This document shows, piece after piece, positions 1 through 64,000 of a stretch of 64,000 nt of DNA. The notes under the pieces were generated by a model. It was not told the origin of the DNA. It was given only the letters and a program-made list of their open reading frames with translations, and did not search any database. A program made the position numbers and the translations under genes. Source of the DNA: Psychroflexus planctonicus (lineage in GTDB: Bacteria; Bacteroidota; Bacteroidia; Flavobacteriales; Flavobacteriaceae); the NCBI RefSeq assembly GCF_014640195.1, contig NZ_BMGM01000007.1, positions 1 through 64,000 on the forward strand, in the 5' to 3' direction. How positions within the stretch are numbered: position 1 is the stretch's first letter; each line of letters starts with the position of its first letter.

Positions 1-93
1 GGAGTAAAAACGATTGATTAAATCTGATGTATAACCAACATAGGTTTTGTCAAAGTTCCCAGAATATAATATGTAAACTACAAATTGTTCCAT
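1..93 (-). CDS. GIY-YIG nuclease family protein (N-terminal part only)
   Basis: Only the first 31 codons are inside the window; the gene continues past position 1. Translation from the ATG at 93-91 gives the opening of a GIY-YIG domain: the first motif reads V-Y-I (residues 6-8) followed by L-Y-S, and the second motif Y-V-G-Y-T lies at residues 19-23. This layout is typical of small (about 80-100 residue) stand-alone GIY-YIG proteins that are frequent in Bacteroidetes. Their cellular role is mostly unknown, although the fold is that of an endonuclease. The start codon follows directly on the T-tract of the tRNA terminator, with no visible ribosome binding site. The catalytic Arg and Glu expected further on cannot be checked here. 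Confidence 0.72.
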   Translation of the reverse strand, partial: MEQFVVYILYSGNFDKTYVGYTSDLINRFYS

Positions 94-117
94 AAAAAAA
101 GCCCCAATGTGGGGCTT
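94..117 (-). terminator. Rho-independent terminator of the tRNA-fMet transcript
   Basis: On the minus strand a 7-bp GC-rich stem (AAGCCCC/GGGGCTT with a 5-nt loop) is followed by a run of seven T. It lies a few bases after the 3' end of the tRNA and directly before the GIY-YIG start codon. Confidence 0.8.
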
Positions 118-123
118 AATTAG

Positions 124-196
<73 letters not shown>

Positions 197-228
197 ATAT
201 ATTTTAATACCTTTATTTCAAAATTTTT

Positions 229-290
229 GGAACCTGTGTCCGCCTGAGGCGGATATGAGCCCGACGAGCTACCTACTGCTCTATCCCGCG
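229..290 (-). pseudogene. Truncated tandem copy of the initiator tRNA (copy 2)
   Basis: Positions 255-290 are identical over 36 nt to the 5' half of the intact tRNA (161-196), from C1 through the anticodon. Beyond that the 3' strand of the anticodon stem is replaced by a small inverted repeat (tccgcctgaggcgga at 239-253), followed by a remnant resembling the T loop (gaacc). No 3' acceptor strand or complete T arm exists, so it cannot form a tRNA. Confidence 0.85.
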
Positions 291-323
291 ATATATATTT
301 TTAATATCTTATTTCAAACTTTT

Positions 324-386
324 TCGAACTTGTGTCCGCCTAAGGCGGATATGAGCCCGATGAGCTACCTAATGCTCTATCCCGCG
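324..386 (-). pseudogene. Truncated tandem copy of the initiator tRNA (copy 3)
   Basis: Same organisation as the neighbouring copy: 351-386 matches the 5' half of the tRNA with two substitutions, then an inverted repeat (tccgcctaaggcgga at 335-349) and a T-loop-like remnant. The three units are spaced 94 and 96 bp apart, so this is a tandem array of one intact and two decayed units. This is the copy closest to the promoter. Confidence 0.82.
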
Positions 387-396
387 ATTTGGATTG

Positions 397-426
397 CAAA
401 TATACAACTAAATATCAATCTGCAAA
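397..426 (-). promoter_or_regulatory. Promoter of the tRNA-fMet locus
   Basis: On the minus strand TTTG (426-423), an 18-bp spacer and TATATTTG (404-397) match the Bacteroidetes sigma-A consensus (TTTG-N19-TAnnTTTG). Transcription would begin at about 390, at the edge of the most distal tRNA half copy. No comparable -7 box lies directly before the intact tRNA. Confidence 0.65.
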
Positions 427-442
427 AATATTTCTTGGAAAA

Positions 443-625
443 TTATTGTTCAATGGAATCGGCTTGAAAACCAGCGATTTCGCCTGCTTCAACCGTAACG
501 GTGAACTGAATTGGATTGCAACACACTTCGCAGTCTTCAATAAATGATTGATTACTAATGGATACATCCACTAAAATGCTGACTTCTTCCCAACAATATG
601 GACATTGAAAAAAGTGTTCGTTCAT
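443..625 (-). CDS. CPXCG-motif cysteine-rich zinc-ribbon protein
   Basis: A 60-residue protein with a C-P-Y-C pair at residues 8-11 and an E-D-C-E-V-C-C segment near residues 30-36. This spacing is characteristic of the small CPXCG-related cysteine-rich family, which probably binds one zinc ion; no function is established. The first pair is CPYCW rather than the usual CPxCG, so the glycine has changed. The ATG lies one base after the tolC stop codon, so it is likely the last gene of the efflux operon transcript, though no functional link to efflux is known. Confidence 0.75.
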   Translation of the reverse strand: MNEHFFQCPYCWEEVSILVDVSISNQSFIEDCEVCCNPIQFTVTVEAGEIAGFQADSIEQ

Positions 626-626
626 T

Positions 627-1973
627 TTAAAATTCTGTATTTAAGAGTTGTCCTGTCAGCTGCAACAATTGTACTTCGGCTAATTTAGCATCGTATTTGG
701 CTAAATTGTAGCTGGTTTGGGCATTCAATAAGTTCAATTGTGCTTGCCTAAATTCTACTGAATTGATTTGACCGAGTTTAAATTGCTCCCGTGTTCGATC
801 GAAATTATTTTCATTCGTAGCTACGTTTTTTTCTTGTAAATTATAAATATACAAACGATTTTTATAATTTTCAAAGGCATTCTTAATGTCTCTTGCTACG
901 CTAATCTTGATTTGTTCTTTTTGAAGTTGCTGACTTTCATAAGCTACCTTAGCATTTTGAATGCGCACTGAAGTCTGACCGCCATCAAATAAATTCCAGC
1001 TTAAACTAACGCCAGCGGAATAGCCTTTTGTAGTTTGCACCGATCCAGGAAAGAAAGGCGATTCTGGACTGATGTTTCTGTTCCAACCGTAAGAGCCAAA
1101 TAAATCTAATCTTGGTAAATATCCCGTAAAACTCAACTTTCGGTCATATTCAGAAATCAGTAAATTTTCTTTTATTTGCCGAATAGAAACATTGTTGTCT
1201 TCCGCTTCATCTATAAAGTTTTCAATTTCTAAAATGGGTATGAAATTCACCGTTGTGTCTACTACAAATTCAGCTGAAAGTTCTTCGTTTAAAACCACTG
1301 ATAAATCGCGTTTGATGTTGTCTAAATTTTGCTTTTCGTTGATTAAATTGATGCTATCATTGGCTACATCTACTTCAGCATTCAGCACTGCTAGCTTATT
1401 GATTTGCCCATAATTAAATTGATATTCAACACGCTGCAAACGTTCTCTTGAAAGAGACAAGGTGTTTTCAAGCACTTCCACATTTTTGAATCTTCTCGCC
1501 AATTCGTAATACACACTAAACATTTGTGTTAAGGTATTTTCAATGGTTTCGCGGGCTTCTAATTGAGATAAATTATGTTCTAACTTAAGTTGTTCATAAT
1601 TGTAAATCCTACCCATTCCATCAAAAAGGGTATAATTCAAATCTAAACTAGCGTTGTAGCGTTGCGTTTCTAAATCGTTTTGGTCAAGCGGGTCACGACC
1701 TTCTATTTCTGCAAGTCGATCTTGTAAACTAAAATCCCAACCCATGTTGGTGCTCAATGACGGCAAGTAACCCGAATTAAGGATCCCTGTGTTGTTTTCT
1801 GCTATTTCAACATCGTTTTCCGCAATTTTAATCCCATAGTTGTTATCTAAAACCGACTTTACTGCTTCAGACTTGGTGAGCACTTCTTGTGCATGTCCTT
1901 TCCAACTAAAAACAAGCAAGAAGCTGAAAACTAAATAAAAAGCGCTTTTTCTATTCATAATGTGCTTCTTCAT
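627..1973 (-). CDS. TolC-family outer-membrane efflux protein
   Basis: A 448-residue protein with an N-terminal signal peptide ending near A-Q at residues 28-29 and two internally similar halves of long amphipathic helices (OEP repeats), typical in length for TolC/OprM proteins. It should trimerise into the outer-membrane barrel and periplasmic tunnel of the RND pump encoded just upstream. Its start overlaps the 3' end of the RND gene: ATG at 1973 is used here, but an ATG five codons later (1958) begins a cleaner signal peptide. Substrate cannot be told from sequence. Confidence 0.9.
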   Translation of the reverse strand: MKKHIMNRKSAFYLVFSFLLVFSWKGHAQEVLTKSEAVKSVLDNNYGIKIAENDVEIAENNTGILNSGYLPSLSTNMGWDFSLQDRLAEIEGRDPLDQNDLETQRYNASLDLNYTLFDGMGRIYNYEQLKLEHNLSQLEARETIENTLTQMFSVYYELARRFKNVEVLENTLSLSRERLQRVEYQFNYGQINKLAVLNAEVDVANDSINLINEKQNLDNIKRDLSVVLNEELSAEFVVDTTVNFIPILEIENFIDEAEDNNVSIRQIKENLLISEYDRKLSFTGYLPRLDLFGSYGWNRNISPESPFFPGSVQTTKGYSAGVSLSWNLFDGGQTSVRIQNAKVAYESQQLQKEQIKISVARDIKNAFENYKNRLYIYNLQEKNVATNENNFDRTREQFKLGQINSVEFRQAQLNLLNAQTSYNLAKYDAKLAEVQLLQLTGQLLNTEF

Positions 1974-4900
1974 TTTTTTCTTTTATTGCTCTTTCCACTT
2001 CTTCTGGGTGAATTTTTCTACCGGTTGCTAACCATTTTACATTCACTTTTAAAGAATTGCTCAATGACAAAAAGATTGGTAGTAAAATAAGGGTTAAAAT
2101 GGTAGCAATCCCAATTCCATAGGCGATGGAAATGGCCATAGGAATTAAAAATTGAGCTTGTCTACTCTGTTCAAAAATCAAAGGAGCTAAACCTGAAATG
2201 GTGGTTAATGAAGTTAAAAATATAGCTCTAAATCTCGATTTTCCAGCTTCATAAAGTGCATCATTGAACTTTAAGCCTTCTCGCAAATTGTTGTTGAATC
2301 TACCGATCAATACCAAACCATCATTTACCATAATTCCGATTAAAGCAATTATTCCTAAAAGGGATAAAATATTAATGGGAAAACCATGAATATAATGCCC
2401 CCAAGCTACTCCAACCAAACTAAATGGAATGAGTAAAATAAGCATTATGGGCTGACTAAAACTTCTGAAAGTGAAGGCGATAACCACAAAAATCAGAAAT
2501 ATTATGACGGGAAATGTAGCTTTAGCTGAATCGATGGTTTTTCCTGCTTCTCGATTTTGACCTTCGTAAACCACGGACAAAGTAGGATTTTCATTCAAAA
2601 TCGATGGAATGACATCAGTTTGTATTTCGGTAAGAATTTCAGTAGAACTATCGTTGGGGTTTTCTAAATCGGCATCGACTCTGATTTCGCGTTTTCCGTT
2701 TAAGTAACTGATGGATTCTGTACCGCGAATAATTTGGTAGGAAGCGATTTCACTAAAAGGAACTTTTCCGCCAGAAGCGGTGTTGATACGAAATTCATCT
2801 AATTTAGAAATGGAAGAACGGTTTTCGAAATCGTAGCGAACCCAAACGCGTATTTCGTCTTTTCCACGCTGAAAACGTTGTGCTTCCCGACCAAAAAAGG
2901 CATTACGCACTTGGCGCATTACTTCACCTAAATCTAAACCCAATGCGTAGGCACTTGGCTTCAAATTGATTTCAATTTCTTTGATTCCTTTGGGGTCGTT
3001 ATCGGTTACGTCTTTTAATTGGTTGTTGTCTTCCATCCACGACTTCAACTTATTCTTCGCATTTTGTAATTCTTCGATGTTATTTCCTAACAAGGAAACC
3101 GAAATGGGCGAACCCCCAAAATTACTTCCCGAGCCAAAAGTGATGCTCTCTACTCCGTAAATGGGTCCTGTTTCCTCTCGAATGGCGTTGGTGATTTCAG
3201 CAGAAGAAAAATCACGGTCTTCTCCTGGCAATAAGTTTACTTGTACAGAAGCTTTGTTGTTACCAGGTCCAACGCGTTTTACCGTGTTTTCAATAACTTG
3301 TAAATTATTGCTTTGTTTTTTTGAATATGCTTCATTTACTCGCCATGCGGCTTCTTCAACAATTGAAATAATGGAATCGGTTTGGGCTGGATTTACCCCT
3401 TCGGTCATTAACAAATTGACATCTACCCGATCGCTGGCTACACTCGGAAAAAAGGTGACTTTTACAATATTTCCAGCAACTGCACCAATGGTCAATGCCA
3501 AAGCAGCAAATATGATGGACAATGAAAAAATTCGATTATGAAGTGCGAATTTTAAGATGGGAGCGTAGGATTTATCGCGTAAGAAACCCATGATTTTATC
3601 ACCGAATTCATTGATGTTTTTCATTTTGGCGAAAAACTTTCCGATCAATGTTTTTTTCTGCTTCCCGATTTTCTTTGGCTTGATTGCTCTGGAATGCGCA
3701 ATGTGCGCTGGTAAAATGATGAATGCTTCAATTAAAGAAATAGTTAACGTTAGCAAGACAACTATGGAAACCTGACTGAAAAATTCGCCTATTCTTCCTT
3801 CTAAAAAGAAAAAAGTAGCAAAGGCTAAAATAGTAGTTAAAATGGCTGATGTAATGGGTGGAATTACTTCCAAAGTACCATCTATGGCAGCTCGAATTGG
3901 GGGTTTTCCGTTTTCGTAATGCTGGTATATGTTTTCAGCTATGACAATTCCATCGTCTACCAAAATACCGATTACAATAATCATGGCAAATAAGGAAAGT
4001 ACGTTGATGGTAACACCAAAAAGATTGGCAAAGATGAACATTCCTAAGAACGACAAGGGCAAACCTAACGAAACCCACAGTGCCAGCCTGATGTTTAAGA
4101 AAATGGAAAGAAAAGTAAGCACCAATAAAATTCCCACCGCCGCATTTTCTAACAACAGCTGTGTACGCTGTTCTAAGGTAATGGAAGAATCGCTAACTAC
4201 ATTTAATTGAACATTGTTATTAGCAGCATTAAATTCTTCAATATACTCTTTGATATTGCTTGCAGTGGAAAGTAAATCTTCTGAATTGGTGTTGCTGATT
4301 ACCAAGTTTACCGCTGCGTTTCCATTAAAAAATAAGGCGTTTGGCGTTTCTTCGAAGCGATCTCTTACCGTTCCGACATCGCTCAATCGAATGGGTGAAC
4401 CGCCAGTTGTAGTTTTGATGATGACTTTATTGAGTTCATCAGCATAATAACTTCGAGTGTTGGCGCGAATTAAATAATCTTCTGCGTCGGTTTTGATGGT
4501 GCCACCGGTTGAAAGTAAGTTAGAGCCACTCACCCTTTGCGCAACTTCATCGAAAGTTAAATCGTAGGCCAAAAGTGCATCTTGACTTAAAGCGATTTCA
4601 ATTTCTTCGTTGGGAAAACCGCGGATTTCAATTTGAGAAATTCCGTCAATCATGCGCAAATCAGATTCAATTTTATAGCTGATGTCCTTCAAAGTTTTCA
4701 AAGGAACACTTTCACCAGAAAGCGAAAATTCTATGGTTTGCCTTACATTTTCGGTTTTGGCAACCACCAAAGGTTCCATGCCTACAGGAAAATTGGGCAC
4801 TCGGTCTACCGCATTTTTCACTTCGGTAAGCATGACGTCGATGTTTTCGCCGTCTTCAATTTCAACAGTAATGGAACCGCCACTTTCGCGAGCCACAGCT

Positions 4901-5145
4901 GTTGTTCTATCGATGCCTTCTAAACCTTTTAAGTTGTCTTCAATTTTAAGGATAATGCCTTCTTCAATTTCTTCTGGAGACGAACCTGGATAAGTGATGT
5001 TTACATTGATTATTTTGGATTCCTGAAGCGGAAAAAAAGATGACTTTAAACTGAAAATCCCTACAAATCCAAAAATGACAAATGCAAGAATAATGACATT
5101 TACGGCCACTTCATATTTTATAAAATAGGTAATGAGTTTTCTCAA
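1951..5145 (-). CDS. RND efflux transporter permease (AcrB/HAE-like)
   Basis: A 1064-residue inner-membrane proton/drug antiporter. Membrane segments sit at about 13-32, 334-354, 358-378, 385-406 and a matching second set in the C-terminal half, separated by two large periplasmic loops. The TM4 proton-relay pair is visible as D397-D398 (motif ILVDDGIVIAEN); the equivalent segment in the second half reads IMVNDGLVL. The ORF has no ATG: the only sensible start is the TTG at 5145, six bases after the adaptor stop and with an in-frame stop just upstream. It is flanked by its adaptor and its TolC partner. The substrate is unknown. Confidence 0.93.
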   Translation of the reverse strand: MRKLITYFIKYEVAVNVIILAFVIFGFVGIFSLKSSFFPLQESKIINVNITYPGSSPEEIEEGIILKIEDNLKGLEGIDRTTAVARESGGSITVEIEDGENIDVMLTEVKNAVDRVPNFPVGMEPLVVAKTENVRQTIEFSLSGESVPLKTLKDISYKIESDLRMIDGISQIEIRGFPNEEIEIALSQDALLAYDLTFDEVAQRVSGSNLLSTGGTIKTDAEDYLIRANTRSYYADELNKVIIKTTTGGSPIRLSDVGTVRDRFEETPNALFFNGNAAVNLVISNTNSEDLLSTASNIKEYIEEFNAANNNVQLNVVSDSSITLEQRTQLLLENAAVGILLVLTFLSIFLNIRLALWVSLGLPLSFLGMFIFANLFGVTINVLSLFAMIIVIGILVDDGIVIAENIYQHYENGKPPIRAAIDGTLEVIPPITSAILTTILAFATFFFLEGRIGEFFSQVSIVVLLTLTISLIEAFIILPAHIAHSRAIKPKKIGKQKKTLIGKFFAKMKNINEFGDKIMGFLRDKSYAPILKFALHNRIFSLSIIFAALALTIGAVAGNIVKVTFFPSVASDRVDVNLLMTEGVNPAQTDSIISIVEEAAWRVNEAYSKKQSNNLQVIENTVKRVGPGNNKASVQVNLLPGEDRDFSSAEITNAIREETGPIYGVESITFGSGSNFGGSPISVSLLGNNIEELQNAKNKLKSWMEDNNQLKDVTDNDPKGIKEIEINLKPSAYALGLDLGEVMRQVRNAFFGREAQRFQRGKDEIRVWVRYDFENRSSISKLDEFRINTASGGKVPFSEIASYQIIRGTESISYLNGKREIRVDADLENPNDSSTEILTEIQTDVIPSILNENPTLSVVYEGQNREAGKTIDSAKATFPVIIFLIFVVIAFTFRSFSQPIMLILLIPFSLVGVAWGHYIHGFPINILSLLGIIALIGIMVNDGLVLIGRFNNNLREGLKFNDALYEAGKSRFRAIFLTSLTTISGLAPLIFEQSRQAQFLIPMAISIAYGIGIATILTLILLPIFLSLSNSLKVNVKWLATGRKIHPEEVERAIKEKNEEAHYE

Positions 5146-5151
5146 GGCAGT

Positions 5152-6261
5152 TTAGTTTTTGTTGAGCTTGACTAACATTCCTGAATAGGCACTGGATAAG
5201 TTAGACGTCATAATTACATCGCCATTATCAAGCCCTTTTACAACGGCTGTATTCGCATCGAAATGCAAAGGCTGAACTTTTTTTAATGCTAAAATTGAAT
5301 CTTTCACCACAAAAACTTCGTTGGTGTTATTGATTAACGAGCGATTCAACTCAAATGCGTTTTGAATGGTTTGCCCTTTTATGGTGGCTTCTAAGTACAT
5401 GCCTTCATTTAGGTTTTCATCTTCCACATTTACAAACACTTGAATGGTTTGAGAATTTGGATCTACCTGACTGTTGATTCGGCTTACTACTCCGCTCGTA
5501 TGTTGCACATTGTCCAGTGCTTTCAAATTAACGCTATCGCCCACATGAATGTATTTGATAAAGTCTTTTTGAAGGGCAATTTCCAATTCCATCACTTCGG
5601 GGTCAATAAATTCTCCTAAGCGTTGGCCGGGTCTTACCAAAGTTCCTGGAGTAATGTCTGCTTCGGTTAAAATACCTGTAAAAGGTGCACGAATGTTGAA
5701 TTTAGCCAGACGAACTTCTAAGTTTTTGATGTTATAATACGAAGTTAAAATCCCCCTACCACTAATAAAGTAATTGAAAGATTCTGATTGTATTTCGGGT
5801 AACTTCGGTAAATCTTTTTCAACTGAAAGTGAATTTAGGTAATCCTGCCATGCTTTATATTGTTCAGGATAATCTATTCTTAAATCAGGCATCAAGGAAA
5901 CCAACAAATTGATAAATTCACTTTTGGTGGATTTTAAGCTGGCTAAAAATTCTTCGCTATTGATATTGACCAAAACTTCGTTAGCTCGGTATTCCTGTCC
6001 AGGACGAAACAGTTTTTTTGAAGGCTTAAAAACGCCTTGCACTTCACTAAAAATTTCAAACTTGGTTAGCGCGGTTAAGCTTCCATTGGTTTTGATTTCA
6101 ACAAGGATATCTTTGTTCTCAACTGTTTTTACTGAAATAGGTTTTGCAATGTCTACTTTTTCATTGACTTCCTTTACATTGCTTTTCACCAAATATATAG
6201 CACCAAAAATGGAAAGTGCAATGATGATTAACCCAATAATGGCAAGTATAACTTTTCTCAT
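5152..6261 (-). CDS. HlyD/AcrA-type periplasmic adaptor of the RND pump
   Basis: A 369-residue membrane fusion protein with one N-terminal membrane anchor (residues 4-25), a split lipoyl/barrel-sandwich domain whose second half is marked by RAPFTGIL at 191-198, and a following beta-barrel with a glycine-rich turn (TPGTLVRPGQ). There is no lipobox cysteine, so the anchor is a transmembrane helix. The helical hairpin between the lipoyl halves is short and proline-containing. First gene of the three-gene efflux operon, six bases before the RND permease. Confidence 0.92.
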   Translation of the reverse strand: MRKVILAIIGLIIIALSIFGAIYLVKSNVKEVNEKVDIAKPISVKTVENKDILVEIKTNGSLTALTKFEIFSEVQGVFKPSKKLFRPGQEYRANEVLVNINSEEFLASLKSTKSEFINLLVSLMPDLRIDYPEQYKAWQDYLNSLSVEKDLPKLPEIQSESFNYFISGRGILTSYYNIKNLEVRLAKFNIRAPFTGILTEADITPGTLVRPGQRLGEFIDPEVMELEIALQKDFIKYIHVGDSVNLKALDNVQHTSGVVSRINSQVDPNSQTIQVFVNVEDENLNEGMYLEATIKGQTIQNAFELNRSLINNTNEVFVVKDSILALKKVQPLHFDANTAVVKGLDNGDVIMTSNLSSAYSGMLVKLNKN

Positions 6262-6282
6262 GAATAATTTAATTTGAATGGG

Positions 6283-8214
6283 TTAGTAAACGGAAACTTT
6301 TTCAAGATTTATCTGTACTTCTTCCCAATCTTCCATTAGCTTAGACAGTCTTTTTTTCTTTTGGTTGTATGTGTCGAAAAAGTTTTCCTGAGCTATGGTT
6401 TTTTCGTAATTTACTTGCAATTCAACATCCGTTTTTTTGATTTCCTTCTCCAATTGACTTATTTCGGCTTCAATTTTAGAAAGTCTGTTTTTCAATGATT
6501 TTTGTTTCTTTTGGTCTTCGTAAGATTGTTGCTTCTTTTCAGGAGCATTCTCAGTTTGTTTTTCATTGGAAGCCGAAGGAGTAGATTTTTCAACTTGACG
6601 CATATCGCCTAGTTTTCGTTCTTTCAAATAATCGTCTATTCCACCTAAAAATTCTTTCAACTCATGGTTTCTGAATTCAAAAACACGGTCTGCTAAACCT
6701 TGTAAGAAATCTCGGTCGTGAGAAACTAAAATCAGCGTTCCTTCAAAATTATTCAATGCACTTTTCAGCACATTTTTAGACTGAATGTCCAGGTGATTAG
6801 TAGGCTCATCCATTACCAACACATTAAATGGGCTGAGCAACATTTTGGCTAATGCCAGTCGGTTTCTTTCGCCACCGGAAAGTACTTTTACGTATTTTCC
6901 AACGTCATCTCCACGGAATAAAAACGAACCTAAAATGTCTCGTACTTTGCTTCGGTTAGTCTCATTGGCAGCATCAATCATGGTATCTAAAACGGTTTTA
7001 TTTCCATCTAAATATTCCGCTTGATTTTGTGCGAAATAGCCAATTTGCACGTTGTGACCCAGTTTCAATTGGCCTTGGTGTTCAATTTCGCCGATAATAA
7101 TTTTAGCTAAGGTGGTTTTTCCTTGACCATTTTGCCCAACAAAAGCCAGTTTAGTTCCGCGTTCAATCATAAAATTGAAGTTGTTCAAAACGGTTTTATC
7201 GCCGTAGGTTTTGGATACTTTTTCAGCTTCAACAATTACTTTCCCTGGATTTACCGAAATCGGAAATTTTATGTTCATGCTAGCATTGTCTTCTTGGTCT
7301 ACTTCAATGCGATCGATTTTGTCCAGTTTTTTAATCAATGATTGAGCCATGGTAGCTTTTGATGCTTTAGCTCTAAATTTTTCGATTAATTTCTCGGTTT
7401 GGTCAATTTCCTTCTGTTGATTTTTTTGTGCCGAAAGTTGTTGCTCCATCAGCTCTTTTCGAAGCACCTTAAAATCAGAATAATTTTTAGGATAATCGTA
7501 AATTCTACCTAAGGAAATTTCAATGGTACGGTTGGTCACTTCGTCTAAAAACATTTTGTCGTGCGAAACAATTACTACACAACCGGCGTAATTGGTTAAG
7601 AAACCTTCCAACCATATAATACTTTCGATATCCAAGTGGTTAGTGGGCTCATCCAAAAGCAAAATATCGTTGTTTTGAAGTAATAGTTTCGCCAATTCAA
7701 TCCGCATACGCCATCCACCAGAAAAGGTGTCGGTTACTTTGTTGAAATCACTTTCTAAAAAACCTAAACCTTTCAATACACGCTCTGCACTTCCTTTGTA
7801 GTTGTAACCACCAAGAAATTCGTATTGAGTTTGCTTTTCGCTCAAATCGATCATTAGTTGATGATAAGAATCACTCTCATAATCAGTTCGGTCTGCCAAT
7901 TGTTGATTAATTTCTGCTAATTCTGCTTCTAATTGTTTGATTTCATAAAAAGCCTGATGTGCTTCTTCAATCACCGTTCGTCCTTCTTCAAAGTCGATAT
8001 CCTGTTTCAGAAATCCGATTCGAATGCCTTTTTCTTTAGCGATTTCACCAGTATCCTTTTGCATTTCTCCAGAAATAATCTTCAGCATAGTAGACTTCCC
8101 TGCCCCATTTTTGCCCACCAGACCAATTCGATCACCAGCAGACAATTTAAAGCTAATGTCTTTGAACAAGTACTCTCCAGAAAAGGAAACCGACAAATTA
8201 TTTATATGTATCAT
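6283..8214 (-). CDS. ABC-F family ATP-binding protein (Uup/EttA-like)
   Basis: A 643-residue soluble protein with two ABC ATPase domains and no membrane domain. Domain 1: Walker A GKNGAGKST at 34-42, signature FSGGW and Walker B LLLDEPTNHLD. Domain 2: GQNGQGKTT, LSGGE and VMDEPTNHLD. The two are joined by a charged interdomain linker, and the C-terminus carries a lysine/glutamate-rich coiled coil (about 545-635) like that of Uup. ABC-F proteins act on ribosomes (translation factor or antibiotic resistance); which subgroup this is cannot be decided by eye. It lies 21 bp after nothing but its own promoter region, divergent from the DUF983 gene. Confidence 0.9.
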   Translation of the reverse strand: MIHINNLSVSFSGEYLFKDISFKLSAGDRIGLVGKNGAGKSTMLKIISGEMQKDTGEIAKEKGIRIGFLKQDIDFEEGRTVIEEAHQAFYEIKQLEAELAEINQQLADRTDYESDSYHQLMIDLSEKQTQYEFLGGYNYKGSAERVLKGLGFLESDFNKVTDTFSGGWRMRIELAKLLLQNNDILLLDEPTNHLDIESIIWLEGFLTNYAGCVVIVSHDKMFLDEVTNRTIEISLGRIYDYPKNYSDFKVLRKELMEQQLSAQKNQQKEIDQTEKLIEKFRAKASKATMAQSLIKKLDKIDRIEVDQEDNASMNIKFPISVNPGKVIVEAEKVSKTYGDKTVLNNFNFMIERGTKLAFVGQNGQGKTTLAKIIIGEIEHQGQLKLGHNVQIGYFAQNQAEYLDGNKTVLDTMIDAANETNRSKVRDILGSFLFRGDDVGKYVKVLSGGERNRLALAKMLLSPFNVLVMDEPTNHLDIQSKNVLKSALNNFEGTLILVSHDRDFLQGLADRVFEFRNHELKEFLGGIDDYLKERKLGDMRQVEKSTPSASNEKQTENAPEKKQQSYEDQKKQKSLKNRLSKIEAEISQLEKEIKKTDVELQVNYEKTIAQENFFDTYNQKKKRLSKLMEDWEEVQINLEKVSVY

Positions 8215-8278
8215 TAGTTACTGTAAGTTTTTGCAAATATTGCTATTTTTGAATTCTTATTCATTAAATAAAATTAAA

Positions 8279-8662
8279 ATGCTGAAAGGCTCAAAACTCT
8301 ATAGTATTTTCACTGGAACCTGTCCAGTTTGTCAATCTGAAAGTATGTATGTATCATCCAACCCATATAATCTTTCTAAAGCGACCGCGATGAACGAACG
8401 CTGTTCGCATTGCAACACCAAATACAAAATAGAGCCTTCCTTTTTCTATGGAGCCATGTATGTTAGTTATGGATTAGGCGTAGCTATTGCTGTAGCTGCA
8501 TTCATTATAACCTATTCATTTCTATCCTTAGATAAACTGACTGCTTTTTTTGTGATTTTAGGTAGTTTAGTTGTGTTGATGCCCATCAACTTGCGTTTGT
8601 CTAGAAATATTTGGATCAATATGTTTATGAGTTACGACAAAGAAAAAGCTAAAGATGCTTAA
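8279..8662 (+). CDS. DUF983 family membrane protein
   Basis: A 127-residue protein with two zinc-ribbon-like cysteine pairs (CPVC near residue 15 and CSHC near residue 42) followed by two membrane helices (about 58-80 and 86-104). This is the domain order of the DUF983 family, whose function is unknown. The start chosen is the ATG at 8279; the reading frame is open further upstream but that part lies opposite the ABC-F gene. A -7 box TATTTTTG at 8244-8251 supports this start. The 3' end overlaps the convergent oxidoreductase gene by 14 bp. Confidence 0.82.
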   Translation: MLKGSKLYSIFTGTCPVCQSESMYVSSNPYNLSKATAMNERCSHCNTKYKIEPSFFYGAMYVSYGLGVAIAVAAFIITYSFLSLDKLTAFFVILGSLVVLMPINLRLSRNIWINMFMSYDKEKAKDA

Positions 8663-9674
8663 AGCGTTTTATATCGATTTCTTTCTTTAATGGAAGTTGG
8701 TCTTCAAGTTGATTTATCAATTCATTAGCAAGCAAAGGAGCCAATAACAAACCTCGACTTCCCATACCATTGAACACATGTACATTTTTGTATTTGGAAT
8801 GAGTACCGTAAATCGGTTTTTTGTCACTTACCGTAGGTCGAATACCCGCTACTTGGTCAACAATTGTATATTCACTCGTGAGCATCTTATTTAAGTGGAA
8901 TTGCAATTCATCTCTTGCCACGGTCGAAGGTTGATTGTCGAATTCATTCCGGTTGTAGGTAGCGCCATACTTATACAAATCATCTCCTAATGGAATTAAG
9001 AAGTATTTATTTTTCAATATGGCTTTTAGTTGAAGCGATTTCAATTGAATAATCAAGTATTCGCCTTTGTTTCCTTGAATGGATAACTTCTGAAAAAAAG
9101 GATTGTTCACAATACCAAAACCTTCTGAAAAGATAATGTGTTTAGCTTTTAAACCATCATATTCCACATGGTCGGAATGCATATTCAGTTTAGCATAATC
9201 GAATGTAGAAAACACAAATTGTTCAAGTTGCTTTAACCTGTCCATTTCATGATTTACAATTTTTTGAATTGAAATAACCCCACCACCATTAACTTTACTC
9301 ATTTTAAAAGGGGCATGAATTCCATTATAAGCAGAAACAAGTTCCGTGGAAACATACTCCTGATTAATCACATTCGCTAAAGCCAAATGATTGTTCTGCT
9401 CTTCAACCGAATTAAAAATTCGATGAATAGGATATTCCGAGAAAGCGTTTACTTCAAATGAAGCATAAAATTGCTTTGCATAAGGTAAAAATTCATTGAT
9501 GTTCCAAACTAGCTTTCCTGTTTTCAACATCACAGGGTTTACAAGTCCACCTGCTGCAAGTGTCGCTTTTTGGGATGCATCAGAAACGATGATAAAACTC
9601 CTATTCTTATTACTTAATGCTTTTGAAAGTGATAAACCCGAAATTCCAAAACCTACAACAATATAATCTAACAT
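8649..9674 (-). CDS. FAD-dependent oxidoreductase (D-amino acid oxidase/DAO fold)
   Basis: A 341-residue flavoprotein with an N-terminal dinucleotide-binding motif V-V-G-F-G-I-S-G (residues 6-13) and a C-terminal FAD-contacting segment containing FNGMGSRGLLLAP, as in glycine oxidase, ThiO and the oxidase half of MnmC. It lacks a methyltransferase domain, and the substrate is not evident. It follows gldN on the same strand but a hairpin terminator stands between them, so co-transcription is uncertain. Confidence 0.82.
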   Translation of the reverse strand: MLDYIVVGFGISGLSLSKALSNKNRSFIIVSDASQKATLAAGGLVNPVMLKTGKLVWNINEFLPYAKQFYASFEVNAFSEYPIHRIFNSVEEQNNHLALANVINQEYVSTELVSAYNGIHAPFKMSKVNGGGVISIQKIVNHEMDRLKQLEQFVFSTFDYAKLNMHSDHVEYDGLKAKHIIFSEGFGIVNNPFFQKLSIQGNKGEYLIIQLKSLQLKAILKNKYFLIPLGDDLYKYGATYNRNEFDNQPSTVARDELQFHLNKMLTSEYTIVDQVAGIRPTVSDKKPIYGTHSKYKNVHVFNGMGSRGLLLAPLLANELINQLEDQLPLKKEIDIKRFKHL

Positions 9675-9698
9675 AGAATAATTCTTTTTTAAAACACA

Positions 9699-9721
9699 AA
9701 AACGCCCAAAGTGGGCGTTTT
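9699..9721 (-). terminator. Hairpin terminator downstream of gldN
   Basis: A 10-bp stem (AAAACGCCCA / TGGGCGTTTT) with a 3-nt loop lies 25 bp after the gldN stop, flanked by T-rich sequence on the minus strand. Confidence 0.72.
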
Positions 9722-9746
9722 AATGTCTTTTGTATTTATCAAAGGA

Positions 9747-10763
9747 TTAGTGATTCCACATGTCCAATTCAAAATTTCTTATTTCTTCACGAATACGATC
9801 TGCTTCTAACAATTGCATCATAGCATCATTTTGAATATATTCTTGAATTTTTCTATCACCATATTCGTTTTGAGTTTTATATATAACAGCATCAAATCGT
9901 CTAGAATTCAATAAATGATCAAAACTTACCGGCTTTGCTCCGTTATCATTATTTAAGACTTTTCCTTTATGCAAAGCCATTCTAGCATCAGCAAACCAGA
10001 TCCAAAAATATTCGACAGGAGTTGAAGCTACACTAGTTCCTTTAGTTCTAACATCGTCTCCAACTGGTGCAATACCTAATAGGCGGTAACGCATTTCTCC
10101 TTGTATTTTATCAAAATACCACATTCCTTTGATGTGATAATAAGAAATATCAGAAGGAGTAATTTCAGTAGTCTCAATAAAATAACTCAATCTATCTATT
10201 AAATCAGCTGGATAATGATCTTCTAAAGTACCTTCTTTGAACCGTTCAATATATAAGTCTTGTTGTTCAGTACCTACAATACCATACTCATCAAGAATAG
10301 GCAAACCTGCGTCAATAATTCGAGTATATTTTAATTGTCCTAGAGCTTTTTCACCAACATATTGGTCTTCTTCCCTAAAATAATCTGATCCATAAATTTG
10401 GGTAATCGCTGTTTCAGATGGATTTTCTGAAGCACCGTCTTTTATGGCATCAACTAAAACTTGAAATAAAGGTTTTCTATTATCACTAAACATAGTTTCC
10501 CTTGTAGGATAAAACAATGGAAAGTTTACCTTTTGTTTTAAATCAATTTTTTCCCAAATAACCTTGGACCACAAAATATCCCGATCACCAATATAACCAT
10601 ACTCAAGTGGCTCATCATTGTTACCTGACTTTTCGTCTTCCGTCATCACTCCTACTTCCTTCGGTGTCTTTGCATTAAGAATATTCGACTGAGCGAAAGA
10701 TTGCAAAGTGAATAAGACAGCGAAAAGGAAGGAAAGTTTATAAGCCATTAATTTCATAATCAT
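9747..10763 (-). CDS. gldN: Gliding motility / type IX secretion protein GldN
   Basis: A 338-residue secreted protein with a signal peptide ending at SFAQ (residues 22-25), followed by the SNILNA-K segment typical of GldN N-termini. GldN (PorN in Porphyromonas) forms the periplasmic ring with the lipoprotein GldK, beneath the outer membrane, in the type IX secretion system. It is the last gene of gldKLMN, four bases after gldM. Three ATG codons (10763, 10757, 10748) could serve; the first is given, but the later ones also leave a good signal peptide. Confidence 0.93.
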   Translation of the reverse strand: MIMKLMAYKLSFLFAVLFTLQSFAQSNILNAKTPKEVGVMTEDEKSGNNDEPLEYGYIGDRDILWSKVIWEKIDLKQKVNFPLFYPTRETMFSDNRKPLFQVLVDAIKDGASENPSETAITQIYGSDYFREEDQYVGEKALGQLKYTRIIDAGLPILDEYGIVGTEQQDLYIERFKEGTLEDHYPADLIDRLSYFIETTEITPSDISYYHIKGMWYFDKIQGEMRYRLLGIAPVGDDVRTKGTSVASTPVEYFWIWFADARMALHKGKVLNNDNGAKPVSFDHLLNSRRFDAVIYKTQNEYGDRKIQEYIQNDAMMQLLEADRIREEIRNFELDMWNH

Positions 10764-10767
10764 AAAT

Positions 10768-12348
10768 TTAATTTGTCAATTGTACTTCAAAAGAAGTTGG
10801 ACTAGGTACGTTTACACCTGGAACATCAGCACGTATATCAAAAATAGTTAAAACATCTCCAGCATTTGCAAAATTTAATAATTGTTGGGCTGCTGCATCA
10901 AAAGTATTACCACTAACTGTAACAGCAGGTCTTCCTGGAACTCTAACAGAAAATCGTTTTACGACTGCAGAAATATCAAAATCAAAGTTTTCAAACTCAG
11001 CACCTATAGGCGAACGAGAAAGTGCGTTTTTAGTTATACCAATAGGCTTACCTTCTGGAATTTGACCTCGAACAGTTCCTGTTGGTCTTGGTAAAGATTT
11101 GATTCTGAAAGTTACTGGTGGAGAGTTAAATGGTGACCCATCAACTTCACCACGTACATTTACTTTTACTTCTTTACCAGTAGAAGGTTTAAGAATATAA
11201 CTCGATGCTGTTAATTTTGTAAGTTTTGATCCCGAAGCCGATACTTGCATCTTGTTTTCTGGTACACCTGGCATGGATACAGTGATCGGGTTATCAACAC
11301 CACGATAAACCACATTCATTTTATCTGCAGATACAATTGCTTGATTCGGCTTAGGTATTACTTGGAATTTTTGATTTACATCAACTACAACATCTTCGCC
11401 ATCTTGTTTAAATATCAATTCACCCTCAATAGTTTGGTCACCGAGTTGAGAAGCAGTAACATTCAATTTTACACGACCACCTTCAATAGTATAATCAGTA
11501 CCTTTAACTAATTTACGTCCATTTAATTTCAAATTTTCATCCGATGGAACGGTAGATGCATCTTCACGACCTAATACAATTGAACCATCAAAAGTTTCAC
11601 CTTGAAAATAAGCACCTTTTTCTTGCTTTAATAAGGTTGTATATTTATCCATAGAAGCAATTGAAGTCAACTGTCCTGCTAATTTAACGGATAAGACCTC
11701 ATTTTCAATAATCTTCAGATCATGCTGCAGATTTGATAGTTTTGTAATTGTAGAAATTAAAGGATATCCAACAAAATGATAATTTATATAATTTTGAGGG
11801 GTTGAGTTCTTACCACCATCCCTAGGATTTACATCGGCAGCACTAAATTTTTCATTTATAGTTTTCACATACGGAGCATACACATCTGCGTCTCCTAGTA
11901 ATGCAGTCATTTTCTCCTGATAAGTTCTCATATTATTGAGAAAAGCTTCACCTTCTGGTTTGAGTTTATCACCTTTACGAAAGTATTCACTCACAAAGGC
12001 ATCTTTATCCATCGTTTCATAATCCTTAGGATCATCAACTGAAGCCTCAAATTTGGCTTTTAAATCACCAAGATAAGCATATAATTCTTCAGTATACTCA
12101 ACAACTTTTACTGCTTCGTTTCTTACTTCTGCAAACTGTTCAGGTTGATCCTGAGCTTTTATATTAAGCTGCTCTAAAGCTTTCGAATTTTTTTGTTCAA
12201 AATTTAAGCTTGAATCTTCTAGAGATTCATTAATTTGTCCAAATGCAGATAATACTTCCTTAGACATATTTAGTGCAAGCATTGCAATAAATACGAGGTA
12301 CATAAGGTTAATCATCTTCTGCCTTGGCGTTTCTTTTCCTCCTGCCAT
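10768..12348 (-). CDS. gldM: Gliding motility / T9SS motor protein GldM
   Basis: A 526-residue inner-membrane protein with a single N-terminal helix (about 12-32) and a long periplasmic part rich in beta strands, as expected for GldM, whose four periplasmic domains span toward the GldKN ring. The start ATG-GCA-GGA-GGA and the sequence QKMINLMYLVFIAMLALN are characteristic of the family. With GldL it forms the proton-driven motor for gliding and type IX secretion. Length is close to the Flavobacterium homologue. Confidence 0.96.
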   Translation of the reverse strand: MAGGKETPRQKMINLMYLVFIAMLALNMSKEVLSAFGQINESLEDSSLNFEQKNSKALEQLNIKAQDQPEQFAEVRNEAVKVVEYTEELYAYLGDLKAKFEASVDDPKDYETMDKDAFVSEYFRKGDKLKPEGEAFLNNMRTYQEKMTALLGDADVYAPYVKTINEKFSAADVNPRDGGKNSTPQNYINYHFVGYPLISTITKLSNLQHDLKIIENEVLSVKLAGQLTSIASMDKYTTLLKQEKGAYFQGETFDGSIVLGREDASTVPSDENLKLNGRKLVKGTDYTIEGGRVKLNVTASQLGDQTIEGELIFKQDGEDVVVDVNQKFQVIPKPNQAIVSADKMNVVYRGVDNPITVSMPGVPENKMQVSASGSKLTKLTASSYILKPSTGKEVKVNVRGEVDGSPFNSPPVTFRIKSLPRPTGTVRGQIPEGKPIGITKNALSRSPIGAEFENFDFDISAVVKRFSVRVPGRPAVTVSGNTFDAAAQQLLNFANAGDVLTIFDIRADVPGVNVPSPTSFEVQLTN

Positions 12349-12392
12349 AAAATAATGCTTTTAAATTATAATTAATTTTTTTTTAATTAGGG

Positions 12393-13046
12393 TTAATTAT
12401 TTTTTGGAGACATAGCACTTAACATTCCTCCGTAAACGCCATTTAAAGAGTTTAAGTTTGCAGTAAGCGATTCCATTTGATCCTTTAAACGCCCAGCATT
12501 ATCAGTAACTGCTTGATTAATTTCAGCTTGCTTTGTAGCAGCGTCAACTTGTACCTTATATAAATTATTTAAAGACTCCATCTGTGTAGCAGCTTGAGAG
12601 ATTTGGCTGCTGTATTTTTGTTGAGATTCCATAGCTTCAGCTGTAGGAGCAATGTGCTTAGATGCAGCTTCAAAGTTTTTGATACTTTCGCCTAAACTTT
12701 CCATCAATTTAGAATCAACTTTTGCTTCTTTAAGCATATTATCTAACTTTTTAGATAATAAACCTTGCTCGTCTTGTGCTTCAACAGCATCATTTGCAGC
12801 AGAAGACTCACCTCCAGCTAATTCAGGATAAACTTTAGACCAGTCTAATTCATCATCAACTGGCTCAAAAGCTGATATAGCAAATACTAAAGCTTCAACT
12901 ACAAGACCAATTGTTAACATTACACCCCCTGTTAGAAATCCGAATTCTAAGTGCTGAATTTTAAATAATGCTCCAAGGATTACAATTGCTGCTCCTAGAC
13001 CATATACCATATTCATTATTTTCTTCTGTGCTTTTGACTTTGCCAT
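12393..13046 (-). CDS. gldL: Gliding motility / T9SS motor protein GldL
   Basis: A 217-residue protein with two N-terminal membrane helices (about 13-30 and 35-58) and a cytoplasmic coiled-coil tail. The charged residues in the helices that are known to matter for proton use in GldL, a lysine and a glutamate, are seen as K29 and E51 (in ALFKIQH and VVEALVF). The tail beyond residue 70 is rich in Glu, Gln and Asn and predicted helical. The motor appears intact. It sits between gldK and gldM with 44-bp gaps on either side. Confidence 0.95.
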   Translation of the reverse strand: MAKSKAQKKIMNMVYGLGAAIVILGALFKIQHLEFGFLTGGVMLTIGLVVEALVFAISAFEPVDDELDWSKVYPELAGGESSAANDAVEAQDEQGLLSKKLDNMLKEAKVDSKLMESLGESIKNFEAASKHIAPTAEAMESQQKYSSQISQAATQMESLNNLYKVQVDAATKQAEINQAVTDNAGRLKDQMESLTANLNSLNGVYGGMLSAMSPKNN

Positions 13047-13090
13047 TTTGTTAAATTTTAATTGTTTTTATTGATGTTTATTGTTTAATT

Positions 13091-14455
13091 TTATTTATTT
13101 CTTAAATCGAGATTATTCCCTAAGAAATCTTGAACGGTCCTAAAACCGATATAACTTCTAGCTGTATCTGCATATTCAAAATCGCGGGTACTCACTTGCA
13201 AGAAATAACTTACATCTTTCCAAGAACCACCACGAACAACTTTTCGCTTATTTCCTTTGTTATTTACGTTAGGACTCATACTAGACATGTATTCATAAGA
13301 ATCTGCTTCATAAGAATCGCCTACCCATTCTGAAACATTCCCCGACATATTATACAATCCAAAATCATTTGGTTGATAAGAATCAGCCTCTACAGTATAT
13401 AGAGCTTCATCTGCTGCATAATCGCCACGTAAGGGTTTAAAGTTTGCTAAGAAGCATGCTCTATCATCTTTTGCATAAGGACCACCCCAAGGATAAGTTC
13501 CAGATTCTAAGCCACCACGTGCAGCATATTCCCATTCCGCTTCAGTTGGCAACCTAAAGAAGTTCACATGTTCCAAATCTTTAGATTTTCTGAAGCCATT
13601 TAAATATTGAGTTCTCCAATCTGAAAATGCTTTAGCTTGATTCCAATTTACACCAACTACAGGATAGTTGTCGTAAGCTGCATGTGAAAAATAATCGTTG
13701 TGCAAAGGTTCATTGTATGAATAATGGAAATCACGAATCCAGACCGTTGTATCAGGATAAACTTGTACTTCTGCTTCTTCTATAAAATTAGTTCTATCAG
13801 CACCTGCTCTAGCAGCAGCCTGAACATCCATAGATTTTAATGAGTAAGTGAATTTAGTTACATCCATCATACGCTCGCCATTGTATGACTGATCATCTGA
13901 AAGATAAAATTCATCCATAACATATACATAATCTGCATCTGGATATTCTTCAACATCCCAAATTATATCAACATCCCAATTAATTTTCTGGTTCATCGGA
14001 TCATAATGTTTCGAAAATTCTTGAAATGGAGTTAAGTTTCCTGCATCTTGATCAGCTGCATTTTTAAAGGCATAATCTCCGATGGTTCTATTATTTCTTC
14101 CACCTCCGCCTTGGCCTCCGCCAGCTACATCAGCTGCTTCAGCCAACTTTTGACGCACTATTGAATCTCTGACCCAACGTACGAACTGTCTGTATTCAGA
14201 ATTTGTGATTTCAGTTTCATCCATGTAGAACGATGGAACAGTTACTGTTTTAGTTGGAGCGTTTTTCAATCCAGCAATATCGTAATCTGATTTACCCATG
14301 ATAAAAGCACCGCCTTGCACGAGCACCATACCAAAAGGCTTTTCTGGATTCCATTTTTTTCCTTTTACACCTACCAATTGTCCACGATCGTTGCTTCCAC
14401 AACTAACAATTAATAAAGCTAACATAAGGACTGGGAATATATTTCTCATCTGCAT
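13091..14455 (-). CDS. gldK: Gliding motility / T9SS lipoprotein GldK
   Basis: A 454-residue lipoprotein: signal sequence and lipobox LLIVSC at residues 14-19, then a formylglycine-generating-enzyme (sulfatase-modifying factor) fold running to the C-terminus, with family signatures such as SEFY/YMDETEITNSEYRQF near 80 and RLPTEAEWEYAARGG near 320. In T9SS this fold is structural, forming the outer-membrane-associated ring with GldN. A glycine-rich insert GGGQGGGGR occurs near residue 115. Two ATGs two codons apart (14455 and 14449) are possible starts. First gene of gldKLMN. Confidence 0.95.
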   Translation of the reverse strand: MQMRNIFPVLMLALLIVSCGSNDRGQLVGVKGKKWNPEKPFGMVLVQGGAFIMGKSDYDIAGLKNAPTKTVTVPSFYMDETEITNSEYRQFVRWVRDSIVRQKLAEAADVAGGGQGGGGRNNRTIGDYAFKNAADQDAGNLTPFQEFSKHYDPMNQKINWDVDIIWDVEEYPDADYVYVMDEFYLSDDQSYNGERMMDVTKFTYSLKSMDVQAAARAGADRTNFIEEAEVQVYPDTTVWIRDFHYSYNEPLHNDYFSHAAYDNYPVVGVNWNQAKAFSDWRTQYLNGFRKSKDLEHVNFFRLPTEAEWEYAARGGLESGTYPWGGPYAKDDRACFLANFKPLRGDYAADEALYTVEADSYQPNDFGLYNMSGNVSEWVGDSYEADSYEYMSSMSPNVNNKGNKRKVVRGGSWKDVSYFLQVSTRDFEYADTARSYIGFRTVQDFLGNNLDLRNK

Positions 14456-14501
14456 TTGATTATCATCAATTTTTAAAGTCGTAAACCTATTTAATTATTT
14501 T

Positions 14502-14509
14502 CAAAAATA
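14502..14509 (-). promoter_or_regulatory. Candidate -7 box for gldKLMN
   Basis: TATTTTTG on the minus strand, about 47 bp before the gldK start, in the gap after the arginase-family gene. No clear TTTG partner stands 18-21 bp upstream, so this is tentative. Confidence 0.35.
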
Positions 14510-14550
14510 CAACATAATTCTTAAAAATGACTTAATTTAGAACTAATCAA

Positions 14551-15711
14551 CTAAATTTCATTTTTACATTTCGCTCTATACCAGCGATTAGGGTATATTT
14601 GATCGCAAGCATTTAAGTAATCTTCCTTACTACATGGTAAGAACGAAACTTCTGAAAGTTTATTACGTTTATTTGCAAATTGTGGAATTTCGATCCACCA
14701 TCTACCTGTTTTTTCACTTTCATAAAAATTAAGAACACTTTCATTTATAGGCACTTTATAAGTAGTAAATAAAGATGTATTAAGTTTTGGATTTTCTTTT
14801 AATCTAAAATTTACCCCTTCAATAAAATACCAAAATATTTGTGCCGCAATTTGAGAAATTGAATCGAGATTTTCAAACTTTTCTAGATGATATATTGCAA
14901 AACTTGTATTTTTATCGCTTAAGCCAGCATATCTAGCGAAAATACAAAGCTCTTTGGCTGTAAAACCATTGACCATTTTATGATTAGGTAGAGCAATTTC
15001 TGAAGCCTTAATGCTTTCAAAATCTATGCTAACTAAATCCGCATCCCTTAAAACAGGCTCCATTTCTGTAGGTTCATCGCTGGTTTCGCCTAAACGGTAA
15101 GCTTCAAAATAAAGTTTCTCTACTAAATCTTTTTCTTCTTGCTTGACATAGTAAGTTTGGTAACCCAAATTTGAAAAATTAAACAAATTGTAAGGCTCGT
15201 TTACAATCATGTGGCTAACGTAAGATTGCGAACTTATGGGTTGATCTGCATCTCCAATGTCAAATTTAGCATCTATACCCACCAAATTAACCATATACTT
15301 ATAGTTATCATAAGCGCGATATTGCGCGTAGGTTAAATCTTGACGGCCACCCAAAATAATCAGAATTATATTTTTACGCATCAATTCTCGTTGAATTTCC
15401 TGTAGAACGTAAAATGTATCTGAAAGCTGATTTCCAGGTGAAATATTTCCTAAATCAAGAATTTTTTTATTCCAATTGCCTTGATATAGCCGAAATAAAT
15501 CTTCTCTTATATGTATATAAAAGTTAGGGTTTTTAGAATATTCATCTTCAAATTCAGTAACGGATATCAAAGCCAAATCAAATGCTGACCAGTCTTCAAT
15601 TTCTATTTCGTGATAAAATTGAACTGCTCTACCAATACTTTCTTTTTCAAAAGCATGAACTCGATTTGTAAAATCTGTTGGTAAAGCTTCTAAAAATGAA
15701 AAGGCTTCCAT
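14551..15711 (-). CDS. Arginase/formimidoylglutamase-family protein with lost metal ligands
   Basis: A 386-residue ureohydrolase-fold protein. Active members bind two Mn ions through GG-D-H, D-A-H-x-D and S-x-D-x-D. Here the equivalent positions read GGRQD (121-125, His missing), DAKFD (147-151, His replaced by Lys) and SIDFE (228-232, second Asp replaced by Glu). Three of the ligand positions are therefore changed, which argues against normal amidinohydrolase activity; database entries of this type are usually named formimidoylglutamase by fold. The gene lies 5 bp after topA and about 95 bp before gldK on the same strand. A structural or regulatory role is inferred, not shown. Confidence 0.75.
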   Translation of the reverse strand: MEAFSFLEALPTDFTNRVHAFEKESIGRAVQFYHEIEIEDWSAFDLALISVTEFEDEYSKNPNFYIHIREDLFRLYQGNWNKKILDLGNISPGNQLSDTFYVLQEIQRELMRKNIILIILGGRQDLTYAQYRAYDNYKYMVNLVGIDAKFDIGDADQPISSQSYVSHMIVNEPYNLFNFSNLGYQTYYVKQEEKDLVEKLYFEAYRLGETSDEPTEMEPVLRDADLVSIDFESIKASEIALPNHKMVNGFTAKELCIFARYAGLSDKNTSFAIYHLEKFENLDSISQIAAQIFWYFIEGVNFRLKENPKLNTSLFTTYKVPINESVLNFYESEKTGRWWIEIPQFANKRNKLSEVSFLPCSKEDYLNACDQIYPNRWYRAKCKNEI

Positions 15712-15716
15712 AAAAA

Positions 15717-18245
15717 TTATTTCTTACTTTTAGTATTGGTCTTTTTAGATGATGCTTTTTTAGTTGAAGTTTTCTTTTTGGCAGCTGCTTTTTTCTTCTT
15801 AGGAGCTTTCTTCTCCAACATGGCTTTTACTTCATCTAAAGTTAAAGCTTCAGCATCTGTAGTTTTGGGTAGTTCTACTTTAGTTTTCCCTTTAGACACT
15901 TTAAATCTTCCCCATCGTGCTTTTTCAACTTTTATGCCTTCATCTTCCCAATGGTGAATTAATTTATCTTTCTCTTTTTGAATTTTATCTTCAATCAAAG
16001 TTTCGATATCTTCATCACTCAAATTATCAAAATCGTATTTTTTACTCACATTGATGAACATATCGTTCCATTTTAAAAATGGACCAAATCTTCCCACTCC
16101 TTTTTGAACTCCTTTACCTTTATATTCATAAATGGGTTTATCGGCTTCTTCTTTTTCTTTGATTAGTTCCAAAGCGCGATCGTATGTAACTTCCAATGGG
16201 TCTTCGTCTTTTGCTAAGGAAACAAACTTTTTCCCAAAACGAACATAAGGTCCAAATCTGCCTACATTGGCTTCCACTTCTTCCCCTTTGTATTCGCCTA
16301 ATGCTTTTGGAAGCTTGAACAAATCCATAGCTTCTTCAAAAGTGATGCTTTGTAAAGTTTGACTGGGTCTTAAGCCTGCAAATCTGGGTTTCTCATCATC
16401 TTCCACCGAACCAATTTGCACCATGGCGCCGTATTTACCTAATCTTGCGCTTACGGGTTTTCCTGATTTGGGATCGGTTCCTAAAACGCGTTCGCCTACT
16501 TCTCGCTCGGCATTTTTCTCTACATCTTTTACCGTGGGATGAAATTTACTGTAAAATGATTTTAGTACTTGCGTCCAGTCTTTTTTTCCTTCAGCTATTT
16601 TATCGAAATCTTCTTCTAGTTCTGCTGTAAAATTGAAATCTAAAATCCCACTAAAATGCTCGACTAAGAAGTCGTTTACTACCATTCCTACATCGGTAGG
16701 TACTAATTTACCTTTGTCCGAACCTACCATTTCAGATAGTTCTTTTTCGGCAATTTTATTTTCAGTTAAGGTAAACTGTGTATATTTTCGTTCTTTGCCT
16801 TCCACTTGACCTTTTTCAACATATTTTCTATTCTGAATGGTAGAAATGGTCGGCGCGTATGTAGATGGTCTACCAATACCTAATTCTTCTAACTTTTTCA
16901 CTAAAGATGCTTCTGTATAGCGAGAAGGTGGTCTGGTAAAACGCTCGGTAGCTTGAATAATATTATTGGTTAATTCGTCACCTTCTTTCATTCTTGGTAA
17001 GATTCCGCTTTGCTCTTCTTCTTCGTCGTCTTTACCTTCTAAATATACTTTTAGGAAACCATCAAATTTAATCATTTCGCCACGTGCAGTAAATGCATCT
17101 TTGTGTTTATTGGCTTCAATTTTTACAGTGGTTCGTTCCAATTGAGCATCACTCATTTGTGAAGCAATGGCACGTTTCCAAATCAGCTCATACAATCTTT
17201 TTTGGTCGTAATCTGCTCCCGTATTGTGAATAGCAAAATTAGTCGGACGGATGGCCTCGTGTGCTTCTTGCGCTCCTTTTGCACCTGATTTGTAGCTGCG
17301 TTCTTTGTGGTATTTTTCGCCATAAGCAGATTCTATTTCTTGCTTCGCCCCTTTTTTGGCTTCATTCGATAAATTTACACTATCGGTACGCATGTACGTA
17401 ATGTGACCTGACTCGTATAATCGTTGCGCCAAACTCATGGTTTTTCCAACTGGGAAATACAGCTTTCTAGCTGCTTCTTGTTGCAAAGTAGAAGTTGTAA
17501 ATGGCGGTGCTGGCGATTTTTTAGCTGGTTTGGTAGTTAACTCCCCAACTTTAAAATCAGCTCCTAAATTTTGTTCTAAGAATTTTTTGGCTGCTTCTTT
17601 CGAAGGTAAATTTTTGGCTAGTTTGGCTTTAAAACTCGAACCATCTTTGGTACTGAATTCAGCATCTATTCGGTAAGATGCTTCCGCCGTAAAATTGATG
17701 ATTTCGCGTTCGCGTTCAACAATTAATCGTACTGAAACTGATTGTACTCGACCGGCAGACAAGCCGCCTTTTACTTTTCTCCATAAAATGGGAGATAATT
17801 CATATCCCACCAAGCGGTCTAAAATTCGTCTGGCTTGTTGTGCGTTGACTAAATGATAATCAATTTCACGTGGATTTTCAATAGCTTTGTTAATAGCCGA
17901 TTTGGTAATCTCGTGAAAAACGATACGTTTGGTATTTTCTGGCTTCAAACTTAAAGCTTCCGATAAATGCCAAGCAATGGCTTCTCCTTCTCGGTCTTCA
18001 TCACTTGCTAGCCATACCATTTCAGATGATTTTGCTAGCTTCTTCAATTTGCTTACAACATCTTTTTTATCCTTACTAATAATGTATTTGGGTTTGAAGT
18101 CTTGATCCACATCAACACCAATTTCTTTGGAAGGTAAATCTGAAATATGTCCATAACTGGAAGCCAAATGGTAATCTTTGCCCAGAAATTTCTCAATGGT
18201 TTTTGCCTTTGCAGGAGACTCTACAATCACTAAATTCTTAGCCAT
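15717..18245 (-). CDS. topA: DNA topoisomerase I
   Basis: An 842-residue type IA topoisomerase. The Toprim domain opens at residue 3 (LVIVESPAKA) and carries the acidic SDEDREGE motif at 81-88. The catalytic tyrosine is Y284 in YMRTDSV. The C-terminus has no four-cysteine zinc fingers but holds topoisomerase C-terminal repeats with the theme GRFGPY/GRFGPF (near 660, 715), then a basic lysine-rich tail rich in KKK and KKAS. It relaxes negative supercoils. The gene heads the minus-strand run that continues through the arginase-like gene into gldKLMN. Confidence 0.96.
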   Translation of the reverse strand: MAKNLVIVESPAKAKTIEKFLGKDYHLASSYGHISDLPSKEIGVDVDQDFKPKYIISKDKKDVVSKLKKLAKSSEMVWLASDEDREGEAIAWHLSEALSLKPENTKRIVFHEITKSAINKAIENPREIDYHLVNAQQARRILDRLVGYELSPILWRKVKGGLSAGRVQSVSVRLIVEREREIINFTAEASYRIDAEFSTKDGSSFKAKLAKNLPSKEAAKKFLEQNLGADFKVGELTTKPAKKSPAPPFTTSTLQQEAARKLYFPVGKTMSLAQRLYESGHITYMRTDSVNLSNEAKKGAKQEIESAYGEKYHKERSYKSGAKGAQEAHEAIRPTNFAIHNTGADYDQKRLYELIWKRAIASQMSDAQLERTTVKIEANKHKDAFTARGEMIKFDGFLKVYLEGKDDEEEEQSGILPRMKEGDELTNNIIQATERFTRPPSRYTEASLVKKLEELGIGRPSTYAPTISTIQNRKYVEKGQVEGKERKYTQFTLTENKIAEKELSEMVGSDKGKLVPTDVGMVVNDFLVEHFSGILDFNFTAELEEDFDKIAEGKKDWTQVLKSFYSKFHPTVKDVEKNAEREVGERVLGTDPKSGKPVSARLGKYGAMVQIGSVEDDEKPRFAGLRPSQTLQSITFEEAMDLFKLPKALGEYKGEEVEANVGRFGPYVRFGKKFVSLAKDEDPLEVTYDRALELIKEKEEADKPIYEYKGKGVQKGVGRFGPFLKWNDMFINVSKKYDFDNLSDEDIETLIEDKIQKEKDKLIHHWEDEGIKVEKARWGRFKVSKGKTKVELPKTTDAEALTLDEVKAMLEKKAPKKKKAAAKKKTSTKKASSKKTNTKSKK

Positions 18246-18262
18246 ACTTAAAAATTATGCTG

Positions 18263-18270
18263 CAAAAGTA
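18263..18270 (-). promoter_or_regulatory. Candidate -7 box of the topA promoter
   Basis: TACTTTTG on the minus strand, 18 bp before the topA ATG, fits TAnnTTTG. A -33 TTTG is not evident. Confidence 0.42.
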
Positions 18271-18410
18271 GACGAATTTTTTGATTTCGGTTTTTGAAAT
18301 GGAATAGTTTCGAAAATGTTTCGTAATTAATTATGCTTTTATGGAAAGACCTTTTAAATTGAAAACCTAAGATGTTACTAGCTTTGAAGCATTTACATAT
18401 CCTGTAATTT

Positions 18411-18884
18411 CTATTGAAATAAATTTTCTTTCGAAGCAATTTCCTGGTCTAATTGAAGCAAAAGAAATTGATTGAAAACTTGTACTAAGGTTTCTTTGTA
18501 TAAGCCTAAAAATCGTTCTTTAAAAAAATGACTTTGTGCATTTACTCCTATAGTTAAAGTCCTTTGGTCTGAATTTTCATCAAAAATTCTAATCTCCTGT
18601 ATAAAGGAAACATCTGCATCTGTATATTGAAAGATGATAATTTCGTCATCAATAGCTTCAACTAAAACTAAATCTGGGTGTGTTGCTGGATAGGTTTTGT
18701 TCAGGATTTCAATTAAAACAGCTTTATCTAAAGGAGTATCAATTTCATATTCATAGGTATATTTTTTCACAAAGAAATACCAAGAAACCAAAGTAATGAT
18801 TCCGATGAATAACACAAATATGAGTTGATGTTGCTTTTTCAAATACTGTTTATTTAATTTATCAAAGGCTTCAAAAGTAAACAT
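18411..18884 (-). CDS. Unrecognised membrane-anchored protein
   Basis: A 157-residue protein with one N-terminal membrane helix (about residues 20-38, LIFVLFIGIITLVSWYFFV) and an extracytoplasmic part of mixed strands and helices. I do not recognise a family. The start is the ATG at 18884; the frame is open further upstream, but that would cross the miaB promoter. It is divergent from miaB and separated from topA by 165 bp in which I see no gene. Confidence 0.6.
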   Translation of the reverse strand: MFTFEAFDKLNKQYLKKQHQLIFVLFIGIITLVSWYFFVKKYTYEYEIDTPLDKAVLIEILNKTYPATHPDLVLVEAIDDEIIIFQYTDADVSFIQEIRIFDENSDQRTLTIGVNAQSHFFKERFLGLYKETLVQVFNQFLLLQLDQEIASKENLFQ

Positions 18885-18908
18885 AAAACAAGATTGTTGA
18901 AGTGACAC

Positions 18909-18939
18909 TTTGTCAGAAGTGCAAAACAAGGTATCTTTG
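18909..18939 (+). promoter_or_regulatory. Promoter of the miaB operon
   Basis: TTTG (18909-18912), 19-bp spacer, TATCTTTG (18932-18939): a full match to the Bacteroidetes sigma-A consensus. Transcription would begin about 8 bp before the miaB ATG, giving a very short leader. Confidence 0.75.
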
Positions 18940-18953
18940 CCAAAATTTTGAAG

Positions 18954-20402
18954 ATGGAAAAGCTGATTGATGAAGCTGTACAAGGACAAGCTTTAAACCA
19001 AGCTACAGAAGAAAAAAACACGAAAAAACTGTATATAGAAAGTTACGGTTGCCAGATGAATTTTAGCGATAGCGAAATTGTGGCTTCTATACTTTCTAAA
19101 AATGGTTATAACACCACGCAAGAAATGAGTGAAGCCGATTTGGTTTTGGTCAATACTTGCTCAATTCGTGAAAAAGCAGAACAAACCGTACGCAAACGTT
19201 TGGAAAAATTCAATGCGGTAAAACGCGAACAACCTCATATGAAAGTTGGCGTTTTGGGGTGTATGGCAGAGCGATTGAAAGAAAAATTTCTGGAAGAAGA
19301 AAAAATAGTAGACTTAGTAGTTGGTCCCGATGCCTATAAAGATTTACCCAACTTACTAGGCGAAGTAGAAGAAGGCAGAAATGCAGTAAACGTAATTTTA
19401 TCTAAAGAAGAAACCTATGGCGATGTTTCTCCTGTGCGTTTGCAAAGCAACGGTGTTTCTGCTTTTGTTTCAATTACCCGTGGTTGCGACAATATGTGTA
19501 CGTTTTGCGTGGTTCCGTTTACCCGTGGAAGAGAACGCAGCCGTGACCCACAAAGTATTCTCGAAGAAGTAAAAGACCTTTGGGAAAAAGGCTTTAAAGA
19601 AATTACCTTACTTGGGCAAAATGTAGATTCTTATTTATGGTATGGCGGTGGATTGAAAAAAGACTTCAAAGATGCCAGCGAAATGCAAAAAGCTACTGCC
19701 GTAAATTTTGCGGCTTTATTGGAATTGGTGGCCAGAGCTGTTCCTAAAATGCGTATTCGTTTTTCTACTTCCAACCCACAAGACATGACTTTAGATGTGA
19801 TTGATGTAATGGCGAAATTCCATAACATCTGCAATTATATTCATTTGCCGGTGCAAAGCGGAAGTGACCGAATTCTGAAAAAAATGAATCGTTTGCACAC
19901 CCGAGCAGAATATTTTGATTTGATTGACAACATTAAAAAACGCATTCCCGATTGTGGAATTTCGCATGACATCATCACCGGTTTCCCCACCGAAACCGAA
20001 GCAGACCATAAAGATACGCTTACCTTATTGGAATATGTAAAATACGATTTCGGTTTTATGTTCGCTTATTCGGAACGACCAGGGACTTTGGCCGGCAGAA
20101 AATTTGAAGATGATATTCCTGAAGAAGTTAAAAAACGTAGACTAACGGAAATCATCAATCTACAGCAACGTCATGCTTTGTATCGAACCCAACAATATTT
20201 GGATCAAACGGTAGAAGTTTTGATTGAAAAAGAATCGAAAAAATCCGATCAGCATTGGGCTGGACGAAATACACAAAATACCATGGTGGTTTTTCCAAAA
20301 GAAAATTACCAAGTGGGCGACTATGTTATGGTAAAAATTGAAGATTGTACCAGTGCAACCTTAAAAGGAACTCCTGTTGGATATTCAACTATAATGCAGT
20401 AA
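18954..20402 (+). CDS. miaB: tRNA-2-methylthio-N6-dimethylallyladenosine synthase
   Basis: A 482-residue radical-SAM methylthiotransferase that converts i6A37 to ms2i6A37 in tRNAs reading UNN codons. The N-terminal UPF0004 domain supplies three cysteines for the auxiliary cluster (YGCQM, NTCSI, LGCMA); the radical-SAM motif is C-DNM-C-TF-C in RGCDNMCTFCVV; a TRAM domain ends the protein. The start is the ATG at 18954, two codons after an in-frame TTG. It leads a tightly packed plus-strand operon with a sigma-54 activator, lptE, a TPR gene and secG. Confidence 0.95.
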   Translation: MEKLIDEAVQGQALNQATEEKNTKKLYIESYGCQMNFSDSEIVASILSKNGYNTTQEMSEADLVLVNTCSIREKAEQTVRKRLEKFNAVKREQPHMKVGVLGCMAERLKEKFLEEEKIVDLVVGPDAYKDLPNLLGEVEEGRNAVNVILSKEETYGDVSPVRLQSNGVSAFVSITRGCDNMCTFCVVPFTRGRERSRDPQSILEEVKDLWEKGFKEITLLGQNVDSYLWYGGGLKKDFKDASEMQKATAVNFAALLELVARAVPKMRIRFSTSNPQDMTLDVIDVMAKFHNICNYIHLPVQSGSDRILKKMNRLHTRAEYFDLIDNIKKRIPDCGISHDIITGFPTETEADHKDTLTLLEYVKYDFGFMFAYSERPGTLAGRKFEDDIPEEVKKRRLTEIINLQQRHALYRTQQYLDQTVEVLIEKESKKSDQHWAGRNTQNTMVVFPKENYQVGDYVMVKIEDCTSATLKGTPVGYSTIMQ

Positions 20403-20403
20403 A

Positions 20404-21681
20404 ATGGAATCAGTTCAAGCCATCAAGCAACGTTTTGGCATTATTGGAAACAATATCGCACTCAACCGTTCCATCGAGAAAAGCATTCAAGTTGCACCGA
20501 CGGATATTTCGGTTTTAGTTTCTGGAGAAAGTGGTGTAGGTAAAGAAAGTTTGCCGAAAATCATCCATTCGCTTTCGCATCGAAAACACAACAAATACAT
20601 TGCTGTAAACTGTGGCGCCATTCCTGAAGGCACGATAGATTCAGAATTATTTGGCCACGAAAAAGGAGCTTTTACAGGAGCTTCACAAGCACGAGATGGC
20701 TATTTTCAAGTAGCTGATGGCGGCACTATTTTTTTAGACGAAGTCGGAGAGCTTCCACTAACCACCCAAGTGCGATTGCTGCGGGTGTTGGAAAACGGCG
20801 AATTTATAAGAGTAGGTTCTTCAAAAGTGCAAAAAACCAATGTGCGTATTGTGGCAGCGACCAATGTAAATATGCATGAAGCCATTCAGAAAAATAAATT
20901 TCGAGAAGATTTATACTACCGTTTAAGTACGATTGAAATTCATTTGCCACCGCTTCGCGACCGAAAAGACGACATTCATTTATTGTTTAGGAAATTTGCT
21001 TCTGATTTTGCTACCAAGTACAAAATGCCAACGGTAAGATTAACTTCTTCCGCTCAACAAATGTTGGAAAATTGCCACTGGCCAGGAAACATCAGGCAAT
21101 TGAAAAACGTAGCAGAACAGATTTCCGTTTTAGAAAAAGAACGCGAATTAGATGCCGATCGATTGCGAGAATACATTCCTAAAACCAGTAATTTACCATC
21201 GGTAATTAAAGCTGAAAAAGCCAAGAACGATTTTAGCAACGAACGTGAAATTTTATACAAAGTGCTTTTTGATATGAAGAGCGATTTGAACGATTTGAAA
21301 AAATTGACGTTGGAATTGCTCAGCAATGGAAATACCGAAAAAGTAAAAGACGAGCAGGAAAACCTGATCAAAAAAATATACGGCAAGACTAAGGAAAGTC
21401 AAGATACCGAAGACGATTTTGATGAACGTCTAGAAGTTTTACAAATTCCTGAAAAAAGTTCTATTGAAGAAGATGAAGATGAAATCTCCATTGAAAGAGC
21501 TTCATCTTACGATTTTGCTGAAGATGTGGAAGAAGAAGAAACCTTATCTTTACAAGAAAAGGAAGTGGAATTGATAAAAAAATCCCTAGAACGCTACCAC
21601 GGAAAAAGAAAACCCGCTGCAGAAGAATTAGGCATTAGCGAGCGAACTCTGTACCGAAAAATCAAACAATATGACTTATAG
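20404..21681 (+). CDS. Sigma-54-dependent transcriptional activator, AAA+ and Fis-type HTH
   Basis: A 425-residue regulator starting two codons after the MiaB stop. The AAA+ domain has Walker A GESGVGKE (41-48), the sigma-54-contacting GAFTGA loop (88-93), Walker B GGTIFLDE and an arginine-finger region (REDLYYRLS). A Fis-type helix-turn-helix closes the protein (AAEELGISERTLYRKIKQY). No receiver, GAF or PAS domain precedes the AAA+ core, so control must come from another protein or from expression level. Between the AAA+ and HTH parts lies an acidic linker (about 275-375). Targets are unknown; the operon suggests an envelope link. Confidence 0.92.
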   Translation: MESVQAIKQRFGIIGNNIALNRSIEKSIQVAPTDISVLVSGESGVGKESLPKIIHSLSHRKHNKYIAVNCGAIPEGTIDSELFGHEKGAFTGASQARDGYFQVADGGTIFLDEVGELPLTTQVRLLRVLENGEFIRVGSSKVQKTNVRIVAATNVNMHEAIQKNKFREDLYYRLSTIEIHLPPLRDRKDDIHLLFRKFASDFATKYKMPTVRLTSSAQQMLENCHWPGNIRQLKNVAEQISVLEKERELDADRLREYIPKTSNLPSVIKAEKAKNDFSNEREILYKVLFDMKSDLNDLKKLTLELLSNGNTEKVKDEQENLIKKIYGKTKESQDTEDDFDERLEVLQIPEKSSIEEDEDEISIERASSYDFAEDVEEEETLSLQEKEVELIKKSLERYHGKRKPAAEELGISERTLYRKIKQYDL

Positions 21682-22180
21682 AAGCCTTTATTTTTGCAGT
21701 TTACTTTTAACTATTTTGAGCTTCACATCATGTAAATATTATGGATTTACAGGTGCAGATGTAGGCAATGCCGAAACCTATCAAGTCAATTTCTTTCAAA
21801 ATGAAGCACCCTTAATAGAACCTGGAATTGATCGTGACTTCACCTTACAATTGCAAGATTTAATTCAGAATCAAACCAAATTATCGCTAGCTAGTTCAGG
21901 TGCAGATTTAATTTACGAAGGTGAAATTGTGCAATATTACGTAGCACCCATGACCGCTACTAGCGATAGTAGAGCTGCTGAAAACCGTTTAACCATTGCT
22001 GTAAACGTAAGGTACTACAACACCTTAGAGCCAGAAAAAGATTTTGAACAAAAATTTTCTTTTTATTTTGATTATGGTGCAAATGAGCAACTGATTGGCC
22101 CTGTAAAGGATCAAGCCATAGAAGAAATATTTACGAGAATTACACAGGATATATTCAATGCTTCGTTAACCAATTGGTAA
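21671..22180 (+). CDS. lptE: LptE family lipopolysaccharide-assembly lipoprotein
   Basis: A 169-residue lipoprotein with a signal sequence and lipobox SFTSC (Cys21). LptE plugs the outer-membrane LptD barrel and helps place LPS on the cell surface. The body has the alternating strand-helix pattern of LptE, with acidic residues around QDLIQNQTKL. It overlaps the end of the sigma-54 activator by 11 bp and its stop overlaps the next start (TAATG). The Bacteroidetes LptE is only distantly related to the E. coli protein, so the name rests on length, lipobox and context. Confidence 0.78.
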   Translation: MTYRSLYFCSLLLTILSFTSCKYYGFTGADVGNAETYQVNFFQNEAPLIEPGIDRDFTLQLQDLIQNQTKLSLASSGADLIYEGEIVQYYVAPMTATSDSRAAENRLTIAVNVRYYNTLEPEKDFEQKFSFYFDYGANEQLIGPVKDQAIEEIFTRITQDIFNASLTNW

Positions 22181-22974
22181 TGGAAAAAAGCAAACAAATT
22201 AATCAAGTATTGCAGCAGCCAAAATTATTAGCTAATTTGGATGCATATACTTTACAAAACTGGGTAAAAGAATATCCTTATTTTCAAGCCTTGCAATGTG
22301 TTTATTTGAAAAAGCTATTCATAAACGATAGTTTTCAATACAATATGCAACTGAAAAAAACGGCTGCTACAACTGGAAATCGTTCAATTTTATTCGACTT
22401 TATTACATCAAAGGAATTTGCTCAACAAGAAATAGCAGATCAAATCAGGGAACAGCAGGGCCAATTTGAAGATAATGAAGATTTTGGGTTAGGCATCACA
22501 GCAACCGAAGCAAAAGAAATTGCAGACCCCGATTTGTTTGTTCCAAAGCCAAAAAACAGTAAGGCATTAAATTTTTCTGAAGATGAAAAACACAGTTTTC
22601 ATCAATGGCTTCAACTTACACAAGTTAAACCTGTCCAAAGAAAAGTTGAAAAGTCTGAAAACAAACAAAAAGAAGAAAAGGAAGCTGAAAAATCCGTTTC
22701 AAATCCAAAAATGGATAAAGTTGATTCCTTTTTGAAGAACAATCCAAAAATAAAACCAACCAAAAACTATTCGCCTAAAAAAGAAATAAAACTTAAAACA
22801 TCCCCGTCAACTCAACTCATGACGGAAACCTTAGCGCGAGTTTACGAAGAACAAAAAGCTTACGAAAAAGCAATTCAAGCATATAAAATATTAATTTTGA
22901 ATAATCCCGAAAAAAATAGTTTCTTTGCAACCCAAATTGAACGACTAGAACAACTTTTAGAAAACAATATATAA
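22180..22974 (+). CDS. TPR-containing protein between lptE and secG
   Basis: A 264-residue soluble protein. The N-terminal part (to about 100) is helical and rich in aromatic residues (TLQNWVKEYPYFQALQ); a charged lysine/glutamate linker follows (about 150-205); a single tetratricopeptide motif ends the protein (ETLARVYEEQKAYEKAIQ). It has no signal peptide. Start and stop both overlap the neighbours by one base, so it is translationally coupled with lptE and secG. Function unknown. Confidence 0.75.
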   Translation: MEKSKQINQVLQQPKLLANLDAYTLQNWVKEYPYFQALQCVYLKKLFINDSFQYNMQLKKTAATTGNRSILFDFITSKEFAQQEIADQIREQQGQFEDNEDFGLGITATEAKEIADPDLFVPKPKNSKALNFSEDEKHSFHQWLQLTQVKPVQRKVEKSENKQKEEKEAEKSVSNPKMDKVDSFLKNNPKIKPTKNYSPKKEIKLKTSPSTQLMTETLARVYEEQKAYEKAIQAYKILILNNPEKNSFFATQIERLEQLLENNI

Positions 22975-23300
22975 TGAGTACATTTTCCATATTTTTAGTT
23001 TTAATCCTAATTGTAGCCTTTTTATTAATTGTAACCATAATGGTACAAAACCCTAAAGGTGGTGGATTATCTTCGTCTTTTGGCGGCGGCGGAAATCAGC
23101 AAGTAGGTGGTGTGAAGCAGACATCAGATTTCTTAGATAAGAGTACTTGGGTTTTAGCAACCTTGCTTTTAGTTTTAATTTTATTATCTAACGTTACCAT
23201 CATGAAATCTGATGGCGGCAACAAACTTATTGATGGATACGAGCAAAATACTGAAATACCAGAATCGCAATCAATTCCACCAATGCAAGAAGAAGAATAG
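22974..23300 (+). CDS. secG: Preprotein translocase subunit SecG
   Basis: A 108-residue protein with two membrane helices (about 4-26 and 54-74) separated by the conserved cytoplasmic loop QNPKGGGLSSSFGGG, a clear SecG signature. It assists SecYE in protein export across the inner membrane. The C-terminal tail is acidic and glutamine-rich. ATG overlaps the preceding stop, and a strong terminator follows, so it is the last gene of the miaB operon. Confidence 0.95.
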   Translation: MSTFSIFLVLILIVAFLLIVTIMVQNPKGGGLSSSFGGGGNQQVGGVKQTSDFLDKSTWVLATLLLVLILLSNVTIMKSDGGNKLIDGYEQNTEIPESQSIPPMQEEE

Positions 23301-23321
23301 TTTCCATCTAAAATATAGTAA

Positions 23322-23362
23322 AAATGCCAGCTTATGACAAGCTGGCATTTTTTTTTGATCAA
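23322..23362 (+). terminator. Rho-independent terminator of the miaB-secG operon
   Basis: An 11-bp stem (AATGCCAGCTT / AAGCTGGCATT, 5-nt loop) is followed by nine or more T. It separates secG from groES. Confidence 0.9.
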
Positions 23363-23379
23363 TGTCAGCATTTTGATAT

Positions 23380-23394
23380 TGGCACACTTTTCGA
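23380..23394 (+). promoter_or_regulatory. Weak sigma-54-like site upstream of groES
   Basis: TGGCAC at 23380-23385 matches a -24 element, but the -12 region reads TCGA instead of TTGC. No good TAnnTTTG box and no CIRCE inverted repeat are seen in the 131 bp before groES, so how this operon is driven is unclear. Confidence 0.25.
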
Positions 23395-23431
23395 AAAGGA
23401 TGTAGTTGTCAAACTTTAAAACATATATAAA

Positions 23432-23707
23432 ATGGCAGTAAATATTAAACCATTAGCAGACCGTGTGCTTATCGAGCCACAAGCAGCCGAAACAAAAACT
23501 GCATCTGGAATTATTATTCCCGAAACCGCTAAAGAAAAACCACAAAAAGGTAAAGTTGTGGCAGTTGGTAATGGAAAAAAAGATTATGAAATGACCGTAA
23601 AAGAAGGAGATATGGTTCTTTACGGAAAATATTCAGGAACTGAATTAAAGCTTGAAGGAACAGATTATTTAATGATGCGTGAAGACGACATCTTAGGAAT
23701 TATCTAG
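23432..23707 (+). CDS. groES: Co-chaperonin GroES
   Basis: A 91-residue chaperonin lid protein with the family opening ([12 protein letters not shown]), the mobile loop region around [11 protein letters not shown], and the end DDILGII. It caps GroEL in ATP-dependent protein folding in the cytoplasm. groEL follows after 32 bp. Confidence 0.97.
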
Positions 23708-23727
23708 AAATTATTGTTGAACATTAA

Positions 23728-25374
<1,647 letters not shown>

Positions 25375-25399
25375 AATAAACATCAGTTATAAATATAAA

Positions 25400-25432
25400 A
25401 TCCGTTGCAGTAATTGTAACGGATTTTTTTTT
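25400..25432 (+). terminator. Rho-independent terminator after groEL
   Basis: A 10-bp stem (ATCCGTTGCA / TGTAACGGAT, one G-U pair, 5-nt loop) followed by a run of T, 26 bp after the groEL stop. Confidence 0.85.
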
Positions 25433-25603
25433 AATCACTTTGAAGCTGTCATTCCTTGCAAACGATAGCGCGATAAGGCTTCAATCAGGGTTAGAACTTT
25501 GAATTTCAATTCAGATTTATCATCACAATAGAACTATTTCATAAAAATCGATACTTCGCTAGATATGTAAATCAAAAAACTTATTTTTAAACCAATTCAA
25601 AAA

Positions 25604-27097
25604 ATGCTCAAAATGAAAAATATTTTCACGCTTATTCTATTGACAATTTCGCTTATTGGAAATGCACAAATAATAGATTTTAATCCAGATGAACCTAGCA
25701 TTACAAAACATGAAGTTAAAATCAACGGGAAATCTATAGATTATACCGCAGAAGTTGGAATGCAAGAAGTATATAACGATGACGATAAAACATCTGCTTT
25801 TTTGCTATACACCTATTATTCCAGACCCAATTTAAAAAACGATGTCAATCGGCCTTTGGTGGTTTCATTTAATGGTGGACCTGGCTCAGCTTCAGTTTGG
25901 ATGCATTTAGCCTACACTGGTCCTAGAGTTTTGAATATTGACGATGAAGGTTATCCAGTTCAACCCTATGGAGTAAAAGAAAATCCGCATAGCATTTTAG
26001 ATATTGCGGATATTGTTTATATAAATCCTGTAAACACAGGCTATTCTAGACCCATAAAAGATGAAGATGGAAAATTTGATAAAAAAGAATTTTTTGGTGT
26101 AAATGAAGACATTACTTATCTAGCTAAATGGATCAACGATTTTGTAAGTCGAAAAGACAAGTGGAGAAATCCTAAATACCTCATCGGTGAAAGCTATGGA
26201 ACAACTCGCGTTTCTGGTTTAGCAAACCGATTACAAAACAATCATTGGATGTACATCAACGGAGTAATTCTAGTTTCTCCAACCGAATTAGGCATAGAAA
26301 GAAACGGACCAGTTGAAGTGGCTAATCGTTTACCCTATTTTGCTGCTGCCGCTTGGTATCATAATCAATTGGATGCACAATTTCAAAATATGCCTATTCA
26401 GGATTATTTAGATGAAGTTGAAAAATTCACTATTGAAAAACTAACTCCTGCTATGGTAAAAGGTGGTTTTTTAAATCCTGATGAAAAGCAAAAAATGGCC
26501 ATGCAAATGGAAGAATATAGCAGTGTTTCAGCTGAAGTATTTTTACAACATAATTTAGAATTACCTTATAATTATTTTTGGAAAGAATTACTTCGTGATG
26601 AAGGTTTTACAGTAGGCAGGTTAGATTCACGTTACAAAGGTTTAGACGAAAAAGAAGCAGGTGGAAGTCCAGATTACAATGCAGAACTTACTTCTTGGTT
26701 GCATTCATTTACGCCTGCAGTGAACCATTATTTTAAACACGATTTAAAATTTGAAACCCGAAATGCATACAATATGTTTGGCAATGTGTATCCTTGGGAC
26801 AGAACAAAAAACAACAACACAGGAAAGCAGTTGAGACAAGCTATGGCGCAAAACCCAAGTATGGAAGTAATGATACAATCAGGTTATTTTGATGGTGCTA
26901 CAACCTACTTCAATGCAAAATACACCATGTGGCATATTGATGAAAGCGGTAAACTGAAAGATAGATTACATTTTAAAACCTACGAAAGCGGACACATGAT
27001 GTACTTACGTAAAGAAGACCTAAAATCGGCTAATGAAGATATAAGGAAATTTATACTAAATAACATTCCAAAAGAAGGTGAAGCGATTAAGTATTAG
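25604..27097 (+). CDS. S10 family serine carboxypeptidase, secreted
   Basis: A 497-residue protein with an N-terminal signal peptide ending at GNAQ (residues 19-22). The alpha/beta-hydrolase fold of peptidase family S10 is shown by the oxyanion motif FNGGPGSAS (89-97), the nucleophile GESYG (Ser197) and a C-terminal catalytic-His segment ESGHMMY. It should cleave C-terminal residues from peptides in the periplasm or outside. An ATG three codons in (25613) is an equally good start. It stands alone between the groEL terminator and a repeat-filled gap. Confidence 0.88.
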   Translation: MLKMKNIFTLILLTISLIGNAQIIDFNPDEPSITKHEVKINGKSIDYTAEVGMQEVYNDDDKTSAFLLYTYYSRPNLKNDVNRPLVVSFNGGPGSASVWMHLAYTGPRVLNIDDEGYPVQPYGVKENPHSILDIADIVYINPVNTGYSRPIKDEDGKFDKKEFFGVNEDITYLAKWINDFVSRKDKWRNPKYLIGESYGTTRVSGLANRLQNNHWMYINGVILVSPTELGIERNGPVEVANRLPYFAAAAWYHNQLDAQFQNMPIQDYLDEVEKFTIEKLTPAMVKGGFLNPDEKQKMAMQMEEYSSVSAEVFLQHNLELPYNYFWKELLRDEGFTVGRLDSRYKGLDEKEAGGSPDYNAELTSWLHSFTPAVNHYFKHDLKFETRNAYNMFGNVYPWDRTKNNNTGKQLRQAMAQNPSMEVMIQSGYFDGATTYFNAKYTMWHIDESGKLKDRLHFKTYESGHMMYLRKEDLKSANEDIRKFILNNIPKEGEAIKY

Positions 27098-27137
27098 TTG
27101 CATATAATATAAAACCTTAACTTGTATAAGTCGAACC

Positions 27138-27224
27138 CTTCGGCTTTGCTCAGGATAAACTAAAGGCGATGAACACTCACATCTCGACTCCGCTCGATGC
27201 TGAAACATTGATAAAGATGTTACT
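27138..27224. repeat. 86-bp intergenic direct repeat, copy 1
   Basis: Shares most of its sequence with 27351-27436, including the invariant block CTCACATCTCGACTCCGCTC. The inner TCGACTCCGCTCGA portion is itself a small imperfect hairpin. Confidence 0.85.
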
Positions 27225-27251
27225 TTATATTAAATGAAATTTTCCAAAGCT

Positions 27252-27274
27252 ATGCGAAGTTTGAAACTTCGCAT
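27252..27274. repeat. 23-nt perfect hairpin (ATGCGAAGTTT-G-AAACTTCGCAT)
   Basis: Two 11-nt arms around one central base; no T-tract follows, so it is not an obvious terminator. A similar 23-nt hairpin lies at 30833-30855. Confidence 0.85.
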
Positions 27275-27319
27275 TCTATTTTATTAAAAGTGTAGCCTAA
27301 AAAATGGTACAATTGAAAA

Positions 27320-27340
27320 AGCGAAGTCTCAGACTTCGCT
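27320..27340. repeat. 21-nt perfect hairpin (AGCGAAGTCT-C-AGACTTCGCT)
   Basis: Ten-base arms around one base; related in core sequence to the hairpin 50 bp upstream. Confidence 0.85.
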
Positions 27341-27350
27341 AAGCAAAGCT

Positions 27351-27436
27351 CTTCGACTTTGCCCAAGATAAACTAAAAACGATGAACACTCACATCTCGA
27401 CTCCGCTCGATGCTGAAACATAGATAAAATGTTACT
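27351..27436. repeat. 86-bp intergenic direct repeat, copy 2
   Basis: Second copy of the repeat at 27138-27224, in the same orientation, 213 bp apart. Confidence 0.85.
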
Positions 27437-27511
27437 GCGCTCGATTTCTTTAACAAAGATAAGAAATGTCGCTTGCCTAAAAATGAAATCTTAAATTTCT
27501 GAAGGTCTATT

Positions 27512-28894
27512 TTAAGCAAACTTATCTGCTAATCGTTGTGCAATTTGGTTTAGGTTTAACTCAAATTGTTCACCTGATTGCATGTTTTTTAAAGTGAAAA
27601 CTTCTTTTTGCATTTCGGCTTCACCGGCTAAAATTACGTAGGGAATATTGCGTTTGTTGGCAAAATTCATCTGCTTTTTCATCTTGGCTGCATCGGGATA
27701 CAAATCGACAGAAAAACCTTTTTTTCTAAGTTTGCTCACTGCTTTTAATGCATACAAAGCTTCATTTTTACCAAAGTTGATGAATAAGATTTGTGTACCT
27801 TCTGTGATGGTTTTGGGGAATAAATCAAGTTCTTCTAGCACCAAGTAAATTCGGTCTAAACCAAAAGAAATTCCTACACCAGACATGTCTTTTAAACCAA
27901 AAATTCCAGTAAGATCATCATATCTTCCACCGCCACCAATCGAACCCATTTTTACTTCTTCAGGTGCAGAAACTTCAAAAATACAACCGGTATAATAATT
28001 TAAGCCACGTGCTAGGGTAATGTTTAAGCTAAGTTGTGCGGTTTGCAACGGCATTTCTTTGATGCAGTTACTAATAAATTGCAATTCTTGAATTCCTTGT
28101 AAACCTACTTCTGAATCAGAAAGCAGTTGTGATAAATCCTGTAACTGATGATCAAAGTCGCCTGAAAATTCAAATACGGGAGCTAATTTTTGGATGGCTT
28201 CTTGGCTGATTCCTTTTTCCAACATTTCTTTTTCAACTCCTGCCCTACCGATTTTGTCTAATTTATCTAAGGCTACCGTAAAATCGATAAGTTTATCGGT
28301 TTCGCCAATAACTTCAGCTAAGCCCGAAAGCACTTTTCTGTTGTTGATGTTGATACTTACTCCATTGAGTCCTAAACTAGAAAAAACCGCATCGTATAAT
28401 TGAATAAATTCTACTTCTTGCCAAAGGCTTTTGCTTCCAATCACATCGGCATCGCATTGGTAAAATTCTCTAAACCTTCCTTTTTGTGGCCGATCTGCTC
28501 GCCAAACCGGTTGAATTTGATAGCGTTTAAAAGGAAAATCAATTTCATTTTGGTGTTGCACTACATAGCGTGCAAACGGAACGGTTAGATCGTAACGTAG
28601 TGACTTTTCTGTAATTTGTTGTGCAAGTGAATTGGAATCTTTTGCCTGATAAGCCTCATCTTTCACTTTAGCTAAAAAGTCACCAGAATTGAGAATTTTA
28701 AAAATCAATCGGTCGCCTTCATCTCCATATTTTCCTAATAAAGTAGAATTGTTTTCAAAACTAGGGGTTTCGATAGGCTGAAATCCAAAATTAGAAAAGT
28801 GATGACTAATCTGCTGAATAATGTAGTTTCGTTTTGCTACTTCTTCAGGTGAAAAATCACGTGTTCCTTTTGGTAATCCTGGTTTTTGAGCCAT
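27512..28894 (-). CDS. hisS: Histidyl-tRNA synthetase
   Basis: A 460-residue class II synthetase. It opens with LPKGTRDFSP; motif 2 is seen in QPVWRADRPQKGRFREFYQ, and histidine-binding motifs in LNYYTGCIFE and GIGGGGRYDDL-type sequence (here SIGGGGRYDDL). The C-terminal anticodon-binding domain runs from about 365. It charges tRNA-His. A -7 box TATATTTG (28926-28919) stands 25 bp upstream of the start. Confidence 0.96.
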   Translation of the reverse strand: MAQKPGLPKGTRDFSPEEVAKRNYIIQQISHHFSNFGFQPIETPSFENNSTLLGKYGDEGDRLIFKILNSGDFLAKVKDEAYQAKDSNSLAQQITEKSLRYDLTVPFARYVVQHQNEIDFPFKRYQIQPVWRADRPQKGRFREFYQCDADVIGSKSLWQEVEFIQLYDAVFSSLGLNGVSININNRKVLSGLAEVIGETDKLIDFTVALDKLDKIGRAGVEKEMLEKGISQEAIQKLAPVFEFSGDFDHQLQDLSQLLSDSEVGLQGIQELQFISNCIKEMPLQTAQLSLNITLARGLNYYTGCIFEVSAPEEVKMGSIGGGGRYDDLTGIFGLKDMSGVGISFGLDRIYLVLEELDLFPKTITEGTQILFINFGKNEALYALKAVSKLRKKGFSVDLYPDAAKMKKQMNFANKRNIPYVILAGEAEMQKEVFTLKNMQSGEQFELNLNQIAQRLADKFA

Positions 28895-28941
28895 TTTAAT
28901 CGCGAGTTTTAAGTGTTACAAATATAACTAAGTTAGGAAAT

Positions 28942-29415
28942 TTAAGCGTGAACCAATCTTTCAAAATAAAGATACAATTCGCCTTTGGTAATTCTTGCTC
29001 CTTGCTTAATCAAGGCAAAAATATCTTTGTTTCGGTCTTCAGTAATGGGTTTTTCTGAAGTGTATAAATCTACATCATCGTTCATTAAATTTTGCTTCAA
29101 CCAATCGTATCCTTCTGTAGTTTGTAAATCTACTGCTGGGTTATTTACTTTTATACCAATTAAGTGAATGAATTGGTCATCAAAGTAAAACAGAAATATT
29201 TGTTGTGGAGAAAAATGTTCGATGAATTCTACTTTATTTAATACTCCTTCCCAAACTAAGTCGCTGAATAAATCTAATTCTTCTTCAGCTACTTTGGGTT
29301 TTTCTTGTTTAATTTTTGTCCACTCATCTTTTGTAATTTGTTGTGTGGCTAAAAATTTAGCGAATTCTTCATGCAATTCTTCCAATTGCTCTCGGGTTAA
29401 ACGCTCGTATTTCAT
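28942..29415 (-). CDS. DUF6495 family protein
   Basis: A 157-residue soluble acidic protein opening with MKYERLTREQLEEL, conserved in Flavobacteriia and, as far as I recall, catalogued as DUF6495; function unknown. No signal peptide or membrane helix. Predicted helix-rich N-terminus and an alpha/beta core. It is separated from the ribosomal operon by a terminator and lies just upstream of hisS on the same strand (47-bp gap). Confidence 0.7.
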   Translation of the reverse strand: MKYERLTREQLEELHEEFAKFLATQQITKDEWTKIKQEKPKVAEEELDLFSDLVWEGVLNKVEFIEHFSPQQIFLFYFDDQFIHLIGIKVNNPAVDLQTTEGYDWLKQNLMNDDVDLYTSEKPITEDRNKDIFALIKQGARITKGELYLYFERLVHA

Positions 29416-29432
29416 AAGATAATTTTTTGTAA

Positions 29433-29462
29433 TAAAAAAGCCTACCCAAAATGAGTAGGCTT
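29433..29462 (-). terminator. Terminator of the rpsF-rpsR-rplI operon
   Basis: Minus-strand stem AAGCCTAC / GTAGGCTT with an 8-nt loop followed by six T, 20 bp after the rplI stop. Confidence 0.85.
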
Positions 29463-29481
29463 AGCTATATATCTGTATTGC

Positions 29482-29934
29482 TTAAGCTTCAGCTACTACG
29501 TCGAAAGTGAAATCTTTTATCACTTCTCTGTGGAAACGAAGTTTAGCTTCATACTGACCTAAACGCTTGATGTTACCACCCAAAATACTGATGTATTTTT
29601 TATCGATAGTTACATCGTGTTTAGCTAGTGCTTCACTTAAGTCTCCAGCTGTAATGCTACCAAACAATTTATCATCACCTCCAGCTTTGGCTGTGATTTT
29701 AAGTTCTTGAACTTCTTCTAGTTTTGCTGCTTCTTTTTTAGCTTCATCTACCACTTTTTGCTCTTTGTAAGCACGTTGTTTTAAATTTTCTGCTAATACT
29801 TTACGAGCTGAAGGAGTTGCTAATACTGCCAATTTTTGCGGAATTAGATAGTTACGACCGTAACCGTTTTTAACTTCTACAACATCGTCGGCAAATCCTA
29901 ATTTATCTACGTCTTTTCTTAATATAACTTCCAT
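29482..29934 (-). CDS. rplI: 50S ribosomal protein L9
   Basis: A 150-residue protein with the L9 N-terminal RNA-binding domain (VEVKNGYGRNYLIPQKLA), a long connecting helix and the C-terminal domain. Normal length. Last gene of the S6-S18-L9 operon, 13 bp after rpsR. Confidence 0.97.
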   Translation of the reverse strand: MEVILRKDVDKLGFADDVVEVKNGYGRNYLIPQKLAVLATPSARKVLAENLKQRAYKEQKVVDEAKKEAAKLEEVQELKITAKAGGDDKLFGSITAGDLSEALAKHDVTIDKKYISILGGNIKRLGQYEAKLRFHREVIKDFTFDVVAEA

Positions 29935-29947
29935 AATTATTTGCCTT

Positions 29948-30244
29948 TTATTTTAATAAATCGCCTACGTATGGCATTAATGCTAAGTGACGTGCTCTTT
30001 TTATAGCAACAGAAACTTTACGTTGGTATTTTAATGAAGTTCCAGTAAGTCTTCTAGGAAGGATTTTACCTTGCTCATTTACAAATTCCATTAAAAAATC
30101 TGGGTTTTTGTAATCAACATATTTAATTCCTGCGCGTTTAAAACGGCAAAAGCGTTTTTTAGATTTCGTCTCAATATCTAGGGGCGTTAAATAACGAATT
30201 TGCCCGTCGTTTTTTTCTTTTGATTGCTCTTCAATTGTTGCCAT
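29948..30244 (-). CDS. rpsR: 30S ribosomal protein S18
   Basis: A 98-residue protein with the S18 core (KFRF-type motif here as [12 protein letters not shown], and [22 protein letters not shown]). It has a longer N-terminal extension than the roughly 75-residue E. coli protein, usual in Bacteroidetes. Two bases separate it from rpsF. Confidence 0.97.
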
Positions 30245-30246
30245 AA

Positions 30247-30588
30247 CTACTTGCTTCCTTGTTTGATTCGTTTAACTCGTTCTACAGCCCATTCTGCTGC
30301 ATACTTATCTAACTTAACCGTTAAATAACGCATTATGCGCTCGTCTCTGCGGAACATAACTTCTAGCGGATCAATTGCTTCTCCGTCTACTTGGTACTCA
30401 AATAAGTGGTAAAAACCACTTTTCTTGTGCTGGATTGGGTAAGCTAATTTTTTTAAGCCCCAATCTTCTTTGTTTTGCATCTTGGCACCTTTGGAGGTAA
30501 GAAAATCTTCGAATTTCTTCACTGTTTCCTTTATCTGGTCTTCAGATAAAACGGGATTCAAGATGAAAACAGTTTCATAATGATTCAT
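30247..30588 (-). CDS. rpsF: 30S ribosomal protein S6
   Basis: A 113-residue protein opening [18 protein letters not shown], with the [11 protein letters not shown] segment typical of S6. It binds 16S rRNA together with S18. First gene of the operon; it has the clearest promoter in the window. Confidence 0.97.
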
Positions 30589-30614
30589 AATTCTACGTTT
30601 AATTTAATGAAGCG

Positions 30615-30645
30615 CAAAATTACGATATTATTCTGATATACCAAA
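30615..30645 (-). promoter_or_regulatory. Promoter of rpsF-rpsR-rplI
   Basis: Minus strand: TTTG (30645-30642), exactly 19 bp, TAATTTTG (30622-30615). This is a full Bacteroidetes consensus, about 27 bp before the rpsF start. Confidence 0.82.
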
Positions 30646-30832
30646 AATGATTTTATGAAGTAAATTATACATAATCCGTCTCTTAGAATAAGATGCCGTT
30701 TATCGGATTTTGGCGTTTATAGCATGAGCGATTTTATTGAATTGCTTTACTACGGGATTACAAAGCTTGTTTAGCTAGAGATACTTACAGCGTCAGCATG
30801 AACTTAGGAAGTTGACACAGGGAAGTTTAGGG

Positions 30833-30855
30833 ATGCGAAGTTGCAAAATTCGCAT
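30833..30855. repeat. 23-nt hairpin (ATGCGAA...TTCGCAT)
   Basis: Same length and same outer arms as the hairpin at 27252-27274, with a less perfect centre. Confidence 0.7.
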
Positions 30856-30909
30856 AGCGTTTAAACAGAATACAAATACTTTAGCAGCATTAAAACTTAC
30901 GACTAACAG

Positions 30910-30931
30910 ATGCCGCATCTAAGTGCGGCAT
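30910..30931. repeat. Hairpin repeat ATGCCGCA...TGCGGCAT
   Basis: Eight-base perfect arms around a 6-nt loop (TCTAAG). It resembles dispersed palindromic repeats common in Flavobacteriia genomes; no T-tract follows. Confidence 0.75.
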
Positions 30932-30994
30932 GACAGTTCTTGAAGGCATTTTAGATTGATAGGTTATTTAGGTTTCCGGTTGAAACTCTTTATT

Positions 30995-32350
30995 TTATTG
31001 AACCCATTTTTTTACTTCATTAAAATCCATTCCGCCATAATTGCCGCTGCTCATTAATAATAGAACGTCATTTTGAAAATGTTTTGCTTTTAGGAAACTC
31101 TGAAATTCTTCAGGGTTGGTAAATACTTTTAAATCATTTCTACCAAAGGCATCGAAAATTTGTTGTTCGTTTATTTTTTGCAGTTTTTTAATTTGAATGG
31201 CTTGGGGTGAATAGAAGACCACCGCTTCATCTGCTTTATTTAAAGCATTTTTATATTCTTTTAAAAACTCAGCGCTTAAACTACTGTAGGTGTGCAGCTC
31301 TAAACAAGCAATTACATTGCGATTGACGTATTGTGCTTTTACTGCATTTGTGGTAGCTTGTACTTTTGATGGGCTATGCGCATAATCTTTGTACACCACA
31401 GCTTTACTTGTAGATGCAATTTGTTCTAAACGTTTGGAAGCTCCTTTAAAGGATGCAATAGCTTCATAGAAATCTTCTTCGTCTATTCCCATGTGTTGGC
31501 AAATCCATTTGGCGCCGGCTAAATTTTGTAAATTGTGTTTTCCAAAAACTTCTAGCGGCATGGGTCCTTCTGGCGTTTCTAAATAAGTTACGCCATCTTC
31601 TATAGTGAATTCTGGAGTTTTATAAGCATGTTTTCTCGTGGGCTTGGTAGCTTCGATAGCTATTTTATTTACATCTTGGTCTTCTTCGTTGTACACTAAA
31701 GTACTTCCGTTGGTCATGGATTCGACAAAGATTTTAAATTGCTCTACGTAATTTTGAATTGTAGGAAAGACATTGATGTGATCCCACGCAATTCCACTAA
31801 TCAATGCGATATTGGGTTGATACCAATGGAATTTTGGTCTGCGGTCTATGGGAGATGATAAATACTCATCGCCTTCTAATAAAATAAAATCGTTTTCTTT
31901 GGTGAGATGCACCATGGTATCAAAACCTTCTAATTGCGCACCAACCATAAAATCTACTTCCCGATCGTGGTAATGCAAGACATGAAGAATCATAGATGTA
32001 ATGGTAGTCTTGCCATGCGAACCACCAATAACCACACGTGTTTTGTATTTGGATTGTTCGTAAATAAATTCTGGATAAGAATAAATTTTGAGTCCTATTT
32101 CTTGTGCTTTTAGCAATTCCGGATTATCTGCTTTGGCGTGCATTCCTAAAATAATAGCATCTATTTCTGATGAAATCTGTTCAGGAAACCAACCCATTTT
32201 TTCAGGTAATAAGCCGTGTTTTGCTAGTCTAGATTTAGATGGTTCAAAAATTTCGTCATCGCTTCCTGAAATAGCATAGCCTTTGTGATGTAATGCTAGT
32301 GCTAAGTTGTGCATTGCACTTCCACCTATGGCAATAAAATGAATTCTCAT
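30995..32350 (-). CDS. mpl: UDP-N-acetylmuramate:L-Ala-gamma-D-Glu-meso-DAP ligase
   Basis: A 451-residue Mur-ligase family enzyme for peptidoglycan recycling: it joins the recovered tripeptide to UDP-MurNAc. The N-terminal UDP-binding motif is IGGSAMHNLA (8-17) and the ATP-binding P-loop is GGSHGKTT (109-116). The SAMHNLA variant, in place of the GMSGIA of MurC, and the missing biosynthetic cluster favour Mpl over MurC. A -7 box TATATTTG lies at 32377-32370, about 20 bp before the start. Confidence 0.9.
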   Translation of the reverse strand: MRIHFIAIGGSAMHNLALALHHKGYAISGSDDEIFEPSKSRLAKHGLLPEKMGWFPEQISSEIDAIILGMHAKADNPELLKAQEIGLKIYSYPEFIYEQSKYKTRVVIGGSHGKTTITSMILHVLHYHDREVDFMVGAQLEGFDTMVHLTKENDFILLEGDEYLSSPIDRRPKFHWYQPNIALISGIAWDHINVFPTIQNYVEQFKIFVESMTNGSTLVYNEEDQDVNKIAIEATKPTRKHAYKTPEFTIEDGVTYLETPEGPMPLEVFGKHNLQNLAGAKWICQHMGIDEEDFYEAIASFKGASKRLEQIASTSKAVVYKDYAHSPSKVQATTNAVKAQYVNRNVIACLELHTYSSLSAEFLKEYKNALNKADEAVVFYSPQAIQIKKLQKINEQQIFDAFGRNDLKVFTNPEEFQSFLKAKHFQNDVLLLMSSGNYGGMDFNEVKKWVQ

Positions 32351-32419
32351 GTATTTTGTTTTGAAAGTTCAAATATACTTAGATATTCAAGGAAAGTAAA
32401 AGCATCTTGAAAAATATCA

Positions 32420-33157
32420 CTAGGATCGAAGCTCTTCTAGCTTTTTCTTGAACTGTTCTTTTTGAGTAATTTTATAAGCCTTACGTAGTGTAGTTTTTAC
32501 TTCTTCAATTTTATTTTGTTGAAGTTGAACATCTATTAATTTTTGAAATGCAGTTTCAGATTGACCAACTTCAACGGCTTTTTTATAATGTTTTTCGGCA
32601 TCTGACCAATTTTCATCGTAAGCTTCAATAAAACCAAAAGCCAGGTGTCCATCTATTGGGCTAATCTCCAACAATTCTTCTGCATACTTTTCTGCTGTAG
32701 ATTTGCTGCCACCAACAACAAAGGGCAATTCCATATAAATTTGAACTAATGCCCAACGTGCATCAATATGGTTTGCATCTAATTCTATTGCTTTTTTTAG
32801 GTAAAATTTAATGTCGCTGATGTAGTTAACCGCTTTCAACGGATTCAAGTTTTTAGCGTAAAGCCCTAAACTTCCTCCATATAAAAAATTATATTCTGCA
32901 TTATTTGGATAATTTTGAACTAATCTCTCGTATACATCTGAAGCTTTTTCCCAGTTTTCAAGTTTTGCATAAGATTTACCTAAATTATATTGGGCATTTT
33001 GGTTTTTTGGATTGTTTTTTAAACAAAGTTGGAAGCTTCTAATAGCAGTTTTATAATTTTCATTGTTATACTGCTCATCTCCTAAGCTACAATTATCTTG
33101 GCTCCAAGAGTGGATTGAAAACAACATGATAAGAAAAAAGAAAACTATTTTTTTCAT
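32420..33157 (-). CDS. Secreted tetratricopeptide-repeat protein
   Basis: A 245-residue protein with a signal peptide ending near HSWSQ (residues 16-20) and about five TPR motifs, clearest at 22-55 (YNNENYKTAIRSFQ) and 56-90 (YNLGKSYAKLENWEKA). Presumably periplasmic and a scaffold for protein contacts. It is 12 bp after a DUF4136 lipoprotein gene on the same strand, probably one transcript. No specific partner can be named. Confidence 0.8.
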   Translation of the reverse strand: MKKIVFFFLIMLFSIHSWSQDNCSLGDEQYNNENYKTAIRSFQLCLKNNPKNQNAQYNLGKSYAKLENWEKASDVYERLVQNYPNNAEYNFLYGGSLGLYAKNLNPLKAVNYISDIKFYLKKAIELDANHIDARWALVQIYMELPFVVGGSKSTAEKYAEELLEISPIDGHLAFGFIEAYDENWSDAEKHYKKAVEVGQSETAFQKLIDVQLQQNKIEEVKTTLRKAYKITQKEQFKKKLEELRS

Positions 33158-33169
33158 TGTATTGAAATC

Positions 33170-33742
33170 TTATTGATTGGAGGTCTTAGCATCTTGATCA
33201 GCTTTCTCTTGTGGCGATTCTTCTTCTTTTGCATTAGGAGAATCTTCAGGTTTGGGAGGGTATTTTTCTAAAGCAGTTTTTACTAGCTCTTTATAGTATT
33301 CAATTCTTTCTTCTTTAGACATGTATCTTGGCACTCTTCGCTCTACAACTGCCTGCCAAAAAAGCTCACTAGTTAATGCATCTGCAAAGCTGATTGTTAG
33401 TGCCATGTAAGGAACATCGTTATTAAACATAGCATAACCTTCACTGGTTACAATTGGATTTTCTACATCAAAAAAATCGACATAAAAGTCTACACTAAAT
33501 TTTGAAATAACTTTACTTTCAATGCCTTTAGCCTGAAGGTTATTTTCAATAAAACCCATTATTGTATCTTCTTCAGCAACATTCAAAATAGTTTCTGGAG
33601 CAAAAAAATTATAAGATGTGTATTCATCAAAATTTACTTGTTCGTCGTAGTCTACATATGCAATGGGCGCTGAACATGCAAACAACAAAGAAGCAACAGC
33701 TAACAAAAAAACTATTTTATTGGAATTCACTTTCTTCAACAT
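33170..33742 (-). CDS. DUF4136-type lipoprotein (copy 1)
   Basis: A 190-residue lipoprotein with lipobox LLFAC (Cys23). The body follows the DUF4136 pattern: YVDYDEQVNFDEYTSYNF near the start and a middle FSVDFYVDFF strand. The C-terminal 25 residues are proline- and glutamate-rich, low in complexity. It is a tandem paralogue of the next gene upstream. Function unknown; family members are outer-membrane-associated lipoproteins. Confidence 0.75.
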   Translation of the reverse strand: MLKKVNSNKIVFLLAVASLLFACSAPIAYVDYDEQVNFDEYTSYNFFAPETILNVAEEDTIMGFIENNLQAKGIESKVISKFSVDFYVDFFDVENPIVTSEGYAMFNNDVPYMALTISFADALTSELFWQAVVERRVPRYMSKEERIEYYKELVKTALEKYPPKPEDSPNAKEEESPQEKADQDAKTSNQ

Positions 33743-33830
33743 TTAAATTAACAAATTAAAAATACGATTATTCTAATTTGCAAATGAAGCTTTAAAGCAA
33801 AATTGTGAAATTTCTATTTAGATGCAGCTA

Positions 33831-34370
33831 CTATTTATAAATATCATTATTAACTAAGTCTCCATTTACTTCTGAATTATCTTCTTCTTTTGGTGGGTAT
33901 TGCTCTAGGGCTTCATTTACAAGCTCTCGAAAATATTTAAATTTTTTTTCCTTAGAAATATATCTCGTTGTTCTTCTTTCAACAACAGCTTGCCAGAAAA
34001 GCTCATTAGTAAGTGTATCAGAAAAATTGATAGTTATAGACATGTAGTTGACATTATTGCTAAATGAAGAATTATCATTTGCGCTAACAGCAGAGTTTCC
34101 TACTTCAAAAAATTCCACATAAAAATCTACACTAAATTTAGAAAAAGTACTACTATTAAAGCCTTTAGATCTCAGGTTATTTTCAATTAACAGCATTAAA
34201 ATATCTTCTTCAGCTGGATTTAAAATAGTTTCTGTCGCGTAAAAATTAAATGAACTATACTCAGTAAAATCAACTTTTTCATCGTAATCTACATACGTCA
34301 TTGGTGTTATGCATGAAAGTAAAAAAGAAATTAAAACTAAATATGTTATTTTTCTAGACCAACTTACCAA
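33831..34370 (-). CDS. DUF4136-type lipoprotein (copy 2)
   Basis: A 179-residue lipoprotein with lipobox FLLSC (Cys19), clearly a duplicate of its downstream neighbour: the segments TYVDYDEKVDFTEYSSFNFYA, ETILNPAEEDI and KFSVDFYVEFF align without gaps. The only start that keeps a signal peptide is TTG at 34370; the frame is closed by a stop nine codons upstream and has no ATG before the signal sequence. Divergence between the copies suggests an older duplication. Confidence 0.72.
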   Translation of the reverse strand: MVSWSRKITYLVLISFLLSCITPMTYVDYDEKVDFTEYSSFNFYATETILNPAEEDILMLLIENNLRSKGFNSSTFSKFSVDFYVEFFEVGNSAVSANDNSSFSNNVNYMSITINFSDTLTNELFWQAVVERRTTRYISKEKKFKYFRELVNEALEQYPPKEEDNSEVNGDLVNNDIYK

Positions 34371-34455
34371 AACGAATTTTTTAAATTTATCTAGCTAAAA
34401 ATACAATTATTCATATACGAAGAGTATATTTTTAAAAAATATTGTGAAATTTCTA

Positions 34456-35457
34456 TTACTTATTCAGATTTGTCCACAACAAATCTTTAAGTTGATCTAG
34501 ACCTTGTTGTGCAACGGAAGAAATAAAAACAAACTGTATATTTTTAAAAGTCTCTTTTAATTCTGAGTTTAATTCTGCTTTTAATTCATCATCCAGTAAA
34601 TCTGATTTAGAAATAGCAATCAAGCGGTCTTTATCTAGTAATTCTGGATTATATCTGCGTAATTCATCTAACAAAATATCGTATTCTTTACGCAAGTCTT
34701 TAGCATCGGCAGGAATTAAAAACAACAAGGTAGAATTTCGTTCAATATGTCGTAAAAAACGATGTCCAAGTCCACGACCTTCTGCGGCTCCTTCTATAAT
34801 TCCAGGTATATCAGCCATGACAAAGGTTTTTAAATCTCTGTATTGCACAATTCCTAAATTGGGTTTTAAGGTAGTAAATTCGTAGTCTGCAATTTTGGGT
34901 TTTGCTGCAGTAACAACGGAGAGCAAGGTAGATTTTCCAGCATTAGGAAAACCAACTAAACCTACATCTGCTAAAATTTTCAGTTCTAAAGTAACATCAA
35001 TTTCTTGCCCTTCTATACCGGGTTGAGCATAACGTGGAGTTTGGTTAGTTGAAGACTTAAAATGCGCGTTGCCTTTTCCGCCTTTTCCACCTTGAGCAGC
35101 GATAAACTCTTCGCCGTCTTGAGTAATTTCTTTTAAAATTTCGTTGGTTTTAGTGTCTCGTATAACCGTTCCTAATGGCACTTCAATAAATTGATCTTCT
35201 CCATCGGCACCAGTACTGGTTTGTTTTCCGCCAGCGCCACCATGCGTAGCCTTAATGTGCCGTTTGAATTTCAGATGAAATAAAGTCCAAAGGTTTTTGT
35301 CGCCTTTAATGATAATATGACCACCTCGACCACCATCGCCTCCATCGGGACCGCCTTTAGGAATATATTTTTCTCTTCTTAAATGGGTTGAGCCTTTCCC
35401 GCCATCACCCGATTTTAGGTGGATTTTTATGTAATCTACAAAATTGCCTTCGGTCAT
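34456..35457 (-). CDS. obg: Obg family GTPase
   Basis: A 333-residue GTPase involved in 50S ribosome maturation. The N-terminal Obg fold is glycine-rich ([12 protein letters not shown] near 36-46, GGAGGKQT near 73). The G domain has G1 GFPNAGKST (169-177), G3 DIPGIIEGA and a later SKSDLLD (G4). No C-terminal OCT domain. The start is the ATG at 35457 (MTEGNFVDY); the frame extends 29 codons further upstream but without family similarity. Confidence 0.95.
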
Positions 35458-35620
35458 TGTTTTTAATAATTTATTTGAAGTACACTCAAAAACACTTCTT
35501 TGTTGATTGTCGATTTTTGTCCCTTTCATAAAAGGAAAAATCAAAGAAAATCAGATGCTCTTTAAGGTTAGAGACAAAACTGGTTTTCAACACAATGCAA
35601 TTTTGATTTATGTAGTGTAC

Positions 35621-36196
35621 TTATAGTTTGTTCATTACTTCACTAATTCGAGAAGTAATATCTTCAATACTTCCAACGCCATCAATTCCGAAGAATTTAT
35701 CTTGGGCTTGGTAATAGTCTTTTAAGATAGCTGTTTCGTTATAATATACTTTTATTCTGTTGCGAATTACATCTTCATCTGCATCGTCTTTCCTGCCTGA
35801 TGTTTTTCCGCGTTCTAAAAGTCGTTGCACCAAGACTTCATCGTCAACTTCTAAAGCAATCATGGCGTTTACTTGGGTGTTTTTTTCTTCTAATAATGCA
35901 TCTAAGGCTTTTGCTTGTGCTTCAGTTCTGGGAAAACCATCAAAGATAAATCCATTTGATTTTGCTAAATTTTTATCTACTTCTTTAGCCAACATATCTA
36001 TGGTTACTTCGTCAGGTACTAAAGCACCTTGATCTATATAAGATTTTGCTTTTTTTCCAAGTTCAGTTTCGTTTTTAATATTGTAACGAAACACATCGCC
36101 TGTAGAAATGTGTATTAAGTTATACTTGTCTTTAATAATGTCTGCTTGTGTTCCTTTCCCTGCCCCAGGCGGGCCAAATAAAACAATATTAGTCAT
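35621..36196 (-). CDS. adk: Adenylate kinase
   Basis: A 191-residue nucleoside monophosphate kinase with P-loop GPPGAGKGT (8-16), FDGFPRTEAQA and a short LID region lacking zinc cysteines. It balances AMP, ADP and ATP. The start overlaps the end of hpt by 8 bp, so the two purine genes are translationally coupled. Confidence 0.96.
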   Translation of the reverse strand: MTNIVLFGPPGAGKGTQADIIKDKYNLIHISTGDVFRYNIKNETELGKKAKSYIDQGALVPDEVTIDMLAKEVDKNLAKSNGFIFDGFPRTEAQAKALDALLEEKNTQVNAMIALEVDDEVLVQRLLERGKTSGRKDDADEDVIRNRIKVYYNETAILKDYYQAQDKFFGIDGVGSIEDITSRISEVMNKL

Positions 36197-36728
36197 TTTG
36201 TGCTTCTTTTAATTGATATATTTCTGGTAAATTTCTACCCAATCCGTTATAGTCTAAGCCATAGCCCACAATAAATTTGTTGGGTATAGCCATGCCAACG
36301 TAATTGATTTCAAGGTCTTTATCGTACACTTCGGGTTTCAAAAACAAACTGCAGAAAGCTAAAGATTTTAAATTTTTAGTTTGAAGCAATTCATTTATCT
36401 TAACCAAAGTATTTCCAGTATCTACAATGTCTTCTACTACAATTACATGCCGATTAGTTAAGTCAGAAAAATCTAAATCAATTTTTACTTCGCCGGTAGA
36501 GGATGTTCCTTCGTAGGATTTCATCTTGACAAACTCTACTTCGCAACTTGCATTAAAATTTTGAAGCAAATCGGATAAAAACATGAAAGCACCATTCAAA
36601 ACGCCAACAAAAATTGGATTTTTATCCTGATAATCAGCCACCAAACTCGATGCTAAAGTTTGAACAGTTTCTTGAATCTCTTCTGAAGAAAGATAAGGCT
36701 GAAATTGTAAGTCGTGTAATTGAATCAT
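36189..36728 (-). CDS. hpt: Hypoxanthine phosphoribosyltransferase
   Basis: A 179-residue purine-salvage enzyme with the PRPP-binding loop VIVVEDIVDTGNTL (about 94-107) and the flexible-loop segment MKSYEGTSSTGEV. It converts hypoxanthine (and probably guanine) to IMP (GMP). A -7 box TATATTTG lies at 36750-36743. It precedes adk on the same transcript. Confidence 0.95.
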   Translation of the reverse strand: MIQLHDLQFQPYLSSEEIQETVQTLASSLVADYQDKNPIFVGVLNGAFMFLSDLLQNFNASCEVEFVKMKSYEGTSSTGEVKIDLDFSDLTNRHVIVVEDIVDTGNTLVKINELLQTKNLKSLAFCSLFLKPEVYDKDLEINYVGMAIPNKFIVGYGLDYNGLGRNLPEIYQLKEAQND

Positions 36729-36902
36729 TTGTAAAATAAGTGCAAATATAAGTAAATCAACTAGTTTTTTGATGCTTATGGATTTGTATTTTAATCTTAC
36801 TTGCGATATTGTCTTTTAGAGTAGAATTAACTGTTCGAAGAAAAATAATTATTGATTTTTCAAAAATACACCCGATGAGCAAGGCTAAATGAATAAACTC
36901 GT

Positions 36903-36910
36903 TAACTTTG
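36903..36910 (+). promoter_or_regulatory. -7 box of the fabD promoter
   Basis: TAACTTTG matches TAnnTTTG and lies 24 bp before the ATG at 36934. It falls downstream of the alternative in-frame ATG at 36889, which is why the later start was chosen. No TTTG stands at -33. Confidence 0.5.
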
Positions 36911-36933
36911 CTTTTGTAAAAATTGAACAAAAT

Positions 36934-37821
36934 ATGAAAGCATACGTATTTCCTGGGCAAGGCGCCCAATATTCAGGAATGGGTTTAGATTTATACGAAA
37001 AATCCCACCAAGCCCAAGAATTATTCGAAAATGCCAATAAAATTTTAGGCTTCAACATTACTGATATCATGTTTGAAGGTAGCGCTGAAGATTTAAAACA
37101 AACTAAAGTTACCCAGCCAGCTATTTTTTTACATTCGGTAATATTAAGCAAAGTATTGGGCGAAAGTTTTCAACCCGATATGGTAGCTGGTCATTCGTTA
37201 GGTGAATTTTCCGCTTTAGTGGCTAACCAAACATTGGCTTTTGAAGATGCCCTAAAACTAGTTTACAAACGCGCTTTAGCTATGCAGAAAGCTTGTGAAA
37301 AACAACCTTCGACCATGGCTGCTGTTCTTGGCTTAGAAGATCAAGTGGTTGAACAAATTTGCGCACAAGTTTCAGGAATTGTTGTTCCTGCAAATTACAA
37401 CTGCCCGGGACAATTGGTTATTTCTGGAGAAGTAAAAGCAGTAGAAGAAGCCTGCGAATTACTAAAAGAACAAGGGGCAAAACGAGCTTTAATTTTACCT
37501 GTTGGTGGTGCATTTCATTCGCCTTTAATGGAACCGGCAAGAGAAGAATTGGCAAAAGCAATTGCTGCAACAGATTTTAAAAATCCAATTTGTCCGATTT
37601 ATCAGAATGTGAGCACAACGGCAGTCAATGATGCAGCGGCAATTCAAGAAAATCTAATTGCTCAATTAACAGCACCGGTAAAATGGACGCAAAGCATGCA
37701 GCAAATGATAGCCGATGGCATGACCCAATACATTGAAGTTGGCCCAGGTAAAGTTTTGCAAGGTTTATTGAAAAAGGTAGATAGAAACCTAGAAACGATG
37801 AGTGCTGAAATTCCAGCATAG
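36934..37821 (+). CDS. fabD: Malonyl-CoA:ACP transacylase
   Basis: A 295-residue acyltransferase that loads malonyl groups on ACP for fatty-acid synthesis. The N-terminus YVFPGQGAQY and the nucleophile GHSLG (Ser88) are diagnostic; a Gln-containing motif and a late histidine (GGAFHSPLM) complete the active site. Single gene with its own promoter and terminator. Confidence 0.96.
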   Translation: MKAYVFPGQGAQYSGMGLDLYEKSHQAQELFENANKILGFNITDIMFEGSAEDLKQTKVTQPAIFLHSVILSKVLGESFQPDMVAGHSLGEFSALVANQTLAFEDALKLVYKRALAMQKACEKQPSTMAAVLGLEDQVVEQICAQVSGIVVPANYNCPGQLVISGEVKAVEEACELLKEQGAKRALILPVGGAFHSPLMEPAREELAKAIAATDFKNPICPIYQNVSTTAVNDAAAIQENLIAQLTAPVKWTQSMQQMIADGMTQYIEVGPGKVLQGLLKKVDRNLETMSAEIPA

Positions 37822-37845
37822 TCATATTCAACATATGATTCATTT

Positions 37846-37888
37846 GGCTTTAAAGTTTCGTTAATAGAAACCTTGAAGCCTTTTTTTA
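37846..37888 (+). terminator. Rho-independent terminator after fabD
   Basis: A 14-bp stem with one G-U pair and one mismatch (GGCTTTAAAGTTTC / GAAACCTTGAAGCC) followed by seven T. Confidence 0.85.
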
Positions 37889-37919
37889 TTTTTCTATAAA
37901 TGTTTTTATTTGTTTTTAA

Positions 37920-38087
37920 AAAAACAAAGGCGGCATTGCCATTGTATTATTAGTAGGCGGTGGCTTAACGGCTCTGCAATCTGCTTCCATTTCAACAGGC
38001 TTCCTTTTTGCTATTATTTTAATATTCGTAAGCATATCACTTTTGAAAATTTTAAAGAAAGATGACCAATTAAAAAATTCAACTTAA
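37920..38087 (+). pseudogene. Relic: C-terminal end of a BCCT-family transporter
   Basis: Reading in frame from 37929 gives 52 codons up to a TAA, containing GGGLTALQSASISTGFLF and a following membrane helix, which matches the last membrane segment of betaine/carnitine/choline (BCCT) transporters (family motif GGLxALQTASI). An in-frame stop at 37917 and the absence of a start codon show that the other 450 or more residues are gone. I interpret it as the tail of a deleted transporter gene left behind fabD. Confidence 0.65.
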
Positions 38088-38158
38088 GTAGAATTGTAAA
38101 ACACCTATCTATTCTTTAAGCTGAATTGTTTTATAATTATCTTGCAAAAAAACAATTT

Positions 38159-39031
38159 ATGGCATTTGCAAAAGCAATAATCCGTCAAGTTGGAAGAGAT
38201 TTAGGGAAGGTTATCAGTAACCAACTTTTTAGAGACAGTCATTCTACTCCGTATCGAAGAGTTGGCCGTCGAAATAGGGTGAGCATTCAACAGACTAGCC
38301 AAATTCCAACTCAACCAACACAAACACAAACACAAACTGAAGAACTCACTTCAGCAGCATTCGATAAAGCCATTGGTTTTGCAACCACCTTCACAGCTCC
38401 TACCATGGTTCGAAAATTAATGGGAGTTTATGAAGTGATTAATAATGAAATTTTTAAAGCAAAAAAAGATGGTTTTATAGATAGCGAAGAAGCCAAACTC
38501 ATCTTTACAATGGAACAAGAATTTCATCATAAAGCTGAAATCATAGCTGATTTATTAGAGTTAGATGAAGCAGAAAATGAGAAACATTTAGAAAAACTTG
38601 AAAAAGTAGTACGACTCACTTCGGGCTTATTTCATGAAACTTTAAACTTAGCTATTAAAGGAGCCGAAATTGAAAAACAACACTACCTCGAGCAACAACG
38701 AAAGATTCAACCTATAGAATTTGGCAATTACATAGGTTTACATTTTATTTTAATGGGCACCTATGCCAAAACAGGCAAAAAACAATTGTGGAAAACCATA
38801 CTTGGCAATCTGGTTTCCGTTTTTTTAATGTTCTTTTTTTATGTTCCCTTACTCAATTTAGCAGGTTTAGTGCAAGGATTAGTAACTTATGCATCAGAAA
38901 AATCAGGTAGAGATGTAAAAATAAATATTCTTCAACAAGAAATTGACTTGGCTGAAAAACAAAAAGGTTTGTACAAACAAGTTATACAAGAAACCGAAAA
39001 CTTAGCAAAAGATCTTGATGGACATGAATAA
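38159..39031 (+). CDS. Unrecognised protein with C-terminal membrane segment
   Basis: A 290-residue protein of unknown family. The N-terminal 60 residues are basic (FAKAIIRQVGRDLGKV) and followed by a Thr/Gln-rich stretch (QPTQTQTQTE). The middle (about 75-195) is acidic and helical, rich in Glu and Lys. A hydrophobic hairpin occurs at about 225-255 (NLVSVFLMFFFYVPLLNLAGLVQGL), then a coiled coil to the end. The start at 38159 is the likeliest; another in-frame codon lies 11 codons upstream. It stands after the transporter relic. Confidence 0.6.
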   Translation: MAFAKAIIRQVGRDLGKVISNQLFRDSHSTPYRRVGRRNRVSIQQTSQIPTQPTQTQTQTEELTSAAFDKAIGFATTFTAPTMVRKLMGVYEVINNEIFKAKKDGFIDSEEAKLIFTMEQEFHHKAEIIADLLELDEAENEKHLEKLEKVVRLTSGLFHETLNLAIKGAEIEKQHYLEQQRKIQPIEFGNYIGLHFILMGTYAKTGKKQLWKTILGNLVSVFLMFFFYVPLLNLAGLVQGLVTYASEKSGRDVKINILQQEIDLAEKQKGLYKQVIQETENLAKDLDGHE

Positions 39032-39077
39032 TGCTACTTCCAAATATAATTGATGCATTATAGATTACTTTATAAAT

Positions 39078-39569
39078 ATGAAAATTATGATAAACAATAT
39101 ATCAACTCTTTTAGACAAAAAAAGAGTAAAAAACAGAGTCTTCTTTATGATATGGCTATGTCTGTTTGCATTAATTTCATGTGATAGTGATGATGACAAC
39201 AACACAAATTATGCAGGAAACTGCGATTTCAACACCTTGATTAGTGCTGACTTATTTGCTAATGCGCCTGATGACCCACTCAGTATCACTAATTTTGAAA
39301 TAAATGAAAACTGTTTGGTGTTAGAATTGAGTTCAAGTGGTTGCGATGGCAATACTTGGGAAGTTCAACTTATCGACTCCGACCAACTTTTAGAATCTTT
39401 TCCAGTGCAAAGAAACATCCGATTGTCTTTACAAAACATGGAACTCTGTGATGCCGTTATTTCAAAAACCTTTAGCTTTGACCTTACTGAATTGCAAGTA
39501 CCAGAATCAAATCAAGTCAATTTAAACTTGACCAATTCTGGTGATCAAATCCTGTATGAATATGAATAA
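39078..39569 (+). CDS. Hypothetical lipoprotein
   Basis: A 163-residue protein with a long N-terminus, a hydrophobic stretch at 22-34 and a lipobox ALISC near residue 35, followed by a short Asp/Asn-rich spacer (DSDDDNNTN) common in Bacteroidetes surface lipoproteins. Four further cysteines (near 49, 80, 90, 124) could pair. No family recognised. An ATG at 39087 is an alternative start. Confidence 0.65.
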   Translation: MKIMINNISTLLDKKRVKNRVFFMIWLCLFALISCDSDDDNNTNYAGNCDFNTLISADLFANAPDDPLSITNFEINENCLVLELSSSGCDGNTWEVQLIDSDQLLESFPVQRNIRLSLQNMELCDAVISKTFSFDLTELQVPESNQVNLNLTNSGDQILYEYE

Positions 39570-39603
39570 TGCTACTAAAATCAGCATTTAAAAAATTAAT
39601 TAT

Positions 39604-40866
39604 TTGAAAGACGTTCTCATCATCGGCGGTGGCGCTGCGGGTTTTTTTACCGCCATTAATTGTGCACAGCAAAATCCTAACTTAAACATTTGCATTCTCG
39701 AAAAATCAAAAAACTTGCTGAGCAAGGTAAAAGTTTCTGGTGGCGGAAGATGCAACGTAACCCATGCAGAATTTGACCCTACCGAACTTGCTAAGAATTA
39801 TCCACGCGGACACAAAGAATTGCGCGGACCTTTTCATCAATTTGCTACTGGCGATATGATGGCATGGTTAGCCGAAGAAAACGTGCCTTTAAAAATTGAA
39901 GAAGACGGTAGAATTTTCCCAGAAAGCGATTCGTCTCAAACTATTATCGATTTATTTTTAAATGCTTGCCATAAATTCAACATCGAAATAAAAACCCAAT
40001 GTGGGGTTGAAGATTTTCACTTAACCGAAGAAAAGCTTTGGAAAGTAAAAACTAAAAATGAAGCTTTTTTAGCTAAACACCTTGTTTTTGCTTCGGGAAG
40101 CAGTACAAAAATATGGAAACTTTTAGCCCAAAAAAACTACAGCATTATAAATCCTGTTCCTTCCTTATTTACCTTCAACATCAAAGGTGCCTTAATTCAA
40201 AACCTAGCAGGAATAAGTTGGGAAACCGCAGTAGAAATAGTAGATGAGCAAAAAAACATTTCAAAAAAACAATTGCAAAATTTACAATCTTCAGGTCCCA
40301 TGTTAATTACGCATTGGGGTTTAAGCGGACCTTGCATTTTAAAACTTTCAGCTTGGGGAGCGCGAAGCTTTCATCAACTCAATTATCAATTTCAATTGAA
40401 AGTAAATTGGTTGCCTAATTTATCGGAAGATGAAGTTACCGCGCAAATGCTTCAACAGAAAAATACGCATCCTAAACAACAATTAGCCGCCAATCCGTTG
40501 TTTGGATTTCCAAAACGACTTTGGCATAGTTTTGTAAATCAAAGTGGAATTTCAGCCGAAAGTAAATGGGCAGACCTTTCTAAAAAAGAAATGCGCACAT
40601 TGCAGAATTTGCTCACCAAATGCATCTTTTCAGTAAACGGAAAAAGCACCTTTAAAGAAGAATTTGTTACCGCTGGTGGAGTAGATTTAAAACAAATTAA
40701 CTTTAAGGAATTCAGCAGCAAGCTTCACCCCAATTTGTATTTTGCTGGCGAAGTACTCAACATCGATGCCGTTACAGGCGGTTTCAATTTTCAAAATGCT
40801 TGGACAGGCGGTTATGTAATTGCTAAAAGTATTGTAACTAAAAAAAGTGAAAATTCCCCATTTTAA
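39604..40866 (+). CDS. HI0933/YhiN-like FAD/NAD(P)-dependent oxidoreductase
   Basis: A 420-residue flavoprotein of the HI0933 family, with FAD motif IIGGGAAGFF (5-14), KVKVSGGGRCNVTHA near 44-58 and a C-terminal AVTGGFNFQNAW loop. Substrate unknown. The frame has no ATG: TTG at 39604 is the only start compatible with the Rossmann fold, and a stop codon lies five codons upstream. The last codons (ENSPF) are supplied by a 51-bp intergenic repeat that recurs at 41052. Confidence 0.9.
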   Translation: MKDVLIIGGGAAGFFTAINCAQQNPNLNICILEKSKNLLSKVKVSGGGRCNVTHAEFDPTELAKNYPRGHKELRGPFHQFATGDMMAWLAEENVPLKIEEDGRIFPESDSSQTIIDLFLNACHKFNIEIKTQCGVEDFHLTEEKLWKVKTKNEAFLAKHLVFASGSSTKIWKLLAQKNYSIINPVPSLFTFNIKGALIQNLAGISWETAVEIVDEQKNISKKQLQNLQSSGPMLITHWGLSGPCILKLSAWGARSFHQLNYQFQLKVNWLPNLSEDEVTAQMLQQKNTHPKQQLAANPLFGFPKRLWHSFVNQSGISAESKWADLSKKEMRTLQNLLTKCIFSVNGKSTFKEEFVTAGGVDLKQINFKEFSSKLHPNLYFAGEVLNIDAVTGGFNFQNAWTGGYVIAKSIVTKKSENSPF

Positions 40867-40902
40867 TTTTCCCTTGAGGGAAATGCCATAAGGCAATGGG
40901 TG
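40852..40902. repeat. 51-bp intergenic repeat, copy 1 (overlaps gene end)
   Basis: Nearly identical to 41052-41102, exactly 200 bp away. The core TTCCCTTGAGGGAA is an imperfect palindrome. Confidence 0.85.
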
Positions 40903-41278
40903 TTTTTATTAAATTTAAAATCTATTTACACCCTTCTCTAATCTTCCCTTGCTTCGACTTTGCTCAGCACAAGCCAGGGAAGAAGTTTTGTCTCTTTCTG
41001 TTCATAATTTTCCCTTAAAAGAAATGCAGAAGCAATGAGTATAATTCTAAAAATTCCCCACCTTAATTTTCCCTTGAGGGAAATGCCGTAAGGTAATAGG
41101 TGTATAAAAAAACACCCATTTAATCCCATCAAGGGGAAAGTTGCAAGAGTTTCATCACTTAAAAGATGGTTAGGGTGGTTGCTTTTTTCATATTTATATG
41201 ATCACTGCATTTTATATCTAACTCAGATTTTTAATACTTTTAAGAAATCATATAAACGCTCTAAAAATAGGAAATCAT
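40903..41278. other. Gene-free gap rich in repeats
   Basis: 376 bp between the convergent HI0933-like gene and tspO. It contains the second 51-bp repeat, a diverged third copy at about 41005-41040, a hairpin-like segment CTTCGACTTTGCTCAGCAC near 40953, and remnants of the AAGGGGAAAG and GGTTAGGGTGG type near 41130-41180. No ORF is credible. Confidence 0.75.
41052..41102. repeat. 51-bp intergenic repeat, copy 2
   Basis: Direct repeat of 40852-40902 with about six differences. Confidence 0.85.
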
Positions 41279-41755
41279 TTAGTTCAATCGCCAGATTTCA
41301 AAATTAAGCACACTGGCAAATAATACCCAAAGTAAATACGGGATGAGCAAATAAGCCGCAATGGGTTTTACAATTTTAAACCACTTTATAGTAAGTACAA
41401 TAAAAATTAGTAGAGCTGCAATTACCAACAGGGCGTAAAATGGAGCATGTAAGCCAAAGAAAACAACCGACCAAGTCAAGTTTAAAATCAATTGAAAACC
41501 AAAATGATACATGGCTGTTTTTACCCAAGAATGATAGGTTCCTTTTGCCCAGACAAGACCAAAGGCAATTCCCATTAAAATATATAATGCTGTCCAAACC
41601 GGTCCAAATAGCCAATTGGGTGGATTAAAACTGGGTTTATTCAGCGTAGTATACCAATCGTTTACGCTACTTTGAGTAGCAATAGCTCCCAAAAAACCAA
41701 CTACCAAACAAATTAAAACGCCAATACCAATGCGGGTGAGTAATTTTTTCTTCAT
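41279..41755 (-). CDS. tspO: TspO/MBR family membrane protein
   Basis: A 158-residue protein with five membrane helices and the TspO hallmarks WYTTLNKPSFNPPNWLFGPVW (about 32-52) and a tryptophan-rich NLTWSVVFFGLHAP. TspO proteins bind porphyrins and cholesterol-like ligands and modulate stress or pigment responses; the role here is unknown. Confidence 0.93.
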   Translation of the reverse strand: MKKKLLTRIGIGVLICLVVGFLGAIATQSSVNDWYTTLNKPSFNPPNWLFGPVWTALYILMGIAFGLVWAKGTYHSWVKTAMYHFGFQLILNLTWSVVFFGLHAPFYALLVIAALLIFIVLTIKWFKIVKPIAAYLLIPYLLWVLFASVLNFEIWRLN

Positions 41756-41985
41756 GTGCTGCTTTCTTAGAAAGGCTTAAAATAGAAATTTATTTTACAT
41801 GCACAAAGTCAATTTTTGAATCAATTCTACTTCAAATTCAAATCTTGATTTTCGATTAGAATTATTCGTGCATTTGTAAAAAGAAAAAACCTTGGTTTTA
41901 AAAAACAAAAATGAAGTTGTAAATAGTTTAGAAAAATGCTTTTAAGTAGTAAATTCGTGTTTATAATATTTGAAGCAAAAACCAG

Positions 41986-43077
41986 ATGGATTTCGAACAA
42001 TTTAAGTTTCCAAGAACAAGTCAACTGCCCCAAAAAATAGCCTTCCAATCTACTTCGCCAAGTAATATTGCTTTGGTGAAATACTGGGGAAAAGCAGATA
42101 TTCAAATTCCTAAAAATACATCGATTAGTTTTACGCTTTCCAATTGCTATACTTCTACTTTACTAAAATTGGAAGCCAAAACCAAAACCGAAGAAAAAAC
42201 AACAATTGAAGTAGAATTAGATGGTGTGAGCACGCCGAGTTTTCATCCTAAGATTGAAAAATTTCTAAAATTAATTGAAACCTACTGTCCGTATGTAAAG
42301 CATTATCATTTTGCCATACAAACTAAAAACACCTTTCCACATTCTAGTGGAATTGCATCTTCAGCTAGTGGCATGAGTGCTTTAGCGATGTGCATAATGC
42401 AGTTAGAGAAAAAAATAGATCCCGCTATTTCTGATGAATTTATGCTGAAAAAAGCTTCGTTTTTAGCTCGATTAGGTTCGGGCAGCGCAAGCCGAAGCAT
42501 TGAAGGCAAACTCATGCTTTGGGGTAAACACGAGCAGTTAAACCAAAGTTCAGATTTGTATGCCGTTGCGCTTAACAAAGACATTCATCCTATTTTTCAA
42601 GACTACCAAGACAGCATTTTGTTGGTAGACAAAGGTCAGAAAAAAGTGAGCAGCAGCTTAGGACACAGTTTAATGAATGGTCACCCTTTTGCCGAAAAAC
42701 GTTTTGAACAAGCGCAAGAAAATTGCAGTGAGTTACTTGAGATTTTAAAGTCAGGAAATATAGAAGCTTTTATGACTTTAGTAGAATCTGAAGCCTTGAC
42801 CTTGCATGCCATGATGATGAGCAGCCTACCTTATTTTATGTTGATGACGCCCAACACCCTTGCTGTACTCAATGCCATTTGGGAATTTAGAAAAACTACC
42901 AAAATCCCCGTGTGCTTTACCTTAGACGCAGGTGCTAACGTTCATTTGCTGTATCCTAAAAAGCATCAACAAGATGTACACAATCTTATTGATGAATCGC
43001 TTAAAATGTATTGCGAAAACCAACAGGTAATTCATGATGAAGTGGGTAATGGTGCGGAAATAATTCAAATAAAATAG
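41986..43077 (+). CDS. mvaD: Diphosphomevalonate decarboxylase
   Basis: A 363-residue GHMP-kinase-family enzyme, which makes isopentenyl diphosphate from mevalonate diphosphate. N-terminal SNIALVKYWGK (26-36) and the phosphate-binding loop SGIASSASG (121-129) are diagnostic, as is the C-terminal TLDAGANVHLLYP. It implies that the organism makes isoprenoids by the mevalonate route, as many Flavobacteriia do. The gene stands alone between convergent and divergent neighbours. Confidence 0.95.
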   Translation: MDFEQFKFPRTSQLPQKIAFQSTSPSNIALVKYWGKADIQIPKNTSISFTLSNCYTSTLLKLEAKTKTEEKTTIEVELDGVSTPSFHPKIEKFLKLIETYCPYVKHYHFAIQTKNTFPHSSGIASSASGMSALAMCIMQLEKKIDPAISDEFMLKKASFLARLGSGSASRSIEGKLMLWGKHEQLNQSSDLYAVALNKDIHPIFQDYQDSILLVDKGQKKVSSSLGHSLMNGHPFAEKRFEQAQENCSELLEILKSGNIEAFMTLVESEALTLHAMMMSSLPYFMLMTPNTLAVLNAIWEFRKTTKIPVCFTLDAGANVHLLYPKKHQQDVHNLIDESLKMYCENQQVIHDEVGNGAEIIQIK

Positions 43078-43109
43078 AAAAATTTTTATTTAGTATCTCT
43101 TGGTTAGGT

Positions 43110-43961
43110 TCATTCCTTTTTAGATAAATCAGTAGATTTATAATCTCCACCTTGGAACACTACTCTTCGAGGGATATGAATTTCTATTCCGTTTTCGTCT
43201 AATGCTTTTTTAACGGCTTCTAATTGTTCCCAGTAGGTTGGCCAATACTCAGTTGATTTAACCCAACTTCGGGCGGTAACTTGCAATTCAGATTCACCTA
43301 TTTGGTCAAGCCAAACATCAGGTTCTGGTGTTTTTTCAACAATAGAATGATTTTTCATCGCTTCTAAAATAATTGGACGGATGGTCTCCATTTTGGTAGC
43401 TAAAGCAAATTTAAACGTTAAATCTACTCTTCTCAAATTATTCATGGTTCGGTTGTCTACATCGCTGTTGGCAACATTTCCATTCGGCATGGTGATGACT
43501 CTTCCATCAAACGTTTCAATTCTGGTGTACAAAATGTCTATTTTAATTACAAAACCAAGATTATTATTTACGTGAATTAAATCGCCTACTTGAAAAGGTT
43601 TAAAAACCAAAATAAGCACACCGCCAGCAAAATTAGCCAAGCTGCCTTGTAATGCCAAACCTACCGCAATACCTGCCGCACCAAAAATGGCTAAAAAAGA
43701 TGTTGCCTTCACTCCTAAAATAGATCCTATAAGTGTAAAAAGCAACCCGTACAACAGAAAAACAGATAAACTTTCTACAAAAGTCTTGAGCGATAATTCT
43801 ACTTTAGATTTTTTTAAAGTAGCTTTTAAAACCCGCATGACTAACTTAATTACAAAAATGCCTACAACAAAAGCAACAATTGAGTAAATAAGCTTAGGAC
43901 CTATTTGAAAAAGACTTTCCTTTAAAAAGTTTTTGAGTGTTTCAATAAAAGAAGTATCCAT
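43110..43961 (-). CDS. mscS: Small-conductance mechanosensitive channel (MscS family)
   Basis: A 283-residue protein with three N-terminal membrane helices (about 20-42, 67-88, 93-115); the third is Gly/Ala-rich (AAGIAVGLALQGSLANFAGGVLI), lining the pore as in MscS. A beta domain follows (QVGDLIHVNNNLGFV). It relieves osmotic downshock. Typical short MscS length. Confidence 0.93.
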   Translation of the reverse strand: MDTSFIETLKNFLKESLFQIGPKLIYSIVAFVVGIFVIKLVMRVLKATLKKSKVELSLKTFVESLSVFLLYGLLFTLIGSILGVKATSFLAIFGAAGIAVGLALQGSLANFAGGVLILVFKPFQVGDLIHVNNNLGFVIKIDILYTRIETFDGRVITMPNGNVANSDVDNRTMNNLRRVDLTFKFALATKMETIRPIILEAMKNHSIVEKTPEPDVWLDQIGESELQVTARSWVKSTEYWPTYWEQLEAVKKALDENGIEIHIPRRVVFQGGDYKSTDLSKKE

Positions 43962-44106
43962 ATTCTAAAATAATTTTTGAGAAGGTAATTATTAAAACTC
44001 ATATTAAGAAAGTTTATCGGAATAGATTTCGTTTGTTAAATAATCGGTGTAAATTTCTTAATCTCAATTGATAAAACACTTATCTTATTTAACTTTAAAA
44101 TAAAAA

Positions 44107-44769
44107 ATGAACACCTTACAAATTAAAGACATTGAGAAAATTACGCATAACGTTTTACGAATTAGAACCAATAAGCCATCAGGTCTAGATTTTAAACCCG
44201 GTCAAGCAACTGAGCTTTTTATCAACAAAGAAGGTTGGAAGGAAGAAGGTAGACCTTTTACTTTTACAAGTCTTCCAGCTAATTCTAACCTAGAATTTGT
44301 AATTAAAACCTACCCAGACCATAATGGAGTTACTGAAAAATTACTTGATTTAAAAGTAGGAGATGAGTTTCTCCAGAATGAAGTTTTTGGTAATATTTAC
44401 TTTAGGGGTGAAGGAACTTTTATTGCGGGTGGCGCTGGTTTAACTCCACTCATTGCCATTTTAAAAGATCGAAACCAAAATGGAAAAAATGAAGACAACA
44501 AACTCATTTTTGCCAATAAAACAAAAGCTGATATAATTATGGAAGATGAGCTCAATGAAATGCTCGGTAAAGGTTTTATTAATATTCTTTCGGAAGAAGA
44601 TACAGATGAATATGCTCATGGTCACATAGACAAAGATTTTCTAAAAAATCACATTCTTAATTTGCAACAAAAATTTTACATCTGTGGTCCAGAACCAATG
44701 ATTGAAAGTGTTGTAAAGAATTTAAAGGACATTGGTGTGGATGATGAAAACATTATTGTTGAAGAGTAA
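44107..44769 (+). CDS. Flavin reductase of the ferredoxin-NADP reductase family
   Basis: A 220-residue FNR-fold flavoprotein: an FAD domain with RPFTFTSLP (49-57), an NAD(P) domain with GGAGLTP (108-114) and the closing CGPEPMI motif near 203. There is no 2Fe-2S domain or heme domain, so it needs a separate electron acceptor. A weak TAACTTTA box lies just before the start. Not obviously in an operon. Confidence 0.85.
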   Translation: MNTLQIKDIEKITHNVLRIRTNKPSGLDFKPGQATELFINKEGWKEEGRPFTFTSLPANSNLEFVIKTYPDHNGVTEKLLDLKVGDEFLQNEVFGNIYFRGEGTFIAGGAGLTPLIAILKDRNQNGKNEDNKLIFANKTKADIIMEDELNEMLGKGFINILSEEDTDEYAHGHIDKDFLKNHILNLQQKFYICGPEPMIESVVKNLKDIGVDDENIIVEE

Positions 44770-44777
44770 ATTCAATT

Positions 44778-45209
44778 TTATTTATAATAGGTCAACTCTC
44801 TAATGTCTTCATAGAAAGCGCTTGTTCGTTCAACCAATAAATTGACTAGCTTTTGTACATCTTCAGGATTGATATGTTGAATATTTATTAGATGAACTTT
44901 AGCATTTTCTGTAATAAGCAATTGATCTACTTGATGTTCTATTTTAGTAATGCCATCAAATTTTAAGTTGATTTGCGATGATGTATTAATACGAATACTG
45001 ATTCGATTAGAATTGTATTGCACATAAGCTTTATACCAAAAATTTCGTGTAATCAAACTTACCGATAATACAGTTGAAAAAATATAAAATAGATGGGCAT
45101 ATTCACTTTCCCTAAACAGAATAAATGAAGCAATAAGTAAAACTGAAACACTCAATACAGGTATATAATACCATTTGGAGTAAAGGTTATCGAAATGAAT
45201 GTTTTTCAT
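44778..45209 (-). CDS. Small two-helix membrane protein, unrecognised
   Basis: A 143-residue protein with two N-terminal membrane helices (about 15-32 and 39-56) and a cytoplasmic or periplasmic tail of mixed strand-helix character (about 60-143). No family is recognised. The start is ATG at 45209; a TTG three codons upstream is less likely. A complete promoter with a 16-bp palindrome precedes it, so it is probably regulated on its own. Confidence 0.65.
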   Translation of the reverse strand: MKNIHFDNLYSKWYYIPVLSVSVLLIASFILFRESEYAHLFYIFSTVLSVSLITRNFWYKAYVQYNSNRISIRINTSSQINLKFDGITKIEHQVDQLLITENAKVHLINIQHINPEDVQKLVNLLVERTSAFYEDIRELTYYK

Positions 45210-45225
45210 AAATAACAATTAAATT

Positions 45226-45257
45226 CAAACTTATTACTTGTTGTGTAATTACACAAA
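45226..45257 (-). promoter_or_regulatory. Promoter with overlapping 16-bp palindrome
   Basis: Minus strand: TTTG (45257-45254), 20 bp, TAAGTTTG (45233-45226), 17 bp before the membrane-protein start. The perfect palindrome TTGTGTAATTACACAA at 45241-45256 covers the -33 box and spacer, as a repressor operator would. Confidence 0.6.
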
Positions 45258-45473
45258 TAATTCATTGTTTCCTGATGTATTCGTTAGTTGCTGATATTTA
45301 AAATTGTTTGTTTGATATTTCGAAACACTAAATTGAATATTTATGCTAAAAAATACAATTAGAAACATTAAAAGAGATTTAATAAAACAAGAAATTAAAT
45401 CGGAAATCATATTATCCCATTGCTATAAAAGGCAAGCTCGACCCTGATTTTTTTAAATCAAGGTTAAGTTCAA

Positions 45474-47531
45474 CTAATACGCTAACAATTCCTGAATTTT
45501 CACTTTTACTTTTTCGGTACTCGGAATCATGGTTTCTTCTAAAACTGAATTCAACGGAATGGCAGGCATATTTTCGGAACCGATAGTCATTACCGGCGCA
45601 TCTAAATGCTGAAAACATTGTTCTTGAATTTTTCCACTTAAAGCACGAGCAAAGGAATTATCGGAAGGTTCTTCGGTAACTACCAAACACTTCTTGCATT
45701 TCTTCACCGATTTCATGATGGTTTCTTCATCTAAAGGATGTAGTGTACGTAAATCTACAATTTCAATTTTATCTTGTAATCCGAGTTCCTGCGAAGCATT
45801 CATCGCCCAATGCACACCCATTCCGTAAGTAATTATACTAAGTGTTTCGTGCTCATCTTGCGGCCAAATTTCTTGTAAAACCCAAGCTTTGCCAAATGGC
45901 AAAATGTAATCTTCTGCGGGTTCAATACTCGTTGCACCTTTGGTTCCCGGCACTTTGCTCCAATATAAACCTTTATGTTCGAAAATAACTACTGGATTAG
46001 GGTCGTGATACGCTGCTTTTAGCAAACCTTTTAAATCGGCTCCATTACTTGGGTAAGCGATTTTGAGTCCGCGAATGTTGGTCACTACACTTTCTACAGA
46101 AGATGAATGATAGGGTCCACCACTTCCGTAGGCGCCAATTGGCACCCGTAAAATCATAGAAACAGGCCATTTTCCGTTAGATAAATAGCAACTTCGGCTT
46201 ACTTCGGTAAACAATTGATTGAGTCCTGGCCAAATGTAATCGGCAAATTGTACCTCAACAATTGGCTTTAAACCAACCGCCGACATTCCTACAGTAGAAC
46301 CCACAATAAAAGCTTCCTGAATGGGAGTGTTAAAAACCCGATGATCGCCAAATTTTTGTGCCAAAGTAGCCGCTTCGCGAAACACACCTCCTAATCTGCC
46401 ACCCACATCTTGACCGTATAATAGACATTCTTTGTGTTTTTTCATCAATTCTTCGATAGCGAACAAAGCTGAATCGACCATCACTACTTTTTCTGCTCCT
46501 TTTGGTGAGCGTTCTCCTATTTCTTCGGTGATTGGCGTTGGCGCAAAATCGTGGGTAAATAAATCTTCTGGTGTTGGGTCTTCGGCAGCTAAAGCTTCTT
46601 GGTAATCTTTGGCTACTTCATCTTTTACTTCTGTTTCAATTTGATCTATTTCTTGTTGGTTGAAACCATTTTCTAGTAGCTTAGCTTTTAATTTTGGATA
46701 CGGATCACGTTGACGAGACTCTTCCAAATCATCTCTATAAAATTCCATTCGCACACCTGAAGTATGGTGATTTAGCAATGGACATTTAGCGTGTACTAAA
46801 AATGGACGGCGTTCTTTTCTTACTGTTTCTAAAACTTTTTTGAATTCAGTATAAGATTCTTCAAAATCGGTTCCATCGATACTGATGGCTTCTAAACCGT
46901 GAAATCCTTTGGCATATTCAAATGCATCTTGTGCACGGGTTTCTTCAGCATTAGCCGAAATATCCCAGCCATTATCTTGTATCAGATAAATAATAGGCAA
47001 TTGTTTCAGCGCGGCCATTTGAAAAGCTTCAGCAATTTCACCTTCGGTTACGGATGCATCGCCTAATGAACAAACTACCACAGGTGCTTCACCTTGATTG
47101 TCAAAACCTGACTCCTGCTTTTCTTTGTATGAAAAACCTAAAGCAGCTCCCGTAGCAGGAATGGCTTGCATGCCGGTAGCGGAACTTTGATGTGGAATTT
47201 TGGGTTTATCATCATCGCGTAAACTGGGATGCGAATAATAAGTTCTACCGCCTGAAAATGGATCGTCTTTTTTGGCTAAAAGCTGCAACATTAAATCTTT
47301 GGGCTGCATACCGATGGCGAGCAAAATAGAATCGTCTCGGTAATACGGATAGACGTAATCTTGGGGTAAAAGTTGCATGCCTACAGCAGTTTGAATGACT
47401 TCATGGCCACGCGAAGTCGCGTGTACGTATTTGGAAACTACTTTGAAATTATCTTCGTAGAGTTCTGCCATGGCTTTTGCAGTGACTAGGTTTTTGAATG
47501 CTTTTTTTAGTAGGTTTTTGTCTAACTTCAT
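45474..47531 (-). CDS. Branched-chain 2-oxoacid dehydrogenase E1, alpha-beta fusion
   Basis: A 685-residue thiamine-diphosphate enzyme in which the alpha and beta chains, separate in most organisms, form one polypeptide. The alpha part carries the TPP/Mg motif GDASVTEG...N (157-187, the second Gly of the usual GDG being Ala); the beta part starts at about 345 (DSALFAIEELMKKHKECLLYGQDVGGRLGG). It decarboxylates branched-chain 2-oxoacids for transfer to E2. The E2 gene lies 540 bp upstream, beyond a GxxExxY gene. Similar fusions are usual in Bacteroidetes; pyruvate cannot be excluded as substrate. Confidence 0.87.
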   Translation of the reverse strand: MKLDKNLLKKAFKNLVTAKAMAELYEDNFKVVSKYVHATSRGHEVIQTAVGMQLLPQDYVYPYYRDDSILLAIGMQPKDLMLQLLAKKDDPFSGGRTYYSHPSLRDDDKPKIPHQSSATGMQAIPATGAALGFSYKEKQESGFDNQGEAPVVVCSLGDASVTEGEIAEAFQMAALKQLPIIYLIQDNGWDISANAEETRAQDAFEYAKGFHGLEAISIDGTDFEESYTEFKKVLETVRKERRPFLVHAKCPLLNHHTSGVRMEFYRDDLEESRQRDPYPKLKAKLLENGFNQQEIDQIETEVKDEVAKDYQEALAAEDPTPEDLFTHDFAPTPITEEIGERSPKGAEKVVMVDSALFAIEELMKKHKECLLYGQDVGGRLGGVFREAATLAQKFGDHRVFNTPIQEAFIVGSTVGMSAVGLKPIVEVQFADYIWPGLNQLFTEVSRSCYLSNGKWPVSMILRVPIGAYGSGGPYHSSSVESVVTNIRGLKIAYPSNGADLKGLLKAAYHDPNPVVIFEHKGLYWSKVPGTKGATSIEPAEDYILPFGKAWVLQEIWPQDEHETLSIITYGMGVHWAMNASQELGLQDKIEIVDLRTLHPLDEETIMKSVKKCKKCLVVTEEPSDNSFARALSGKIQEQCFQHLDAPVMTIGSENMPAIPLNSVLEETMIPSTEKVKVKIQELLAY

Positions 47532-47544
47532 ATTTATATATTTT

Positions 47545-47570
47545 CTCGCAAAGACGCTAAGACGCCAAGG
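47545..47570. repeat. CGCAAAGACGC-type repeat at the downstream edge of the GxxExxY gene
   Basis: Reads CTCGCAAAGACGCTAAGACG on the plus strand. The same element stands in opposite orientation at 48043-48070, on the other side of the GxxExxY gene. Confidence 0.8.
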
Positions 47571-47575
47571 CTGTT

Positions 47576-47953
47576 CTATAAATTATTTACAATTCTTGTA
47601 ATTCCATTTTTGATTAAAGGCTCATTGAAATTTATAAGTAAACCTAATTTTAGGTTGGTTAATTTCAAATAGGTTAAAACTTGTTTGGGGTGAACCATAG
47701 CAATATTTTCAACCGACTTTAATTCAATTAAAACTTTATTATTTACAATTAAATCTGCTCTAAAACCCAATTGCATTTTTAAATCATTCCAAATAACTGG
47801 AATTGATTTTTGACGCTCTACTTTTAAATTCAATTGTCTCAATTCATAATCCATAATTTCTTCGTAGACAGACTCCAAAAGCCCAGGACCTAATTCTGTA
47901 TGAATTTGATAAGCAGTATTTACAATAATTTTTGAAAGTTCATTCTCATTCAT
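47576..47953 (-). CDS. GxxExxY family protein (PD-(D/E)XK nuclease fold)
   Basis: A 125-residue protein. The name motif is present as G24-L-L-E27-S-V-Y30, and the nuclease core as RADLIVNN...VLIELKS with D67, E77 and K79, so the catalytic residues look intact. Function is unknown; these genes occur in many scattered copies in Bacteroidetes and seem mobile. The start is ATG at 47953. It sits between the E1 and E2 genes of one complex, with inverted copies of a CGCAAAGACGC repeat on its two sides, which suggests insertion into an operon. Confidence 0.88.
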   Translation of the reverse strand: MNENELSKIIVNTAYQIHTELGPGLLESVYEEIMDYELRQLNLKVERQKSIPVIWNDLKMQLGFRADLIVNNKVLIELKSVENIAMVHPKQVLTYLKLTNLKLGLLINFNEPLIKNGITRIVNNL

Positions 47954-47976
47954 AATTTTTTGCAATTTTAAAAGTC

Positions 47977-48070
47977 ATTTTGCGTCTTAGCGACCCTGTC
48001 TATGGTGGTAGGCATTTTAGCGAGGGGTCTTAGCCCTATTAAACTTTGCGTCTTTGCGTCTTTGCGTGAA
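47977..48070. repeat. TTTGCGTCTTTGCG-type repeat tract upstream of the GxxExxY gene
   Basis: A short copy (TTTGCGTCTTAGCGA, 47979-47993) and a longer triple copy (ACTTTGCGTCTTTGCG..., 48043-48070). These are inverted relative to the repeat at 47545. The longer copy runs up to the E2 stop codon. Confidence 0.8.
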
Positions 48071-48071
48071 A

Positions 48072-49397
48072 TTAATCAATTTGTTTTTCTTCCAAATAAT
48101 CCGCAATACGTCTTAAAAAACTACCTGCTAAAAATCCATCTACAATTCTATGGTCGAAGGACAAAGACAAATACATCATTTGTCTTATTTCAATTTTGTC
48201 ACCATCATCGTATTCCATAACTTCTGCACGTTTTTTTATAATCCCAGTTGCCAAAATAGCAGCTTCCGGTTGATTGATAATCGGTGTGCCCATCAAACTA
48301 CCAAAAGTCCCAACATTAGAAATGGTAAACGTACTGCCTTTGGTTTCATCGCTAGTAAGCTTATTATCTCTTGCTTTTGCTACCAATGCATTTACATTTT
48401 TAGCTAAAGTTTCCAAGTCTTTTTGATCAGTGTTTCTTACCACAGGAACAATAAGATTTCCGCTAGGTAAAGCCGTTGCCATCCCAATATGAATTTCATC
48501 TTTTACAATAATTTCATCTCCATCTAAAGACGAATTGATTTTTGGAAAGTCCTGAATAGCTTTTGTTACGGCTTGAATAAACAAGGGCGTAAACGTGAGT
48601 TTCTCGCCTGTTTTTTCCTGAAAAGAAGCTTTATTTTGGTTACGCCAATTTACCAAATTAGTTAAATCAGCTTCCACATAAGCCGTTACATGTGGCGAAG
48701 TATGTTTTGAAAACACCATGTGGTCTGCGATCATTTGACGCATGCGGTCCATCTTGATGCGCTCTCCTTGGCCTTTATCAAATTGCAAATCGGGTACTTG
48801 AAATCCAGCAGGAGTTTCAGCGACAGGCTGAGCAAATTGAGCTGGTCTTCCGTCTTCTATGTATTTAAAAATATCCGATTTCTGCAGTCGGTTGTTCGCA
48901 CCACTTGCTGGAATTCGAGCTAATTCTTCATAGCTAATGTGATGTTCTTTTGCGATTTTTTCTACTAGTGGCGAATAAAAATCCCCTCTTTTATCTCCCC
49001 TAAGGGGAGAAACTTTTTTTGTTTTGGGTGATTTTGACTTCGTAGTAGCTGGATTAGTTTGTGTTTTAGGTTCAGATGAAGACTGTTCCTTTTTTAACTC
49101 GGTAGGTTTAGCTTGTTTTTCCGAAGCGTCAATTTCTTCTAAAACAGCAATTACTTCACCTATTTTTACAATGTCTTGAGCATCATATTTGGTTTCAATT
49201 AACTTTCCTGAAAAAGGGGCTGGAACTTCATTGTCTACTTTATCTGTTCCTACTTCAACTAAAATATCGCCTTCATTAAAGTTTTCTCCTTCATTTACAA
49301 TCCAATTTAAAATTGTTCCTTCTGTAATGCTTTCTCCCATTTTGGGGAGTTTGAAATCAACTTTATTTGAAATTTCGGTTTTATCTGAATTACTCAT
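48072..49397 (-). CDS. 2-oxoacid dehydrogenase E2 (dihydrolipoyl acyltransferase)
   Basis: A 441-residue acyltransferase with one lipoyl domain (lipoylated K53 in VGTDKVDNE), a charged flexible linker (about 90-128), an E1/E3-binding domain (about 139-180, YSPLVEKIAKEH) and the catalytic domain with DHRIVDG near the C-terminus. It is the partner of the E1 gene at 45474. In the linker, residues about 128-139 (KKVSPLRGDKRG) are encoded by an intergenic-type repeat inserted in frame. Branched-chain rather than pyruvate complex is suggested by context. Confidence 0.9.
   Translation of the reverse strand: MSNSDKTEISNKVDFKLPKMGESITEGTILNWIVNEGENFNEGDILVEVGTDKVDNEVPAPFSGKLIETKYDAQDIVKIGEVIAVLEEIDASEKQAKPTELKKEQSSSEPKTQTNPATTKSKSPKTKKVSPLRGDKRGDFYSPLVEKIAKEHHISYEELARIPASGANNRLQKSDIFKYIEDGRPAQFAQPVAETPAGFQVPDLQFDKGQGERIKMDRMRQMIADHMVFSKHTSPHVTAYVEADLTNLVNWRNQNKASFQEKTGEKLTFTPLFIQAVTKAIQDFPKINSSLDGDEIIVKDEIHIGMATALPSGNLIVPVVRNTDQKDLETLAKNVNALVAKARDNKLTSDETKGSTFTISNVGTFGSLMGTPIINQPEAAILATGIIKKRAEVMEYDDGDKIEIRQMMYLSLSFDHRIVDGFLAGSFLRRIADYLEEKQID
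48980..49016. repeat. CCCCTAAGGGGAGAA-type repeat inside the E2 coding sequence
   Basis: The stretch around ATCTCCCCTAAGGGGAGA is a palindrome-bearing element of a kind normally found between genes in Flavobacteriia. Here it lies within the E2 linker and keeps the frame. Confidence 0.75.
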
Positions 49398-49426
49398 ACT
49401 TTACTTTTTCATGCTTGTACGGAAAC

Positions 49427-49449
49427 CTACCTTCCGGCATAGGCAGGGG
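49427..49449. repeat. Degenerate inverted repeat upstream of E2
   Basis: CCTACCT-TCCGG-CATAGGCAGG resembles the common Bacteroidetes intergenic repeat built on CCTGCCTGCCGGCAGGCAGG-like palindromes, now imperfect. Confidence 0.55.
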
Positions 49450-49506
49450 CGCAAAGCTGTTTTTATTTTTCATTTCTTCTTACTCTTAACTCAATCTACA
49501 AAACTT

Positions 49507-50112
49507 TCACTCATCATCTTCTCGCATAAAATTATTTAACGTCTTATAGAAATCTTCTTGCTTTGGTCGGTTTTTAGGAATTTCCCTAAGCGGTTCGACT
49601 TCTTCTAAACTTTCATGACAATCGGCTGGCAAATGCTGATATAATTTTGTTCCAGCGGTTTTCCAAGCTATCATTTCATCTGAAACTTGCTTAATTATTT
49701 TAGCTGGATTTCCCACTACCAAACTCCTATTCGGAATTTTAGTTTCAGCTTTAACAAAAGCCATAGCACCAACAACGCATTCGTTTCCAATTTCAGCATC
49801 GTCCATAATTACAGCGTTCATTCCTATCAAGCAATTTTCACCTAAATTGGCTCCGTGAATAATAGCTCCATGCCCAACATGCGCTCCTTTTTTAAGCACA
49901 ATGGACTTCCCCGGGAACATATGAACTGTACAATTTTCCTGTACGTTAACTCCATCTTCTAAAATAATTTCACCCCAATCGCCACGTATCGCAGCGCCAG
50001 GTCCAATATAACAATCTTTACCGATAATTACATTTCCAGTGACAGCAGCTTGTGGATGCACAAAGCTCGATTCGTGAATTACTGGTATGTGGTTTTTGAA
50101 TTTGTAGATCAT
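49507..50112 (-). CDS. Gamma-carbonic-anhydrase-like hexapeptide-repeat protein (PaaY/CaiE type)
   Basis: A 201-residue left-handed beta-helix protein with repeated hexapeptides (VTGNVIIGKDCYIGPGAAI, then GAHVGHGAIIHGANLGENC). Three histidines of the metal site are visible (in HMFPG, HVGHGAIIHG). PaaY is a thioesterase-type helper of phenylacetate breakdown and CaiE of carnitine use; the next gene upstream is an enoyl-CoA hydratase, so an acyl-CoA role is plausible. The start is ATG at 50112; three further codons upstream fall in a repeat. Confidence 0.82.
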   Translation of the reverse strand: MIYKFKNHIPVIHESSFVHPQAAVTGNVIIGKDCYIGPGAAIRGDWGEIILEDGVNVQENCTVHMFPGKSIVLKKGAHVGHGAIIHGANLGENCLIGMNAVIMDDAEIGNECVVGAMAFVKAETKIPNRSLVVGNPAKIIKQVSDEMIAWKTAGTKLYQHLPADCHESLEEVEPLREIPKNRPKQEDFYKTLNNFMREDDE

Positions 50113-50205
50113 AAGCCCCAAATCCCCAAAGGGGACTTTTTTAGTTATTAATTATGCCACACTTCAATTCCCTTCCTTTGGGAGTGTTAGGGTGGGCTTT
50201 CTATT
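50103..50205. repeat. Intergenic CCCAAAGGGG-type repeat pair
   Basis: AAATCCCCAAAGGGGACTTT at 50109-50128 and TTCCTTTGGGAGTGTTAGGGT near 50170-50195 form the two parts of a larger imperfect inverted repeat typical of Flavobacteriia intergenic regions. Confidence 0.6.
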
Positions 50206-50958
50206 CTATTTGAACCTCTTCAACTTCTCTTTTGTAAAAGTACTCAATACCAATTTACCGCTTATTTTTGCGCGTTCAATAAGTAGTTTGTCCCAATCTT
50301 CTGTTCCACGCCAGAACATTTGTTTCATGTGTTTTACCGCTTCGGGGTTATACTGACATAAATTTTCTGCCATTTCCGCTACGGCTTCGTCGAGTTCTTC
50401 TGTAGTTTCAAAAACCTTGGTAAACAAGCCTTTTTGTAATGCCCATTCTGGTGAGTAAAACGAATTGGCATCAATAGCAATTTGCGACATTCCGCTTACG
50501 CCTAATTTTCGTTCAACTGCAGGTCCAACTACAAACGGACCAATGCCAATGTTTAATTCACTCAACTTAATAGCTGCATATTGGGTTGCCATGCAATAAT
50601 CCATTGCTGAAGCTAAACCAACTCCACCACCAACGGTTTTACCTTGTACCCGACCAATGATAAATTTTGGACACTTACGCATAGCATTGATTACATTGGC
50701 AAAACCACTGAAAAATTTTTCTCCTGTTTGTTCGTCTTCAATAGCAATGAGTTCTTTAAAACTAGCTCCTGCACAAAAAGTTCGATCGCCACCAGATTTT
50801 AAAACAATAACTAGCACTTCATTATTTTCGCCCATTTGGGTAATGGTATCTGCTAATTTTGCTAAAATGTTACTAGGCAATGAATTGTGTGCCGGATGAA
50901 AAAATTCGATAGTAGCTATTTGGTGTTGAATATCGTGTTTTACGTAAGCTTCAGACAT
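50206..50958 (-). CDS. Enoyl-CoA hydratase/isomerase family protein
   Basis: A 250-residue crotonase-fold enzyme. Oxyanion-hole elements are seen in FCAGASFKEL (about 61-70) and GKTVGGGVGLASAMDY (about 106-121). It may be a methylglutaconyl-CoA or enoyl-CoA hydratase; the catalytic glutamates are not obvious at the usual places, so isomerase or other activity is possible. Expressed from its own promoter, which is overlapped by a palindrome; the hexapeptide-repeat gene follows on the same strand. Confidence 0.85.
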   Translation of the reverse strand: MSEAYVKHDIQHQIATIEFFHPAHNSLPSNILAKLADTITQMGENNEVLVIVLKSGGDRTFCAGASFKELIAIEDEQTGEKFFSGFANVINAMRKCPKFIIGRVQGKTVGGGVGLASAMDYCMATQYAAIKLSELNIGIGPFVVGPAVERKLGVSGMSQIAIDANSFYSPEWALQKGLFTKVFETTEELDEAVAEMAENLCQYNPEAVKHMKQMFWRGTEDWDKLLIERAKISGKLVLSTFTKEKLKRFK

Positions 50959-50996
50959 AATTTATAGTTTAAATTCTAAATCGTTTTCGAGTGTTT

Positions 50997-51028
50997 CAAA
51001 ACTAACAATTGTTAGGCGTATGTACAAA
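50997..51028 (-). promoter_or_regulatory. Promoter of the enoyl-CoA hydratase gene, with operator-like palindrome
   Basis: Minus strand: TTTG (51028-51025), 20 bp, TAGTTTTG (51004-50997). The perfect 14-bp palindrome CTAACAATTGTTAG at 51002-51015 overlaps the -7 box and spacer, the expected place for a repressor such as a TetR-family regulator. Confidence 0.65.
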
Positions 51029-51079
51029 ACTTTAGGATTTTAAAATGATGAGTTATAAAGTCATATTTTTAGAAATTTT

Positions 51080-51087
51080 TATGTTTG
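51080..51087 (+). promoter_or_regulatory. -7 box of the 574-residue TonB-like protein gene
   Basis: TATGTTTG fits TAnnTTTG, 30 bp before the ATG at 51118. No -33 element is evident. Confidence 0.4.
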
Positions 51088-51117
51088 TGTGCTGTAACTA
51101 AAAATAGTTTTTCCATT

Positions 51118-52842
51118 ATGAGTAAAAACATCCTTTTATTATTCAGTTTCATTTTGCTTTTATATAGCGGAACTCATGCACAGAAAATTGAATCTGTTCA
51201 AAAAACACACGAAAAGTATGTGAAAATAGGTGAAACGCTTTTTAGTGATTCAGATGAAGAATTTAAAATGTTAGTAGATGTCTTGATTGAAGACTTAAAA
51301 GAAAAAGTAAATAGAAATGAATTTTATAAAACCAAAGCATTTTTAAATGTTCTTGCTAAAAGAGAATTATCTAGTAAATATGCCAGCTTATTTAATCAAT
51401 ACAATGTTTCGTACACTACCTATTTACAGCATTTAAAAAAAGGATTTGTTGAAAATGTAACTGAAATTTCTCCTGAAGAAGAAAAGATATACCAGAATTA
51501 TTTAGCTGAAGCGGAAGCTTTTTTTGAAAAGCAAAAAACTAATCAAATTATAAATAAAGACTTAAGACTAGATCGGGATAAAAATGAGATTTTATCTAGA
51601 GAAAGCTTCTATAAACTTAAGGCTTACGCAAAAGTTGCTGCTCGATACGACTTCTTAGATTATATTAGAGAAGATCTTCTAAATCTAAAGTCAGACTACG
51701 ATTATTATCTTGATAGAATGATTAGTACAGGCATGCTAAACGCTAGTAGTAATGAAAAAAAGTTAACAAAAGAAAATTATCATTTTGTTAAGTCTCCAGT
51801 TTATGAAGGTTGTGATCCTAACTTACCTAATCAAAGCTTAGAATATTGTACTCGTTCTAAAATCAAAGCTTTTTTTGACAAAAATTTTGATATGGAGCAG
51901 GCTCAAAAAATAATGAATACTGAAACAATTCAGTTTTTTGTTCATTTTGATATTGATAAACAAGGGAACATTAAAAATATACAAGGCTACACACCAAATA
52001 AAAAACTAGATGTATTAGCAAAAGAAGCCTTGGAAAAATTACCTAAGCTAAAACCAGCAAAAAGTGAAGGAAAAGCTGTTGAGTACAATTACGTAATGCC
52101 ATTTGGATTTGATACCAATGCTGCTAAAAACCAAAGATTAAAGATGCAAGAACGTAGAGCACCAATTTATCCTGGCTGCGATGAAAAAATGAGTAACAAT
52201 CTTCTAAGGGATTGCATGAACGAAAAGGTTTCTTCATTTCTCAACAAAAGTTCACTTAGCGAAGCAGCTAAAAAAGTTTTAGATGAAGGCATGTACAAAG
52301 CTTATGTTAAATTTAAAGTTACAAAAGAAGGTTATGTTGAAGTTTTCAAAATAAACACAGACCAACCTAAATTAATTCCACTTGTTGAAGAAATGATTGC
52401 TGGATTACCAAAAATGAAACCTGCTTTATTAAAAGGAAAATCAGTTGCAGTATTTTACACCATTCCTTTAAATATAAAAATCGGCAATTCTAGCTCAACT
52501 AAAAATTTTAAAGCTCCCATTTACCCGGGATGTGATATGGATATGAGCAATTATGAGCTTAAACACTGTATGCAAGAGAAAATTCAATATTTCTTTCAAA
52601 AGCAAATTAAAAAGGCCAATTTTTCAGAAAAAATTGACACCGGAAACTATAATGTGCTAGTGAACTTCCAAATTGATGCTACAGGAAAAGTTTCAGATAT
52701 CAATGCCGATGGACTTTTTACTTCATTGAATAATGAAGTGGAATCAATTTTAAAAAAATTGCCTCCTATTTTTCCAGCAAAAGAAGAAGGCTTGGCAGTA
52801 AAGAGCGAACATCGTATTTCTTTTAGCATTGAAATTGACTAA
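51118..52842 (+). CDS. Secreted protein with three TonB-like C-terminal domains
   Basis: A 574-residue protein with signal peptide ending at THAQ (19-22). It is built from repeated modules: two helical FYK-KA(F/Y) modules (about 60-110 and 160-205) and three TonB-C-like domains (about 228-330, 348-455, 467-574), each opening P-x-Y-x-G-C-D and carrying a second cysteine 13-14 residues later. The same module types make up the C-terminal half of the M56 protease encoded 470 bp downstream. There is no N-terminal anchor for ExbBD contact. Function unknown; possibly a partner or decoy of that protease. The start is the ATG at 51118. Confidence 0.72.
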   Translation: MSKNILLLFSFILLLYSGTHAQKIESVQKTHEKYVKIGETLFSDSDEEFKMLVDVLIEDLKEKVNRNEFYKTKAFLNVLAKRELSSKYASLFNQYNVSYTTYLQHLKKGFVENVTEISPEEEKIYQNYLAEAEAFFEKQKTNQIINKDLRLDRDKNEILSRESFYKLKAYAKVAARYDFLDYIREDLLNLKSDYDYYLDRMISTGMLNASSNEKKLTKENYHFVKSPVYEGCDPNLPNQSLEYCTRSKIKAFFDKNFDMEQAQKIMNTETIQFFVHFDIDKQGNIKNIQGYTPNKKLDVLAKEALEKLPKLKPAKSEGKAVEYNYVMPFGFDTNAAKNQRLKMQERRAPIYPGCDEKMSNNLLRDCMNEKVSSFLNKSSLSEAAKKVLDEGMYKAYVKFKVTKEGYVEVFKINTDQPKLIPLVEEMIAGLPKMKPALLKGKSVAVFYTIPLNIKIGNSSSTKNFKAPIYPGCDMDMSNYELKHCMQEKIQYFFQKQIKKANFSEKIDTGNYNVLVNFQIDATGKVSDINADGLFTSLNNEVESILKKLPPIFPAKEEGLAVKSEHRISFSIEID

Positions 52843-52906
52843 TAAAAGTTAATTAAGCTTTCTTAAATAGAGCAATTTAGATTTTTTCAACTAAAAAAAT
52901 AGTTTA

Positions 52907-52929
52907 AACTAAATATTTAGTTATATTTG
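52907..52929 (+). promoter_or_regulatory. BlaI operon -7 box with overlapping palindromic operator
   Basis: Perfect 16-bp palindrome AACTAAATATTTAGTT (52907-52922) abuts and overlaps by one base the -7 box TATATTTG (52922-52929), 17 bp before the blaI-like start. This placement fits autorepression by the BlaI-type protein. Confidence 0.62.
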
Positions 52930-52946
52930 AAAAATAAATTTATCCA

Positions 52947-53309
52947 ATGAAAGAATTGACCAAGGCAGAAGAAGAAGTAATGCAATATGTATGGAAGCTA
53001 AAAGAAGCTAAAGTAGCCGATATTATTGAACACATGCCAAATCCGAAACCAGCATATAACACGGTTTCTACCTTAATTCGGATTTTGGAACAAAAAGGAT
53101 TTGTAGGTTACCAAAAACAAGGCCGTGGACATATATATTTCCCAAAAGTAGAACAAGCGCAATACAAAGACGCAAGCATGAAAAAGCTAATCAATAACTA
53201 TTTTGAAGGTTCATTTTCTTCGATGGTTTCCTTTTTTATGAAAAAAAATGACTTGCGTTTATCAGATTTGGAACAGATTATGAAGGACTTGAATAAAAAC
53301 GAAAAATAA
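52947..53309 (+). CDS. BlaI/MecI/CopY family transcriptional repressor
   Basis: A 120-residue winged-helix protein opening with LTKAEEEVMQYVWKL, the first recognition segments NTVSTLIRILEQKGFV, and a C-terminal dimerisation helix. BlaI repressors are cleaved or released by a membrane M56 protease; here such a protease gene follows with a one-base overlap. It probably represses its own operon through the palindrome at 52907-52922. No beta-lactamase gene is nearby, so the stimulus is not evident. Confidence 0.93.
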   Translation: MKELTKAEEEVMQYVWKLKEAKVADIIEHMPNPKPAYNTVSTLIRILEQKGFVGYQKQGRGHIYFPKVEQAQYKDASMKKLINNYFEGSFSSMVSFFMKKNDLRLSDLEQIMKDLNKNEK

Positions 53310-54889
53310 TGCCGATTTTAATTCAAATACTATTTTATCAAGGCTTGTTTTTACTGGTTTACCAGCTGATAAAAAAAGAGCCCTTTTTTCAACTGAATCG
53401 GTTTTATTTGCTATTCACTTTAATCGCTTCATTTGCCTTGCCTTTTGTGGAGTGGAATTGGTTTCAGTTTAATTTAGAACAAGAAACTTTTCAAAAACTA
53501 AACGCCATCAATTTACCAGAAGTAGTTATTGGAAACGATGCCGCTTCAACTACAAAAAACACACAACAACACACATCAATTCAATATATGGCTATTTTGG
53601 AAAATCTATACTTTTTAGGTTTTTCAATTGCAGTTAGTCTATTATACATTAAAGTTGAAGGACTTATTCAGCTAATTCAAGAAAACAATTCATTACCCAA
53701 ACCAAATTGTAAACTTGTTTATTTAAAAGGCGAACACGAAGCGTTTAGCTTTTACAATTATGTATTTATAGGTGAAGAAATTTGCCCAAAGCAACAAATT
53801 ACCATTTTAGCACACGAACAACAACACGTAAAATTGAAACACAGTTTAGACAATAGCTTTGTAGCTGCATTGCGCGTATTCATGTGGTTTAACCCACTAC
53901 TCTATTACTATCAAAAAGAATTGCAATTGTTACATGAGTACCAAGCCGATGCTAAGGTGTGCGAACAACACAATCCGAAAACCTATGCATGGCAGTTGCT
54001 CAATTCTGCATTTAAAACCAAAAACATGAGCTTAATGAGTTCATTTTATCATTCATCATTCATTAAAAACCGAATAACTATGTTACAAAAAAGAAACAAA
54101 AACAGCCAAAGCATTTTTAAATATGCCATTGTTACACCTATTTTATTGATGGCTTTCAGCTTCAATTTAGTAGCGCAAAGTAGCTTACCCAAAGACGAAC
54201 AAGTGCTTTTAGAGAAGTATAAAAAAGAAATTGCTGAACTGGTTGAGCAAGGAGACATGTCTGTTTATTACGATTATGTAATAAATGTTGAAAAAGACGA
54301 AAACAATATGCTTACCAAAGATGCATTTTACAGAATGAAGGCTTTCGGCATTTTGGCTAATGAAAAAGGGATGAAGCCAACAAAAAAATTGGATAAGGCT
54401 TTATTAACAGAAGATTATTCTGCTTACACCAAAAGAATGAATAAGCGGAAAGAGATTGTTGTTATGGGAAGTGCAAAAAAAGAAAATAAAAAAATCGAAT
54501 ATAATTCTGACGTGCCTTTCGCATCTGTAGATCGTGTTCCCATTTATCCGGGTTGTGATGAAAGCTTAAACAATAATGAATTAAGAAAATGCATGTCTGA
54601 AAAGATTCAACAGCACGTCAACTCCAATTTTAAGACTTCAGTGGCATCAAAACTAGGAATAGAAGGACAAACTAGAATTTACGTACGATTTGCCATAGCA
54701 AAAGATGGAAATATTGCCGATGTTAACGCTCGTGCAGCGCATCCAGATTTATCAGATGAAGGTGAACGAGTTGTAAACAGCTTACCTAAAATGAAACCGG
54801 GTATACATAACAAAGAAGCGGTAAATGTAATTTATACTTTACCCATAACACTTATGGTACCAGAGAAAGAAGAAACGGAAGGAAAATGA
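53309..54889 (+). CDS. M56 (BlaR1-type) metallopeptidase with TonB-like C-terminal domain
   Basis: A 526-residue membrane protease. Membrane helices lie at about 3-21, 32-50, 99-116 and 272-290; the zinc site is HEQQH (169-173) with a likely third ligand E210 in LLHEYQAD, facing the cytoplasm. After the last helix comes an extracytoplasmic part: a helical FYRMKAF module (about 335-380) and a TonB-C-like domain (about 409-520, PIYPGCD). The sensor part is thus not a penicillin-binding domain. With the repressor gene it forms a signal-sensing pair whose signal is unknown. Confidence 0.88.
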   Translation: MPILIQILFYQGLFLLVYQLIKKEPFFQLNRFYLLFTLIASFALPFVEWNWFQFNLEQETFQKLNAINLPEVVIGNDAASTTKNTQQHTSIQYMAILENLYFLGFSIAVSLLYIKVEGLIQLIQENNSLPKPNCKLVYLKGEHEAFSFYNYVFIGEEICPKQQITILAHEQQHVKLKHSLDNSFVAALRVFMWFNPLLYYYQKELQLLHEYQADAKVCEQHNPKTYAWQLLNSAFKTKNMSLMSSFYHSSFIKNRITMLQKRNKNSQSIFKYAIVTPILLMAFSFNLVAQSSLPKDEQVLLEKYKKEIAELVEQGDMSVYYDYVINVEKDENNMLTKDAFYRMKAFGILANEKGMKPTKKLDKALLTEDYSAYTKRMNKRKEIVVMGSAKKENKKIEYNSDVPFASVDRVPIYPGCDESLNNNELRKCMSEKIQQHVNSNFKTSVASKLGIEGQTRIYVRFAIAKDGNIADVNARAAHPDLSDEGERVVNSLPKMKPGIHNKEAVNVIYTLPITLMVPEKEETEGK

Positions 54890-55000
54890 TTTTTCGATTT
54901 CAGATTGTTGATTTAAGATTCTTTGTAATTTAAATGAACTTGATCTGTATAGTTAGATATGTTTCTGTTGGAATACAAAATTGAAACTAATGAATGTACT

Positions 55001-56152
55001 ATGAAAAACTTCTTATCCTTTTTGTTGATTTTGCTTCTTGTAAACCTAAGCGTTGCGCAAACCAAAGCCTTAGATTCTTTGATGATTACTGGTGAATTTG
55101 CTAAGCTAATTGAAATGGCAGATGCTTCAATTGAAAGCCAAAGCAAGAAAGAAGCTTTTTTAGTAGCTAAAGCCTATATTGGTTTAGGAAATGCTAAAAA
55201 AGCAAGTGAAGTCTATCAACAAAATCTAGAAGATGGCGACGACTTGCGACATTTCTATTCTTATGGAAAAGTCCTTCTTCAACAAAATCAGGCAAAATTA
55301 GCCGATTCCATTTTCTCCTATTTACACGAAAAGAATCCTAATAATGCTGAGTTTTTGTATCGTTCGGCTTTAGCCAAACAAAAATTAGACAGTGAAGACT
55401 TCAAAAAAACCTTGTATCAAGCTTACGATTTACAGCAAAATCATTTGCTAGTAGCTTACGAATTAGCCAAAGAAGAGCTCAAGCAGAAAAATTATGCAAT
55501 TGCCAATCGTATTGCTACACAAGCTTTATGGAACAATCCTGAAAACACAAGCTTACTTTCCATAAAAGGTCAAGCTTTGTATGCGCGAGGCAAGTGGGAA
55601 GAATGCGTTTCAACTTTTAATCAGCTGAAAAAAGTAAGCGATGTTCCACTTTTTGTAGAATTACGATTGGCCAAAGCGCATGTAAAATTAGGCAATTACC
55701 CCGATGCGCTTAAGCATTACGAAAACTGCATTGCCAAAGACCCAACCGATTTTCAAATCTTAGAAGATGCTGCCGAAGTGGCTACTTTTTGCGAAGAAAC
55801 CAAAAAAGCACAAATCTATATTTCGCAAGCTTTTGCATTAAAAGATGTAAGCCGGTCTCGGCAATATTATATTTTTGGAACTGTTTTTTTACAAAAAGAA
55901 GATTTTGAAAGAGCTATTGGATTATTTACACAATGTATTGAAGAAGATGCCAACCACGAAAAAGCCACTTATGCCTTAGCTAATGCAAAAGATCGATTTT
56001 ATGCTGACCAACAAAAAATACTAGAAGCTTACGAATTATACCTTCAAAATTTTCCTGATGGGAATTATGCAGATTTGGCTAATTATAGAGTAAAAGAACT
56101 CCGAAAAGAGATTTTTTTAGCAGGAGAACGGCTAAAGGAAAAGAGAAAGTAA
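55001..56152 (+). CDS. Secreted TPR protein
   Basis: A 383-residue protein with a signal peptide ending at LSVAQ (about residue 20) and at least six TPR units over the rest of the chain (for example AKPKYPDALKHYENCIAKDP-like repeats near 250). The ATG at 55001 is chosen since the upstream 14 codons break the signal peptide. It follows the M56 gene by 111 bp on the same strand; BlaI-M56 pairs in Bacteroidetes are often followed by such a gene. Role unknown. Confidence 0.8.
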   Translation: MKNFLSFLLILLLVNLSVAQTKALDSLMITGEFAKLIEMADASIESQSKKEAFLVAKAYIGLGNAKKASEVYQQNLEDGDDLRHFYSYGKVLLQQNQAKLADSIFSYLHEKNPNNAEFLYRSALAKQKLDSEDFKKTLYQAYDLQQNHLLVAYELAKEELKQKNYAIANRIATQALWNNPENTSLLSIKGQALYARGKWEECVSTFNQLKKVSDVPLFVELRLAKAHVKLGNYPDALKHYENCIAKDPTDFQILEDAAEVATFCEETKKAQIYISQAFALKDVSRSRQYYIFGTVFLQKEDFERAIGLFTQCIEEDANHEKATYALANAKDRFYADQQKILEAYELYLQNFPDGNYADLANYRVKELRKEIFLAGERLKEKRK

Positions 56153-56164
56153 TGTATGAAATGC

Positions 56165-57181
56165 TTACCTAAAAAACTTGATTTGGTAATGACTAAAAAT
56201 ACCTTTCATTACTTTTATGTTTAGTGGAAACTCTAATAAAACATGGCCTAAACTCATAAAAAACAATACTATTAAACCAAGTCTAAAATTATAAAGATAC
56301 AAACCAATTGCAAAAAGCCAAATCAAAATAATCACTGAAATATTGGTTTTTGAAATGGACTTAGCCCAACCTATAATATTGATTTTAGCAAACCAATTTA
56401 AATAATGATATGTGTAAGCAAATGCTATAAAAGATTGAATTTTTAATCCAATTGCAGAATTATACACATCTATAGAAGGCTGATCACCAGCATTTAAATA
56501 ACTTAAAAAAGTATTATTGAGTATGTTAAATCCACTATTTTTATAAAGCTCGACACCAGCAACTGAAGCTGCACGAAAAATGAAATCTGATGGTGCTTGA
56601 AAAATAAGCATAGGTATAGCAAGCATAGAAATTAGGGAAATTAATGCAATTGCATTAGGACTTTTTAAATAGCCCATCCACATAAACAAAAGCGTAAAAA
56701 CAAATACATGAATTAAAGTGGGTAAAAACACAAATGTGGCCAAGTGAGCATGATAGTTGTTTTTAAGTATTATAAAAGTGAGTAGCAATGATGTAGCAAA
56801 AATAATGGCCACATGGTATTTATATTTAGAGAGCCGATCCTTTAGAAGTTCTGTACACAAAACAAACATAAAGCTGATTAGTATAAAATAAGTTACTATA
56901 GAAACTGCGCTTATTTGCTTAAATGAAATCTGCCAAATTTCAAAATAAGCATTGAGATACAAAAGACTAACAATAAGCGTTACAGCAATAATAAAGTAAA
57001 TTGGAAAGTTGCTTTTGGAAAAATATTTTTTACCCTTAAGCCAATTAATTTCAGTTAAGTAATGAAGCGGTCCTAAAAACGCATACGAGAATAAAAATAG
57101 TTCGAACGGAAGGAATACTGCTAATACAAAAGATATTAGTATAAATAAAAGATTTAATAAGTCTGACCGATAAGCTAACAT
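56165..57181 (-). CDS. Unrecognised polytopic membrane protein
   Basis: A 338-residue protein with about nine or ten hydrophobic helices spread along its length and few charged residues. Conserved-looking histidines occur inside or beside helices: GPLHYLTE (about 36-43), YHYLNWF (about 250) and GHVLLEFP near the end. I do not recognise the family; the histidine pattern would fit a membrane-bound metal or carotenoid enzyme, but that is only a guess. Start at ATG 57181. Confidence 0.65.
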   Translation of the reverse strand: MLAYRSDLLNLLFILISFVLAVFLPFELFLFSYAFLGPLHYLTEINWLKGKKYFSKSNFPIYFIIAVTLIVSLLYLNAYFEIWQISFKQISAVSIVTYFILISFMFVLCTELLKDRLSKYKYHVAIIFATSLLLTFIILKNNYHAHLATFVFLPTLIHVFVFTLLFMWMGYLKSPNAIALISLISMLAIPMLIFQAPSDFIFRAASVAGVELYKNSGFNILNNTFLSYLNAGDQPSIDVYNSAIGLKIQSFIAFAYTYHYLNWFAKINIIGWAKSISKTNISVIILIWLFAIGLYLYNFRLGLIVLFFMSLGHVLLEFPLNIKVMKGIFSHYQIKFFR

Positions 57182-57306
57182 TAAACTAAAATAGCCTTTT
57201 TAAAAATATAATTGAATAGAATTGTAAAAAAAATCAAAAGCACAACAAAGGATTAAACACTTGTAGTAAAAATTAGTAAATCACTTTTTTTAGCTATTTT
57301 TGATGT

Positions 57307-57774
57307 ATGAGATTAATACTGTGTGTACTTGCATTGTTCTGCATGATGTTAGCTTCATGTGAAAATAAAAATGTAAAAAAAATTGACAAGAATGATGTTT
57401 TCACAAACGAGCTAAACCAAATTTCTTTTGAAGAAGTAGACATTTATCCTAGCTTTTCTACTTGTAAAACCAGCGAAGATGCTAAGGCTACAAAGCAATG
57501 TTTTATTGAAACTTTACATCGACATTTCAACTTATTTTTTGAAAATTACCAAACTCAAAATGATAGCTTAAATTTAGCTATTCAGGTAGATAAGAAAGGA
57601 AAAATAAGGCTTATCGATGTGCAAAGTTCAAAAGGAAAAGTACCCCAAAGTTTAAAACTGAATTTAAACCAGTATTTAGAAACAAAATTGCCCCGAGTTT
57701 ATCCGGCTCAAAAGCAAGGTATACCCGTAAAATGCAACTTTACTTTGCCAGTTGTTTTTACAAACGAAATTTAA
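57307..57774 (+). CDS. Small lipoprotein with degenerate TonB-like domain
   Basis: A 155-residue lipoprotein with lipobox MLASC (Cys18). From about 45 on it has the pattern of the TonB-C-like modules found in the upstream proteins: IYPSFSTC, a second cysteine at KQCFIETLHRHF, then LAIQVDKKGKIRLIDV. It is the smallest member of the local family. A -7 box TATTTTTG at 57295-57302 ends only five bases before the ATG, so the mRNA may be leaderless. Its last 17 bp overlap the convergent gene. Confidence 0.7.
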   Translation: MRLILCVLALFCMMLASCENKNVKKIDKNDVFTNELNQISFEEVDIYPSFSTCKTSEDAKATKQCFIETLHRHFNLFFENYQTQNDSLNLAIQVDKKGKIRLIDVQSSKGKVPQSLKLNLNQYLETKLPRVYPAQKQGIPVKCNFTLPVVFTNEI

Positions 57775-58600
57775 AGCCAGCTCGAACATCTATCGGAAAG
57801 TCGCTTCTAGTAGATTCTCCTAACTTCACCAAGTTAGAATACCCAAGAGTTAAGTAACTGCCTTTAAAAATTCTTAGTGCCATTCCCGCACCAAGTCCTA
57901 CTGGCGTATTTAAAGATGTTCCTGTTTGATTTACTGGTGTAGGTCCACCACTAGTTTGTTCTTCAAGAAAAGTCTCGTCATATCTGCCAAAGGTTATTAA
58001 TTCTGCTTCTAGATAAAAGTGAAAATATTTACTATCTATAACTTTAAATCGATAACCGATCATTAGCTCTGTCAAGTCAAGTTCAAACTCTTCACTTGGA
58101 AAACTTTTTCTAACTTGAGCTAAAATAGAATTACGCTTAAAATCTGTTTCACTATACACTTCCAATTCAATTCCTGCAAAAGGAATTAATTCATCTTGGT
58201 CATTTTCATAACTAATAAAGTTACTTTGGCCACCCCAAACACCTAGTCTAATACTAACATCAGACTGGCTTCCCATCTCGTCTTCGCCTCCGTAATTGTA
58301 CTTTAAGATAACGCGAGATAGTTCTCTTCTATTAAAGCCTAATTTGCGAGTGTTTAAATCAACATCCGATGTAAATTCGTCTATTTTCTGTTTGTAATTT
58401 TCGGGAGTTAACTCAACCACTTGATCTTCTTTTTTCAAGAAAAATCGATAATCCCTTGTAGAACGTTCAGTAAGCAAGGTCAATTTTCCTTCTTCTTCTA
58501 CATAAAGCATGAGCTCTTCTCCATTTACGGTATACTGTTCTTGTGCAAAACTAGATAAGCTAAACAGTAAAAACAGAATGAAGAAAGCCGCATTTTTCAT
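57758..58600 (-). CDS. Putative outer-membrane beta-barrel protein
   Basis: A 280-residue protein with a signal peptide ending at SSFAQ (residues 16-20). The N-terminal 90 residues are strand- and charge-rich (VNGEELMLYVEEEGKLTLL); the C-terminal part has alternating hydrophobic strands and ends in an aromatic-flanked strand with terminal FKFRL, as in outer-membrane barrels. No family name can be given. The start chosen is ATG 58600, overlapping the preceding glycosyltransferase stop (ATGA). Confidence 0.68.
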   Translation of the reverse strand: MKNAAFFILFLLFSLSSFAQEQYTVNGEELMLYVEEEGKLTLLTERSTRDYRFFLKKEDQVVELTPENYKQKIDEFTSDVDLNTRKLGFNRRELSRVILKYNYGGEDEMGSQSDVSIRLGVWGGQSNFISYENDQDELIPFAGIELEVYSETDFKRNSILAQVRKSFPSEEFELDLTELMIGYRFKVIDSKYFHFYLEAELITFGRYDETFLEEQTSGGPTPVNQTGTSLNTPVGLGAGMALRIFKGSYLTLGYSNLVKLGESTRSDFPIDVRAGFKFRL

Positions 58601-59709
58601 GATTGATATTCTCTTTGCTTCCATTTGATTCTTGAATTTGTTAAGTAGCTAAAAAACATTGCAATTCCAAAAGGATAAAACAGATTTGCTATCATAAAAT
58701 CTGTAAAACAAAAAGGAAGTTTTGCTTTTTTAGCTAATTCAAAAGTAAGAAAAAAATCAATCGTAAGTTTTACAATCAGCAATACTATTAAATTAATGAT
58801 ATGAGAAATATCAAAAATAGACCAGATAAGTAGTCCTAAAAGTGAAAAATTAGTTGTTAAAAGTAATAATCCCATGGCTTTTTGCAAGATAGAAGAAGTA
58901 TGTCTTGTTTTATAAAACCACCGTTTTCTTTGCTGTACAAAAGGTGTTAATTCTGAAATGGCTTTTGTTAAAACCAAATTATCTTGGTGAATTAAGAAAT
59001 CTATTTTCAAATGGGCAGCAACAAACTTTTGAAGCAACAAAACATCATCTCCACTAGGCTGTTTTTCATTTCCTTGAAAGCCATTCACTTTTAAAAAAGC
59101 AGCTTTCTGATAACAAAAATTGGCACCATTACATAAAATTGGCTTGTTTAAGTTGGCGAATGCAAAGCCAACTGCCTGCAAGGCCATTAAATCGTAATAT
59201 TGAAATCGAGTTAAAAAAGTTTTGGTGTGCGTAACTCCAACACTCCCAATAATTGCAGCTGCATTGGTTTGCTGTATTTTTTTACTATAGGTGTACAACC
59301 AATTTTCAGGCACAAAACAATCTGCATCGGTTGTAATAATGTAATTGAACTGAGCAGCATCAATTCCTACTTGTAAAGCAGCTTTTTTACCGGTTTGTTT
59401 TTGGTTTAAATAAAGTAATTGAACATGCGCATTTGCATCTACAAATGCCTGTATCCTTTCTACTGAAGCATCGGTAGAATGATCGTTAATTAAAATAATT
59501 TCAAATTGACTTGTTGGATATTGAATTGATTTTAAACTCTGTACAAAGTTAGACAAGTTGTTTTCTTCATTTCTAAAAGCAACAATGATACTAAAGTTTA
59601 TAGCTGAATGTGTAGATGATGTTTCTTCACTTTTAATACTCATTAAGCTGAAAAGCAGAACGGAAAGCGTTAACAAGTAAATTAAGAATATGAAACCTAT
59701 AAACCACAT
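58597..59709 (-). CDS. Family 2 glycosyltransferase, membrane-anchored
   Basis: A 370-residue enzyme with an N-terminal helix (3-23) and two or three C-terminal helices (about 280-340). The GT-A domain has FRNEENNL (45-52), INDHSTD (74-80), the metal-binding DAD (128-130) and a late QQRKRW motif near 257 of the type found in processive enzymes. It transfers a sugar, most likely to a lipid or polysaccharide at the inner face of the membrane. It overlaps the flippase-like gene upstream by one base, pointing to a joint glycolipid or polysaccharide task. Confidence 0.88.
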   Translation of the reverse strand: MWFIGFIFLIYLLTLSVLLFSLMSIKSEETSSTHSAINFSIIVAFRNEENNLSNFVQSLKSIQYPTSQFEIILINDHSTDASVERIQAFVDANAHVQLLYLNQKQTGKKAALQVGIDAAQFNYIITTDADCFVPENWLYTYSKKIQQTNAAAIIGSVGVTHTKTFLTRFQYYDLMALQAVGFAFANLNKPILCNGANFCYQKAAFLKVNGFQGNEKQPSGDDVLLLQKFVAAHLKIDFLIHQDNLVLTKAISELTPFVQQRKRWFYKTRHTSSILQKAMGLLLLTTNFSLLGLLIWSIFDISHIINLIVLLIVKLTIDFFLTFELAKKAKLPFCFTDFMIANLFYPFGIAMFFSYLTNSRIKWKQREYQS

Positions 59710-60677
59710 TAGCTAATGCGAATTTGCTGCTGAGTAGAAGGCTGTATCATTTTTAATTGAAGCAATAAAACATTACCAACAATGGCTGGAAATGCAAAAT
59801 TAACCAACCACATAATGGAAGAGATCACTACAATTATATAGCTTGAAACATCAAGCATGTTAAACAAATAAATACCAATTCCAGCTTTTAGTGCCGTATC
59901 TAAAATAAAAATACTAGGTAAAATTGAAGCAACTAAGTACAAGACAAAAATAAAAGGCATGGCTTGAGCATAATCAATATTCCAACCTAAAGCCCAACCT
60001 ATAATAAAGTATTGATGACTAAAGAGCAGATAACGCAGCAACGAAAATGCAAAAACTTGTCCTTTTTTCTTGGTTGTTAGTTTCAAATTGGTTTGAATGG
60101 CTGTAAAGGTTTTTTTAAAAAAATACTTCAATAGAAAGTACATCAAAACCAAGCTGAATATAACCCAAAAAACCAAATGAAATTGGAGTTTTTGCAAAAA
60201 GTCGAAAAATATTTCATTAAGCAACAAAAAGCCCATTATTCCAAAGAGTACAGTAACAGCCATCTGCGCCATATTATTTAAAAAATTTAGGCCTAAAATT
60301 CGTTGGTGCTTTTCAGATGTAAAGAAAAGGATTTTTGCACCAAAATCTCCAATTCTATTCGGTGTAAAAACAGCTACAGCATGAGCAATTAAACTTTGAA
60401 TAGATGCCGTTTTCAGTGAAATTGGGCAGACTTCAGAAACTAAGATTTTCCATTTTAAAATTTCGAAAAACCAATTGAGTAGGCTTAAAAAAAGCAAGAT
60501 GAAAACCATCCCAAAAATCAACCACAATGAAAAATTTGATGTACTTTCGAAAGCGGTAATAAAGTTAGCTTGCTCTTCTTTTATTTTACTAAAAATATAC
60601 CCACAACTCCATACTGCTAATAAAATTTTTATCAGTAGTATGAAGTTTTGCTTAGTTTTGTTTTTAGTTTTAAACAT
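59709..60677 (-). CDS. Lysylphosphatidylglycerol synthase/UPF0104-like membrane protein
   Basis: A 322-residue polytopic protein with about eight membrane helices and the motif FTPNRIGDFGAK (about 104-115), diagnostic of the LPG_synthase_TM/AglD family. Without a C-terminal synthetase domain, it is more like the glycan- or lipid-flipping members. The start is ATG at 60677 (a TTG two codons earlier is unlikely). Encoded with a GT2 enzyme; divergent from ruvC with a 26-bp gap. Confidence 0.85.
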   Translation of the reverse strand: MFKTKNKTKQNFILLIKILLAVWSCGYIFSKIKEEQANFITAFESTSNFSLWLIFGMVFILLFLSLLNWFFEILKWKILVSEVCPISLKTASIQSLIAHAVAVFTPNRIGDFGAKILFFTSEKHQRILGLNFLNNMAQMAVTVLFGIMGFLLLNEIFFDFLQKLQFHLVFWVIFSLVLMYFLLKYFFKKTFTAIQTNLKLTTKKKGQVFAFSLLRYLLFSHQYFIIGWALGWNIDYAQAMPFIFVLYLVASILPSIFILDTALKAGIGIYLFNMLDVSSYIIVVISSIMWLVNFAFPAIVGNVLLLQLKMIQPSTQQQIRIS

Positions 60678-60703
60678 ATACAAATAAACAAATATTTAAT
60701 CAG

Positions 60704-61255
60704 TTGGGTGTAGAAAAAATTATTTTAGGAATTGATCCAGGAACTACCATTATGGGGTTTGGTATTATAAGAATAGTAAACAAAAAAATGGAGTTTGTAC
60801 AATTGAATGAATTGATGCTTAAAAAATACAAGGATCCTTACACTAAATTAAAATTAATTTTTGAACGCACCATTGAGTTAATCGATGTGCATCATCCGGA
60901 TGAAATTGCAATTGAAGCTCCTTTTTTTGGTAAAAATGTGCAATCTATGCTTAAACTTGGTCGTGCTCAAGGCGTGGCTATGGCGGCAGGACTTTCGCGG
61001 CAAGTTCCTATTACAGAATACTTACCCAAAAAAATAAAAATGGCCATTACTGGAAATGGTAATGCTAGCAAAGAACAAGTAGCTAAAATGTTACAACAGA
61101 TGTTGGGTTTAAAGGAATTGCCCAAAAACTTAGATTCTACCGATGGTCTTGCTGCTGCGGTTTGTCATTTTTATAATGCTGGAAAACCTAGTGCAGAAAA
61201 AAATTATACTGGATGGGATGCTTTTGTAAAGCAAAACGAAAAACGTGTTAAATAA
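60704..61255 (+). CDS. ruvC: Crossover-junction endodeoxyribonuclease RuvC
   Basis: A 183-residue Holliday-junction resolvase with all four acidic catalytic residues: D11 in LGIDPGTT, E71 in IEAPFFG, and D144 and D147 in LDSTDGLAAA. It acts with RuvAB in recombination. No ATG exists in frame upstream; the TTG at 60704 is the start. It is divergent from the flippase-like gene. Confidence 0.95.
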   Translation: MGVEKIILGIDPGTTIMGFGIIRIVNKKMEFVQLNELMLKKYKDPYTKLKLIFERTIELIDVHHPDEIAIEAPFFGKNVQSMLKLGRAQGVAMAAGLSRQVPITEYLPKKIKMAITGNGNASKEQVAKMLQQMLGLKELPKNLDSTDGLAAAVCHFYNAGKPSAEKNYTGWDAFVKQNEKRVK

Positions 61256-61293
61256 TTAATTCTCTTAAAAATCCAACTTGAGTAAATTGAAGT

Positions 61294-62073
61294 TTATTCA
61301 GCTTTTTTAATCCGTTCAAACTGCATCTTTTGGGTGGTTTTAGATGTAATTTCTCTATATTCCAATTCCATATCTCCGTTTTCTTTTATAGTTATAACAC
61401 CATCAATTTCATCTGAATTATAGATGTAAGAATCATTGGTAATTGGGGTTAGTTTTGCTAAAATATCGTAAGCATTAAAATGATAAACATGCAGTTTGTC
61501 TCCTACTGGAAAAAAATACTGTTTTTCTCCATTAACCAGGTATAAATCGCTTTGTTCTCTCACTTCTTGTTTACGCAATTCTTTGCGCTCTTCTTTGGTT
61601 AAGGACTTTTTTTCTGTTGCCATGGTCTCTCCAAGATTTGGTTTTAAGCTATAATTTGCACTTTCTATCTTTCTAAATGCATCTCTAATAGCAGCTTGAT
61701 GAGCGTCTTTAAAATCCTTATCGTAAGAAGTACCATCACAAGAAAATACTATTTTATTTTTACAATCGTAAATGTTTATGGTTACGGTGGTTTCAATTTT
61801 TCCAAGGCTATGTTCTAGATTAACTCGTAATCCTTTACAAGGCTGATCTTGAAATTCAAATGGCAATAGCTCTTTATCCATAAAAGCATTAAATCCATCT
61901 TCTCGGAACAAATGCCTTAATAATGAATTTAATTGGTCTTCATTTTCGTTTTCTTGAAAATCAAATTGCAAAGGAATTATAATGTGGTTATAAGCTTCAA
62001 AAACTGTGTTTTGAGCGTTTACATTCAAACCAAAAAAAAGAAGTAATGCTATGGCCAAGCGTTTTTTAAACAT
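61294..62073 (-). CDS. Secreted protein of unknown function
   Basis: A 259-residue protein with a signal peptide ending at NVNAQ (residues 17-21). The middle has a strand-rich domain with two cysteines (PCKGLRV and IYDCKNKIVFSCDG), a basic region TEKKSLTKEERKELRKQ near 155-170 and a C-terminal portion with aromatic residues. I do not recognise a family. The start overlaps the HAD gene stop by one base, so they share a transcript. Confidence 0.68.
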   Translation of the reverse strand: MFKKRLAIALLLFFGLNVNAQNTVFEAYNHIIIPLQFDFQENENEDQLNSLLRHLFREDGFNAFMDKELLPFEFQDQPCKGLRVNLEHSLGKIETTVTINIYDCKNKIVFSCDGTSYDKDFKDAHQAAIRDAFRKIESANYSLKPNLGETMATEKKSLTKEERKELRKQEVREQSDLYLVNGEKQYFFPVGDKLHVYHFNAYDILAKLTPITNDSYIYNSDEIDGVITIKENGDMELEYREITSKTTQKMQFERIKKAE

Positions 62074-62747
62074 TATAAGTAATTTTTTAGTTCTAAAAGT
62101 TGTTCAACTCTTTTGCCTGTAAATGTAGTGTTGTTTCCGAAATAAATAGCATCCATTCCAACATCTAATGCTCCGTAAATATCGGCTTCTAGATTATCGC
62201 CAATCATTACGCTTTCTTCAGCTGTTGCTTCTGCTTTCTGTAAAGCGTGTAAAAAAACTTTAGGATGTGGTTTTTTAAGCATCACATCTTCAGAAGTAGT
62301 TGTAGTTAAAAAATAATTGGAAATACCGGAATTATACATCTTTTTAGATTGCACTTCTTGAAAACCATTTGTTATAATGTGTAATTTATATTTTGGCTTT
62401 AAGTAATTTAATAGGTCTAAGCTTCCTTCAAAAAGATGTTTTTGTTCGCCAAGTTTTAAGATATATAAATCTGCAATTTCGTTTATTAACTCATCTGCTG
62501 CTGCAAATTTTACACTGTTAAAAGCTTCTTTTAAGCGTTGATAACGGAGCTCTTCTTTAGTAATTTTGTCTAACCTATACATTTTCCAATATTTCAAATT
62601 TATAGGAACGTATTTTTCTAAAAATTCATCTACAGAAAAAGGCAGTTTATGTTTTTGAAAAATAGACTGGAAACTGAGTGCAGAATTCTTTTCAAAATCC
62701 CATAAAGTGTGGTCTAAATCGAAAAAAACATGTTTAATCTTTTGCAT
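62073..62747 (-). CDS. yjjG: YjjG-family HAD nucleotidase
   Basis: A 224-residue haloacid-dehalogenase phosphatase. Motif I is FFDLDHTLWDF with nucleophile D10 and D12, motif II ITNG, and motif IV GDNLEADIYGA. Its closest known type is YjjG, which removes phosphate from non-canonical pyrimidine nucleotides. The start overlaps the end of the deacetylase-like gene by 14 bp. Confidence 0.88.
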   Translation of the reverse strand: MQKIKHVFFDLDHTLWDFEKNSALSFQSIFQKHKLPFSVDEFLEKYVPINLKYWKMYRLDKITKEELRYQRLKEAFNSVKFAAADELINEIADLYILKLGEQKHLFEGSLDLLNYLKPKYKLHIITNGFQEVQSKKMYNSGISNYFLTTTTSEDVMLKKPHPKVFLHALQKAEATAEESVMIGDNLEADIYGALDVGMDAIYFGNNTTFTGKRVEQLLELKNYL

Positions 62748-64000
62748 TAATTTGAGTTATAAGTTTGTATATTTTTTCAGCTCGGTTTTCAACAAAATCT
62801 GTATTTTCAAAAATAAGATTTAAACTTCCGTTTACACTAGAAACATCTTTTTTAATCTGTTGAAGTTGCGTTGCAATTTCATTTTCAGAAGTTGTGCTAA
62901 AAATTTCACTATTTAGCACATAAGGTGTAATTCGCAAAGGTGTGGTTTCTTCTGTATTTAAGTTATAAAATAGAAAAGGCGTACAAGTTCCTGCTCTAAA
63001 GCCCAGTTTTTGCGCGTAACCCATTGAGAAATCTTCTTTAATAAACGCTTTTTCAAAATTAATATAGGATTCTGGAAAAGACAAAGGAAACTTTTTAACC
63101 AATACCGATGTTAAATCCTGTTTTGCTATTTCTTTCCACCGGTTTTTCTCTTTTTTAAATGTATTAGTTTCTTTAATGGCTTGCTCTCCTGGAAGTAATC
63201 CAGTTACAAAATAATCTCCCATAGATTTTATTAGGCGTTGATAATGAGATTTATGATGATTAATATTTCGATTTACTTTAGAGAAATCACTTAACTGAAA
63301 AAACATTTTCATCTTTATGTTTTCCTGTTTAGCAAATTCAACTAAATTGTCATACACATTGAATGGGTCTTTAATTAACCGAAGTTGTGTTTTAATCCTG
63401 AGCCAAGCTTTATGAAAATCTCCTAAAATAAGTTGATTGAGAAAACCGATAATTTGCCTCAACAAACCTTTGTACCTAAATGCAAAAGCTTCGTGTACCG
63501 CTATAAAAATTCCTAAATTGTATTTTCGTTTTGGAAATCGAACCGTATCATACTTTTCTTTTAAAACTTCTAAAAATTGAAATGCCCATAAATCTACAAC
63601 GGGTCTATTTAAAAAATTTTCTTCAAAAGCAGTGCTTTCTTCAACTGGAAAACCACCCGCTTGATCTTTTACAAAAGGCAAGTATTCTTCATAGCGAGTT
63701 AATAAATAAAAAGAAGCAGAAAAAATATCAAATGGAATACTGCTTTCTTTGGAAACTCTAAAAAAACAAGGTGTTTCATCCCAATTGTCTACTTTAATAT
63801 CAAAATCGCCAAAGCCTTCTTCATCAAGCAAACCATAAGCTTCAACAAATAATTCTTGTCCTAATGGTTTTTTTGCATAAGAAAATTTAATGCCTTGGTA
63901 AGCTATAAATTCTTCAATTTTAGTGGTAAACCCAACTTGTAAACCTAAAATACGGTTACAAATTTGTTTAAAACAAAATTGTTTTCTTGCGCTAAGTTGG
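62734..64000 (-). CDS. Polysaccharide deacetylase family protein (N-terminus beyond the window)
   Basis: The frame is open from 62734 to the edge at 64000, so at least 422 residues are present and the start is outside. The sequence includes LLTRYEEYLPF, and GFRAGTCTPFLFYNL near the end, which is the family GxRAGTC-type motif of Flavobacteriia polysaccharide deacetylase-like proteins. The usual N-terminal HDVD metal motif is not clear in what can be seen: AVHEAFAFRYKG stands where it may have been. The internal TTG at 63831 is not the real start. It overlaps the HAD gene and forms a three-gene operon. Confidence 0.75.
   Translation of the reverse strand, partial: QLSARKQFCFKQICNRILGLQVGFTTKIEEFIAYQGIKFSYAKKPLGQELFVEAYGLLDEEGFGDFDIKVDNWDETPCFFRVSKESSIPFDIFSASFYLLTRYEEYLPFVKDQAGGFPVEESTAFEENFLNRPVVDLWAFQFLEVLKEKYDTVRFPKRKYNLGIFIAVHEAFAFRYKGLLRQIIGFLNQLILGDFHKAWLRIKTQLRLIKDPFNVYDNLVEFAKQENIKMKMFFQLSDFSKVNRNINHHKSHYQRLIKSMGDYFVTGLLPGEQAIKETNTFKKEKNRWKEIAKQDLTSVLVKKFPLSFPESYINFEKAFIKEDFSMGYAQKLGFRAGTCTPFLFYNLNTEETTPLRITPYVLNSEIFSTTSENEIATQLQQIKKDVSSVNGSLNLIFENTDFVENRAEKIYKLITQINAKD

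Follow-up and report, generated by a model that had tools for sequence, protein, structure and literature searches.

Why does a short gene of the GxxExxY family stand between the genes for two subunits of one enzyme complex, and what are the repeats that edge it in opposite orientation? The locus lies in a 64,000-nucleotide stretch of the Psychroflexus planctonicus genome (the window), where the minus-strand order is E2, arm, GxxExxY gene, inverted arm and fused E1. The original prediction held that gene and repeats may form a small mobile cassette. The features concerned are these:

48072..49397, minus strand: gene for E2 dihydrolipoyl acyltransferase, host gene upstream, outside the proposed element; intact, 441 aa
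48044..48074, minus strand: arm 5' of the gene, three 8-nt words; inverted repeat, with exact 11-mers at 48048-48058 and 48056-48066
47979..47992, minus strand: additional inner arm word CGCTAAGACGC, lying between outer arm and gene; inverted repeat
47576..47965, minus strand: GxxExxY gene, PD-(D/E)XK nuclease superfamily; PF13366 and TIGR04256 matches
47539..47569, plus strand: arm 3' of the gene, three words in opposite orientation; 11-mer at 47547-47557 exact, at 47555-47565 with one mismatch
45474..47531, minus strand: fused E1 alpha/beta dehydrogenase gene, host gene downstream, outside the proposed element; intact, 685 aa

An intact GxxExxY gene between two uncut enzyme genes had been claimed for this locus, and both parts of the claim hold. 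The GxxExxY product measures 129 aa if started at a TTG and 125 aa if started at the ATG at 47953; GLLESVY, D67 and E77-x-K79 (125-aa numbering) are present in it, and it is matched by the profiles PF13366 (E 1.7e-39; 135.3 bits, cut-off 22) and TIGR04256 (E 1.4e-41; 141.5, cut-off 35). E1, with alpha and beta fused, and E2 are both intact. No transposase domain was found in the element gene by profile search, in which PF13366 was the sole match. The family is present in 250 of 396 sampled Bacteroidia genomes. D67, E77, K79, Q91 and Y95 are all present in each of 137 complete relatives, in which the residues of the name-giving motif are nearly as constant (G24 in 136, E27 in 136, Y30 in 137). 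It should be kept in mind that these "complete" proteins exclude broken genes by construction; about 7 of 145 GxxExxY genes look interrupted by a stop or frameshift. The QxxxY motif is a mark of RecB and Cas4 nucleases, and PHROG 1706 ("CRISPR/Cas system associated") matches the protein at E 1.9e-4. Structural comparison allows no fold assignment: the predicted model is poor (mean pLDDT 66), the best Foldseek E-value obtained with it was 0.61, none of the matches, which include SSO0001, PspGI and DrdV, is significant, and the PDB holds no sequence relative.

Other roles for the gene were considered and set aside. An anti-phage defence function has only one weak PADLOC match behind it (E 0.0065). 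As to carriage by phages or plasmids, no phage record was found and all seven plasmid records are typed non-mobilizable; 20 pattern matches examined as possible viral cargo yielded no confirmed viral contig. In two other genomes the GxxExxY domain occurs within longer open frames of 591 and 606 aa (L380, at G426:C11:28050, and G177:C241:11377), and at one locus (L136) several weaker family matches stand in tandem upstream of an intact copy.

The repeats at the edges of the gene had been described as copies of a single 11-nt unit in opposite orientation. Their inversion was confirmed, with the two arms (47539-47569 vs 48044-48074) 87% complementary over 31 nt; the single unit was not, since both arms are built of three successive 8-nt words (48044-48066 and 47547-47569). 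The outer tip of the 5'-side arm, TTTCACGC, abuts and overlaps the E2 stop codon (48072-48074), and the 3'-side arm ends 7 nt ahead of the E1 start codon. Exact copies of the 11-mer CGCAAAGACGC lie at 47547 (+), 48048 (-) and 48056 (-), and one-mismatch copies at 47555 (+) and 47982 (-); the 64 kb hold no other match with at most one mismatch, and none of 100 shuffles reached this count of five. Genome-wide, the exact 11-mer is confined to the window locus, and the one-mismatch form is not clearly enriched (30 matches vs 24 for the reversed control). A longer word pattern, CRCARAGNCRCNRAG, is enriched in the source genome (30 matches vs 0 for its control), and 16 other contexts of this pattern inspected there all lie outside ORFs of at least 80 aa. 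Elsewhere in the same genome, a gene gap (G000:C17:21168-21222) contains an unbroken run of CACAAAGA words, at which neither of the genome's two GxxExxY matches lies. A second, broken GxxExxY copy (L002, G000:C5:246707-247048) has an internal TAA and arms of the ATTAGTG type.

Arms were then sought at 145 GxxExxY loci: 37 found by scanning a genome collection with the window protein, 7 from plasmid records and 101 from family searches in the source genome, its relatives and Bacteroidia. The last were mostly best-scoring matches, and the sampling is biased to close, well-scoring family members. Each locus was scored by the best inverted match between its 250-nt flanks, with 1012 same-locus windows as controls. 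The 95% control quantile was exceeded at 104 of the 145 loci and the 99% quantile at 88; without three near-duplicates (L036, L098, L192), 102 of 142 score above 14. ParE toxin genes scored in the same way gave 1 of 28 and 0 of 28 (two further loci of odd length, L237 and L251, were left out), and genes of PF05635, the S23/IVP four-helix family, gave 20 of 28 and 10 of 28. The other 41 GxxExxY loci score no higher than the 95% quantile. Among them is a Sphingomonas locus (L186) whose arms are clear and escaped the script, since scoring started from the stop codon and the right arm is within the ORF. In Sphingomonas the gene is found between fabD and fabG, with arms that are GC-rich versions of the same arms.

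The expectation that other GxxExxY genes would carry the same terminal repeats was thus met for the inverted arms and not for the word itself, which differs by protein clade and may be CGCnRAG, CACnRAG, CRCnGAT, CTAAT or CGAAT. Mapped on the protein tree, arm type requires 20 changes, against a mean of 57.9 when shuffled, and none of 200 shuffles gave so low a value (12 of the 137 proteins, which lack an arm label, and the near-duplicates were omitted). As judged by this test, the arm word goes with the protein clade. The test measures clustering, not one-to-one matching; the fit of word to protein tree is loose but clear. Arms of the same locus are also alike beyond their shared arm type: a locus's own partner arm is the best of 142 in 43 of 91 loci and among the top five in 69 of 91 (near-duplicates again left out, as in the mismatch analysis below). 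The arm period in GxxExxY elements is mainly 8 nt, then 10 and 9 (95 loci), and in PF05635 elements it is sharply 7 nt (18 loci).

Copies were compared in eight many-copy genomes, using the fetched copies only and not every copy. Up to 19 family matches occur in one genome, some of them fragments. Four paralogous pairs were aligned in full: L397/L404 (89.6% identity over 483 bp), L385/L401 (84.8% over 513 bp), L374/L411 (82.8% over 447 bp) and L427/L431 (81.9% over 443 bp). In three of the four, homology stops on either side no more than about 15 nt from the outer arm tip. The pair L385/L401 stays similar for about 45 nt beyond one arm, into outer inverted sequence, and its other arms are divergent. 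Identity over the 60 nt immediately outside the four alignments is only 18-40%. L385 carries CACAAAG words on both arms and L401, in the same genome (G066), CGCAAAG, so that the word has changed in concert. Beyond the arms of L385 lies the outer inverted sequence TTGTTACTGTTCGGGT. In a further genome (G233), one paralogous pair ends at the arm tip on its single readable side and another continues past the arm into similar host sequence. Contigs of this genome and of G379 end within GxxExxY genes, as near-identical copies would cause. No target-site duplication was recognised in the four pair alignments, in which no systematic search for one was made. On the evidence of these alignments, the unit of arm, gene and inverted arm is dispersed within genomes amid unrelated flanks. 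The suggestion of a small mobile cassette with the repeats as its ends is therefore supported, for paralogous copies in one genome share the element and not its surroundings.

The original prediction also implied that the E2-GxxExxY-E1 order would not be fixed and that empty sites would exist, and both were found within the genus, to which the survey was limited. An E1 match was present in 26 of 27 genomes and 25 junctions were readable. GxxExxY occupies 12 of these, S23/IVP (PF05635) genes 9 and repeats alone 1; the remaining 3 are empty and measure 18-55 bp. The S23/IVP genes are of two types, the ninth being recognised by its DNA likeness to one other. Eleven of the 12 GxxExxY genes at this junction could be placed in the tree: eight form one clade (100), two fall with copies from elsewhere (91) and one stands apart. 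This suggests that GxxExxY reached the junction at least twice, although a single arrival is not excluded by the starred branches alone. Remnants of IVP elements adjoin two of the 12 GxxExxY elements, in one genome as a left arm with the first IVP codons and in another as 38 nt that match an IVP right arm exactly; one of the 12 is doubtful in this respect and nine show no remnant. At the E2-E1 junction of another genome (L104, G012), a tandem duplication of the E2 end, an arm and an apparent GxxExxY start fragment was seen by eye.

A second junction, alaS-GSCFA, was surveyed across the family: GSCFA was found in 109 of 119 genomes, 30 loci were fetched and alaS was reachable in 29. The gap is 0-64 bp in 21 of the 29, none of the 29 holds GxxExxY, and one gap of 90 bp holds a gene-less arm pair. 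Nine filled loci, with which these 29 are contrasted, were known beforehand and thus preselected. As these two surveys have it, element junctions are empty or differently occupied in relatives.

Where the elements sit was examined at 138 loci for which both neighbours are available. GxxExxY runs in the same direction as both neighbours at 109, as the upstream gene only at 21, as the downstream gene only at 4 and as neither at 4; for ordinary middle genes at the same loci (n=195) the counts are 116, 47, 21 and 11. The excess of co-direction with both neighbours (109/138 vs 116/195, p=0.0002) is moderate, and the sense:antisense difference (109:4 vs 116:11, p=0.12) is weak. PF05635 genes stand in sense placement in 26 of 28 cases. 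At 79 co-directional loci with arm scores of 15 to 45, the median distance from the stop codon to the start of the left arm is 4 nt (interquartile range -4 to 25), and from the end of the right arm to the next start codon it is 14 nt (6 to 91).

The distribution of arms without a gene was followed by counting CRCARAGNCRCNRAG, single arms as well as palindromes, in 392 Bacteroidia genomes. The 247 genomes with a GxxExxY gene have 3665 matches vs 418 to the reversed pattern; the 145 without one have 135 vs 85. At least ten matches occur in 88 of the 247 gene-positive genomes and in none of the 145 gene-negative ones. The reversed control is itself somewhat commoner in gene-positive genomes (mean 1.7 vs 0.6), and the genomes are related by descent. 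Genomes whose sampled arms hold the pattern have more matches than those whose arms do not (median 27 vs 6, p=0.002), a comparison that is partly circular; sorted by sampled arm type, RAG-type vs other (36 vs 21 genomes), counts do not clearly differ (p=0.22). Among 20 stretches chosen by eye as likely pairs or arrays, 12 are short arm-spacer-arm elements, one is a complete GxxExxY element and the rest are longer pairs, same-direction arms or tandem arrays. One mini-copy (L293) lies between convergent genes. On one contig (G182 contig 2), two loci (L306, L307) consist of tandem arms with periods of about 121 bp and 52 bp. By the pattern counts, gene-less arm copies accumulate in genomes that have the gene. 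The same counts, with the shuffles of the window, refute the reading of the repeats as chance or low-complexity sequence, for which it can be said only that the words are short and which no analysis supports; it need hardly be entertained.

The GxxExxY gene and its two arms are thus probably one mobile element of about 0.45-0.65 kb, of which no excision product or circle has been seen. The mechanism considered likely, with some reserve, is that the arms and the mini-copies are substrates of the element's own PD-(D/E)XK nuclease, much as in REP/RAYT systems and by a different chemistry; nuclease action is inferred. The protein would be a nuclease with a RecB/Cas4-like QxxxY motif, for which there is no biochemistry. 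It would bind the iterated words, each serving as one contact site (no binding data exist), and cut or nick at the arms, perhaps when these are extruded as a hairpin or single-stranded (cleavage data are equally lacking). Cutting might start cut-and-paste movement, or copying by repair, and the protein may also serve gene-less mini-elements in trans, in the way proposed for RAYTs and REPs. Elements would persist mainly in sense orientation just past a stop codon, where the gene could be read through from the host operon and the neighbours remain intact. The grounds for inferring word recognition and arm cutting are that word and clade go together, that the active site is intact and that no arm-rich genome lacks the gene.

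Some other activity may still mobilise the element, a possibility raised chiefly by the shared architecture of PF05635 elements. The element could be mobile and its mover some other trans activity (host repair, switching of replication templates at hairpins, or an enzyme that also moves S23/IVP elements), with GxxExxY protecting, regulating or riding along. The E2-E1 site is also used by S23/IVP, a protein without known nuclease, so the mover may indeed act in trans; these non-nuclease elements resemble GxxExxY elements in their 7-nt-period arms, sense placement and choice of junction, and local tandem duplications occur in arms or flanks (G012; L306/L307). Such a mover is nevertheless judged unlikely, if by no means dismissed, in that it must face an arm word that tracks the GxxExxY protein clade, catalytic residues intact in every complete protein, and the lack of any gene-negative genome with ten or more pattern matches. 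Less probable still is an RNA-level element like the 23S rRNA intervening sequence (IVS), in which the arms would pair in the operon mRNA, RNase III would cut the stem and the gene would be excised, leaving the insertion harmless. Sense orientation between co-directional genes would suit this account, as would sister elements that encode the protein family of the 23S rRNA IVS. The mini-copy between convergent genes does not fit it, and arm pairing is strand-symmetric: at 102 GxxExxY loci there are 208 wobble-type vs 213 non-wobble transitions (p=0.85), and at 20 PF05635 loci 26 vs 43 (p=0.053), in the opposite direction. RNA pairing was rejected as the main reason for the arms because mismatches allowing G-U are not in excess; it is still possible as a by-product. 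An Rfam search gave a single sub-threshold match, elsewhere within 45000-50000.

It could also be held that GxxExxY is an ordinary domesticated operon gene whose repeats serve regulation or processing, with no mobility at all. Some placements are common to several species (the E2-E1 clade of eight; alaS-GSCFA), and few of the genes look split. This immobile gene is strongly disfavoured, and very improbable, given the empty sites and alternative occupants at E2-E1 and alaS-GSCFA, the nested remnants seen in two genomes, the unrelated flanks of paralogous units and genomes with many family matches, fragments included.

If the preferred reading, a nuclease acting on its own arms, is right, the element would be mobile by a chemistry unlike that of the transposases we know of and would offer a natural example of co-evolution between a DNA-binding protein and its target word. 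The GxxExxY family has so far been named only by its motif, and a cognate repeat family gives it a testable role; the link could explain many intergenic repeats of the CGCAAAGACGC and CACAGAG types. No description tying GxxExxY to such repeats was found among the papers listed by literature searches, most subscription papers and preprints lying outside the search. A link to an old puzzle, the spread of 23S rRNA intervening sequences, is also possible since S23/IVP elements are similar in build and use the same site. PF05635 genes surveyed at L155-L182, and at the E2-E1 loci L100, L101, L103, L107, L110, L112, L114, L116 and L118, often have inverted arms with a sharp 7-nt period; placed in sense at gene junctions, they are possibly a parallel mobile class. 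A broader conjecture, which may well prove wrong, is that bacteria have a widespread class of mobile elements in which a tiny ORF (for the Cas4/RecB-like PD-(D/E)XK nuclease GxxExxY or an S23/IVP four-helix protein), set between arms of iterated 7-10-nt words, moves among gene junctions. The protein would read the word, each changing with the other, and gene-less mini-copies would be carried along in trans. To this class would also belong the 23S rRNA intervening sequences and orphan heptamers such as TAACTGA.

The TAACTGA heptamers of Beggiatoaceae, Cyanobacteria and Bacteroidetes are intergenic, mostly in two to six repeats, sporadic in phylogeny and without an evident transfer mechanism; a translational role has been proposed (PMC4679880). 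Their 7-nt period equals that found here for PF05635 arms. Unlike the inverted GxxExxY arms, they are described as direct repeats, and the text of that paper contains neither "four helix" nor "S23" (PMC4679880). The 23S rRNA IVS is presented as a small selfish ORF with complementary arms, sporadic distribution and unknown role, cut by RNase III in Coxiella (PMC4990558). The present elements are like it in having a small ORF between complementary arms, and the family of its protein, PF05635, is the alternative occupant of E2-E1. They are unlike it in protein family, in occupying protein-gene junctions and not rRNA helices, and in showing no RNA-strand signature in arm pairing; the window element lies at the E2-E1 junction, has a PF13366 ORF and no S23/IVP ORF, and is not in an rRNA helix.

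Insertion sequences with their MITEs offer a parallel in combining an autonomous unit, bounded by terminal inverted repeats, with gene-less miniature copies. Unlike these, the GxxExxY element has no known transposase, encodes only about 125 aa and has iterated-word ends that vary between copies. Recombination-promoting nucleases (Rpn/PDDEXK_2) are likewise PD-(D/E)XK proteins linked to mobile elements; GxxExxY belongs to a different Pfam family, and we know of no iterated-word arms in the Rpn group. A further likeness is to RAYT (TnpA-REP), a HUH/Y1 tyrosine enzyme whose gene is flanked by its own REP type. No HUH/Y1 tyrosine transposase is encoded by the element, whose protein matches PF13366 only. 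REPs are dispersed extragenic inverted repeats, mostly gene-less, in genomes with a dedicated small enzyme gene (PMC2817692, PMC3116915, PMC3686654). GxxExxY arms, like REP/BIME-RAYT systems and REPINs, are dispersed and mostly gene-less inverted repeats alongside such a gene. Unlike RAYT, GxxExxY is of the PD-(D/E)XK type, its arms consist of short words in series, and the unit that carries the gene occurs itself at many gene junctions.
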